From a virus, in IMG/VR virus record IMGVR_UViG_3300044636_000167, positions 1 to 33,882 of that record: DNA of 33,882 nt. One strand, 5' to 3'. The translations under genes were made by a program, and so were the position numbers. This document shows, piece after piece, positions 1-33,882 of this stretch. The notes beneath the pieces were generated by a model. The model did not search any database. It was not told where the DNA came from and worked only from the letters and a program-made list of their open reading frames with translations. Each line of letters starts with the position of its first letter. Positions within the stretch are counted from its first letter, which is position 1.

Positions 1-849
1 GCACCGTACTTAACCCCAATAGCAGGAGTAAAAAAGACAGATGCATTGCAATTATTTGCATTGACAGCGTATCCACAAGAAGCCACAGGATGTGATTTAG
101 TAGCATCAGGTAGTGCAACATTCACACAGCGTGAAATCACCGTTTCTAAAATTGGATACCGTGACGAACTTTGTATGGATGCTTTGTTACCAAAGTGGAC
201 TCAAATGTTACTTGCACCGGGTGCAGCAGGAGAGGATGAAATCACAGCACAGTTAGGTGCTCAAATGAGTGATGAACTTAAAGCCTTAATCGTAGAAAAT
301 ATTGAAGTAGCAACTTGGCAAGGTAACACCTCTTCAGGTGATGCAGTATTGGCAATGTTTGATGGCTTTATCAAGATAATCACAGCAGCAACAGCAATCA
401 ACGGTAACACAGGTAACGTAACAGTAGCAACAGGTATTACAACTTCAAACGTTATTGCAATTGTTAACGCAATGTGTGCAGCACGTACAGAGAAACTAAA
501 ACACGCTAACGACCAAGTATTATTTGTAGGAACTGATGTGTTTGACCTTTACGTTCAAGCCTTAGAAACTGCAAACCTTTATCACGTTGACCAAACTAAA
601 TGGGTTAATTACGAAATGGGTGTAATTGGTAAGAATGTTACTTTGGTAGGAGTACCGGGATTAACAGGAACAAGTAAACTTTATCTTGGACAAAAGCGTA
701 ACTTCTTCAAAGGTTTTGACCTTTTGGATGATTCTGATAAGGTTGAGTGGAAAATATTGGAAAGCGACAAAATGAGATATACTGCCAAATTTAAAATGGG
801 TGTACAGGTTGCTTATCCTTCTGAAATCGTAGAATTTATATTAGTATAA
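1..849 (+). CDS. major capsid protein (5' partial)
   Basis: The frame is open from base 1, so the start lies upstream; 282 residues are visible. The protein should form the icosahedral shell. The visible C-terminal part, with MGVIGKNVTLVGVPGL and a closing KMGVQVAYPSEIVEFIL strand, has the look of the P-domain/A-domain end of an HK97-fold capsid protein of Bacteroidota phages. It is mostly alternating short helices and strands with no membrane segment. Only two bases separate it from the next structural gene, and the portal gene follows shortly after, which fits a head module. An ATG at 41 is out of frame and a TTG at 46 is in frame, but the coding sequence clearly continues through both. The family assignment rests on pattern recognition and context. 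Confidence 0.75.
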   Translation, partial: APYLTPIAGVKKTDALQLFALTAYPQEATGCDLVASGSATFTQREITVSKIGYRDELCMDALLPKWTQMLLAPGAAGEDEITAQLGAQMSDELKALIVENIEVATWQGNTSSGDAVLAMFDGFIKIITAATAINGNTGNVTVATGITTSNVIAIVNAMCAARTEKLKHANDQVLFVGTDVFDLYVQALETANLYHVDQTKWVNYEMGVIGKNVTLVGVPGLTGTSKLYLGQKRNFFKGFDLLDDSDKVEWKILESDKMRYTAKFKMGVQVAYPSEIVEFILV

Positions 850-851
850 TT

Positions 852-1364
852 ATGCCGTGTGCTTTAACCCAAGGATTCGTAAAAGGTTGTAAAGATTCAA
901 CAGGAGGTGTTAAGGAGTTTTTCTTAGCAAACCGACCTACTGACTTTGCCGTAACAAAGAATGCAAGTGGTCAAGTAACAAGCTATACAGGAACAGTTGC
1001 GTGGTATAAATATATACCACGTAAGCAGACTTCAACTTTTGGTGAATCAATCACTACAAGTGAAGAAAATGGAACAGTATTTTTTGCCCAAACAGCCCAA
1101 TTACTTTTAAGTAAAATGGAAGTAGGAAAGCAAAGAGAGATATTGTTACTTGCACAGGCTGACCTATTATTAATTGCCAAAGACCAAAATGGATTCTACT
1201 GGCTTCAAGGAGTTGACAACGGTGTCAATTTAGCACCAAGTGAAGCAACAGCAGGAAAAGCGTATGGAGATATGAACGGTTACACGCTTAACTTTGAAGC
1301 GGCTGAACCAAGTAATATGCCTACAATATACTTCCCTGCATTTAGTGGAAACATATCAGGATAA
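852..1364 (+). CDS. conserved virion protein following capsid
   Basis: The 170-residue protein starts two bases after the capsid stop codon, so the two are almost certainly co-translated at high level. It has no signal peptide or membrane segment and is rich in beta-type sequence. The pattern MPCALTQGF..GCKDSTGGVKEF at the N-terminus and a later LLAQADLLLIAKDQNGFYWL followed by GDMNGYTLNF resembles a family regularly found next to the capsid gene in Bacteroidota phages. A tail-tube or head-decoration role is plausible, but the sequence does not decide between them. A strong terminator directly follows, so capsid and this gene end a transcription unit, consistent with abundant structural products. 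Confidence 0.6.
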   Translation: MPCALTQGFVKGCKDSTGGVKEFFLANRPTDFAVTKNASGQVTSYTGTVAWYKYIPRKQTSTFGESITTSEENGTVFFAQTAQLLLSKMEVGKQREILLLAQADLLLIAKDQNGFYWLQGVDNGVNLAPSEATAGKAYGDMNGYTLNFEAAEPSNMPTIYFPAFSGNISG

Positions 1365-1385
1365 TCATTAGTAAACTATCAAAGG

Positions 1386-1412
1386 AGGCTGTAAGTAATT
1401 ACAGCCTTTTTT
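1386..1412 (+). terminator. intrinsic terminator after capsid unit
   Basis: A perfect 9-bp stem (AGGCTGTAA at 1386-1394 with TTACAGCCT at 1399-1407), a GTAA loop and a run of six T at 1407-1412. It closes the capsid transcription unit. Confidence 0.85.
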
Positions 1413-1451
1413 GTTTTATAAACAATTTTAAATATTTTACTTATTAAGGAA

Positions 1452-1829
1452 ATGGTTATAATTAATAGAGCAGCCACAAGTATATTAGATTTGACTTTAA
1501 CAGAAAATGTTACTTTAACAAATCCATATTATTTATTTGTGTTTACGAATAAGACAACCAATAAAGTTAGTACTTGTTTTTTAACTGACACAAGTGTTTA
1601 CCCTGAAAGATACAACCGTTTCAATTTAACAGAACCTGCAAACGTGACTTTAATTTCGGGAGATTACATTTATCAGGTATATGAAAAATCAGTAGTAACA
1701 CAGACTATTCCAAGTGATGAGTATTTATTGGAAACAGGAATAGCAAGAGTGCCAGTAATAGCATTGACAGAAACCGAATTTGAAAGCACATTGAACGTAG
1801 CACCAATAGTTTATGAAACAACCGATTAA
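1452..1829 (+). CDS. conserved phage protein, probable small beta-sandwich virion component
   Basis: A 125-residue soluble protein with no membrane segment. It starts MVIINRAATSILDLTLTENV and continues with alternating strands (NPYYLFVFTN, RYNRFNLTEP, GDYIYQVYEK), which suggests a compact beta-sandwich. Similar proteins are recurrent beside portal and capsid genes in Bacteroidota phages, so a virion role is likely, but no biochemical role can be named. AAGGA stands only one base before the ATG, too close to be an ordinary ribosome binding site. The 3' end overlaps the portal gene by 17 bases, implying coupled translation. Confidence 0.55.
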   Translation: MVIINRAATSILDLTLTENVTLTNPYYLFVFTNKTTNKVSTCFLTDTSVYPERYNRFNLTEPANVTLISGDYIYQVYEKSVVTQTIPSDEYLLETGIARVPVIALTETEFESTLNVAPIVYETTD

Positions 1830-3579
1830 AACAGAACCAAATATTTATTCGGTTGATTTGTCCGTTTATAATAGACCATCATTTGCTGAAGGATACACCA
1901 ACGGCAAACGATGGATAAGCAGAGGCATAGATAACCTATTTCCTATTTATCTTATTGACCTTTACAATCAAGGCAATACACACGGTGCAGTAGTAGACGG
2001 CAAGATAAGTTATGGAGTAGGAAGGGGTTTGTTTATTAACCCTGAAAAGGCAAATATGATTGAAGTTGCAAAGGCAATGCAATTTTTAAAGCGACCTAAT
2101 CCATTTGAAAGTTGGGATGCCTTAATTAAAAAGACTTGGACTAACTTTGAGATACATAACTCTTATGCCTTTGAAATATTAAGAAACCAATTTGGCAAAC
2201 CTATTGAGGTTTATAACATAGACATAGACCGTATTGCAGAAGATAGAAACGACAGTTCTATTTATCTTTATTCTTTAGACTGGGAAACAAGATTCTCAAC
2301 ACCTATAAACCGACAAACTAATTTTAATCCTAAAATATTAGAACTACCAAAGTATGACCCAAAGGTAATTCACGATAGATGTATTTTGGTGCATTACGAA
2401 CCAAGACCCGGTATGAAGCATTATTCATTACCACCTTACATTAATGCCTTAGAAGCTATTGAAGAAGAAATAGAGATAGCCCAATTTCATCTTAACAATG
2501 TAAAGAACGGATTTGTAGGTGGCACGATGGTTAATTTCTTAAACGGTAATGCAACCGATGCAGAGAAAGACCAAATAGAAAAAAGATTTAATGCAAAGTT
2601 TGCCAACGGGAACGGTTCAAAGATTCTATATAATTTTGCAGATGGTAAAGACCAAGCAGCCGAAGTATTACCACTTCAACCAAACACCTTAGATAAGCAA
2701 TTTGAACTAAGAGCTAAGGCAGTTCCTGAAAACATAATTATAGGACATAGAGCAGTAAGTGGAATGTTATTTGGTATTAAAACCGAAGGACAATTAGGAG
2801 GTAGAACAGAGATATTAGAATCATACGAACTATTTAAAGAAACGTACGTAAAGCCAAGACAAGATACTGTTTTAGGTTCAGTAAATAAGATATTTGAAAT
2901 ATTTGGATTAAGTCCAATAGTAGAGGTTAAAGAACTGAAACCTTTAGCTAATATTCTACCATTAACGGAATCTACTATTGCTCAAATAGTACCTAAACAG
3001 GTTCTATTGGATTATGTTACTGAAATGTATGGATTAACTATACCTGAAGCAATACAACCCGTTAAATTAAGCGAAACAAAGCCCTTTTATTTTGATACAG
3101 TAGGTGAAAGTGCTGACAATTATGAGGAAATAGAGTGCCACCCAGTGCATTTTAACGATGATTTAAGCCCTATTTTTAAGTATAATGAGGCTGAATTTAT
3201 CAAATTAGCTGAAGGAGATGAGAAAACAACAGCCACAACAGGTGGTAACATACCTAAAGTAGAGCCAAAAACACCTAAATTAAGCCCTTTAGTCATCAAA
3301 TATAGGTACGGATTAAGACCCGATGCACCTGCATTGCAGTCAGAAAGTAGGGATTTTTGCCAAAGAATGATGGGTTTAGCTAAAAGTGGCAAGTTATATA
3401 CAAAAGAAGAGATATTAAACAACCCTGATATTAGAACAAACGATATGGATAACTTTGATATTATCAATAATTCAAGTGCTTGGTTATATCGTGGTGGTTG
3501 GTATCGTGACCCGAATAAAGAGGTGGCAGTTCCTTTTTGTAGGCACATTTGGAATCAAGTAGTAGTAAGAGCAAAGTAA
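1813..3579 (+). CDS. portal protein with C-terminal Cys/His extension
   Basis: The 588-residue protein is the dodecameric portal through which DNA enters and leaves the head. Support comes from size, position beside capsid and adaptor genes, and the portal-like order: an N-terminal region with FPIYLIDLYNQGNTHGAVVD, an alpha/beta stem region (LPPYINALEAIEEEIEIAQF), and a conserved-looking segment VPENIIIGHRAVSGMLFG near residue 310. From about residue 490 there is an additional domain, YRYGLRPDAPALQSESRDFC...YRGGWY...PFCRHIW, with Cys516, Cys576 and His578. It resembles the terminal Cys/His segment of Mu F-type minor head proteins. The start overlaps the previous gene by 17 bases and the stop shares TAATG with the adaptor gene. 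Portal identity is fairly firm; the meaning of the extension is inferred. Confidence 0.75.
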   Translation: MKQPIKTEPNIYSVDLSVYNRPSFAEGYTNGKRWISRGIDNLFPIYLIDLYNQGNTHGAVVDGKISYGVGRGLFINPEKANMIEVAKAMQFLKRPNPFESWDALIKKTWTNFEIHNSYAFEILRNQFGKPIEVYNIDIDRIAEDRNDSSIYLYSLDWETRFSTPINRQTNFNPKILELPKYDPKVIHDRCILVHYEPRPGMKHYSLPPYINALEAIEEEIEIAQFHLNNVKNGFVGGTMVNFLNGNATDAEKDQIEKRFNAKFANGNGSKILYNFADGKDQAAEVLPLQPNTLDKQFELRAKAVPENIIIGHRAVSGMLFGIKTEGQLGGRTEILESYELFKETYVKPRQDTVLGSVNKIFEIFGLSPIVEVKELKPLANILPLTESTIAQIVPKQVLLDYVTEMYGLTIPEAIQPVKLSETKPFYFDTVGESADNYEEIECHPVHFNDDLSPIFKYNEAEFIKLAEGDEKTTATTGGNIPKVEPKTPKLSPLVIKYRYGLRPDAPALQSESRDFCQRMMGLAKSGKLYTKEEILNNPDIRTNDMDNFDIINNSSAWLYRGGWYRDPNKEVAVPFCRHIWNQVVVRAK

Positions 3580-4142
3580 TGGCAGTAGTATATTTATTAA
3601 GTGCAGCAGATTTTAAGACTTATACACCCGTTCACGGTAACGTGGATGATAAGTTTATCCAACAATCTATCTTAGCTTGTCAGGATATGTATGTCGTTGA
3701 AATAATAGGAACAGACCTTTACAACAAGTTAATTACTGATTGCCCAAACGTAACTGGTAACTATAAGATTTTACTTCAGGATTATTTACATAAGGGAATG
3801 AGGTATTGGATTATGGCTGAAATTGGAAGCATCCTATCAAGAAGGTTTACCAACATTGGATTCCAAGAAAAGTACAGCGAAAATTCAAGCAATGTAGATA
3901 GAGAAAATCTGTTAAGTGATTACGGCAATATGATGAACAAAGCTGAATACTTTGCAGACAGAACAAGAAAGTATCTTTGTGCAAATGAAACTTTATTTCC
4001 TGAATATTTAACTTCGGGAACAAAAGATGATGACATCCTTCCTAAAAAGGATTTGTTTAAAAGTTCAATTTATTTAGGAGGCATTAGACATAAATATTCA
4101 AACTTTGAAAGAATAGATGATGACGATGACTGTTGTTCGTAA
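3579..4142 (+). CDS. head-tail adaptor / connector protein
   Basis: The ATG at 3579 overlaps the portal stop (TAATG), which is why this start is preferred over an in-frame ATG at 3549. It gives 187 residues starting MAVVYLLSAADFKTYTPVHG. The N-terminal helical pattern (DDKFIQQSILACQDMYVVEI, then YLHKGMRYWIMAE) fits the gp6-like adaptor rings of Bacteroidota phages that sit under the portal. The acidic end DDDDDCCS lies outside the helical core. Portal, adaptor and tail-completion genes in this order are what a head-tail interface module should look like. No membrane segment. Confidence 0.65.
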   Translation: MAVVYLLSAADFKTYTPVHGNVDDKFIQQSILACQDMYVVEIIGTDLYNKLITDCPNVTGNYKILLQDYLHKGMRYWIMAEIGSILSRRFTNIGFQEKYSENSSNVDRENLLSDYGNMMNKAEYFADRTRKYLCANETLFPEYLTSGTKDDDILPKKDLFKSSIYLGGIRHKYSNFERIDDDDDCCS

Positions 4143-4269
4143 ACAAAGAGAAATAAATAAAGGTAGAGGTAATAGTAAGAATAAAGAAAATCTTGCCAAA
4201 TTAGAAGCATATATAAAACTAAATGACATTAAATCAGATTTTCAAGATAATAGAAGGGTTAGCAAATAG
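4120..4269 (+). CDS. small Lys/Asn-rich protein
   Basis: A 49-residue frame (MTMTVVRKQREINKGRGNSK at the start) overlaps the adaptor gene by 23 bases and the tail-completion gene by 47. It fills the only gap between these two genes. It is strongly basic with a helical second half. No family is recognised. The compact overlap supports a real gene, but the composition could equally be chance in A-rich DNA. Confidence 0.35.
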   Translation: MTMTVVRKQREINKGRGNSKNKENLAKLEAYIKLNDIKSDFQDNRRVSK

Positions 4270-4906
4270 CCACAGTAATATTAATACTGTAATATTTGGT
4301 GCTAATTCGGAAATTGACAACTCTGATGTTGATGGTATTTTAATGTGGTATGACGTAAGTCAGGGAAACACAGATGGAACACAATTAAATTATAGTTTTG
4401 AATTAGCGTTTTTAGACGTTCTTAATCCTGATTTAAGCAACTTAAAGGATATCATGAGTGATACATTACAAGTTGCTCAAGATATTTCGTCTGCGATATA
4501 TAATTATGATGGTGATGTTGAATTTGACTTACCTAAAAAGAGTTCAATCCAACCGGTAGAGCATAAATATTTAAGCGATTATGCAGGACATACTTTATCT
4601 TTTACAATAAATACACCTTATGAGTGGAATGAATGTTGGATTCCTGAAAGAACAACACCAACACCAACACCACAACCTTTGTTTACTGTTTATGACAATA
4701 ATTTAGTATTTGTTGGAACGGTAGCAGGAGATGACTTACAAGTAATAGCAAAAGACACCAACCTTAATATAATAAATGCAACATACACGTTGGTAGGTAA
4801 TGTATTAACTTTGTCAAATATTCCAACAGGGTTAGTAGACTATATACTTACACAAGATGGAGGATTCTTATTGCAGCAGGATAGTAGCAAATTAGTAATA
4901 AATTAA
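4223..4906 (+). CDS. neck / tail-completion protein with extra C-terminal domain
   Basis: A 227-residue protein in two parts. Residues 1 to about 140 resemble the tail-completion or tail-terminator family that follows adaptor genes in Bacteroidota phages: a leading helix, ILMWYDV, FELAFLDVLNPDLSNLKDIM, SDTLQVAQDI and a closing WNECWIPE. A proline/threonine linker, TTPTPTPQP, then connects to about 75 residues of beta-rich sequence (FTVYDNNLVFVGTVAGDD) ending at VIN. The linker and appended domain are not expected in the basic family and may be surface-exposed. The next gene is a fibre, so the extension could contact it; that is inference. Confidence 0.5.
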   Translation: MTLNQIFKIIEGLANSHSNINTVIFGANSEIDNSDVDGILMWYDVSQGNTDGTQLNYSFELAFLDVLNPDLSNLKDIMSDTLQVAQDISSAIYNYDGDVEFDLPKKSSIQPVEHKYLSDYAGHTLSFTINTPYEWNECWIPERTTPTPTPQPLFTVYDNNLVFVGTVAGDDLQVIAKDTNLNIINATYTLVGNVLTLSNIPTGLVDYILTQDGGFLLQQDSSKLVIN

Positions 4907-4911
4907 AAATA

Positions 4912-6933
4912 ATGGCAGATAAAAAAATAACCGAATTAAGTGCAATAGTAACCATCGCAAATGATGATGTATTTCCTATTGTGGATATAAGTGATAACAT
5001 CACTAAAAAAATAGATATTACACAGATTAAGGCACAAAGCCCAGTTCAATCCGTTAACTCTAATATTGGCGTTGTTGTATTAACTAAAACCGATATTGGA
5101 CTTAGTAACGTAGATAATACTTCGGATGCTAACAAGCCTGTTTCTACTGCTCAACAAACGGCATTAGATGCAAAACAAGCAACTCTTGTAAGTGGGACAA
5201 ATATAAAGACTATTAATTCCACATCTATTTTAGGTTCGGGAAATATTGCAATCAGTAGTTCAGTTGCTTGGGGTGGTATTACAGGTACACTTTCATCTCA
5301 AACTGATTTGCAGACTGCATTAGATGGCAAGGTAGATGAGAATGCATCCATTACAGGTGCAACAAAAACAAAGATAACCTATGATGCTAAAGGACTTGTT
5401 ACTGCTGGAGCAGATGCTACTACGGCAGATATAGCAGACAGCACCAATAAAAGATATGTAACCGATGCACAAGCTACCGTAATAGGCAATACAAGCGGAA
5501 CTAATAGCGGCAATCAGACATTAGCCAATACATCAGATGCTACTTCACATACAACAACATTATCTGCAACAGGTGGAAGTGTAAAATTAGTAGAAGGTAG
5601 CGGAATAACTTTAACAACTACGGGAACAACTGCCGATGGAATAATAACTATTGCTTCAACGGGTGGCGGTGGAACTGTTACAAGTGTAGGCGTATCAATG
5701 CCAAGTGCTTTTAGCGTTGCTAGTAGTCCGATAACAACAAGTGGCACAATAGCAATAACAGGAGCTGGAGTGGTTAGTCAATATGTTAGAGGTGATGGTT
5801 CACTTGCTAACTTTCCAATGTCAAGTGGTGGCGGTTCTTCAGTATCTTATTATCTTAATGGTTCGGTAGCTCAAGGAACTTTAGGTGGAGTAGCTTTTAA
5901 AGAATTAAATAAAACACCTGTTATCGGAGCTGGTACTGATTTTACAATTTCATCTAATGGTTATATTGAAAGTTTTATTACCGATGCAAATGATCCTAAT
6001 CAATTATTAATACCAGGTGGTAATTGGAATTTTGAAACTTATTTTAGTGCAAGTTCAGCTGGTGGGACACCAAGTTTTTATGTAGAATTATATAAATACG
6101 ATGGGACTAGTTTAACTTTAATTGCAAGTAATTCAACAACACCTGAAAGCATTACAGGAGGTACAGCTATTGATTTATATACTACAGCTTTAGCAGTTCC
6201 ACAAACTGTATTAACTTTAACTGATAGGTTAGCTCTTAGATTTTATGTTACAAATAGTGGTCGCACAATTACATTACATACTGAGAATAGCCATTTATGT
6301 CAAGTAATAACAACTTTTACAAGTGGGTTAACAGCCTTAAATGGATTAACTGCACAAATACAATCATTAGCAACGGGTACTACAGGAAGCGATTTTAATA
6401 TATCTTCAGCAACTGCTACTCATACTTTTAATTTACCTAATGCAAGTGCTTCAAATAGAGGTGCTTTAACTTCAGCAGATTGGACTACATTCAACAACAA
6501 AGCACCATCAAGTGGTATTGATGCAACGGCAATAGCTGATGGTTCAGTAACAAGTACAGAATTTCAATACATAAATACGCTAACAAGCAACGCACAAACA
6601 CAAATAGATACTAAAAGTGCAAAGCTAATAACTACCAACCGACAAACTGCAAGTTATACTTTGGTCATTGGAGATGCAGATAAACTTGTTGAGATGAATG
6701 TGGGTTCTGCTAATAACTTGACTATACCTTTAAATTCAAGTGTTGCATTTGCAACGGGTACACAAATACTTTTGGCACAATATGGAGCAGGACAAACAAC
6801 GGTAGTAGCAACGAGTGGAGTAACAATAAGAAGTAGTGGAGCAAAATTAAAATTAAATGCACGATATAGCGGTGCAACTTTAATTAAGATAGACACAGAT
6901 GAATGGTATTTATTCGGAGATATAGCAGCATAA
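4912..6933 (+). CDS. tail fibre / receptor-binding protein
   Basis: A 673-residue, Thr/Ser/Gly/Ala-rich fibrous protein. The N-terminus MADKKITELSAIVTIANDDV looks like a virion attachment segment. It is followed by a typical fibre repeat (DIGLSNVDNTSDANKPVSTA), trimer-forming beta-rich repeats, glycine-rich turns (STGGGGTVTSVG), a central beta domain around residues 330-460 (GGNWNFETYFSASSAGG), then FNLPNASASNRGALTSADW. The end (KLKLNARYSGATLIKID..EWYLFGD) is a common terminal module of phage fibres. It lies just downstream of neck genes and upstream of another adhesin-like gene and the lysis genes, the usual place for host-recognition proteins. No reverse transcriptase or variable repeat is seen, so no diversity-generating retroelement acts on it here. 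Confidence 0.7.
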   Translation: MADKKITELSAIVTIANDDVFPIVDISDNITKKIDITQIKAQSPVQSVNSNIGVVVLTKTDIGLSNVDNTSDANKPVSTAQQTALDAKQATLVSGTNIKTINSTSILGSGNIAISSSVAWGGITGTLSSQTDLQTALDGKVDENASITGATKTKITYDAKGLVTAGADATTADIADSTNKRYVTDAQATVIGNTSGTNSGNQTLANTSDATSHTTTLSATGGSVKLVEGSGITLTTTGTTADGIITIASTGGGGTVTSVGVSMPSAFSVASSPITTSGTIAITGAGVVSQYVRGDGSLANFPMSSGGGSSVSYYLNGSVAQGTLGGVAFKELNKTPVIGAGTDFTISSNGYIESFITDANDPNQLLIPGGNWNFETYFSASSAGGTPSFYVELYKYDGTSLTLIASNSTTPESITGGTAIDLYTTALAVPQTVLTLTDRLALRFYVTNSGRTITLHTENSHLCQVITTFTSGLTALNGLTAQIQSLATGTTGSDFNISSATATHTFNLPNASASNRGALTSADWTTFNNKAPSSGIDATAIADGSVTSTEFQYINTLTSNAQTQIDTKSAKLITTNRQTASYTLVIGDADKLVEMNVGSANNLTIPLNSSVAFATGTQILLAQYGAGQTTVVATSGVTIRSSGAKLKLNARYSGATLIKIDTDEWYLFGDIAA

Positions 6934-6936
6934 ATT

Positions 6937-7725
6937 ATGATATTAGCAAGTAACGGGATATTAGCAAGTTCAATTCAAAGTGGTGTAGATGCAGACTATT
7001 TAGCATTTTATAACCGTGTAATTGCAGCAGGTGGTTCATTAACATCAACTGAACAAAGTGCAACAAACCAACTTGTTTTAAGTTTAAAAGCAAATGGTAT
7101 TTGGACACCTATGAAAGCCATTTATCCAATGGTAGGAGCAAGTGCCGCAGCGTGTGCTCAAAATTTAAAAAGTTCAAGTTTTACAGGAAGTTTTACAAGC
7201 GGTTGGACTTTTGCAAGTACGGGTGCAAAACCAAACGGAACGGGTGCTTATATGAATACAGGCTTAGTTCCAAGTACAAATCTTTCTCAAAATAGTACAT
7301 CTATTTCGTATTATTCTCGAACAAATTATACAGCAACTACTGAATTTGAAATGGGAGTTGATAGTGGTCAATCTATAATATATATGGCTATTTATGCAGG
7401 GGGTTTTTCCTATGGTAATATAAATGGTTTTGGTGATGTTAGCGCAACTTCATCAAGTAATACACAAGCATTTTACCAAGTTATAAGAAATAACGCTACT
7501 CAATATAATTGGTTTAGAAATGGAACTAAAAGTGTTGCAAATATGAACTCAAGTTCAAATTTAGCTACTGGGGCAATATATATTGGTGCAAGTAATGGAG
7601 CGGGTCTTTATACTCGAAAAGAATGTGCATTTTCTTCCATCAGTAATGGATTAACCGACACCGAAGCATCCAACTTTTATACCGCAGTTCAAGCATTTCA
7701 AACAACACTTTCAAGACAAGTATAA
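6937..7725 (+). CDS. tail-associated adhesin-like protein (LamG/concanavalin-like fold suspected)
   Basis: 262 residues, starting three bases after the fibre stop. The N-terminus MILASNGILASSIQSGVDAD is followed by a helical stretch (YNRVIAAGGSLTSTEQSATN), IWTPMKAIYPMVGAS, and a long beta-rich region with SGWTFASTGAKPNGTGAYMN and ATGAIYIGASNGAGLYTRKE. This pattern recurs in tail-tip or fibre-associated proteins of Bacteroidota phages and resembles LamG-type jelly rolls, which often bind carbohydrate. The end (LTDTEASNFYTAVQAFQTTL) is helical. A role in host-surface recognition is inferred from location and composition; no catalytic motif is visible. Confidence 0.55.
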   Translation: MILASNGILASSIQSGVDADYLAFYNRVIAAGGSLTSTEQSATNQLVLSLKANGIWTPMKAIYPMVGASAAACAQNLKSSSFTGSFTSGWTFASTGAKPNGTGAYMNTGLVPSTNLSQNSTSISYYSRTNYTATTEFEMGVDSGQSIIYMAIYAGGFSYGNINGFGDVSATSSSNTQAFYQVIRNNATQYNWFRNGTKSVANMNSSSNLATGAIYIGASNGAGLYTRKECAFSSISNGLTDTEASNFYTAVQAFQTTLSRQV

Positions 7726-7952
7726 TGATAGGATATATTTTAACACCCCAAGAAAAAGACCAAGTACAAGGTCAATATTATACTCAATATCAATTTTTAA
7801 ATTGCGTTCAAGATATTGATGATGTTTGGTATTTACTATTATCAGATGAAGACCAACCCGAAGTTGAAGCAAGTCAATACGCTTGGGTATTAGATTTACC
7901 ACAAGGCGAATATACACCACCTCTACCACCACCATTCCCACCAACCGAATAA
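7725..7952 (+). CDS. small tail-region protein with proline-rich end
   Basis: 75 residues whose ATG overlaps the previous stop (TAATGA). Starts MIGYILTPQEKDQVQGQYYT and ends with an acidic segment followed by YTPPLPPPFPPTE. It is soluble and shares TAATG with the next gene. Position between fibre and lysis genes suggests a small fibre-associated or assembly protein, but no family is recognised with confidence. Confidence 0.45.
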   Translation: MIGYILTPQEKDQVQGQYYTQYQFLNCVQDIDDVWYLLLSDEDQPEVEASQYAWVLDLPQGEYTPPLPPPFPPTE

Positions 7953-8122
7953 TGATAGAATTAGAAGACCTAAAAGTAGTAGGGGCGAATGTCCTTTGTT
8001 TTATCACAATAAAGACTGTTGACCTTAATGTCGGGTTGCAGACTATTTTATTGTTAGCGACCATTATTTACACCTTTGTAAGAATAATCAACGAGTATAA
8101 AAAGTATATTTCAAACAGATGA
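7952..8122 (+). CDS. small membrane protein, possible holin component
   Basis: 56 residues from the ATG that overlaps the preceding stop (TAATG). A single membrane helix lies at about residues 28-45 (LQTILLLATIIYTFVRII) and a basic tail NEYKKYISNR follows. Its position at the head of a run of small membrane proteins ending with an endolysin gene supports a lysis role. Similar one-helix proteins are common just before Bacteroidota phage endolysins. The 3' end overlaps the next gene (ATGA). An in-frame upstream start at 7883 would overlap the previous gene heavily and is less likely. Confidence 0.5.
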   Translation: MIELEDLKVVGANVLCFITIKTVDLNVGLQTILLLATIIYTFVRIINEYKKYISNR

Positions 8123-8472
8123 TAAATTTAATATTAATGATAGTTGCCAGTGTTATGGCTTTTATTTTAATGCCAATCTCTTTAGTTTACGGATTAATTA
8201 GGGCAATCTTCCACAAAGGATTAAGTTATTACTTTTGGCAGTGTGCATTGAGCATAGACCAAACAGGTAATACCGTATGCCAATTTCTTTTCAATGACTT
8301 TATGATTAAACCAAACGGTCACAGATGCGGAAATCCTGATGAAACAGTAAGCTATGTATTAGGAATGAACAAAGCCAAAGGAACACTTTATCCTTTAGGT
8401 TTAGCCGTTGCTTGGATTTTAAATAAAATTGACCCAAACCATGTTGAAAAAGCAGTTAAAAACGAGCAGTAA
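8119..8472 (+). CDS. conserved membrane-anchored phage protein of lysis region
   Basis: 117 residues. The N-terminal 30 residues form a membrane helix (LILMIVASVMAFILMPISLVYG). The rest contains SIDQTGNTVCQFLFNDFMI, GNPDETVSYVLG and LGLAVAWILNKIDPNHVEKA. This combination recurs in Bacteroidota phages next to endolysin genes. Its role is unknown; a lysis-associated membrane function is the best guess from context. It is coupled to the previous gene through ATGA and overlaps the following gene by 32 bases. Confidence 0.5.
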   Translation: MINLILMIVASVMAFILMPISLVYGLIRAIFHKGLSYYFWQCALSIDQTGNTVCQFLFNDFMIKPNGHRCGNPDETVSYVLGMNKAKGTLYPLGLAVAWILNKIDPNHVEKAVKNEQ

Positions 8473-8692
8473 AGCAATAAGACCTTTTACTAAAAAGGCA
8501 ATAGTAAGCAAGACCCCTGATTGGGCGAAGTGGACATTTAGAATAGTATTTGCCATCACGGGTGTAGCAACATTTGTAATAGCAAGTGACCCAAGTATTG
8601 AAGACACTTTAAAAGTTCAAATAGGTGTTTATCTCAAAGGTGTAGATATGTTTGTGTTTACCTTGTCTAAGATGTTTGGAGTGACCAAATAA
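8441..8692 (+). CDS. holin-like small membrane protein
   Basis: 83 residues from ATG 8441, preferred over an upstream TTG at 8429. A basic N-terminus (MLKKQLKTSSKAIRPFTKKA) precedes KTPDWAKWTFRIVFAITGVA, a membrane helix, and a second hydrophobic stretch near the C-terminus (GVYLKGVDMFVFTLSKMFGV). A basic head with one or two hydrophobic helices, immediately upstream of an endolysin, is typical of small Bacteroidota phage holins. The stop shares TAATG with a tiny 13-codon frame. Holin is an inference, since holins lack diagnostic motifs. Confidence 0.5.
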   Translation: MLKKQLKTSSKAIRPFTKKAIVSKTPDWAKWTFRIVFAITGVATFVIASDPSIEDTLKVQIGVYLKGVDMFVFTLSKMFGVTK

Positions 8693-8733
8693 TGGATGAA
8701 GATAACGATTGGTTTCCTGACCACGCAATATGA
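8692..8733 (+). CDS. 13-residue coupling peptide (uncertain)
   Basis: A tiny frame MDEDNDWFPDHAI whose ATG overlaps the holin-like gene's stop (TAATG) and whose TGA overlaps the endolysin's ATG (ATATGA). It may only carry ribosomes from one gene to the next. Whether the peptide itself matters is unknown. Confidence 0.2.
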   Translation: MDEDNDWFPDHAI

Positions 8734-9182
8734 TAGAAAAAGAAATAGAATCAGCACTAAATAAAGTTAAAGAAGTTTACGGTGTAAATCACGCCAAGAG
8801 ATTGGAACAACTATTTAGAAATGAAACTGCACATTTTAAAAGTGGCAATTTCGTAAAAACTTTAAGTGCAGGTATGGAGGTTGGTGCAAAAGTTATATAT
8901 CCTTATGGGTGGAATTCTTTGTTTGAATTTTGGGAAAATAATCCGCAATACAAACCAACAGGAACACACAGCCAAGCCGAAAACACATCAGCATTAGCAA
9001 AAAAAAGAGGTGTAAGAACTTTTATTAAGTTTGGTAGCGTGGAAGCAAGTATGATGACAGTTGCCCATCTGATTAAATTAAGAGGTGGTAATTTTGGTGC
9101 TTGGTTTAGCAAAAATGCAGTTCAGCAGTTAGCATATAACCACGAACTTGATAAAATTAAAGTAAGAATTGTTAAAGATTAA
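8730..9182 (+). CDS. predicted endolysin (peptidoglycan hydrolase)
   Basis: 150 residues, soluble, without signal peptide. The segment RLEQLFRNETAHFKSGNF carries a probable catalytic Glu32 in a transglycosylase/lysozyme-like ETxHF context, followed by GMEVGAKVIYPYGWNSLFEF and, later, EASMMTVAHLIKLRGGNFGA. This layout matches the small endolysins of Bacteroidota phages that cleave the glycan strand. Location directly after holin-like genes supports the call. Lack of a signal peptide means it needs a holin to cross the membrane. The start overlaps the tiny 8692 frame through ATGA. The exact glycosidase class cannot be settled from sequence reading. Confidence 0.65.
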   Translation: MIEKEIESALNKVKEVYGVNHAKRLEQLFRNETAHFKSGNFVKTLSAGMEVGAKVIYPYGWNSLFEFWENNPQYKPTGTHSQAENTSALAKKRGVRTFIKFGSVEASMMTVAHLIKLRGGNFGAWFSKNAVQQLAYNHELDKIKVRIVKD

Positions 9183-9183
9183 T

Positions 9184-9294
9184 TATATTTGTAGTTCAGT
9201 TGGCAACTCTCACGAAAAAAAGTTGTATTATTTTTGGAATGTGGTTTCACGTTCTAATAAAACCCGTAACGAGGCTTAACTGTTACGGGTTTTT
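9184..9294 (+). ncRNA. possible ~100-nt transcript between promoter-like box and terminator
   Basis: A TATATTTG box (9184-9191) lies just after the endolysin stop, and a strong terminator ends at about 9294, with no protein frame of note between them. The stretch contains AGTTGGCAACT, a small palindrome, and a 12-base resemblance to a tRNA D-arm (TAGTTCAGTTGG), but no acceptor or T-arm. No properly spaced -33 TTG is present, so independent transcription is uncertain; the region may simply be the 3' UTR of the lysis operon. Confidence 0.25.
9259..9294 (+). terminator. strong intrinsic terminator after lysis operon
   Basis: A perfect 12-bp stem (AAAACCCGTAAC at 9259-9270 with GTTACGGGTTTT at 9282-9293), an 11-base loop and a run of T. 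It ends transcription of the lysis region. Confidence 0.85.
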
Positions 9295-9311
9295 ATTATT
9301 GAATAAAAATT

Positions 9312-9319
9312 TACCTTTG
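9312..9319 (+). promoter_or_regulatory. -7 box TACCTTTG of a near-leaderless promoter
   Basis: It matches the Bacteroidota TAnnTTTG box and ends only four bases before the ATG at 9324, immediately downstream of a terminator, where a new promoter is required. No TTG is found at the usual -33 spacing. The transcript would start at or next to the start codon. Confidence 0.4.
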
Positions 9320-9323
9320 TATT

Positions 9324-9881
9324 ATGAATCAGAAAATTAGTTATTACCTTAATGTTTTTTTAGCTGTCGGGCTGTTTTTAATCGTGTTTAAATTTGGTTG
9401 TAACCCTGAATACAAAGATAGACCGATTGTGATTAATGAAGTAGCTGATTCAAATGCTATTTATGACCATTTAGAAGCCGAATACAGCAATCAAATAGTA
9501 AAGTTGTATGATAGTATAGAATTTCTAAATAAACACGTTAAAACGGCTAAAACGATATATAAAACTAAAATAGTTCAAGTATGGAGTGATTCAGTAGTTA
9601 CTACCAATGAATGTTCTGAAGTAGTTGAACAGGCAAATGCTATAATTTCAAGTCAAGATACATTGATAAAAGTTCAAAGTCGTAGTTTAATAATGTGCGA
9701 TTCCCAATTTGGGAACTTAAAAAACCAAGTAGAACTAAACAAAGGGTATGCGGATATATTGTTAAAGCAAAAAATTGAATTGATAAAAGAATATGACAAG
9801 ATTAATGCAAATACTAAACGAAATAAATTATTAGCAGGAATAGTAGCTGCTATATTAGTTAGCTTCAGTTTAATAAAGTAG
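9324..9881 (+). CDS. membrane-anchored coiled-coil protein, possible spanin-like
   Basis: 185 residues. A membrane helix near the N-terminus (about residues 8-25, YLNVFLAVGLFLIVFKFG) is followed by a long polar helical region with coiled-coil character (residues 40-160) and a second hydrophobic helix at the C-terminus (LLAGIVAAILVSFSLI). Position right after the endolysin and the periplasm-spanning layout recall Rz-type spanins or Rz-like proteins. The Cys at the end of the first helix (KFGC) is not a good lipobox. It is flanked by terminators on both sides, so it appears to be its own transcription unit. Confidence 0.5.
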   Translation: MNQKISYYLNVFLAVGLFLIVFKFGCNPEYKDRPIVINEVADSNAIYDHLEAEYSNQIVKLYDSIEFLNKHVKTAKTIYKTKIVQVWSDSVVTTNECSEVVEQANAIISSQDTLIKVQSRSLIMCDSQFGNLKNQVELNKGYADILLKQKIELIKEYDKINANTKRNKLLAGIVAAILVSFSLIK

Positions 9882-9912
9882 ATTTGAAATTTTTAAAATG
9901 TTTAATTGTACG

Positions 9913-9950
9913 GGGATTATTGCTGCGAAGTAGTTAATCCCTTTTTTTTT
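9913..9950 (+). terminator. intrinsic terminator with long T run
   Basis: GGGATTA (9913-9919) pairs with TAATCCC (9935-9941). An inner helix TGCT/AGTA encloses a GCGA tetraloop. Nine T follow at 9942-9950. Confidence 0.85.
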
Positions 9951-9956
9951 AATATT

Positions 9957-10160
9957 ATGACAGACGCAATTAACCCGGCACATTACCGAGATGGAAAAAT
10001 TGAAGTTATTGACTTTATTGAAGATAAAGGCTTTGGTTATAATTTAGGAAACGTTATAAAATATGTTTCAAGAGCAGGAAAGAAATCGGATAAAATAGTT
10101 GAAGATTTAGAAAAGGCAAAGTGGTATTTAGAAAGGGAAATTAACAAACTAAAGAAATGA
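9957..10160 (+). CDS. DUF3310 protein (SaV-like)
   Basis: 67 residues from ATG 9957, which directly follows the terminator's T run. The pattern NPAHYRDGKIEVIDFIEDKG, GNVIKYVSRAGKK and DLEKAKWYLEREI is the DUF3310 signature, a small phage family sometimes annotated as a nucleotide-kinase-like or SaV-like protein. Its biochemical role is not established. It is coupled to the metallophosphoesterase gene by a four-base ATGA overlap, which suggests joint function or dosage. An upstream in-frame non-ATG start would run through the terminator hairpin and is rejected. Confidence 0.8.
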   Translation: MTDAINPAHYRDGKIEVIDFIEDKGFGYNLGNVIKYVSRAGKKSDKIVEDLEKAKWYLEREINKLKK

Positions 10161-11134
10161 ATGAATTAGAAAAAACAAAACAACTACGAGAATTTATAAA
10201 ATTATATCCTAATTATCCTAATAAGAAATTAGCACGAATGTTTTATAAGGAAAATCCATTATTATACACCAATGAAGAAGGCGTAAGGTCTATGATTAGA
10301 AAATTATTAGGACAATCAGGAAAAGAAATACAAAAAGACAAATCATTATTTATGGATGCTAAACCTTTAAATCCTTACAACCTACCTGAATCCTTTGAGT
10401 GCGATTATAGCCCATTTGAATTGAAATGTCACAATCTTTTAGTTTTAAGTGACGTGCATATTCCTTATCATTCTATAAGTGCTTTATCAACTTGTTTTGA
10501 CTATGTATCAGGGAAAAAAGTAGATGCAATTCTATTAAACGGTGATACCATAGATTGCCATATGCTTAGTAGATTTGTGCGTGACCCAAAGGCAAGAAAC
10601 TTTGGTGAAGAATTAGATGCCTTTGCGGAGTTCTTTGTCATTTTAAAAAAGCTATGGGATGTGCCGATATATTTTAAACTTGGAAATCACGAAGAGAGAT
10701 ATAATCACTTTCTTTGGATGAAGGCAAATGAACTAACGGGAGTTGAAGAATTTAACTTAGAGGCGATAATTAAGAAAAGAGCCAATGTAGAAGTTATTTC
10801 CGACAAAAGAATAATCAAAGCAGGTAATCTTAATATCTTACACGGACACGAATTTCAGGGCGGTGTGTTCAGTCCTGTAAACATTGCAAGGGGATTGTTC
10901 CTTAAAGCAAAAGTAAACGCAATGCAAGGGCATAACCATCAGACATCGGAACATTCAGAAAGAGATTTAGAGGGAAAGATAACAACAACTTGGAGTGTAG
11001 GGTGTTTAAGTGAATTACATCCTGCATATATGCCTATTAACAAATGGAATCACGGGTTTAGTATGGTGCAAATTGAAGATAATGGTTCGTTTGAGGTGCA
11101 GAATAAAAGAATCCATCAAGGGAAACTATTGTAA
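10157..11134 (+). CDS. calcineurin-like metallophosphoesterase
   Basis: 325 residues. The five metal-binding blocks are present in order: LLVLSDVHIPYH (Asp99, His101), LLNGDTID (Asp130), KLGNHEERY (Asn177, His178), ILHGHEF (His229, His231) and QGHNHQ (His259, His261). The first 60 residues form a separate helical region (KLARMFYKENPLLYTNEEGV) that looks like a DNA-binding helix-turn-helix. The enzyme should hydrolyse phosphomonoesters or diesters with a two-metal centre; a DNA or nucleotide substrate is plausible given the N-terminal part. It is coupled to the DUF3310 gene by ATGA. Confidence 0.85.
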   Translation: MNELEKTKQLREFIKLYPNYPNKKLARMFYKENPLLYTNEEGVRSMIRKLLGQSGKEIQKDKSLFMDAKPLNPYNLPESFECDYSPFELKCHNLLVLSDVHIPYHSISALSTCFDYVSGKKVDAILLNGDTIDCHMLSRFVRDPKARNFGEELDAFAEFFVILKKLWDVPIYFKLGNHEERYNHFLWMKANELTGVEEFNLEAIIKKRANVEVISDKRIIKAGNLNILHGHEFQGGVFSPVNIARGLFLKAKVNAMQGHNHQTSEHSERDLEGKITTTWSVGCLSELHPAYMPINKWNHGFSMVQIEDNGSFEVQNKRIHQGKLL

Positions 11135-11162
11135 GTTTTTATGTAAAAAAATTGGACAAAAT

Positions 11163-11300
11163 ATGATTATAGATTTAGAACATTTTAAAAAACAATTTGC
11201 CGATTTAGAACTATTAAAAAAAGAATTAGATGCAATAAAATTAAAATTAGAAGAAATAAAGAAAGACATATCACAGCCTTACACAACTTTAGAAAAGTAA
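11163..11300 (+). CDS. small coiled-coil protein
   Basis: 45 residues from ATG 11163 (MIIDLEHFKKQFADLELLKK at the start), almost entirely heptad-like helix, charged, soluble. It is the last gene before the long non-coding stretch. No family recognised. An upstream in-frame start at 11010 would overlap the metallophosphoesterase by over 120 bases and is unlikely. Confidence 0.45.
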   Translation: MIIDLEHFKKQFADLELLKKELDAIKLKLEEIKKDISQPYTTLEK

Positions 11301-11379
11301 TATTACAGCGTTACTAACTTACACACCAATAACACCGATATTTGGGTTAAATAATTAAATAGCACCCAAAAATTAGTAA

Positions 11380-11392
11380 ATGCACCTTATTT
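11380..11392 (+). repeat. direct repeat ATGCACCTTATTT, copy 1
   Basis: The identical 13 bases recur at 11849-11861. This copy runs into the TTATTTTAAAATAA palindrome and stands just before the small-RNA promoter; the other copy runs into the operator of the next gene. Confidence 0.6.
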
Positions 11393-11400
11393 TAAAATAA
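11387..11400. promoter_or_regulatory. perfect 14-bp palindrome, candidate operator
   Basis: TTATTTTAAAATAA is self-complementary and ends one base before the TTTG -33 element of the 11402-11433 promoter. A protein binding here would affect that promoter. Palindromes of A/T can also arise by chance in such DNA. Confidence 0.35.
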
Positions 11401-11401
11401 A

Positions 11402-11433
11402 TTTGCATAATTAAAACCTATGTTGTAATTTTG
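11402..11433 (+). promoter_or_regulatory. Bacteroidota-type promoter (TTTG N20 TAATTTTG)
   Basis: TTTG at 11402-11405 and TAATTTTG at 11426-11433 are separated by 20 bases, close to the consensus for the primary sigma factor of Bacteroidota. The predicted transcription start is near 11440, with no protein frame behind it but an RNA-like segment and a terminator. Confidence 0.6.
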
Positions 11434-11439
11434 AAATCA

Positions 11440-11537
11440 AGTTATTGGAGGTAACGTGAAAATTTGACTTTATAATATTACCAAATAATATAAACCCTCA
11501 AAATTAGCCCTCTACCTCCAATAGATGGGCTTTTTTT
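11440..11537 (+). ncRNA. predicted small RNA, ~100 nt
   Basis: It begins at the expected start of the 11402-11433 promoter and ends in a T-run terminator. ATTGGAGGTA (11444-11453), near its 5' end, is perfectly complementary over 10 bases to TACCTCCAAT (11513-11522), which forms the loop of the terminator hairpin. The RNA could therefore form a pseudoknot, or switch between a terminator and an antiterminator-like helix. No open frame of useful length lies inside. It may act as a regulatory RNA or an attenuator for transcription into the structured element downstream. No known family is recognised. Confidence 0.5.
11506..11537 (+). terminator. terminator of the predicted small RNA
   Basis: AGCCC (11506-11510) pairs with GGGCT (11527-11531), extended by TCT/AGA across a one-base bulge, followed by seven T. 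The loop is complementary to the RNA's own 5' region. Confidence 0.65.
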
Positions 11538-11546
11538 ATGCCTTTG

Positions 11547-11824
11547 ATGTATTGGATTAATCAAATCAAAAATAATCCTAAGAGGCGAATTTGAAATACA
11601 TACCAATAAATAGTTATTGTTGAAGTCCATAGACGTTTTCTGAAGGGGTTTGCGGTTATGGCGGGTAATATTCAATAAATAAGGCAATACTATTAAAAGA
11701 AACTGAAATAGTAAGTAGTGAGGACTATAATACTAACTTCAAAAGAAGTCCCAAGCAGTTTTATTTGGCGTAAGGATTAGAGATAATAAAATCAGGTAGG
11801 TATTACCCAAGATAAAACCCCTTC
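11547..11824 (+). ncRNA. large multi-stem structured RNA candidate
   Basis: Perfect helices can be read in order. ATGTATT 11547-11553 pairs with 11595-11601, stacked on GGATTA 11554-11559 with 11573-11578. CAATAA 11604-11609 pairs with 11614-11619. The long closing helix GAAGGGGTTT 11642-11651 pairs with AAACCCCTTC 11815-11824. Inside it, GGGTAATA 11663-11670 pairs with TATTACCC 11801-11808, and this encloses three hairpins: TACTATT 11688-11694 with 11707-11713, ACTTC 11736-11740 with 11745-11749, and TTTTATT 11759-11765 with 11785-11791. Nested long-range helices enclosing a multi-branch junction are hard to explain by chance. No tRNA, tmRNA, RNase P, group I or group II hallmark was recognised. 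Strand is assumed from the neighbouring genes. Confidence 0.5.
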
Positions 11825-11848
11825 TATGCATCATAAATAGATAAAACA

Positions 11849-11861
11849 ATGCACCTTATTT
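11849..11861 (+). repeat. direct repeat ATGCACCTTATTT, copy 2
   Basis: Identical to 11380-11392. Here the repeat leads directly into the ATTTAGA-N5-TCTAAAT operator. The shorter core ACCTTATTTAGATT is also present at 16088. Confidence 0.6.
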
Positions 11862-11876
11862 AGATTAATTCTAAAT
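11858..11876. promoter_or_regulatory. operator palindrome A (ATTTAGA-N5-TCTAAAT)
   Basis: Seven-base perfect arms with a five-base spacer (TTAAT). The same element occurs at 16093-16111 and, diverged, at 18652-18670. It lies 36 bases before the TATTTTG box of the next gene's promoter. Confidence 0.6.
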
Positions 11877-11888
11877 TAGTCAAACTAC

Positions 11889-11919
11889 TTGATTATTAAA
11901 ATCAGAACAACGTATTTTG
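11889..11919 (+). promoter_or_regulatory. promoter A (TTG N21 TATTTTG)
   Basis: TTG at 11889-11891 and TATTTTG at 11913-11919. The box sits in AACGTATTTTG, which is repeated identically at 16143-16153, and ACAATTAAAC follows in both places. The conserved order of operator, box and leader argues that this is a real promoter although the box is one base shorter than the usual TAnnTTTG. Confidence 0.45.
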
Positions 11920-11939
11920 AAGCAACAATTAAACAAAAC

Positions 11940-12203
11940 ATGAAAAAGACATTAGAACTAACATTATCCGAAAGCGAAGGAGTAAAGATAGAAGTATCTT
12001 GCGATGTACTTAGAATTGAAACTGACAATCCTGCGACACATCCTGATGACCCCAATCAAGCAACCATTACAGAGTATTGGTGTAAAAACATCAATAAATT
12101 AAAGATAAACGGTTTTGAGTTGGGAATTTACAACCATAAAACTTTAAAAGAAATTGAACGATTAGTGGAAGAACAATTAGAATCTAATCCTGATTTATTT
12201 TAA
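11940..12203 (+). CDS. hypothetical early protein
   Basis: 87 residues from ATG 11940, chosen because the promoter box ends at 11919, which excludes an upstream TTG frame start at 11889. Starts MKKTLELTLSESEGVKIEVS and contains ETDNPATHPDDPNQATITEY and a helical acidic end (LKEIERLVEEQLESNPDLF). Soluble and acidic, no motif recognised. It is the first gene of a unit controlled by operator A, together with the next two genes. Confidence 0.5.
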   Translation: MKKTLELTLSESEGVKIEVSCDVLRIETDNPATHPDDPNQATITEYWCKNINKLKINGFELGIYNHKTLKEIERLVEEQLESNPDLF

Positions 12204-12209
12204 TAAGCG

Positions 12210-12659
12210 ATGGCATACGATAGCGAATATCACACAGAAAAAGAATTGAAAAAAATCCAAAATTGGAATGTAAAAGATGCTCATAATTTAATTGAAAAAT
12301 TAAGAGATATGTGGCAATACAATGATTATTTTATTGAAAATTGGGGGCTTGACCATATACATAAAGAAAGACCAGTTTTGATGCTTGAATTACATACTGG
12401 CGGATGGAGTGGTAATGAAGATATCGTTGAAGCGTTACAGAAGCATAAATTATTTTGGATGATGTGGTGGTGGAAAACAGAAAGAGGCGGACATTATTAT
12501 TTTGAAGTTGATTTCTTTCAAATAGGATTTAAGCCAGTGAGCCAATTTACGAAAGAAAACAAAATTACGAGGCAATATGTTTCAAAAGCAAAAGCAAAAT
12601 TTGAATGGGTTAAAATATCGCATAGTAAAAGACTTATCCGTGCAGTGGCAAAAGTTTAA
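12210..12659 (+). CDS. conserved hypothetical, Trp-rich
   Basis: 149 residues, six bases after the previous stop. The core is VLMLELHTGGWSGNEDIVEA followed by HKLFWMMWWWKTERGGHYYF, an unusual density of tryptophan. This motif pair occurs in many phage and bacterial hypothetical proteins, but no function is known to me. The C-terminus is basic (VSKAKAKFEWVKISHSKRLI). It lacks a signal peptide; the aromatic stretch is broken by charges, so a membrane helix is unlikely. Confidence 0.55.
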   Translation: MAYDSEYHTEKELKKIQNWNVKDAHNLIEKLRDMWQYNDYFIENWGLDHIHKERPVLMLELHTGGWSGNEDIVEALQKHKLFWMMWWWKTERGGHYYFEVDFFQIGFKPVSQFTKENKITRQYVSKAKAKFEWVKISHSKRLIRAVAKV

Positions 12660-12699
12660 AATATTGAACATAACGGACAATAATAAACGCAGTAGCGAT

Positions 12700-12903
12700 A
12701 TGGAAAAACAAATTGAAAATATATTAATAAAAGTTGATGAAGGTACAATGCCCGTTCAACAAGCACTAAGTGAGCTATTGCGTTTATTTAATGTTATAAG
12801 TTCGGTTTGCGATTGTGAACCACATACCTTTTATGAATGGGAAAAGGATGAAAACAAGTGTAGCCAATGTGGTAAAAAGATATATGAGCAAACTGACTTA
12901 TAA
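12700..12903 (+). CDS. small protein with zinc-ribbon-like end
   Basis: 67 residues from ATG 12700; an in-frame ATG at 12577 would overlap the previous gene by over 80 bases. The first half is helical (MEKQIENILIKVDEGTMPVQ), the second half has CDCEPHTFYEWEKDENKCSQ and CGKK: two Cys pairs spaced like a short zinc ribbon. Function unknown; a nucleic-acid or protein adaptor is possible. Confidence 0.5.
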   Translation: MEKQIENILIKVDEGTMPVQQALSELLRLFNVISSVCDCEPHTFYEWEKDENKCSQCGKKIYEQTDL

Positions 12904-12948
12904 CTAATCTGTAAGAGCGATAAAACTAAATATTAAACTTTTAAAAAT

Positions 12949-13170
12949 ATGCAAGTTACAATTAATTACAACCTGAAATGGCAGCTAAAAACAGCCCCGA
13001 ATTATCAATTTACGGACAATGGAATCTGTATTAATACATTAAGAGGCAAGATAGTTAGAAAAGTAGTTGTAAGTGGCACTAAAGGCTATTGTATAAACGG
13101 TAAATTCAGAAGTGTATTGCAACTCCGAAAAGAATTAATTAAGATTGAAAAAATAATTTGTCCATTTTAA
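12949..13170 (+). CDS. conserved small Bacteroidota phage protein
   Basis: 73 residues with INYNLKWQLKTAPNYQFTDN, INTLRGKIVRKVV and GTKGYCINGKFRSVLQLRKE. The order 'aromatic strand - TLRGKxVRK - GYCINGKF' is found in small proteins near replication genes of Bacteroidota phages and is also reminiscent of the DNA-contacting modules linked to homing endonucleases. Basic, soluble, no catalytic residues seen. The promoter of the next transcription unit begins inside its 3' end. Confidence 0.5.
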   Translation: MQVTINYNLKWQLKTAPNYQFTDNGICINTLRGKIVRKVVVSGTKGYCINGKFRSVLQLRKELIKIEKIICPF

Positions 13171-13189
13171 AAAAAATATACTATATTTG
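13157..13189 (+). promoter_or_regulatory. Bacteroidota-type promoter (TTTG N21 TATATTTG)
   Basis: TTTG at 13157-13160 and TATATTTG at 13182-13189, the best match to consensus in the window. The predicted start is close to 13195. It should drive the small peptide gene and the replication genes behind it. Confidence 0.7.
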
Positions 13190-13193
13190 TACC

Positions 13194-13291
13194 GCTACCA
13201 AGGATGAAAATCTTTAAAAATATATCCCCGTTTAATACATTGCAATTTGTGACATTCTGTTGCACCTTGGTAGCCTTTGTATTATTCGGGG
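13194..13291 (+). promoter_or_regulatory. leader with interleaved inverted repeats (possible pseudoknot)
   Basis: GCTACCAAGG (13194-13203), at the predicted transcript start, is perfectly complementary to CCTTGGTAGC (13265-13274). CCCCG (13226-13230) can pair with CGGGG (13287-13291), crossing the first helix. The first arm ends immediately before the ATG at 13204, so the fold could control translation of the small peptide; as DNA it could be an operator. Confidence 0.4.
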
Positions 13292-13302
13292 TATTTTTAT
13301 AA
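13204..13302 (+). CDS. 32-residue single-helix membrane peptide
   Basis: MKIFKNISPFNTLQFVTFCC is followed by TLVAFVLFGVFL: a basic N-terminus and one hydrophobic helix. The frame fills the space between the promoter and the next gene exactly, its TAA directly abutting the next ATG, which favours a real gene. Function unknown; the inverted repeats overlap its coding sequence. Confidence 0.4.
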   Translation: MKIFKNISPFNTLQFVTFCCTLVAFVLFGVFL

Positions 13303-13917
13303 ATGAGAGATTCCTGCATTTTTTACCGTAGTTTTTATGAATCAATAAATGAACTACCAGACACAAATAAATTAGAAATTTACAATGCTATTTTTAGCTA
13401 TTCTTTAAACTTTATTGAGCCCGAATTAACAGGTTTAAGTAAATCTATATTTACATTAATAAAACCACAACTTGACGCTAATATCAAGCGTTTCAATAAT
13501 GGTAATGCACCAAAAGATAAGCAAGTAAAAAGCAAAACCGAAGCAAAACCGAAGCAAAACCGAAGCAAAAGTGAAGCTAATAACAATGTAAATGTAAATG
13601 ATAATGATAATGTAAATAATAATAAAAAGGAAAATAACAATATAGGGGAATCCCCTAAAACCCCTTTAGAGTTAAAATTTATTGAATTTGTTAATTATCG
13701 CAAAGCGTTAAAAAAACCAATTAGAAATGAAAGTATGGAATCTTTTAAAAAACAACTTTGGACTTTAAGCGGACAAAATGAACAAACAGCTATTGAAATT
13801 TTAGAACAATCAATAGCTAATGGTTATCAAGGTGTATTTGAATTAAAAAATAATAATAGTAATAATGGAAAACCAAAATCAATCTTTGAGCAACTTACAA
13901 AAAGTTACAATAAATAG
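13303..13917 (+). CDS. putative replication initiator (DUF6291-like N-terminus)
   Basis: 204 residues. The N-terminal 65 residues (FYRSFYESINELPDTNKLEI, YNAIFSYSLNF) match the DUF6291 type found at the front of Bacteroidota phage replication modules. Residues 72-115 are low-complexity Lys/Asn/Ser sequence. The C-terminal 80 residues (FIEFVNYRKALKKPIRNESM, LWTLSGQNEQTAIEILEQSI, NGYQGVFE) resemble the helical ends of replication-protein-like factors. The linker region coincides with 11-bp DNA repeats and an AT tract, described separately as an origin candidate, as in phage lambda gene O. It overlaps the next gene by 53 bases. Initiator function is inferred. Confidence 0.55.
   Translation: MRDSCIFYRSFYESINELPDTNKLEIYNAIFSYSLNFIEPELTGLSKSIFTLIKPQLDANIKRFNNGNAPKDKQVKSKTEAKPKQNRSKSEANNNVNVNDNDNVNNNKKENNNIGESPKTPLELKFIEFVNYRKALKKPIRNESMESFKKQLWTLSGQNEQTAIEILEQSIANGYQGVFELKNNNSNNGKPKSIFEQLTKSYNK
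13531..13657. other. candidate replication origin: iterons, AT tract, palindrome
   Basis: Three perfect tandem copies of AGCAAAACCGA (13531-13563) and a fourth degenerate copy, AGCAAAAGTGA (13564-13574), are followed by about 65 bases that are almost pure A/T and then a 15-bp palindrome TAGGGGA-A-TCCCCTA (13643-13657). The 11-base period is not a multiple of three, so the DNA repeats are read in different frames and give no protein repeat; selection is therefore on DNA. The order matches the lambda origin inside gene O. Confidence 0.55.
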
Positions 13918-14560
13918 TTTAACTGAAATAGTTAAGTTATCAAGGGAACTGCCAACGGTGAGAAATTCAGACCCTAATGAAGTTAACAAAGCTATTTTAG
14001 GATTAGTTATAGAAGTATTTGCATTTTATAATGAAAGTCCAAATAATATTCAGTTACCTTTAATTTTACAGCAGACTAAAGAAAACGTTTTAGGATTAAC
14101 TTTAGCAGATATTGATATTTTTAAAAAACATTGTTTAAATGGTAATTATACTTTAAAATTTAGACTAACACCAAATATTTTTATAGATTGGTTAAAAGAA
14201 TATCAATTTGAAAGAATGGAAGCATTTGAAAATTTAAATTTTAAAGCAAAGATTGAAATAGAAAAACAACCGGTAAGCGTTAAAACAACTGAAATGCTAA
14301 AAGAAATAAGCGATAAGGTAAAACCACAACCGATATTTTCAACCGATAAACCAACTGAATCAGAAAGGGATAAATTTATTAAACAACAATGGGCATATTT
14401 TAAGTTTAAGTTTAATGAAGTTTGGAAAGGTCAAGGAATGACAGAAACCACCGAATTAAATCCAAGAGAATATGTTACATTTGGAAGTAAGATGTATTTT
14501 CAAAATGATTATATAAAATTAATGGTTGAAAAAGATTTGGCTAATTACGATAAAAAATGA
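13865..14560 (+). CDS. conserved replication-module protein, function unknown
   Basis: 231 residues from an ATG inside the 3' end of the putative initiator gene. Helical N-terminus (KVTINSLTEIVKLSRELPTV), a middle with LTLADIDIFKKHC and FRLTPNIFIDWLKEYQFERM, and a charged linker near residues 135-165 before WAYFKFKFNEVWKG. Such proteins often follow DUF6291 genes in Bacteroidota phages and may help load a helicase or primase, but no ATPase or nuclease motif is present. It is coupled to NinG by ATGA. Confidence 0.5.
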   Translation: MENQNQSLSNLQKVTINSLTEIVKLSRELPTVRNSDPNEVNKAILGLVIEVFAFYNESPNNIQLPLILQQTKENVLGLTLADIDIFKKHCLNGNYTLKFRLTPNIFIDWLKEYQFERMEAFENLNFKAKIEIEKQPVSVKTTEMLKEISDKVKPQPIFSTDKPTESERDKFIKQQWAYFKFKFNEVWKGQGMTETTELNPREYVTFGSKMYFQNDYIKLMVEKDLANYDKK

Positions 14561-15171
14561 AACCAAAATCCTGTAGGCAATGCAAATCTAAATTCATTCC
14601 AGATAGACCCTTGCAAATGGTTTGTTCGTTTATGTGTAGTGTAGAATACACTAAAGCTAATCAGGCGAAAAAAGCAAAAAAGGATTGGGTTAAAGAAAAG
14701 GCAGAACGGAAGGAAAAAATTACCACGTTAAGCGAATGGAAAGGATTACTACAAGAGGTTATTAACGGCATAGTAAGATTGATTGATAAAGATATGGGTT
14801 GCATTGCCACAGGTGCAAAAGTAGGCAAGATGAATGCCGGGCATTACATAAGTCGTGGAAGCAACGATACAATTAGATTTAATCTTCACAATATCCATCT
14901 CCAGTCAGAGCATAGTAATTCCTTTAATTCAGGCGATACAATACGATATCAGGATGGAGTAGTAAGAATGTATGGCAAAGATTATTTAGAGTTATTAAAT
15001 AGCCTTAAATCAACTAAACCAATAAACTTAACTATTGAAACCATAAAGGATAAAATAATTATTGCAAAGTTGATTAGAAAGGAATTAATAGAATTAGATA
15101 ACAATTATACACCCGAAGAAAGGGTTCAGTTAAGACACGATTTAAATCAAAGAATAGGAATATATTTATGA
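14557..15171 (+). CDS. ninG: NinG / Rap recombination nuclease
   Basis: 204 residues. An N-terminal zinc-binding module has Cys6-x2-Cys9 and Cys23-x3-Cys27 (CRQC, CSFMC). A Lys-rich helix follows, then the NinG core: GCIATG, MNAGHYISRG (His96), RFNLHNIHLQSEHSNSFNSG with further histidines. This is the lambda NinG (Rap) family, which cleaves branched recombination intermediates in an HNH-like manner. It sits between replication and recombination genes, overlapping both neighbours by four bases (ATGA). Family call is strong. Confidence 0.85.
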   Translation: MKPKSCRQCKSKFIPDRPLQMVCSFMCSVEYTKANQAKKAKKDWVKEKAERKEKITTLSEWKGLLQEVINGIVRLIDKDMGCIATGAKVGKMNAGHYISRGSNDTIRFNLHNIHLQSEHSNSFNSGDTIRYQDGVVRMYGKDYLELLNSLKSTKPINLTIETIKDKIIIAKLIRKELIELDNNYTPEERVQLRHDLNQRIGIYL

Positions 15172-15941
15172 AAAAATACATATCATTTAGCGGTGGAGTT
15201 GAAAGTTCAACAATGGCAATACTTTATGGCAAGGGTGCTAAATTAATATGGGTAGATACAGGAGCAGAACATAAAGAACTTTATGACAGATTAGATATGT
15301 TTGAAAAATACATATTAGAACTACATAAAGGAGATTGTGAATTAATCCGTTTAAAAGGTTCTTATTCTACTAAAGGTGTAAAAGTAGATAGTTTGATTGA
15401 TGCGATAAGAATAGGACAATTTATGCCATCAGGACAAAAAAGATTTTGCACATCAGCATTTAAAATTAAACCTATTGATAATTATTTAAAGTCACTTGGC
15501 GAAGTAGAACTTATGATAGGTTTTAATTTGGATGAAGAAGGTAGGACAGGAAACCTTGAAAAAATATCAAGTATTAATTACACATATCCTTTAATTAATG
15601 ATGGCTACACAAGAAAAGACTGTGAAGCTATTTTAGAATTTCACGGAATGCACCCATCTTTTCCTGTTTATATGAATAGAGGAGGCTGTAAGATGTGTTT
15701 TTATAAGTCACAAAAAGAATACAAAGCAATGTATTATTTAGATAGGGATACTTTTAATGAAATTAAAGAATTAGAAAATAATATTCAAGATAAAAGAACT
15801 AAGCATTTTTCAATTATGGAATCAGGCAAATCAATGAATCAATTAGAACAAGAGTGCAAAGAAGAAATACCATTTGATTTTACCGAAATTTATAAAGATA
15901 GGGAGAGCAATCGTTCTTGTGGAGCATTTTGTAGAAGATAA
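15168..15941 (+). CDS. phosphoadenosine phosphosulfate reductase-like PP-loop protein
   Basis: 257 residues. The PP-loop SGGVESS is at residues 8-14, followed by IWVDTGAEH. Five cysteines are placed like an iron-sulfur or thiol site: Cys94 (RFCT), Cys174 and Cys177 (GGCKMC), Cys251 and Cys255 (SCGAFC). The family includes PAPS reductase, sulfurtransferases and the DNA phosphorothioation protein DndC. In phages, such genes are common but their substrate is usually unknown; a nucleic-acid sulfur modification is possible. No other dnd genes are nearby, so classical phosphorothioation is not supported. It overlaps NinG by four bases. Confidence 0.75.
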   Translation: MKKYISFSGGVESSTMAILYGKGAKLIWVDTGAEHKELYDRLDMFEKYILELHKGDCELIRLKGSYSTKGVKVDSLIDAIRIGQFMPSGQKRFCTSAFKIKPIDNYLKSLGEVELMIGFNLDEEGRTGNLEKISSINYTYPLINDGYTRKDCEAILEFHGMHPSFPVYMNRGGCKMCFYKSQKEYKAMYYLDRDTFNEIKELENNIQDKRTKHFSIMESGKSMNQLEQECKEEIPFDFTEIYKDRESNRSCGAFCRR

Positions 15942-15942
15942 T

Positions 15943-16098
15943 ATGACATACAAGGGATTTAAAATAGAACTAAACGAGTATTACAACTGGCGATACCCAA
16001 ATACAAAATATTTATATTATAGTATTAATGATTGTGATAGACCTGTATTATGGGCTGCAACAATAGATGAATGCAAGAAAGAAATAGACCTTATTTAG
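15943..16098 (+). CDS. small hypothetical protein
   Basis: 51 residues from ATG 15943 (MTYKGFKIELNEYYNWRYPN at the start), ending WAATIDECKKEIDLI. It looks like a short beta-meander with a terminal helix, a layout common in small phage proteins of unknown role. Its TAG stop is part of operator B. Confidence 0.5.
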   Translation: MTYKGFKIELNEYYNWRYPNTKYLYYSINDCDRPVLWAATIDECKKEIDLI

Positions 16099-16111
16099 AT
16101 TGTTTCTAAAT
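16093..16111. promoter_or_regulatory. operator palindrome B (ATTTAGA-N5-TCTAAAT)
   Basis: Same arms and spacer length as operator A; with its flanks (16088-16114) it matches 11853-11879 at 25 of 27 positions. It contains the preceding gene's stop codon and lies 35 bases before the TATTTTG box. Confidence 0.6.
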
Positions 16112-16146
16112 TAGCAAACCCGATAAATATATGAAATGAATGAACG

Positions 16147-16153
16147 TATTTTG
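16147..16153 (+). promoter_or_regulatory. -7 box TATTTTG of promoter B
   Basis: Part of AACGTATTTTG, identical to promoter A, followed by ACAATTAAAC as in promoter A. No TTG is seen at -33, so it may depend on a factor bound at operator B. Confidence 0.4.
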
Positions 16154-16177
16154 CCCTACAATTAAACGATAAAAAAA

Positions 16178-16465
16178 ATGAAAATTACAGTTAAAGAAAC
16201 AATCGCAACGGAAATTGAAGTTACATTTCCAAGTTTTTACAAAACAAATTACAATTATTCCAAACAAACTTACTATGCTTTTTTTAGCGAGAAATTGGGA
16301 TTATGTATTACTGAAGGTTTTACTTATCAAACTACACCAGAATCATCAATGATTGTATTTAAAGAATTGGTACTTTGCGACAAATCAGAAGTAGAGCAAG
16401 TATTCAAAGCTAATCAAAAGTTTTTTGAAACCACTATGAAAGGAATTGAAGTTTTAGAATTATGA
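16178..16465 (+). CDS. hypothetical protein under operator B
   Basis: 95 residues, MKITVKETIATEIEVTFPSF at the start. Mostly beta strands with aromatic residues (YKTNYNYSKQTYYAFFSEKL), then a helical end (SEVEQVFKANQKFFETTMKG). Soluble; no motif recognised. First gene of a unit that leads into the ERF and exonuclease genes; coupled to the next by ATGA. Confidence 0.5.
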   Translation: MKITVKETIATEIEVTFPSFYKTNYNYSKQTYYAFFSEKLGLCITEGFTYQTTPESSMIVFKELVLCDKSEVEQVFKANQKFFETTMKGIEVLEL

Positions 16466-16731
16466 AGTTTCCATTAATCAACGAATATCAAGTAATATTT
16501 CTTAAAGGATATGAGTTTCCTATTCCCGATGTAACAGAGCTAAAAATAAGCATGGCAAAAGTATATGAGTGGATAGAAGCAACTGGAAGCAACGAACTAC
16601 TATGTTCTGAAGGCGAAATTATCGACTTGAATCCACAAGAGTTTATTTATTCAGATTTATTTATTAACTCAACTGAAAAACAACACCAACTAATTCACTA
16701 CGTAATTAAAGACATACAATGGAAAAGCTAA
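16462..16731 (+). CDS. hypothetical acidic protein
   Basis: 89 residues (MKFPLINEYQVIFLKGYEFP at the start). Acidic, soluble, no recognised domain. It overlaps its upstream neighbour by four bases and its downstream neighbour by 13, so it belongs to the recombination operon. Confidence 0.5.
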   Translation: MKFPLINEYQVIFLKGYEFPIPDVTELKISMAKVYEWIEATGSNELLCSEGEIIDLNPQEFIYSDLFINSTEKQHQLIHYVIKDIQWKS

Positions 16732-16826
16732 TTAACAACTGGGTGCAAAGCATATTTCGTAAAATTGAAAAACGAAAGTTAAAAAAAAGAATTAAACAAA
16801 TTTCAAAACCAATTAAATTTATATGA
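16719..16826 (+). CDS. 35-residue strongly basic peptide
   Basis: MEKLINNWVQSIFRKIEKRK continues as LKKRIKQISKPIKFI. It begins inside the previous gene and its TGA overlaps the ERF gene's ATG (ATGA), which supports translation. The amphipathic, Lys/Arg-rich helix could bind nucleic acid. No family recognised. Confidence 0.4.
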   Translation: MEKLINNWVQSIFRKIEKRKLKKRIKQISKPIKFI

Positions 16827-17380
16827 AAGAAATATCAAAAGCAATATTAGCGGCACAAATGGAAATGGGTAACGCTACAAAAGGAAGTTCAAATCCTTTC
16901 TTTAAGTCAAAATATGCGGATTTAAACGCAATTAGAGAGGCTTGTATTCCTGCACTACATAAACACGGAATAAGTTGTTTACAGCCAACCGTACACATAG
17001 ACGGCAAGAACTTTATTAAAACTATTCTCCTGCACGAATCAGGCGAAACGTTTGAAGGCTTAACAGAAATAATCTACTCAAAGATTAACGATGCACAGGC
17101 GCAAGGAAGTGGAATTACTTATGCAAGGAGATACGGATTACAAAGCCTTTTAAATATCGGTGCAGATGATGATGATGGCAATAAGGCAAGTGTTCCACAA
17201 AGAAAAACAGTTGAAGCACAATCCGACATTTACGAATATTCAGAATGGGCAAGTGAAATAGGCAAGGTTAAAACTATTGATGAACTTATGGCACTTTACA
17301 ACGGTAACAAAGCCACAATAGATGCAAACACAACCATCAAGGCAATGCTAACTAAGAAAAAAGTAGAACTAAGCAAATGA
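16823..17380 (+). CDS. erf: ERF-family single-strand annealing protein
   Basis: 185 residues. The ERF core is clear: NPFFKSKYADLNAIREACIP, LHKHGISCLQP, LLHESGETFEG, and QAQGSGITYARRYGLQSLLN ending IGADDDDGN. ERF proteins coat single strands and anneal complementary DNA in phage recombination. Residues after 130 form a separate, less conserved helical tail. The gene is coupled through ATGA to the exonuclease that would supply its single-stranded substrate, a classical two-component pair. Confidence 0.9.
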   Translation: MKEISKAILAAQMEMGNATKGSSNPFFKSKYADLNAIREACIPALHKHGISCLQPTVHIDGKNFIKTILLHESGETFEGLTEIIYSKINDAQAQGSGITYARRYGLQSLLNIGADDDDGNKASVPQRKTVEAQSDIYEYSEWASEIGKVKTIDELMALYNGNKATIDANTTIKAMLTKKKVELSK

Positions 17381-18099
17381 ACTCTAAAATAAGTGCATCA
17401 GGAATAGGCGAACTATTAACAGGAGGTAAGACAGCAGAATCTTATCTCCTTCGCAAAACAATGGAATCATTAGGCATATCAGATAACTTAGATACCAAGC
17501 CAATGCAGCACGGAACAATTAACCAGTACGAAGCATACGAGTTAATTGTAAGCGAAATGGACAACTGCAAGTGGCACGACATCTACACACCCATTAATGA
17601 TTGGTGTGGTGCATCTGCTGACTGCATAGGAGATATTGGAGTTTATGATGTAAAATGTCCTTACTACGTGGATACATACTTGGAACAATGTCAAAGACTA
17701 CCAAAGAAATATTACTTTCAAAATCAGATGCAAATGATTGCTGAAGGCAAAGATTGGGGAGGCGTTATTCTTTATCTTACAAGTCCTGAAATAGATATGT
17801 ATGGCAATAAGATAGAATATCCTTATCCATTAGAAGACAGATACTTTATTCATCCAACGACAAAGGATGAAGAAGCACAGGAACGTATTTTACAAGAAGC
17901 CGAAAAAGGTTATTTAACTTTGGTAGATTGGTTTGAAATACTGGCAAACGCACCGACTAAAGAACGTGATGAATTTTTTTATGAGCAAATGAAAGGCGGC
18001 AATATTTACCGAAAACTAAAAACTGCCAGTTCAATTGAAAACACGATTAGAAAAGCATTTAGATTAGACGACGAATTTTATTACCAAATTAAATCATGA
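17377..18099 (+). CDS. YqaJ / lambda-type exonuclease (PD-(D/E)XK)
   Basis: 240 residues. Motifs of the lambda-exonuclease/YqaJ superfamily: GASADCIGD (Asp82), VYDVKCP (Asp91-x-Lys93), and YYFQNQMQM with the QxQ pattern near residues 115-119. It should degrade one DNA strand from a double-strand end, producing tails for the ERF protein encoded immediately upstream (ATGA overlap). The second acidic residue is Asp in DVK instead of the more usual Glu. The C-terminus is helical and basic. Confidence 0.85.
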   Translation: MNSKISASGIGELLTGGKTAESYLLRKTMESLGISDNLDTKPMQHGTINQYEAYELIVSEMDNCKWHDIYTPINDWCGASADCIGDIGVYDVKCPYYVDTYLEQCQRLPKKYYFQNQMQMIAEGKDWGGVILYLTSPEIDMYGNKIEYPYPLEDRYFIHPTTKDEEAQERILQEAEKGYLTLVDWFEILANAPTKERDEFFYEQMKGGNIYRKLKTASSIENTIRKAFRLDDEFYYQIKS

Positions 18100-18215
18100 T
18101 AGACTTTGAAGAAATAATAAAACAGGCAGCAGAATTTCACAATATAGAAATTAACGAAGTAACAATTAAAGATTTACAAACTTATTATGAGAATGACAAA
18201 AAAAGAAATGATTAG
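18096..18215 (+). CDS. 39-residue acidic peptide
   Basis: MIDFEEIIKQAAEFHNIEIN begins this frame. The ATG overlaps the exonuclease stop (ATGA) and the end overlaps the next gene by 29 bases, which bridges the only gap between them. Helical, unrecognised. Confidence 0.4.
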   Translation: MIDFEEIIKQAAEFHNIEINEVTIKDLQTYYENDKKRND

Positions 18216-18657
18216 TGATATGATTGCCACGTTTGAAAAGCAATTAGCAGCCTTTACAGGAAGGAAAATAAGATTGTTGGTGGTAGATTACAACAAAGCC
18301 GATGAAAGTCATTTATCACGCCCCGAAATAGAAGATATGATTAAACGAAATATTGAATTAGCTTTTGGCATTCCAAGTTTTCAAATAGCAAACCAAACGA
18401 GGAGAAGACCATATCCTGAAGCAAGGTTCTGTTATTTCTTTATTCATAAGCAATATTTCCCTAAGTACAACCTTTCAGACTTAGCATTGCAGTTAGGTTT
18501 CAAGACTAACAAAGGAATGGGTGACCATACCAGTGCGATTTATGGAATAGGCAAACATAAAGACTTGTATGAAGTTGATGACATTTACAAAGTAGCTGTA
18601 AACCGTGCATTTTATTATATTGAAAAAGCCTTGACTGAAAAAGTAGAAGCTATTTAG
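18187..18657 (+). CDS. DnaA domain-IV-like DNA-binding protein
   Basis: 156 residues. The second half has ARFCYFFIHKQYFPKYNLSD, LALQLGFKTNKG and DHTSAIYGIGKHKDL. This is the helix-turn-helix layout of the C-terminal domain of DnaA, in which a conserved DHxxxxxG stretch contacts DNA boxes. There is no AAA+ ATPase part. The N-terminal 70 residues are helical and unrecognised. It could mark the phage origin, recruit host replication proteins, or regulate transcription. Its stop codon lies inside operator C. Confidence 0.6.
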   Translation: MRMTKKEMISDMIATFEKQLAAFTGRKIRLLVVDYNKADESHLSRPEIEDMIKRNIELAFGIPSFQIANQTRRRPYPEARFCYFFIHKQYFPKYNLSDLALQLGFKTNKGMGDHTSAIYGIGKHKDLYEVDDIYKVAVNRAFYYIEKALTEKVEAI

Positions 18658-18670
18658 ATTAATTACAAAT
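18652..18670. promoter_or_regulatory. operator C (diverged copy)
   Basis: ATTTAGATTAATTACAAAT: the left arm and spacer equal operator A; the right arm has two changes. It lies 35 bases before TATTTG (18706-18711), the same spacing as in the other two copies, directly upstream of the XRE regulator gene. Confidence 0.45.
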
Positions 18671-18715
18671 TAGAAAAAGTGATAATCGTATTATATAAAA
18701 ATAGATATTTGAAAG

Positions 18716-18919
18716 ATGTTTAACAGAAAACAATTTAGCGAAGACTTATTTATGTTTAGAAACTCAAAAGGACTAAGCAGAGCAACGGCAGCAAAAGAAA
18801 TAGGGATAAACAAATCAACGGTTCAAACCCTTGAGGAAAATGTCCACGAACCAAGAATAAGTATATATTATCTTTGTGTCAAATGGATGGAAAAACAAAC
18901 AGACTTTTATTTTAATTAA
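18716..18919 (+). CDS. XRE-family helix-turn-helix regulator
   Basis: 67 residues. FRNSKGLSRATAAKEIGINK, STVQTLEENVHEPRI and YLCVKWM form the five-helix HTH of the Cro/C1 family, with no further domain. Its promoter region carries operator C and a TATTTG box four bases before the ATG, so the mRNA is nearly leaderless. A small stand-alone HTH protein preceded by one copy of a three-copy palindrome is a natural candidate for the factor that binds it; this is inference. Confidence 0.75.
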   Translation: MFNRKQFSEDLFMFRNSKGLSRATAAKEIGINKSTVQTLEENVHEPRISIYYLCVKWMEKQTDFYFN

Positions 18920-18922
18920 ACT

Positions 18923-19171
18923 ATGAGCATATTTAACATTTTTAAAACAGAACCGAGCCACAAAAACGCTACTGAAGCAGTAAGATGGCATCTAAACCAT
19001 TATGGTAGTATTAATCAACGTGAATGTTTAGACAAGTACGGGAACTGGAGATTGTCAGGGATTATGTTCAGACTGAAACGTCAAGGCGTAAACTTTGAAA
19101 CCACCGAAAAGAAAGTTATGACCCGGTACAACATCGAAACAGAAGTTACAACTTATCACTTAATAAGATGA
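18923..19171 (+). CDS. winged-helix-like DNA-binding protein
   Basis: 82 residues. ATEAVRWHLNHYGSINQREC, LDKYGNWRLSGIMFRLKRQG and VTTYHLIR give helix-helix-wing spacing of the small HTH proteins often seen in Bacteroidota phages. Starts three bases after the XRE gene and is coupled to the next gene by ATGA. Probably an accessory regulator; target unknown. Confidence 0.6.
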   Translation: MSIFNIFKTEPSHKNATEAVRWHLNHYGSINQRECLDKYGNWRLSGIMFRLKRQGVNFETTEKKVMTRYNIETEVTTYHLIR

Positions 19172-19359
19172 TAGAAGATTATCCAACCTTTTCTGATTTT
19201 TGGAAGCTAACAAACAAAATTGGGCGAAAAGAACTTTTGGGAAAACGATGGTTAAACATTCCCCATTGGAAGCGAGTAGAAATATTTAATAAAGCATTAG
19301 GAGATAGAGTGAAAAAAGACCCCGAATTTTACCTAAATATTGGAAGATGGAAGAAATAG
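19168..19359 (+). CDS. small basic hypothetical protein
   Basis: 63 residues (MIEDYPTFSDFWKLTNKIGR at the start), Trp- and Lys-rich, helical, soluble. Overlaps its upstream neighbour by four bases and the next small gene by 13. Unrecognised. Confidence 0.5.
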   Translation: MIEDYPTFSDFWKLTNKIGRKELLGKRWLNIPHWKRVEIFNKALGDRVKKDPEFYLNIGRWKK

Positions 19360-19505
19360 AAAGCATAAACAACGGAATTAAAGAACTATCAGAGCAGATG
19401 GTAAGTGAAAAGTCAGTAGATAAGCAGATTCTTATATGCAGAACTATTGTAAAACTTCTGAATCATAAACGGGAACTTGAATTTAAGGCAATGAAACATT
19501 TGTAA
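19347..19505 (+). CDS. 52-residue helical protein
   Basis: MEEIESINNGIKELSEQMVS begins this frame; the remainder is amphipathic helix ending FKAMKHL. It overlaps the preceding gene by 13 bases and fills the gap up to the next promoter. Coiled-coil-like, no family recognised. Confidence 0.5.
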   Translation: MEEIESINNGIKELSEQMVSEKSVDKQILICRTIVKLLNHKRELEFKAMKHL

Positions 19506-19522
19506 ACTAAACACTATATTTG
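19499..19522 (+). promoter_or_regulatory. promoter before sigma-like factor
   Basis: TATATTTG at 19515-19522 is a perfect -7 box. A TTTG at 19499-19502 is present but only 12 bases upstream, shorter than usual. The start codon of the next gene is within six bases of the box, so the transcript is practically leaderless. Confidence 0.45.
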
Positions 19523-19527
19523 TATGG

Positions 19528-20016
19528 TTGAACCGAGATTGTATAATACAGCATTTGACTAAAGTATCTTACATTAAAGACACTTGTAGAATTGCAGGAC
19601 ATTTATCAGATGATTTATTTCAGCATATATGGGTTAGGATATTAGAATTTGACCACGTTAAATTAGAGCAGATTTATTTAAAAGGTTATTTGCAGTTCTA
19701 TATTTATCGGATGATAGTAAACGAAGCCCGAAATAAAAACAATCCATTTTTAAAAAACCATAAGCATATAGATTTAGAATTTACTTTTGCTGAAGAATAC
19801 GACAAAGAACAAGATGCACAATTTGAAACCAATTTGATAAAAGTAAAATCAAATTTAGACAAGTTATTTTGGTATGATAAAAAGATATTTGAACTGTATA
19901 TTGAATTTGGAAGCCTTAGAAAAGTATCAGCACAAACAGGAATAAAATATGGTGCAATTTATCAAACAATAAAAAAAGTAAAAAAACAGTTGAATGAGAA
20001 TATTATTAGTAGGTAG
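19528..20016 (+). CDS. sigma-70-like RNA polymerase factor
   Basis: 162 residues from a TTG start. LSDDLFQHIWVRILEFDHVK and LQFYIYRMIVNEARNKNNPF correspond to sigma region 2; IFELYIEFGSLRKVSAQTGI followed by KYGAIYQTIKKVKKQL is a region-4-like helix-turn-helix. It may redirect host RNA polymerase to phage promoters, or act as an ECF-like factor. No in-frame ATG exists before residue 65, so TTG 19528 is chosen; an ATG four bases upstream is in another frame and reads only 12 codons. It overlaps the first glycosyltransferase gene by 23 bases, so the whole glycan cluster would be co-expressed with it. Confidence 0.65.
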   Translation: MNRDCIIQHLTKVSYIKDTCRIAGHLSDDLFQHIWVRILEFDHVKLEQIYLKGYLQFYIYRMIVNEARNKNNPFLKNHKHIDLEFTFAEEYDKEQDAQFETNLIKVKSNLDKLFWYDKKIFELYIEFGSLRKVSAQTGIKYGAIYQTIKKVKKQLNENIISR

Positions 20017-20989
20017 TTTTAACAACGGTGTATTCTATCACAGACTGCAAGTGCCTTATAATGCTTTGCAAAGTGAAGGACATGATGTATTAAAAACACC
20101 ATCTCTACATTGGGAAGGTGGAATGGTTACTGTTGAAGAATTAAAGCAGTTTGATGTGATTGTTTTCAACCGTAACATATCGGACATCTTAGACCCTTCA
20201 CCAATATTTGCCAAAGCTAAAATAGCAGGAGTAAAGATAATAATGGATTTGGATGATTATTGGGATATAGTACCCGGTCACCCAATGTTTAGTTTTGCCC
20301 GGAAGACTAACTTTGCAAAATGTATTCAAGACCAATTGAAATATGCTGACCACATCACCACAACACATTCACATTTAAGAAGTCAAATAATCAAATTAGG
20401 AATAGACAAGAGTAAGGTAACAGTTTGCCGAAATGCAATAGACCCAAATGAACCACAATACAATCAAGATTTTACAGTTGAGAATAAATTAATGTGGCAA
20501 GGTTCAAGCACACACGCAATGGATTTAGAACTGTTGGGAGAAATACAGGAACCAATTACTTTATGCGGTTATCACTATTCTGATGAATGGTTTAAAATGT
20601 GCGGTAAAATAAAGCACCCGTTAAAAAAGGATATGTTAAATGTGAATGAATATATGAATCATTATCACGATACTTCCATAGCTTTGATACCTTTAAAAAA
20701 TAATCAGTTTAACAAAAACAAATCCGAATTAAAGATGATTGAAAGTGGATGGGCAAAGAAGGCGGTAATAGTATCAGACATACACCCTTATTCTATGCTT
20801 TCAAATCACATGGTTAATAGTTTGGTGTGTAAAGATAAGGCAGACTTCCAAAAGTATGCTACAATGCTGTTAAACAATGCTAATATGCAAAATGATTTAA
20901 GTAGTAAACTACATCAAGAAATTAAAGATAGATATTTGATTGATACAGTAAACGAAAGGCGATTAGAAATATTAAACAAATGGAAATAA
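19994..20989 (+). CDS. glycosyltransferase, GT-B fold (GT4-like)
   Basis: 331 residues. The start MRILLVGSFNNGVFYHRLQV is a Rossmann strand-loop typical of GT-B enzymes. IIMDLDDYWD and the linker region GIDKSKVTVCRNAIDP divide the two Rossmann halves. In the second half, LMWQGSSTHAMD and ELKMIESGWAKKAVIVSDIH carry the donor-binding acidic residue. It should transfer a sugar from a nucleotide donor. First enzyme of a six-gene glycan cluster, overlapping both neighbours. Confidence 0.75.
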   Translation: MRILLVGSFNNGVFYHRLQVPYNALQSEGHDVLKTPSLHWEGGMVTVEELKQFDVIVFNRNISDILDPSPIFAKAKIAGVKIIMDLDDYWDIVPGHPMFSFARKTNFAKCIQDQLKYADHITTTHSHLRSQIIKLGIDKSKVTVCRNAIDPNEPQYNQDFTVENKLMWQGSSTHAMDLELLGEIQEPITLCGYHYSDEWFKMCGKIKHPLKKDMLNVNEYMNHYHDTSIALIPLKNNQFNKNKSELKMIESGWAKKAVIVSDIHPYSMLSNHMVNSLVCKDKADFQKYATMLLNNANMQNDLSSKLHQEIKDRYLIDTVNERRLEILNKWK

Positions 20990-21168
20990 GCGAAGGATTA
21001 CTTCAAAAAGTAAAAGAATATAAAACTTCTCAAGCAGTTAGCTTAGGAGAATACGGTAATGAGTTAAAACATTTTTACCAACAAACCTACCACGCTTCGG
21101 TAGATTTAAATTGCAGCGGTTGTATTGGTAGAGCATTAACAAGGATTATTCGAGATAAAAATATATGA
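20980..21168 (+). CDS. small phage protein with CxxC
   Basis: 62 residues (MEISEGLLQKVKEYKTSQAV at the start) with VDLNCSGCIGRALTRI near the end. Similar short proteins with one Cys pair occur in Bacteroidota phage operons; their role is unknown. Its TGA overlaps the ATG at 21165 (ATGA), the normal coupling style here, but the gene that should begin there is interrupted. Confidence 0.5.
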   Translation: MEISEGLLQKVKEYKTSQAVSLGEYGNELKHFYQQTYHASVDLNCSGCIGRALTRIIRDKNI

Positions 21169-21215
21169 GTTTAATTGCTATGGCGGTGAAAATATTGTAT
21201 ATTTGTATATGGTAA
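21165..21215 (+). pseudogene. 5' remnant of interrupted glycosyltransferase gene
   Basis: ATG 21165 overlaps the previous stop through ATGA and reads MSLIAMAV before losing homology and stopping at 21215. The intact gene further on starts MCALISMAVFD, so the first eight residues correspond. The 10 bases TATGGCGGTG occur in both places (21179-21188, 21825-21834). The homing endonuclease gene lies between them. Confidence 0.6.
21175..21205 (+). promoter_or_regulatory. promoter of homing endonuclease (TTG N20 TATATTTG)
   Basis: TTG at 21175-21177 lies in the glycosyltransferase remnant and TATATTTG at 21198-21205 in the inserted DNA; spacing is 20 bases. The ATG follows the box by three bases. 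Confidence 0.5.
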
Positions 21216-21820
21216 AAATATATTCATTGATAGACCCAATAAATAATAATATAAGATATATTGGTAAAACAATTACTCCATTAAATGAACGATTAAAAGT
21301 TCATATTAATCAATCTAAAAAAGCAATAAAACCAACACATAAAGAGGCATGGATAAAATCATTAATTTTAAAAGGGGAAAGGCCAATTATAAAATTAATT
21401 GAAGAAGTTGAAATAGAAAAATGGGTTGAAAGAGAAATTTATTGGATTAAACATTATCCAAAATTAACTAATATTTCAATAGGCGGAGATGGTGGAAATT
21501 TGGGAGGCAAACATACTAATGAAAATTTAAAAAGATTAAGTATTAATGCAAAAAATATTAAAGGGTTTTATAAAAGTGGATTAGGTAGAAAATGGACAGA
21601 AGAACAAAAGGAAAAAAGAAGATTAAAACCAGCATGGAATAAAGGATTAAAAGGTAAAAAGGCATCAAATGAAACAAAATTAAAAATGAGTAATTCACAT
21701 AAAGGACATAAAAGAAAAGGTTTTAAATGGTCAGAAGAAGCTAAATTAAAATTTAAAGAAAGTCATGCAAAAGGATGGGAAACAAGACATAAAAATAAGG
21801 AGGTTATATGTGTGCGCTAA
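21209..21820 (+). CDS. GIY-YIG homing endonuclease with NUMOD3-type repeats
   Basis: 203 residues from ATG 21209. The catalytic domain shows VKIYSLIDPINNNIRYIGKT (GIY variant KIY, then YIG), Arg28 in LNERLKVHI and Glu76 in WVEREIYWIKHY. From about residue 98, DNA-binding NUMOD3-like repeats follow: GGKHTNENLKRLSINAKN, GLGRKWTEEQKEKRR, KASNETKLKMSNSHKGHK, GFKWSEEAKLKFKESHAKGW. Such free-standing endonucleases cut a related target lacking the insertion and spread by gene conversion. It splits the start of a glycosyltransferase gene, is very A-rich compared with its neighbours, and ends inside the rebuilt glycosyltransferase start. Family call is firm. Confidence 0.85.
   Translation: MVKIYSLIDPINNNIRYIGKTITPLNERLKVHINQSKKAIKPTHKEAWIKSLILKGERPIIKLIEEVEIEKWVEREIYWIKHYPKLTNISIGGDGGNLGGKHTNENLKRLSINAKNIKGFYKSGLGRKWTEEQKEKRRLKPAWNKGLKGKKASNETKLKMSNSHKGHKRKGFKWSEEAKLKFKESHAKGWETRHKNKEVICVR
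21797..21804 (+). promoter_or_regulatory. Shine-Dalgarno AAGGAGGT for the glycosyltransferase
   Basis: A full-length anti-16S match three bases before ATG 21808. It is exceptional because no other start in the window has such a site. It lies in the 3' end of the endonuclease gene. Confidence 0.55.
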
Positions 21821-22593
21821 TAAGTATGGCGGTGTTTGACACCGAAGAAAATCAAAAGTCTGAATTGACTTATCAAACTTTGTACTCACTACGAAGAACG
21901 GTAGACCTAAACAAACATAGGTTATTCGTGATTAATAATAATTCCTGCCGAAGAACAAAGGATATGTTAGATGTTATGAGCAAGGAACGACACCACAAAT
22001 TTACTGTTATTACTTTGCCAGAAAATATCGGAACTGCCGAAGCTGTAAATTTAGGATGGAAACATAAGCTACCCGGTGAAAACCTAATCAAGATGGATAA
22101 CGATGTAGTAATTCATTCCGTTGGGTGGGTTGATGAATTAGACAGGGCAATTGAACGTGATAAAACAATAGGAATTATAGGACTTAAAAGAAAAGACTTA
22201 TGGGAAAATCCATTTAGAAATGATGCATGGCATTCTGATTTAAAAATGTTACCACACGAATCGGGGCAATCGTGGATTATAGTAGAAGAAGTTAAGCACG
22301 TCATTGGTACTTGTCAAATGTATTCCGCTGCATTAATTGAAAAGATAGGATATTTATATCAACCCGGACTTTATGGTTATGATGATGTTTTAGCAAGTCA
22401 CCGAAGCCAAATAGCAGGGTTTTATAATTGTTTCTTGCCACATATTGAAATAGAACACATTGACCAAAAAGAAACACCACATTGGCAATGGAAAAGAGAT
22501 GAAGCCGAAAAGAAGAATGTTGAACAACAAAGAACAGTTTGGGAATATCACAACAAAAAAAGAAGCATTTATTATAATCCATATGAAAAATAA
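21808..22593 (+). CDS. glycosyltransferase, GT-A fold (GT2-like)
   Basis: 261 residues. LYSLRRTVDLNKHRLFVINN is the first Rossmann unit, NIGTAEAVNLGW the nucleotide-sugar motif, KMDNDV (Asp97-x-Asp99) the metal-binding DxD, and GYDDVLASHR a probable acceptor/catalytic acid region. It should transfer a sugar from a nucleotide donor. Its start codon and strong Shine-Dalgarno sequence lie inside the homing endonuclease gene; the original start remnant is at 21165. It overlaps the methyltransferase gene by 11 bases. Confidence 0.75.
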   Translation: MCALISMAVFDTEENQKSELTYQTLYSLRRTVDLNKHRLFVINNNSCRRTKDMLDVMSKERHHKFTVITLPENIGTAEAVNLGWKHKLPGENLIKMDNDVVIHSVGWVDELDRAIERDKTIGIIGLKRKDLWENPFRNDAWHSDLKMLPHESGQSWIIVEEVKHVIGTCQMYSAALIEKIGYLYQPGLYGYDDVLASHRSQIAGFYNCFLPHIEIEHIDQKETPHWQWKRDEAEKKNVEQQRTVWEYHNKKRSIYYNPYEK

Positions 22594-23182
22594 AATACCA
22601 CACATTTACGAATCAATAACAGGTTGGTTCAGTTTTCAGGACTTTTATAGTTTAATCGTTAAAAAGTTTCCTTCGGGTTCAAGGCTTGTGGAGGTGGGTA
22701 CTTATTATGGGTGTTCATTCTCTTACTTAGTTATCGAATCGTTAAACGCAGGTAAAGTATTTGACATTGTTGGAATTGATGCAGCACCTGAAGGATGGGG
22801 AGTTGAAGAAAACTTTGACAAAAATATGAAACCCTTTGAAGGTAAGTATCGTAAAATGTTTGGGGGTAATTCCTTTGATAGGATAAAAGAATTTGAAGAT
22901 GAATCTGTAGATTTTATGTTTATTGATGCAAACCACACCTATGAATTTGTTATTCGGGATATTCAGGCAGCATTACCAAAGATGAAACCGGGTGGAATAA
23001 TTGCCGGGCATGATTTCAACGGTGCGCATCCCGGAGTAGTTCAAGCGGTCATTGAATCTTTTATTGGTGATATTAATTTAGGGCGAGAAGGTGCATATCA
23101 CAAACCAAATACAGCTGATGGTAAACCGGGCAAAAGATTAGAATACCTAAAAGGGCAAGACGTATGGATTGTTCAGTTATAA
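22583..23182 (+). CDS. class I SAM-dependent methyltransferase
   Basis: 199 residues from ATG 22583. RLVEVGTYYGCSFSYLV contains the glycine-rich SAM-binding motif I (EVGTYYG, residues 37-43). DIVGIDAAP gives the acidic residue after strand 2, and DFMFIDANHTYEFVIRDIQA with MKPGGIIAGHDF matches the Methyltransf_24-type group often found in sugar-modifying clusters. It would methylate a sugar or related small acceptor. It overlaps genes on both sides, so it belongs to the glycan cluster. Confidence 0.75.
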   Translation: MKNKIPHIYESITGWFSFQDFYSLIVKKFPSGSRLVEVGTYYGCSFSYLVIESLNAGKVFDIVGIDAAPEGWGVEENFDKNMKPFEGKYRKMFGGNSFDRIKEFEDESVDFMFIDANHTYEFVIRDIQAALPKMKPGGIIAGHDFNGAHPGVVQAVIESFIGDINLGREGAYHKPNTADGKPGKRLEYLKGQDVWIVQL

Positions 23183-23649
23183 TAACTGCCAACGGTTCAG
23201 GGGAACGAATGAAGGCTATAACTGATAGTCCTAAATTTTCTTTGTACTATGGTAATAAAAGAATACTTGAACATTTATTAATTATTTTCCCAACTGCGAA
23301 AGTATTAACACATTATTCGATTCCCTATATTGACCAGTCTAAGATAATCAAATGCAAACCGACTAATTCCCGAAAAGAAACACTTGAAAACTTAAAGGGA
23401 ATGAAAAATGTTTTGATAGTGGATTGTGATATATTAGTTGAAAATATGTCATTTGCTTTTATCCAAAAGGATATACTATGTAAAAAAGGAAATGTAAACT
23501 CAGGACTTTATTATTTTGCACATATGGACAAAGCACTGGCAAAAATGCAAGGTGATGCAATCGAAACAGGAATGAACAATCCTTTAATTCATCCACTTGA
23601 AACAATCCATTTAGGCACACCCGAAGAATATTATAACGCAATACTATGA
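23164..23649 (+). CDS. sugar/alcohol-phosphate nucleotidyltransferase-like
   Basis: 161 residues. VIITANGSGERMKAI is the nucleotide-binding loop (GxGxRM) of NTP-transferases, with Lys24 in the KFSLYYG segment as the expected catalytic lysine, and IVDCDILVE (Asp87-x-Asp89) as the metal-binding pair. It activates a phosphorylated substrate by transferring a nucleotide. It is shorter than typical enzymes, so the sugar-binding lobe is reduced. The next gene encodes a phosphatase-kinase fusion that could supply or trim the phosphorylated substrate; four-base ATGA overlap. Confidence 0.65.
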   Translation: MDCSVIITANGSGERMKAITDSPKFSLYYGNKRILEHLLIIFPTAKVLTHYSIPYIDQSKIIKCKPTNSRKETLENLKGMKNVLIVDCDILVENMSFAFIQKDILCKKGNVNSGLYYFAHMDKALAKMQGDAIETGMNNPLIHPLETIHLGTPEEYYNAIL

Positions 23650-24578
23650 TAATATCAATTGACTTCGATAACACCCTTGCAATGGGCAACGGTTCACACA
23701 TTGAACTACTCCAACCTAACCGAGAATTAATAGAACGGTTAAACAAAGTTAAAGGCTATAAAAAAATAGTAACCGCAAGGGGTGCAAAGTATGGATTAGA
23801 TGAAGACATTAAACGAAAGATTTATGAACTACCAATAAAAATATGGTTAAACACTTATGGGGTAAAGTTTAATGAAATTTCATTTAATAAAGAATATGCA
23901 CATCTTTACATTGATGACATGACCATCCGACCTGATGAAGATTTCACCGAAATACAATCCAAGTTTACAGGTAATCAAATAATTCAAACTAAAGACAGCG
24001 TTATCAAATATTGTAAAACATCACTTCAAGAAGCTAAGTGGTATGAGTTAGCTGGGTACGAGGGAATAAACATTCCTAAAGTTTTATTTGTAAATGATGA
24101 ATTGATTATTACTCAAAAGATACAAGGCAATAAACCTACTCCCGAAGATATATTAGACCTACTGATTAAATTTAAGGAAATAAAATCATATTCACAGGCG
24201 AATTTTCAAACCTACATTGATAACATACCACACCCAAAGATTAAAGAATACTTAGGTGACATCTATAAACAAATGAAACCTACTTTTTTTCATGGTGATT
24301 TATCAACTACCAACGTATTAACCCGATTTGGTAAAACTTATCTAATAGACCCAAACTATAAAGGAATATTTGGGAATTACCAAACCGATGCAGGTAAAGC
24401 TATTTGGTCTTTCCTTGTTTATGAACGTGACTTACAATCCGCAAAAAGAATAAGCCATGATAAGAATGTATGGTTATTAGCAGCAGCCGAAGGAAGTAGA
24501 GTAGCAAAGTATAACGAAAAGTATAATTCATTTGTAAATAATATCCTTGACATCTATGAGAGTATGCCTAATATATAG
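23646..24578 (+). CDS. HAD phosphatase fused to APH/choline-kinase-like kinase
   Basis: 310 residues in two domains. Residues 1-105 form a small HAD phosphatase: IDFDNT (nucleophile Asp6, Asp8), VTARG and YIDDMTIRPDEDF. Residues 120-310 have a kinase-like fold: FFHGDLSTTNVL (catalytic Asp218, Asn223) and YLIDPN (metal-binding Asp235), the Brenner motif of aminoglycoside/choline/sugar kinases. One chain thus appears to phosphorylate and dephosphorylate small molecules. With the nucleotidyltransferase it recalls capsule or phosphocholine-type activation pathways, though the substrate is unknown. It overlaps both neighbours. Confidence 0.7.
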   Translation: MIISIDFDNTLAMGNGSHIELLQPNRELIERLNKVKGYKKIVTARGAKYGLDEDIKRKIYELPIKIWLNTYGVKFNEISFNKEYAHLYIDDMTIRPDEDFTEIQSKFTGNQIIQTKDSVIKYCKTSLQEAKWYELAGYEGINIPKVLFVNDELIITQKIQGNKPTPEDILDLLIKFKEIKSYSQANFQTYIDNIPHPKIKEYLGDIYKQMKPTFFHGDLSTTNVLTRFGKTYLIDPNYKGIFGNYQTDAGKAIWSFLVYERDLQSAKRISHDKNVWLLAAAEGSRVAKYNEKYNSFVNNILDIYESMPNI

Positions 24579-25104
24579 TGGATGGCTAAGAACCTACCAA
24601 TATTGCAAACCTAATCATATTGAAATGTTAGGAGTTCATGATGAATTTCACATCAACGAAAACAACACTGATATAGATTATCACAAAGAAGACATAGAAG
24701 AATACAACCTTCACCGCATCCCCGAAACAGTTGTAAGACATACATTAAACCAATGGCGAAATAATTGGTTAGCATTTAACAAAGTACCAATGATGAGTTA
24801 TGACATACTTGTAAGAATGCGTTATGATGTGGAACTAACAAACAAAATTGACTTTTCTACTTATAATATTGAGGACAATGTTGTTTATATTCCCGAAGGA
24901 AATGATTACCGGGATGGATGCAATGACCAGTTAGCTTTTGGAAACTTTATAACTATGCAAAAATACTTTTCAGTATATCAACATCATAAAGAAATATTTA
25001 GCAAAGGTTATAAGTTCCACACCGAAAGCTATCTTAAAAGAAACCTTGAAATGCAAGGAGTAAAAATAATTAGAATACCAACCCAAACAATAATTAAAAG
25101 GTAA
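24556..25104 (+). CDS. putative glycosyltransferase-like protein
   Basis: 182 residues from ATG 24556; a TTG at 24547 is an alternative. MRVCLIYSGWLRTYQYCKPN opens like a Rossmann strand, SYDILVRMRYDVEL resembles the R-x-R-x-D-x segment of a group of polysaccharide-associated transferases, and YIPEGNDYRDGCNDQLAFGN a later acceptor-side motif. It lacks a textbook DxD. Its position at the end of the glycan cluster favours a sugar-transfer role. Moderate certainty. Confidence 0.5.
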   Translation: MRVCLIYSGWLRTYQYCKPNHIEMLGVHDEFHINENNTDIDYHKEDIEEYNLHRIPETVVRHTLNQWRNNWLAFNKVPMMSYDILVRMRYDVELTNKIDFSTYNIEDNVVYIPEGNDYRDGCNDQLAFGNFITMQKYFSVYQHHKEIFSKGYKFHTESYLKRNLEMQGVKIIRIPTQTIIKR

Positions 25105-25196
25105 TGGGAGTACACAAAGCAGTTGATGAATGGAATCAAGAAGGATTTAAAGAACTATTTAGCTTAGTTCATATTAGAGTATTTAAAAAGATATAA
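25104..25196 (+). CDS. 30-residue peptide between glycan and packaging genes
   Basis: MGVHKAVDEWNQEGFKELFS is followed by LVHIRVFKKI. The ATG overlaps the previous stop (TAATG) and it ends two bases before the terminase small subunit gene. Helical; unrecognised. Its exact fit into the gap supports translation. Confidence 0.4.
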   Translation: MGVHKAVDEWNQEGFKELFSLVHIRVFKKI

Positions 25197-25198
25197 TT

Positions 25199-25621
25199 AT
25201 GGCAATGGGAAGACCGAGGGTAATAGAAAGCCCCGAAATATTAAAAGACTTATTTGATAATTACCAAAGATTAACTAAACTTAATCCTATTATAGTAGTT
25301 GATTTTGTAGGAGGGAAAGGAAGCAGAGCCGAAAGAGAAAAGGAAAGACCTTTGACAATGGAAGGATTTGAAATATTTTGTTTTAAAGAAGATTACACCG
25401 CAGATTTAAGTAGATATTTTGCAAATAAAGACGATAAATATTCAGACTTTTGCGCTATCTGTTTATATATTAGAAAGGTAATAAGAGATGACCAAATTTC
25501 AGGCGGCATGGCAGGTATCTACAACCCAAGCATCACCCAACGTCTTAACGGATTGGTAGAGAAGACACAAACCGATTTAAATGCTAACGTAAACATTCTA
25601 AACATAGACCCTCTTGAATGA
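25199..25621 (+). CDS. terS: terminase small subunit
   Basis: 140 residues. MGRPRVIESPEILKDLFDNY, NPIIVVDFVGGKG, ERPLTMEGFEIFC and GGMAGIYNPSITQRLNGLVE form the pattern of the Bacteroidota phage small terminase family, which recognises the packaging start on phage DNA and recruits the large subunit. The N-terminal half is DNA-binding in related phages, the C-terminal tail contacts the large subunit. It is coupled to the large subunit gene by ATGA. Confidence 0.8.
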   Translation: MAMGRPRVIESPEILKDLFDNYQRLTKLNPIIVVDFVGGKGSRAEREKERPLTMEGFEIFCFKEDYTADLSRYFANKDDKYSDFCAICLYIRKVIRDDQISGGMAGIYNPSITQRLNGLVEKTQTDLNANVNILNIDPLE

Positions 25622-26796
25622 TTCAGCAGACCACAGCACTAAGAAAGATAAGCGGATTAAAGAAGCGTATTAAAGTAATACGAGGTGGTCAAGGTGCAGG
25701 TAAGACAATATCAATATTAATTCTATTAATTAATCACGCCAGTAGCAAAGCTAACAAAGAGATTCTAATAGTATCTGAAGAACTAACTAAGATGCGTTTA
25801 ACGGTCATCAAAGACTTTGTTAAAGTGATGCAGTTAGCAGGAATATATCAAGAGAGCCATTTCTTAGCAGGTACTTTATATAGATTTAAAAATGGTTCAT
25901 TCATTAAGTTTATTGGATTAGATAAGGAAGACATAGGCAAAGGATTAAGATGTGACATAGCTTATTTTAATGAGGTAAATAAAATAGACTTTGAAAGCTA
26001 CCGACAAGTGGCAAGTAGAGCAAATAAGATATTTTGTGATTACAATCCCGATGCAGAGTTCTTTATAGACAAGGAGGTAATAGGTAGAGATGATTGTGAC
26101 TTCCTTCAACTTACCTATGCTGATAATGAGTTATTAGATGAGAACGAAAGAAAAGAGATACTAAGCTATAAAGACAAAGGATATAACCCCGATGGCACTA
26201 TATTAAATGAGTATTGGGCAAACCTTTGGAACGTTTACGGACTTGGAAACATTGGAAGCCTTAGAGGTGTAGTGTTTAGTAATTGGACAGACATTGAACA
26301 ATTACCACAGGAAGCTAAACTATTGGGTTACGGTGCAGACTGGGGATTTACTAATGACCCGACAACTTTAATAGGTATCTACCAATGGAACGGACAATAT
26401 ATCTTTGATGAAATAATCTACCAAAAAGGATTAGTCAATAGTGAGATAGCAAATATGTATAAAGCAAAGGGAGTAGATAGAAGTGTAACGATATGGGGAG
26501 ATAGTGCAGAGCCTAAAACCATACAAGACATATCTAACTATGGATACAGAATTAAAGGTGCTGACAAAGGAAAGGACAGTGTTATGTTTGGAATTAGTCT
26601 TATGCAGGAACAGAAGTTCTTAGTCACTAAACAATCCACTAACCTAATCAAAGAACTACGAAGTTATATTTGGGATACAGATAGGTCAGGAAAACAAATT
26701 AATAAGCCTATTGATGCCTATAATCACGGAATTGACAGTTTACGTTATTACTTTACATCGTTAAATAAGAACTATGGAAAGTATGATATTAGGTAA
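25618..26796 (+). CDS. terL: terminase large subunit
   Basis: 392 residues. Packaging ATPase with Walker A RGGQGAGKT (ending at Thr30), Walker B DIAYFNEV (Glu119), and coupling region DYNPDAEFF. The RNase H-like nuclease domain starts with GYGADWGF (Asp241) and has TIWGDSAEP (Asp295) and NHGIDSLRYY near residue 370. It drives DNA into the head and cuts it into genome lengths. Length is slightly short but both domains are complete. The gene follows terS directly; a new transcription or translation start for tail genes lies at its end. Confidence 0.9.
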   Translation: MIQQTTALRKISGLKKRIKVIRGGQGAGKTISILILLINHASSKANKEILIVSEELTKMRLTVIKDFVKVMQLAGIYQESHFLAGTLYRFKNGSFIKFIGLDKEDIGKGLRCDIAYFNEVNKIDFESYRQVASRANKIFCDYNPDAEFFIDKEVIGRDDCDFLQLTYADNELLDENERKEILSYKDKGYNPDGTILNEYWANLWNVYGLGNIGSLRGVVFSNWTDIEQLPQEAKLLGYGADWGFTNDPTTLIGIYQWNGQYIFDEIIYQKGLVNSEIANMYKAKGVDRSVTIWGDSAEPKTIQDISNYGYRIKGADKGKDSVMFGISLMQEQKFLVTKQSTNLIKELRSYIWDTDRSGKQINKPIDAYNHGIDSLRYYFTSLNKNYGKYDIR

Positions 26797-26802
26797 AAGT
26801 AT

Positions 26803-26810
26803 TATATTTG
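26803..26810 (+). promoter_or_regulatory. -7 box TATATTTG before tail chaperone
   Basis: A perfect TAnnTTTG five bases before ATG 26816. No TTG at normal -33 distance. It resembles the other near-leaderless starts in this window. Confidence 0.35.
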
Positions 26811-26815
26811 AAACA

Positions 26816-27355
26816 ATGAATTGGGAAAACATTAGTATTAAGCAATCATACGAACTTCAAAAGGCAAGTGAGTTGTATGAAGATGAGTTTGATAAGAAAT
26901 TAGCAGTCTTAGCAGCGATAGAGGGTTTAACCTTTGATGAGGCATTAGAGTTAAAGATAAGTGAGATAACTAAGCTAACGGCTAAGTATGGCTTTTTAGA
27001 GCAACCGATTAAAACCAAGTTAGTAACTAAGTGGAACGGATATAACTTTGTCATCAAGCTAAGTGATATGAAGGCAGGGCAAATGATTGACTTCTTAGAA
27101 ACCTGCAAGGAAGACTTATCAGATAAGATTCATATTATACTTGCCATCCTTGACACTGGAGATAAAGAGTTTGATACTAAAGCAGATGACATATTACATA
27201 ACTGCCCAATCACAGTTGCAAAAGGAATAAGTGATTTTTTTTTTCGCAAATACAACTTGTCACCAAGAATTATCCAAGACTATTCCCTCAAGAAATTGAA
27301 GGAGATGAACAAGATATTGAAGAGCCAAGCCCAAACATTAGCGGAAACTTCTTAG
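26816..27355 (+). CDS. tail assembly chaperone, short form (G-like)
   Basis: 179 residues from ATG 26816 (MNWENISIKQSYELQKASEL); in-frame ATGs at 26774 and 26783 overlap terL and are alternatives. DKKLAVLAAIEGLTFDEALE, LVTKWNGYNFVIKLSDMKAG and QMIDFLETC correspond to the tail-chaperone family of Bacteroidota siphophages, which guides the tape measure during tail assembly. A ten-T run lies at codons for FFF, where a -1 shift gives a longer product. Here the tail module follows packaging genes, with the tape measure further downstream, as expected for chaperone genes. Confidence 0.65.
   Translation: MNWENISIKQSYELQKASELYEDEFDKKLAVLAAIEGLTFDEALELKISEITKLTAKYGFLEQPIKTKLVTKWNGYNFVIKLSDMKAGQMIDFLETCKEDLSDKIHIILAILDTGDKEFDTKADDILHNCPITVAKGISDFFFRKYNLSPRIIQDYSLKKLKEMNKILKSQAQTLAETS
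27235..27244 (+). other. slippery T10 run, probable -1 frameshift site
   Basis: GAT TTT TTT TTT CGC in the zero frame. Slipping back one base continues as TCG CAA ATA and stays open to the TGA at 27502-27504. Programmed -1 shifts at this point in tail-chaperone genes are well known (lambda G/GT). Confidence 0.6.
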
Positions 27356-27504
27356 AGGTTTACAGTTGGTTTATATGGTTGGAGAAGTTATCAAAGGTAT
27401 GTAATTGTCGGACAGTTGAAATATACGATTGGAAGGCAGCCGAACTACTTAATTGGATGGAATACATTTTGAACAAAGAAGCATTTGAAAGTTTACAGAA
27501 ATGA
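27236..27504 (+). CDS. tail assembly chaperone frameshift extension (T-like)
   Basis: After a -1 shift at the T run, 86 further codons follow: SQIQLVTKNYPRLFPQEIEG, then a central NFLEVYSWFIWLEKLSKVCN and AAELLNWMEYILNKEAFESL. The pattern YSWFxWLEKL...LLNWMxY resembles the C-terminal T part of Bacteroidota tail chaperones. The stop at 27502-27504 overlaps the next gene's ATG in the usual ATGA manner, although no other gene covers 27356-27500. This strongly suggests that the shifted frame is translated. A homopolymer sequencing error that splits one continuous gene is the alternative. Confidence 0.6.
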
Positions 27505-28085
27505 GTAAAGAATTAGATTTTTTAGAAACCTTTTTCCAAACAGCTATTGATAAAATAGTAGATAACCTTTCAACTATGAAAGATAGTAAAGGTCACAACA
27601 GGTTTAGTAGTGGTGTAACAGCACAGGAGGTAGGACAACCCGATAACCAACAGATAACAGAGTATGCAACTAAGTGGGTGGTTCAAATCTATATGCCTTA
27701 CTACTACGAGTTTATTGATGAAGGTGTAAGTGGTTGGGCAAACGAGAAAAAGAACACAGGAAGGTTCAAGTTTAAAAAGAACGGCAGACCAATACCACGT
27801 GAAGCTATCCTTTCTTTTATGCGAAATAGGGGAATAGTGTATGATGGTTACCAAGATGATAAAAAGAAGAAAGGTGTTAAGAGTAAACAATCCATCAAGG
27901 ATAAGTTAAACCAATTAGCCTACATAATCGGCAGGTCAATAAAAAGAAAGGGAACAGAAGGAGTACCGTTTTATTCAAGCGTAATGACTGAAGACTTTTT
28001 TAAATCCTTTGAAACTAACTTCTTAGATGTGTACGGTGATAAAGTTCTAAACGACATTGAGTTTGTTTTTAAAAACAAAAGCTAA
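27501..28085 (+). CDS. tail/neck protein, gp10-like
   Basis: 194 residues, coupled by ATGA to the frameshifted chaperone frame. MPYYYEFIDEGVSGW, GRFKFKKNGRPIPREAILSF and AYIIGRSIKRKGTEGVPFYS, FFKSFETNF match a Bacteroidota phage family related in character to HK97 gp10 (tail completion). Basic middle part with KKKKGVKSKQ. Soluble. Role in tail or neck completion is inferred from this similarity and from position between chaperone and tail tip genes. Confidence 0.5.
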   Translation: MSKELDFLETFFQTAIDKIVDNLSTMKDSKGHNRFSSGVTAQEVGQPDNQQITEYATKWVVQIYMPYYYEFIDEGVSGWANEKKNTGRFKFKKNGRPIPREAILSFMRNRGIVYDGYQDDKKKKGVKSKQSIKDKLNQLAYIIGRSIKRKGTEGVPFYSSVMTEDFFKSFETNFLDVYGDKVLNDIEFVFKNKS

Positions 28086-28106
28086 ATTATTACTTTTAAG
28101 AATAGT

Positions 28107-29408
28107 ATGGCAATTACTATTCAACAGCAACCATTCACAAGCGGAACATCTTATTTCTTTCCCGTTGGTAATCCAATAGAATTTTTAGTAAGTTCATCTT
28201 TAAGTACAGCACCTAATTTTAAAATAGAGGTTAAGGTATATTCACCTGACACAGATGCTACACCTATTGCAACTTTAAGATATGACATAATACCTTCCAC
28301 TACTCAAATATTATTTGATGCAAGGCAAATCTTACAGTCAAAGATAACAGAGGGAATTACTAACCTAAGAACAAGTGCAACAGGTATTAAGTACGAAACC
28401 ACTAAATACAAAACAGCAAAGGTTACATTCGGTGAAAGCTATGGAGCAATACCATCAGTAACAGGAAGCCCGACATCATCGGGAGTATTTAACTTTTATA
28501 ACGGATTCTTTAAGTATCAAGGTTGGGCAGCTAACGATTGGCAAGACTACAATCTTAATAGTGGTACAGGCACAAATCAATTTAACAAACTACTTACCGG
28601 GTTTGACAATGGAGTAAGTGCAACAGATGCGGCAGTTAGTGCAGCACCTGCAACATACTTCAAAGGCGGTTACAACGTTAAGAAAATAAACTATAATCAA
28701 TTAACACAAATTCAATGGCTATGGAAGGGTGCAAGTGGTTCATTCAGTATTGCACAGTTTGCATTCTTTACAGAAGCACCTGCACTTTCATTTAGTTATT
28801 CTACATCTGTAACTTCAGTAGCTTCTATGCAATCAATGAACATAGGAACGGCAGCCTTGTTAGCAATAGGAAGCGGAACTATATTAGGATTAGACAGTAA
28901 TGAAAAGTATTTCTATGTTTGTATTAAAACAGGTGGTGCAGGTTATCAGTTAAGCAAATGTTATTTATATGAAATAGACTGGACACCTTGTTCCAAATTT
29001 GAAACCTTTGAGATACATTGGTTGAATAGATACGGTGGATGGGATAGTTGGATTTTTAACAAGCGTTCACGTCATACAACCGAAATAGAACGGCAGAGTT
29101 ACAATCCAACATTCCTTCCAATATCAGGAAGCACGATAGTAAGAAACAGCTACGATATAACAGGAAAGAATTTTATTGTAAGCACCAAAGAAAGCTACAC
29201 ACTAAATTCAGATATATTAAAGCAATGGGAACTTGATGGATTAGAAGATTTAATTACTTCTCCTATGGTTTATTGGAATAGTGCCGATGGATTTGTAAAC
29301 ATTACCGTTAAAGACCCAAATGTATTTGAACATAAAACAAACACCGTAGATAAATTATTTAACCTTTCGTTTAGTTTTGAGATTGATAACCAAGATAGAA
29401 GACAATGA
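28107..29408 (+). CDS. tail protein, probable distal-tail/tail-tip component
   Basis: 433 residues, beta-rich, no membrane segment. N-terminal MAITIQQQPFTSGTSYFFPV and NPIEFLVSSSLSTAPNFKIE suggest an immunoglobulin-like or distal-tail module; C-terminal FEIHWLNRYGGWDSWIFNKR, LEDLITSPMVYW and NLSFSFEIDNQDRRQ form the well-known end of a tail protein family of Bacteroidota phages. It is followed with a four-base overlap by the largest tail gene. It is likely part of the tail tip or baseplate. Confidence 0.6.
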   Translation: MAITIQQQPFTSGTSYFFPVGNPIEFLVSSSLSTAPNFKIEVKVYSPDTDATPIATLRYDIIPSTTQILFDARQILQSKITEGITNLRTSATGIKYETTKYKTAKVTFGESYGAIPSVTGSPTSSGVFNFYNGFFKYQGWAANDWQDYNLNSGTGTNQFNKLLTGFDNGVSATDAAVSAAPATYFKGGYNVKKINYNQLTQIQWLWKGASGSFSIAQFAFFTEAPALSFSYSTSVTSVASMQSMNIGTAALLAIGSGTILGLDSNEKYFYVCIKTGGAGYQLSKCYLYEIDWTPCSKFETFEIHWLNRYGGWDSWIFNKRSRHTTEIERQSYNPTFLPISGSTIVRNSYDITGKNFIVSTKESYTLNSDILKQWELDGLEDLITSPMVYWNSADGFVNITVKDPNVFEHKTNTVDKLFNLSFSFEIDNQDRRQ

Positions 29409-32272
29409 TAAATGTATTTATTAATGGTGTTAATTGCCCGATTGTAAATGATGATTCAATATTAATTACTAAAAAGATAGTTGATATTGAAAACCCCGAA
29501 CAAAAGCAGATAGATTACTCAAAGGGATTCTTAATTCAGAACACACCTGCGGTAGCTACTTTATTTGGGATGATATTTGAAGTCAACAAAGAAATTCAAA
29601 ACACATCTTTAACTAATTTCAATGCAGACTTTAACCCGAACTTAAAAGCTAAGTGTGTTGTTATGAATGACAATGCAATAGTTATGAGTGGGTTTTGTCA
29701 AATGATTGATATAGTTATCTTAGACGGCAATAAAATAGCCTACAATGTAAACGTATATGCTGCCATTGGAAACTTCTTTAACGATATTAAGAATTTAAAG
29801 TTAAGTGATATTAGTTTTACTGACTTAAATCATTCTTGGACAAAAGCAAATGTTGAAGCAAGTTGGACACCGACATTAGGAGTAGGTTATGTATATCCAA
29901 TGATTAACTACGGACTAACCAATAATATAAATACTTTAAGTGTTACTCAATTTAGACCAGCAATATTTGTTAAGGACATTATAGATAGAATATTCACGGC
30001 AGCAGGATGGAGTTATTCAAGTGCCTTTTTAAATAGCACAAGATTTAAAAGTTTAATTCTTCCTTTTACACAAGAAAAGCTACTTAATTCTAACGGAACA
30101 ATAGTGGCACGTAGTTTTACAGTAGGCAAAGGAACATCACAAACGGCTACAAGTGGAAACTACAATGATAAAGCAAGTCAGCCTATATTACAATTAACCA
30201 CAGCAACAGGAACAGTTGGAGGTCATTTATTGTCAAATGACTTTTACGGAGGATTTAATACAGGTACTTATACATGGACTTGTACCGACAGTGGTAATTA
30301 TAAATTTGGAATAGAAGCTGAAATGTTTATGACAGCTACTACAAGTAAGCCAGTATTAACAGGTGGTTGTTCAATAAATTTAGTAATAGAACGTTCAGGA
30401 ATTAGAGAATATGCAGATTTATGGACAATAATATTTAATACTTTTACAGGTAGTACGCAAGTTTCAGCAACATCAACATTAAAGCAAACTTCAAATACAC
30501 ACTTATTACAAACAGGAGATAAGGTTTATTTGGTTGCTACTAATTTTTATGTAGAACTTGATGCAAGTTATTTAAATATAAAATTAGGTTCTAAAGTAAA
30601 CGGTGATATGAATGTTACTATTAATTCATTATTTCTTCAAAATATTCCACAGCCTGAAATAGTTTTAGGAGATACTATAAATGTTAGTGATTTATTGCCT
30701 TCTGATTATTTACAAAAAGATTTTATTTTAAGTTTAAGTAAAATGTTTAATCTTTACTTTGACCAAATAAACGATAAGACATTATTAATAGAGCCACGTG
30801 AAGACTACTACACATCTGATGTAGTTGATTGGACAACCAAAATAGACATAGGACAAAACGTTGTTTTTACACCTATGGGAATGAACCAACAAAAACGTTA
30901 CAAGTTTACTTACGAGCAAGACACCGACAGACTTAACAACTCTTATTATACAGCAAATAAAGAAGTTTATGGAAGTGAATTTATTGATATTGAAACTGAT
31001 TTCTTAACCGAAACAAAAGAGATAAAACCAATCTTTGCAGCAACTCCATTAAGTAATTTAACAGGTGATGACAAAATAGTAAGTGATTTTACATTTGTAG
31101 ACCAAGACAATCAGGTCAAGCAAGGTAAATCTAAAATAAGAATACTTTATTGGGGTGGTTTATTACCTTGTAAAAGATGGTTTTTAAAATCTGCATTATT
31201 AACATCTAAAACTACATATCCTTATGCAGGACATTTAGACAATCCATATAACCCTACGTTTGACTTAAACTATGGTAGTTTAATAAATGTGTATTATGAT
31301 GCAGCATTAGGAGTAAGACCAGACATAGAAGTTACGGACAACAATCTTTATAAGGCATATTGGGAACAAACAGTATTAGATATAACCAATAAAAACTCTA
31401 AAGTATTAGAAGCCTATTTTGATTTATCAGTATTTGATTTTATAACTTTAAGTTTTAGAAAGCAATATTTTATTAAAGAAGCCTATTATAGATTGTTAAG
31501 CGTTGAAGACTTTGATATAAGCGGAACAAAACTAACCAAATGTAGATTATTAAAAGTAAATCGTGAAGCAGCTAAAGCAACTTCTGTAAAAATATTAAGA
31601 GGTGGCACAGGAGTATATGATAGTGGCAAACCATTACCTTATCGTTATAATATTAATTTAGGAGTAGATGGTAATACTATTAGAACAGATAAAAACTATG
31701 GAGGTAGTGACAATATTAATTCGGGAGTTAATACTATTGTAAAAGGTTCAAATAACAATGTGCCAATAGGAGTAAAAGATGTTTTTATTTTAGGTTCAGA
31801 CAGCACTAAGGTTTATAACGATAGAGTATTTTTATTTAATTCTGATAGTGCTGAAATGAATCGTGATGGTGCAATGTTCAATAATTGTTTAGCTGAATAT
31901 AAAACAGAGTTTACAGTAGATGATGCATTTTTAAAAGCAATAGATGGAGGTGCAGTAACGGAAGTATTGCCACAATTAGCAGCAAATGAATATTATGATA
32001 TTACAAGATTTGCATTAGAAGCAATGAATACGGGAACTGGATATAGTTGGACAGGAACAGGAGATATAAAATTAAAAACAGATACTGATGCAACTTTAAT
32101 GGCAACCATCTTAGGAGTTAATTGGTTAGGATTAACAACAGGTTATGGATTAGGAACGGTAACAGGAGGTTACAATCTTTTAAGAAATGTAAATCTATCA
32201 ATAGATGGAACTTGGTTAAGTGGAACAACAGATATTAGATTAGTAATTTATTATAAAATAGTAATAGTATAA
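29405..32272 (+). CDS. large tail protein (tail-tip/baseplate, host-contact)
   Basis: 955 residues. N-terminal ILITKKIVDIENPEQKQIDY, SKGFLIQNTPAVATLFGMIF, GNFFNDIKNLKLSDI and RPAIFVKDIIDRIFTAAGW match a widespread tail protein family of Bacteroidota phages. The middle (residues 220-430) is a beta-rich domain with GTYTWTCTDSGNYKFGIEAE, possibly carbohydrate-binding. Residues 430-730 resemble a tail-hub-like region. The last 200 residues hold glycine/asparagine-rich repeats (GSDNINSGVNTIVKGSNNNV) like left-handed beta-helix tips, then a receptor-tip-like end. TAATG joins it to the tape measure. Confidence 0.6.
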   Translation: MINVFINGVNCPIVNDDSILITKKIVDIENPEQKQIDYSKGFLIQNTPAVATLFGMIFEVNKEIQNTSLTNFNADFNPNLKAKCVVMNDNAIVMSGFCQMIDIVILDGNKIAYNVNVYAAIGNFFNDIKNLKLSDISFTDLNHSWTKANVEASWTPTLGVGYVYPMINYGLTNNINTLSVTQFRPAIFVKDIIDRIFTAAGWSYSSAFLNSTRFKSLILPFTQEKLLNSNGTIVARSFTVGKGTSQTATSGNYNDKASQPILQLTTATGTVGGHLLSNDFYGGFNTGTYTWTCTDSGNYKFGIEAEMFMTATTSKPVLTGGCSINLVIERSGIREYADLWTIIFNTFTGSTQVSATSTLKQTSNTHLLQTGDKVYLVATNFYVELDASYLNIKLGSKVNGDMNVTINSLFLQNIPQPEIVLGDTINVSDLLPSDYLQKDFILSLSKMFNLYFDQINDKTLLIEPREDYYTSDVVDWTTKIDIGQNVVFTPMGMNQQKRYKFTYEQDTDRLNNSYYTANKEVYGSEFIDIETDFLTETKEIKPIFAATPLSNLTGDDKIVSDFTFVDQDNQVKQGKSKIRILYWGGLLPCKRWFLKSALLTSKTTYPYAGHLDNPYNPTFDLNYGSLINVYYDAALGVRPDIEVTDNNLYKAYWEQTVLDITNKNSKVLEAYFDLSVFDFITLSFRKQYFIKEAYYRLLSVEDFDISGTKLTKCRLLKVNREAAKATSVKILRGGTGVYDSGKPLPYRYNINLGVDGNTIRTDKNYGGSDNINSGVNTIVKGSNNNVPIGVKDVFILGSDSTKVYNDRVFLFNSDSAEMNRDGAMFNNCLAEYKTEFTVDDAFLKAIDGGAVTEVLPQLAANEYYDITRFALEAMNTGTGYSWTGTGDIKLKTDTDATLMATILGVNWLGLTTGYGLGTVTGGYNLLRNVNLSIDGTWLSGTTDIRLVIYYKIVIV

Positions 32273-33882
32273 TGGCAGAAAAGAAAATAAGTTTAGACTT
32301 AGAAATAAACAAAGGTAGTTCTGATAAGTCGGTAAAAAGTATTAAGACCGAATTAAGGGAAGCCAAAGAAGAAGCTATTGCATTAGCCCGTAAGTTTGGG
32401 GAGTTAAGCCCTGAAGCTACAAAGGCAGCAGCTAAATTAGCATCCTTAAAGGATGAGATGGGTGATTTAAACGAAAAGGTAAATGGTTTAAACCCTGATA
32501 AGTTTGCAAGACTTTCAACATTAACCAACGGAGTAGTACGAGGATTTCAAGCGGCAAGTGGTGCAGCCGTTTTATTTGGTAATACAAGCGAAGATATAGA
32601 GAAAACCATAGCTAAATTACAGGCTACAATGGCATTTGCTGATGGTATTCAGGGTGTAATGGATGCCCGAAAGTCATTTGTTGATTTAGGAAATCAAATA
32701 AAAGGTGGAGTAGTTAACGCATTTACATCTTTAACTGCTGCAAAAATAGCAGATGCTCAAGCAACTGGCACAATGACAGCAGCACAAAAGGCTTATGCCT
32801 TTGCTGTTGGAACATCAACAGGTGCAATGAAAGTATTTAGAGCCACATTAGCATCAACAGGAATAGGATTATTAGTTATAGCAGTTGGTGTATTAATTAG
32901 TAAAATACTTGAATACAATGAATCCATAGATGCGGAAGCCATAGCAGATAAAAAAGCTAAAGATGAAAAAGAAAAACTTAACGAGCAACTTGAAAAACAA
33001 TATGATAAAACTGAAAAATTAAATGCTGCAAGAGAAGGTGGAATTGACCAACTTAATCGTGAACTAAAATCATTAGAAGCAAATGGTGCATCAGCAGAAG
33101 CAATATTCAAAAAGAAACAAGAAATATTATTAGAAGAGCAACGTATATTAGGCAGAGCAAATGCAAGTGGCATTGATAAAGCTAAAGAGTATGCTGATAA
33201 AACAAATGAAATTGAAAATAGTAAAGCGGAGTATAAGAAGAAATTAGCAGATGATGCTAAAATACAAGCTAAGAAAGATACTGATAAAGCTATTGAAGAT
33301 GCAAAAGTAGCAGCAGAAAAAGAAAAGCAAAGACTTGCTATTGATTTTCAGTCTAAGTTGGATTTAATAAAAGATGCTAACGAAAAAGAACTTGTTGAAT
33401 TTGATGCAAAGAGGGAAGCAGAAAGAAAGGCGGCTGAATTAGTAAATGCTGACCTGATAAAATTTGATAGTGCCACTCTTCTATTGAGAGGAAATATTGA
33501 AAGAAATCAAATTGAAGAAAATAATAAAAAGAAATTAGAACAAGAAAAGAAATTTCAAGAAGATTTAAAAAAAATAAAAGATGATGAGTTAGCTTTAACT
33601 GAAGAATTAACTAAACAATATTTTGATAAGCAAAGACTTGAAATAACTAACAATCATATTAAAAATAAAACAAGTGATGAAGCATTTGCAAAAGAACTTG
33701 AAAATGTAAAAATTAGAGAACTTAACGCTAAATTAGTTGCACAAAAAGATTATGGGATAGATACAACAGCCACAGAATTAGAGATAGCAAATGCAACTAA
33801 TGAGATAAATACAAAATCAAATACTAAGTCATTAGAAGAACAGAAAAAGTATGAAGAATCATTACAATCTTTAAAATCTCAA
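32272..33882 (+). CDS. tail tape measure protein (3' partial)
   Basis: The frame runs from ATG 32272, overlapping the previous stop (TAATG), to the end of the window, 537 codons without a stop. MAEKKISLDLEINKGSSDKS opens the protein, then KSIKTELREAKEEAIALARK begins the long coiled-coil typical of tape measures. A hydrophobic helix with GIGLLVIAVGVLI lies near residue 205. The rest is Lys/Glu/Ala-rich coiled coil. It fixes tail length and may help DNA passage through the cell envelope. The C-terminal part is outside the window. Confidence 0.8.
   Translation, partial: MAEKKISLDLEINKGSSDKSVKSIKTELREAKEEAIALARKFGELSPEATKAAAKLASLKDEMGDLNEKVNGLNPDKFARLSTLTNGVVRGFQAASGAAVLFGNTSEDIEKTIAKLQATMAFADGIQGVMDARKSFVDLGNQIKGGVVNAFTSLTAAKIADAQATGTMTAAQKAYAFAVGTSTGAMKVFRATLASTGIGLLVIAVGVLISKILEYNESIDAEAIADKKAKDEKEKLNEQLEKQYDKTEKLNAAREGGIDQLNRELKSLEANGASAEAIFKKKQEILLEEQRILGRANASGIDKAKEYADKTNEIENSKAEYKKKLADDAKIQAKKDTDKAIEDAKVAAEKEKQRLAIDFQSKLDLIKDANEKELVEFDAKREAERKAAELVNADLIKFDSATLLLRGNIERNQIEENNKKKLEQEKKFQEDLKKIKDDELALTEELTKQYFDKQRLEITNNHIKNKTSDEAFAKELENVKIRELNAKLVAQKDYGIDTTATELEIANATNEINTKSNTKSLEEQKKYEESLQSLKSQ

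Follow-up and report, generated by a model that had tools for sequence, protein, structure and literature searches.

The put RNA of phage HK022 is a cis antitermination element of the lambda family that has no complement between a loop and the terminator, and Racr anti-CRISPR RNAs are copies of a CRISPR repeat which act as decoys of host defence. Accessory cassettes exchanged between phages usually serve counter-defence or host takeover. Phage noncoding RNAs that work without a protein partner gene are rarely recognised, being skipped by gene callers and missing from Rfam. GOLLD and ROOL are phage-borne, noncoding and highly structured RNAs of unknown function with loop-loop kisses in their architecture, which span ~660 to over 800 nt, are matched by Rfam models and often reside close to tRNA islands (PMC12286853). 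Equally, palindromic, phage-linked structured RNA candidates such as HMP_4078, with ~109 bp and from the human gut, have been described in Bacteroidota (PMC8040213).

The locus analysed here is located in a 33.9-kb virus record, the whole of which is called the window. Its phage genes are all encoded on the plus strand and include those for portal, minor tail, metallophosphoesterase (10157-11134), NinG, Erf-like annealing protein, sigma-factor-like protein and terminase. As several genes are preceded by promoters of the type TAnnTTTG, with TTTG / TAnnTTTG being the Bacteroidota sigma consensus (PMC7366714), the host of the phage is probably a Bacteroidota bacterium. The longest protein-poor stretch of the window, AT-rich and at the edge of the gene block for replication and recombination, extends from the metallophosphoesterase gene to an 87-aa open reading frame (ORF) at 11940. 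Within this stretch, we consider with moderate confidence positions 11379-11861 to be an accessory phage cassette that provides a stand-alone, probably trans-acting RNA of a new class (RNA2), with a kissing-loop RNA (RNA1) that accompanies or gates it. A multi-helix RNA at the place of RNA2 had been proposed before; the promoter, the upstream terminated RNA1 with its self-complementary loops and the cassette borders go beyond this original prediction (Table 1). Covariation supports the fold, a promoter is present, the borders are defined and empty sites occur naturally, so that the cassette is directly testable.

Table 1. Features of the RNA cassette (window coordinates; L005 is the more distant relative, L003 a related locus with an empty site)
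Feature	Position	Strand	Remark
Direct repeat, 14 bp, left copy, AATGCACCTTATTT	11379..11392	.	two copies in window, one at L003 empty site
Palindrome TTATTTTAAAATAA, possible operator	11387..11400	.	upstream of promoter; read from sequence
-33 element TTTG	11402..11405	+	match to Bacteroidota consensus (PMC7366714)
-7 element TAATTTTG	11426..11433	+	transcript start expected few bases downstream; L005: TATTTTTG at 7252, same place relative to its RNA
RNA1 hairpin A, GUUA[UUGGAGG]UAAC	11441..11455	+	loop 11445-11451 perfectly complementary to terminator loop
RNA1 middle hairpin	11469..11494	+	folds in window and L005
RNA1 intrinsic terminator, AGCCCUCUA[CCUCCAA]UAGAUGGGCU + U7	11506..11537	+	L005: intact terminator, different sequence
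RNA2 5' domain	11547..11641	+	~88% identical to L005
5'-domain hairpin GGAUUA/UAAUCC	11554-11559 / 11573-11578	+	invariant
5'-domain variable hairpin CAAUAA/UUAUUG	within 11547..11641	+	
RNA2 P1, 5' strand GAAGGGGUUU	11642..11651	+	L005: GAGAGGUUUU, 3 compensatory double changes
RNA2 P2, 5' strand GGGUAAUA	11663..11670	+	window = L005, invariant
RNA2 P3, 5' strand GAAACUG	11699..11705	+	L005: GGCACUG; 1 compensatory double change, 1 A-U to G-U
RNA2 apical stretch, 49 nt	11702..11750	+	zero differences window vs L005
Apical hairpins UAGUA/UACUA, GUAGU/ACUAU, ACUUC/GAAGU	within 11702..11750	+	
RNA2 P3, 3' strand CAGUUUU	11756..11762	+	L005: CAGUGUU
RNA2 P6 hairpin GAUU/AAUC	11775..11793	+	L005: G-C to G-U
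RNA2 P2, 3' strand UAUUACCC	11801..11808	+	
RNA2 P1, 3' strand AAACCCCUUC	11815..11824	+	L005: AAAACCUCUC
Direct repeat, right copy, AATGCACCTTATTT	11848..11861	.	runs into palindrome and promoter of next gene

That the RNA was of no recognisable class held up when the 4227 families of Rfam 15, including GOLLD, ROOL, 6S, tmRNA, group I/II introns and riboswitches, gave zero matches in the window at the gathering threshold. Matches allowed up to E 10 were to eukaryotic and viral families and suhB, all of them due to chance and well short of the cut-offs. Equally, ARAGORN found no tRNA or tmRNA in the window, blastn against INPHARED phages and PLSDB plasmids yielded only weak short matches (best E ~1 to 9, at most 20% of the query), and a description of such an RNA was not found in the literature searched. 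Exact and gapped patterns run through all of IMG/VR retrieved only two relatives, L002 (99% identity over 480 nt) and L005 (84% over 366 nt), other matches failing the covariance model. This model (R1), applied to 17 whole records and to 165 sequences comprising the window and loci, recognised only the window, L002 and L005, the rest scoring at most 14.6 bits; searches of IMG/VR, INPHARED, PLSDB and GTDB thus left three carriers. A single pattern match in the GTDB genomes, from Pelagibacter, was discarded, as the nhmmer alignment extended over just 21 nt (E 1.7) and the covariance score was noise.

Like GOLLD and ROOL, the cassette is noncoding, highly structured and phage-borne, and a loop-loop kiss is predicted in RNA1 from its sequence. 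Unlike these, RNA2 has ~280 nt (~390 nt together with RNA1); because of the different size, no neighbouring tRNAs and no model match, RNA2 belongs to the broad kind of structured phage noncoding RNAs of unknown role, outside the GOLLD and ROOL families. RNA1 resembles put and other cis antitermination RNAs as a short promoter-proximal hairpin RNA that leads up to an intrinsic terminator, with a transcription unit further downstream, but differs from put, to which its sequence was compared through Rfam, by its loop-terminator complement. With Racr the cassette shares being a small accessory phage RNA without a protein gene, and with HMP_4078-like candidates a structured RNA near Bacteroidota phage genes, from which it is set apart by their description as palindromic, ~109 bp and from the human gut. 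Antisense action on other phage genes was considered and rejected, as no complement exceeds 13 nt within the window.

The fold of RNA2 agrees in detail with the helices originally proposed. The closing helix P1 (GAAGGGGTTT/AAACCCCTTC) and the enclosed helix P2 (GGGTAATA/TATTACCC) are located exactly where they had been placed and are present in the predicted minimum-energy fold, the coordinates of the remaining helices are likewise accurate, and the fold holds in addition the inner hairpins 11709-11735 and 11736-11749 and the helix 11699-11705/11756-11762. Between window and L005, three of the ten P1 pairs are replaced on both sides with pairing kept, and in P3 one pair shows such a double change while an A-U pair becomes G-U. 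Overall, the 44 core pairs include four double compensatory and two one-sided compatible changes and no broken pair; random placement of the 21 substitutions retains four or more double changes with P = 3.5e-5, in what is one pairwise comparison of the only two distinct RNA2 sequences, window and L002 being nearly identical. RNAalifold without a supplied structure recovers the same core, with an energy of -50.5 compared to -26.2 +/- 4.0 in 300 class-preserving column shuffles (z -6.1). Furthermore, the core differs at 11% of columns (21/183), compared to 49% of the fourfold-degenerate sites of the neighbouring phosphoesterase. On this comparative evidence, compensatory pairs, none broken, and the alignment z, RNA2 is a selected multi-helix RNA fold, as had been claimed.

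The expectation that shuffled sequences would fold less stably stood in part: it applies to the 191-nt core (z -2.4 in the window, -2.7 in L005) and to the column-shuffled alignment, but not to the full 278 nt, where z is -1.15 and 29 of 200 shuffles are as stable. Folding energy by itself is weak evidence for the full length and better for the core. Equally, the fold of the 5' domain is less sure than that of the core, since the possible helices AUGUAU/AUACAU and UAUUGG/CCAAUA are each one pair short in one relative. The apical region under P3 is likely the best candidate for a contact or active site. A further covarying helix, 11688-11691/11768-11772, was dropped, as window and L005 pair in different registers. 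In addition, UUGAAGU upstream of P1 (11617-11626) complements ACUUCAA in the invariant apex (11736-11751), without change between window and L005, and GAAGUCC occurs twice; an alternative pairing or switch is possible.

The predicted product of the cassette is an RNA and not a protein. Substitutions between window and L005 distribute over the codon positions as 13/12/10, without codon periodicity, and no plausible ORF extends across RNA2, in agreement with the protein-free interval described initially. Two short ORFs were inspected and set aside: a 69-aa minus-strand ORF (11478-11687) is not a plausible gene as its changes in L005 are mostly non-synonymous, and in a 15-codon ORF at 11547 all changes in L002 and L005 alter residues, with the ATG missing in L005.

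Upstream of RNA2, the promoter is predicted to give rise to RNA1 of ~100 nt (about 11438-11537), in which the third of three hairpins, followed by U7, forms an intrinsic terminator. The terminator hairpin has -9.9 kcal/mol in the window, and its L005 counterpart, which leads into a U tract, -14.6 kcal/mol. In both versions the 7-nt loops of hairpin A and terminator are fully complementary (UUGGAGG/CCUCCAA in the window, GUUCGAU/AUCGAAC in L005), although RNA1 is hardly alignable between the two whereas RNA2 is at least 84% identical. By sequence, complementary loops are thus kept despite sequence change, and when the upstream part of one version is matched with the terminator loop of the other, complementarity reaches at most 6 nt and 4 nt. 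The complement between loop and upstream part, 11 nt in window and L002 (identical here) and 9 nt in L005, ranks as the top three among 106 terminator-like hairpins of the fetched loci, for which 4-5 is usual; dinucleotide shuffles of the upstream part reach the observed value in 0/20,000 (window) and 10/20,000 (L005) cases. A hairpin loop that complements the loop of its own terminator and is kept through near-complete sequence turnover is an unusual design, suggesting termination control.

As to its borders, the unit is flanked by direct repeats and is entirely absent from L003, which carries a single copy of AATGCACCTTATTT at the site next to a 96% identical phosphoesterase; it is likewise absent from L001 and L004. 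Because cassettes of window and L002 differ at two of 425 positions, compared to 22% of the fourfold sites of the neighbouring phosphoesterase, the comparison points to recent cassette exchange between phages. The 5' neighbour in L005 is also different (DUF3310), so that RNA2 has been kept there while both flanks were replaced. Protein genes of the region show the palindrome CTTATTTAGATTAATTCTAAATTAG or variants followed by a -7 element ~62 bp further on, and in this phage family operator-like palindromes are also found in front of protein genes. The RNA cassette possesses a palindrome and a promoter of its own, spaced by 40 bp, and appears, by layout, to be built like a gene unit of its phage family. 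The dispersed palindrome, ~62 bp upstream of the -7 element before phage genes, is found in the window at 11855, 16090 and 18649 as well as in L002, L003, L065-L079 and L084, marks the cassette joints and resembles an operator or activator site of a phage regulon. In L002, a C5-cytosine DNA methyltransferase gene (7696-9054) directly follows the RNA cassette, bounded by TTATTTAGATTAATTTTAAATTAG repeats.

These borders bear on whether the cassette works in cis, with hairpin A providing the antiterminator strand of a transcription attenuator and RNA2 being a riboswitch-like leader of the downstream gene. The 11-bp (window) and 9-bp (L005) long-range pairings indeed compete with the terminator, and no clear terminator is evident at the 3' end of RNA2, so that transcription may run on into the next gene. 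However, the three carriers have three different 3' neighbours, the 87-aa ORF (window), the methyltransferase (L002) and an unrelated 115-aa ORF (L005), instead of the conserved gene typical of a leader, and in window and L002 the downstream gene possesses its own palindrome and TAxxTTTG-type promoter 3' of the cassette. The energies are divided: in the window the long-range pairing has -20.7 compared to -18.6 kcal/mol for separate hairpins, before any kissing energy, whereas L005 favours the intact terminator. With a kissing term estimated from the loop duplex alone, RNA1 of both window and L005 should be more stable as separate hairpins joined by a loop-loop kiss, which is why we read it as a kissing RNA whose terminator works; given the strong competing pairing, a role as attenuator or antiterminator is possible in the window. 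A cis-acting leader as a whole appears unlikely, and because the position of the cassette is stand-alone a trans-acting RNA is favoured.

Rated as decidedly unlikely is a single RNA of ~390 nt, in which the apparent terminator would be an internal kissing stem. Both parts do occur together in all three carriers at near-constant spacing, and a TAnnTTTG promoter between them was not found in window or L005; on the other hand, U7 directly after a stable stem in both versions has the form of an intrinsic terminator, and the contrast in conservation indicates that the two parts evolve differently. A DNA-level element, a replication origin or packaging site with hairpins acting as DNA, might be suspected because the intergenic stretch is AT-rich, contains long inverted repeats and lies next to the replication block, and is highly improbable, as GC skew does not turn at the cassette, close relatives lack what would be essential as an origin, two changes lead to G-U pairs well tolerated only in RNA, and a promoter precedes the RNA. 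Chance inverted repeats without function, to which the unremarkable full-length folding energy would conform, are scarcely credible in the light of the compensatory changes, the alignment z and constraint far above neutral sites.

For a stand-alone trans-acting RNA, the following course of events can be proposed. Transcription would start at the promoter of the cassette, and the loop-loop kiss would fold RNA1 and hold the terminator hairpin, such that most transcripts stop at 11537. RNA2 would arise through processing or through read-through, the latter increasing if the terminator is freed by some factor, and would probably act in trans. Its most likely mode would be to bind, with the invariant apex, to a host protein or ribonucleoprotein and so to serve as a takeover or counter-defence factor. 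RNA1 may set the amount of RNA2, or else function as a small RNA in its own right. The most specific version, a horizontally exchanged two-part cassette whose ~280-nt structured RNA, gated by the kissing-loop/terminator RNA, acts in trans to disable a host (defence) factor, is put forward tentatively.

Two other small elements were observed in the window. A candidate second small RNA of ~70-90 nt is located in a protein-free stretch at 9184-9325, where two TAnnTTTG promoters in tandem are accompanied by the hairpin GGAAUGUG/CACGUUC and, as a strong terminator, ACCCGUAAC..GUUACGGGU with U5. Furthermore, the strong promoter TATATTTG (13182) precedes a hydrophobic small ORF of 32 codons (13204-13302), the start of which is flanked by the inverted repeat CTACCAAGG/CCTTGGTAG.
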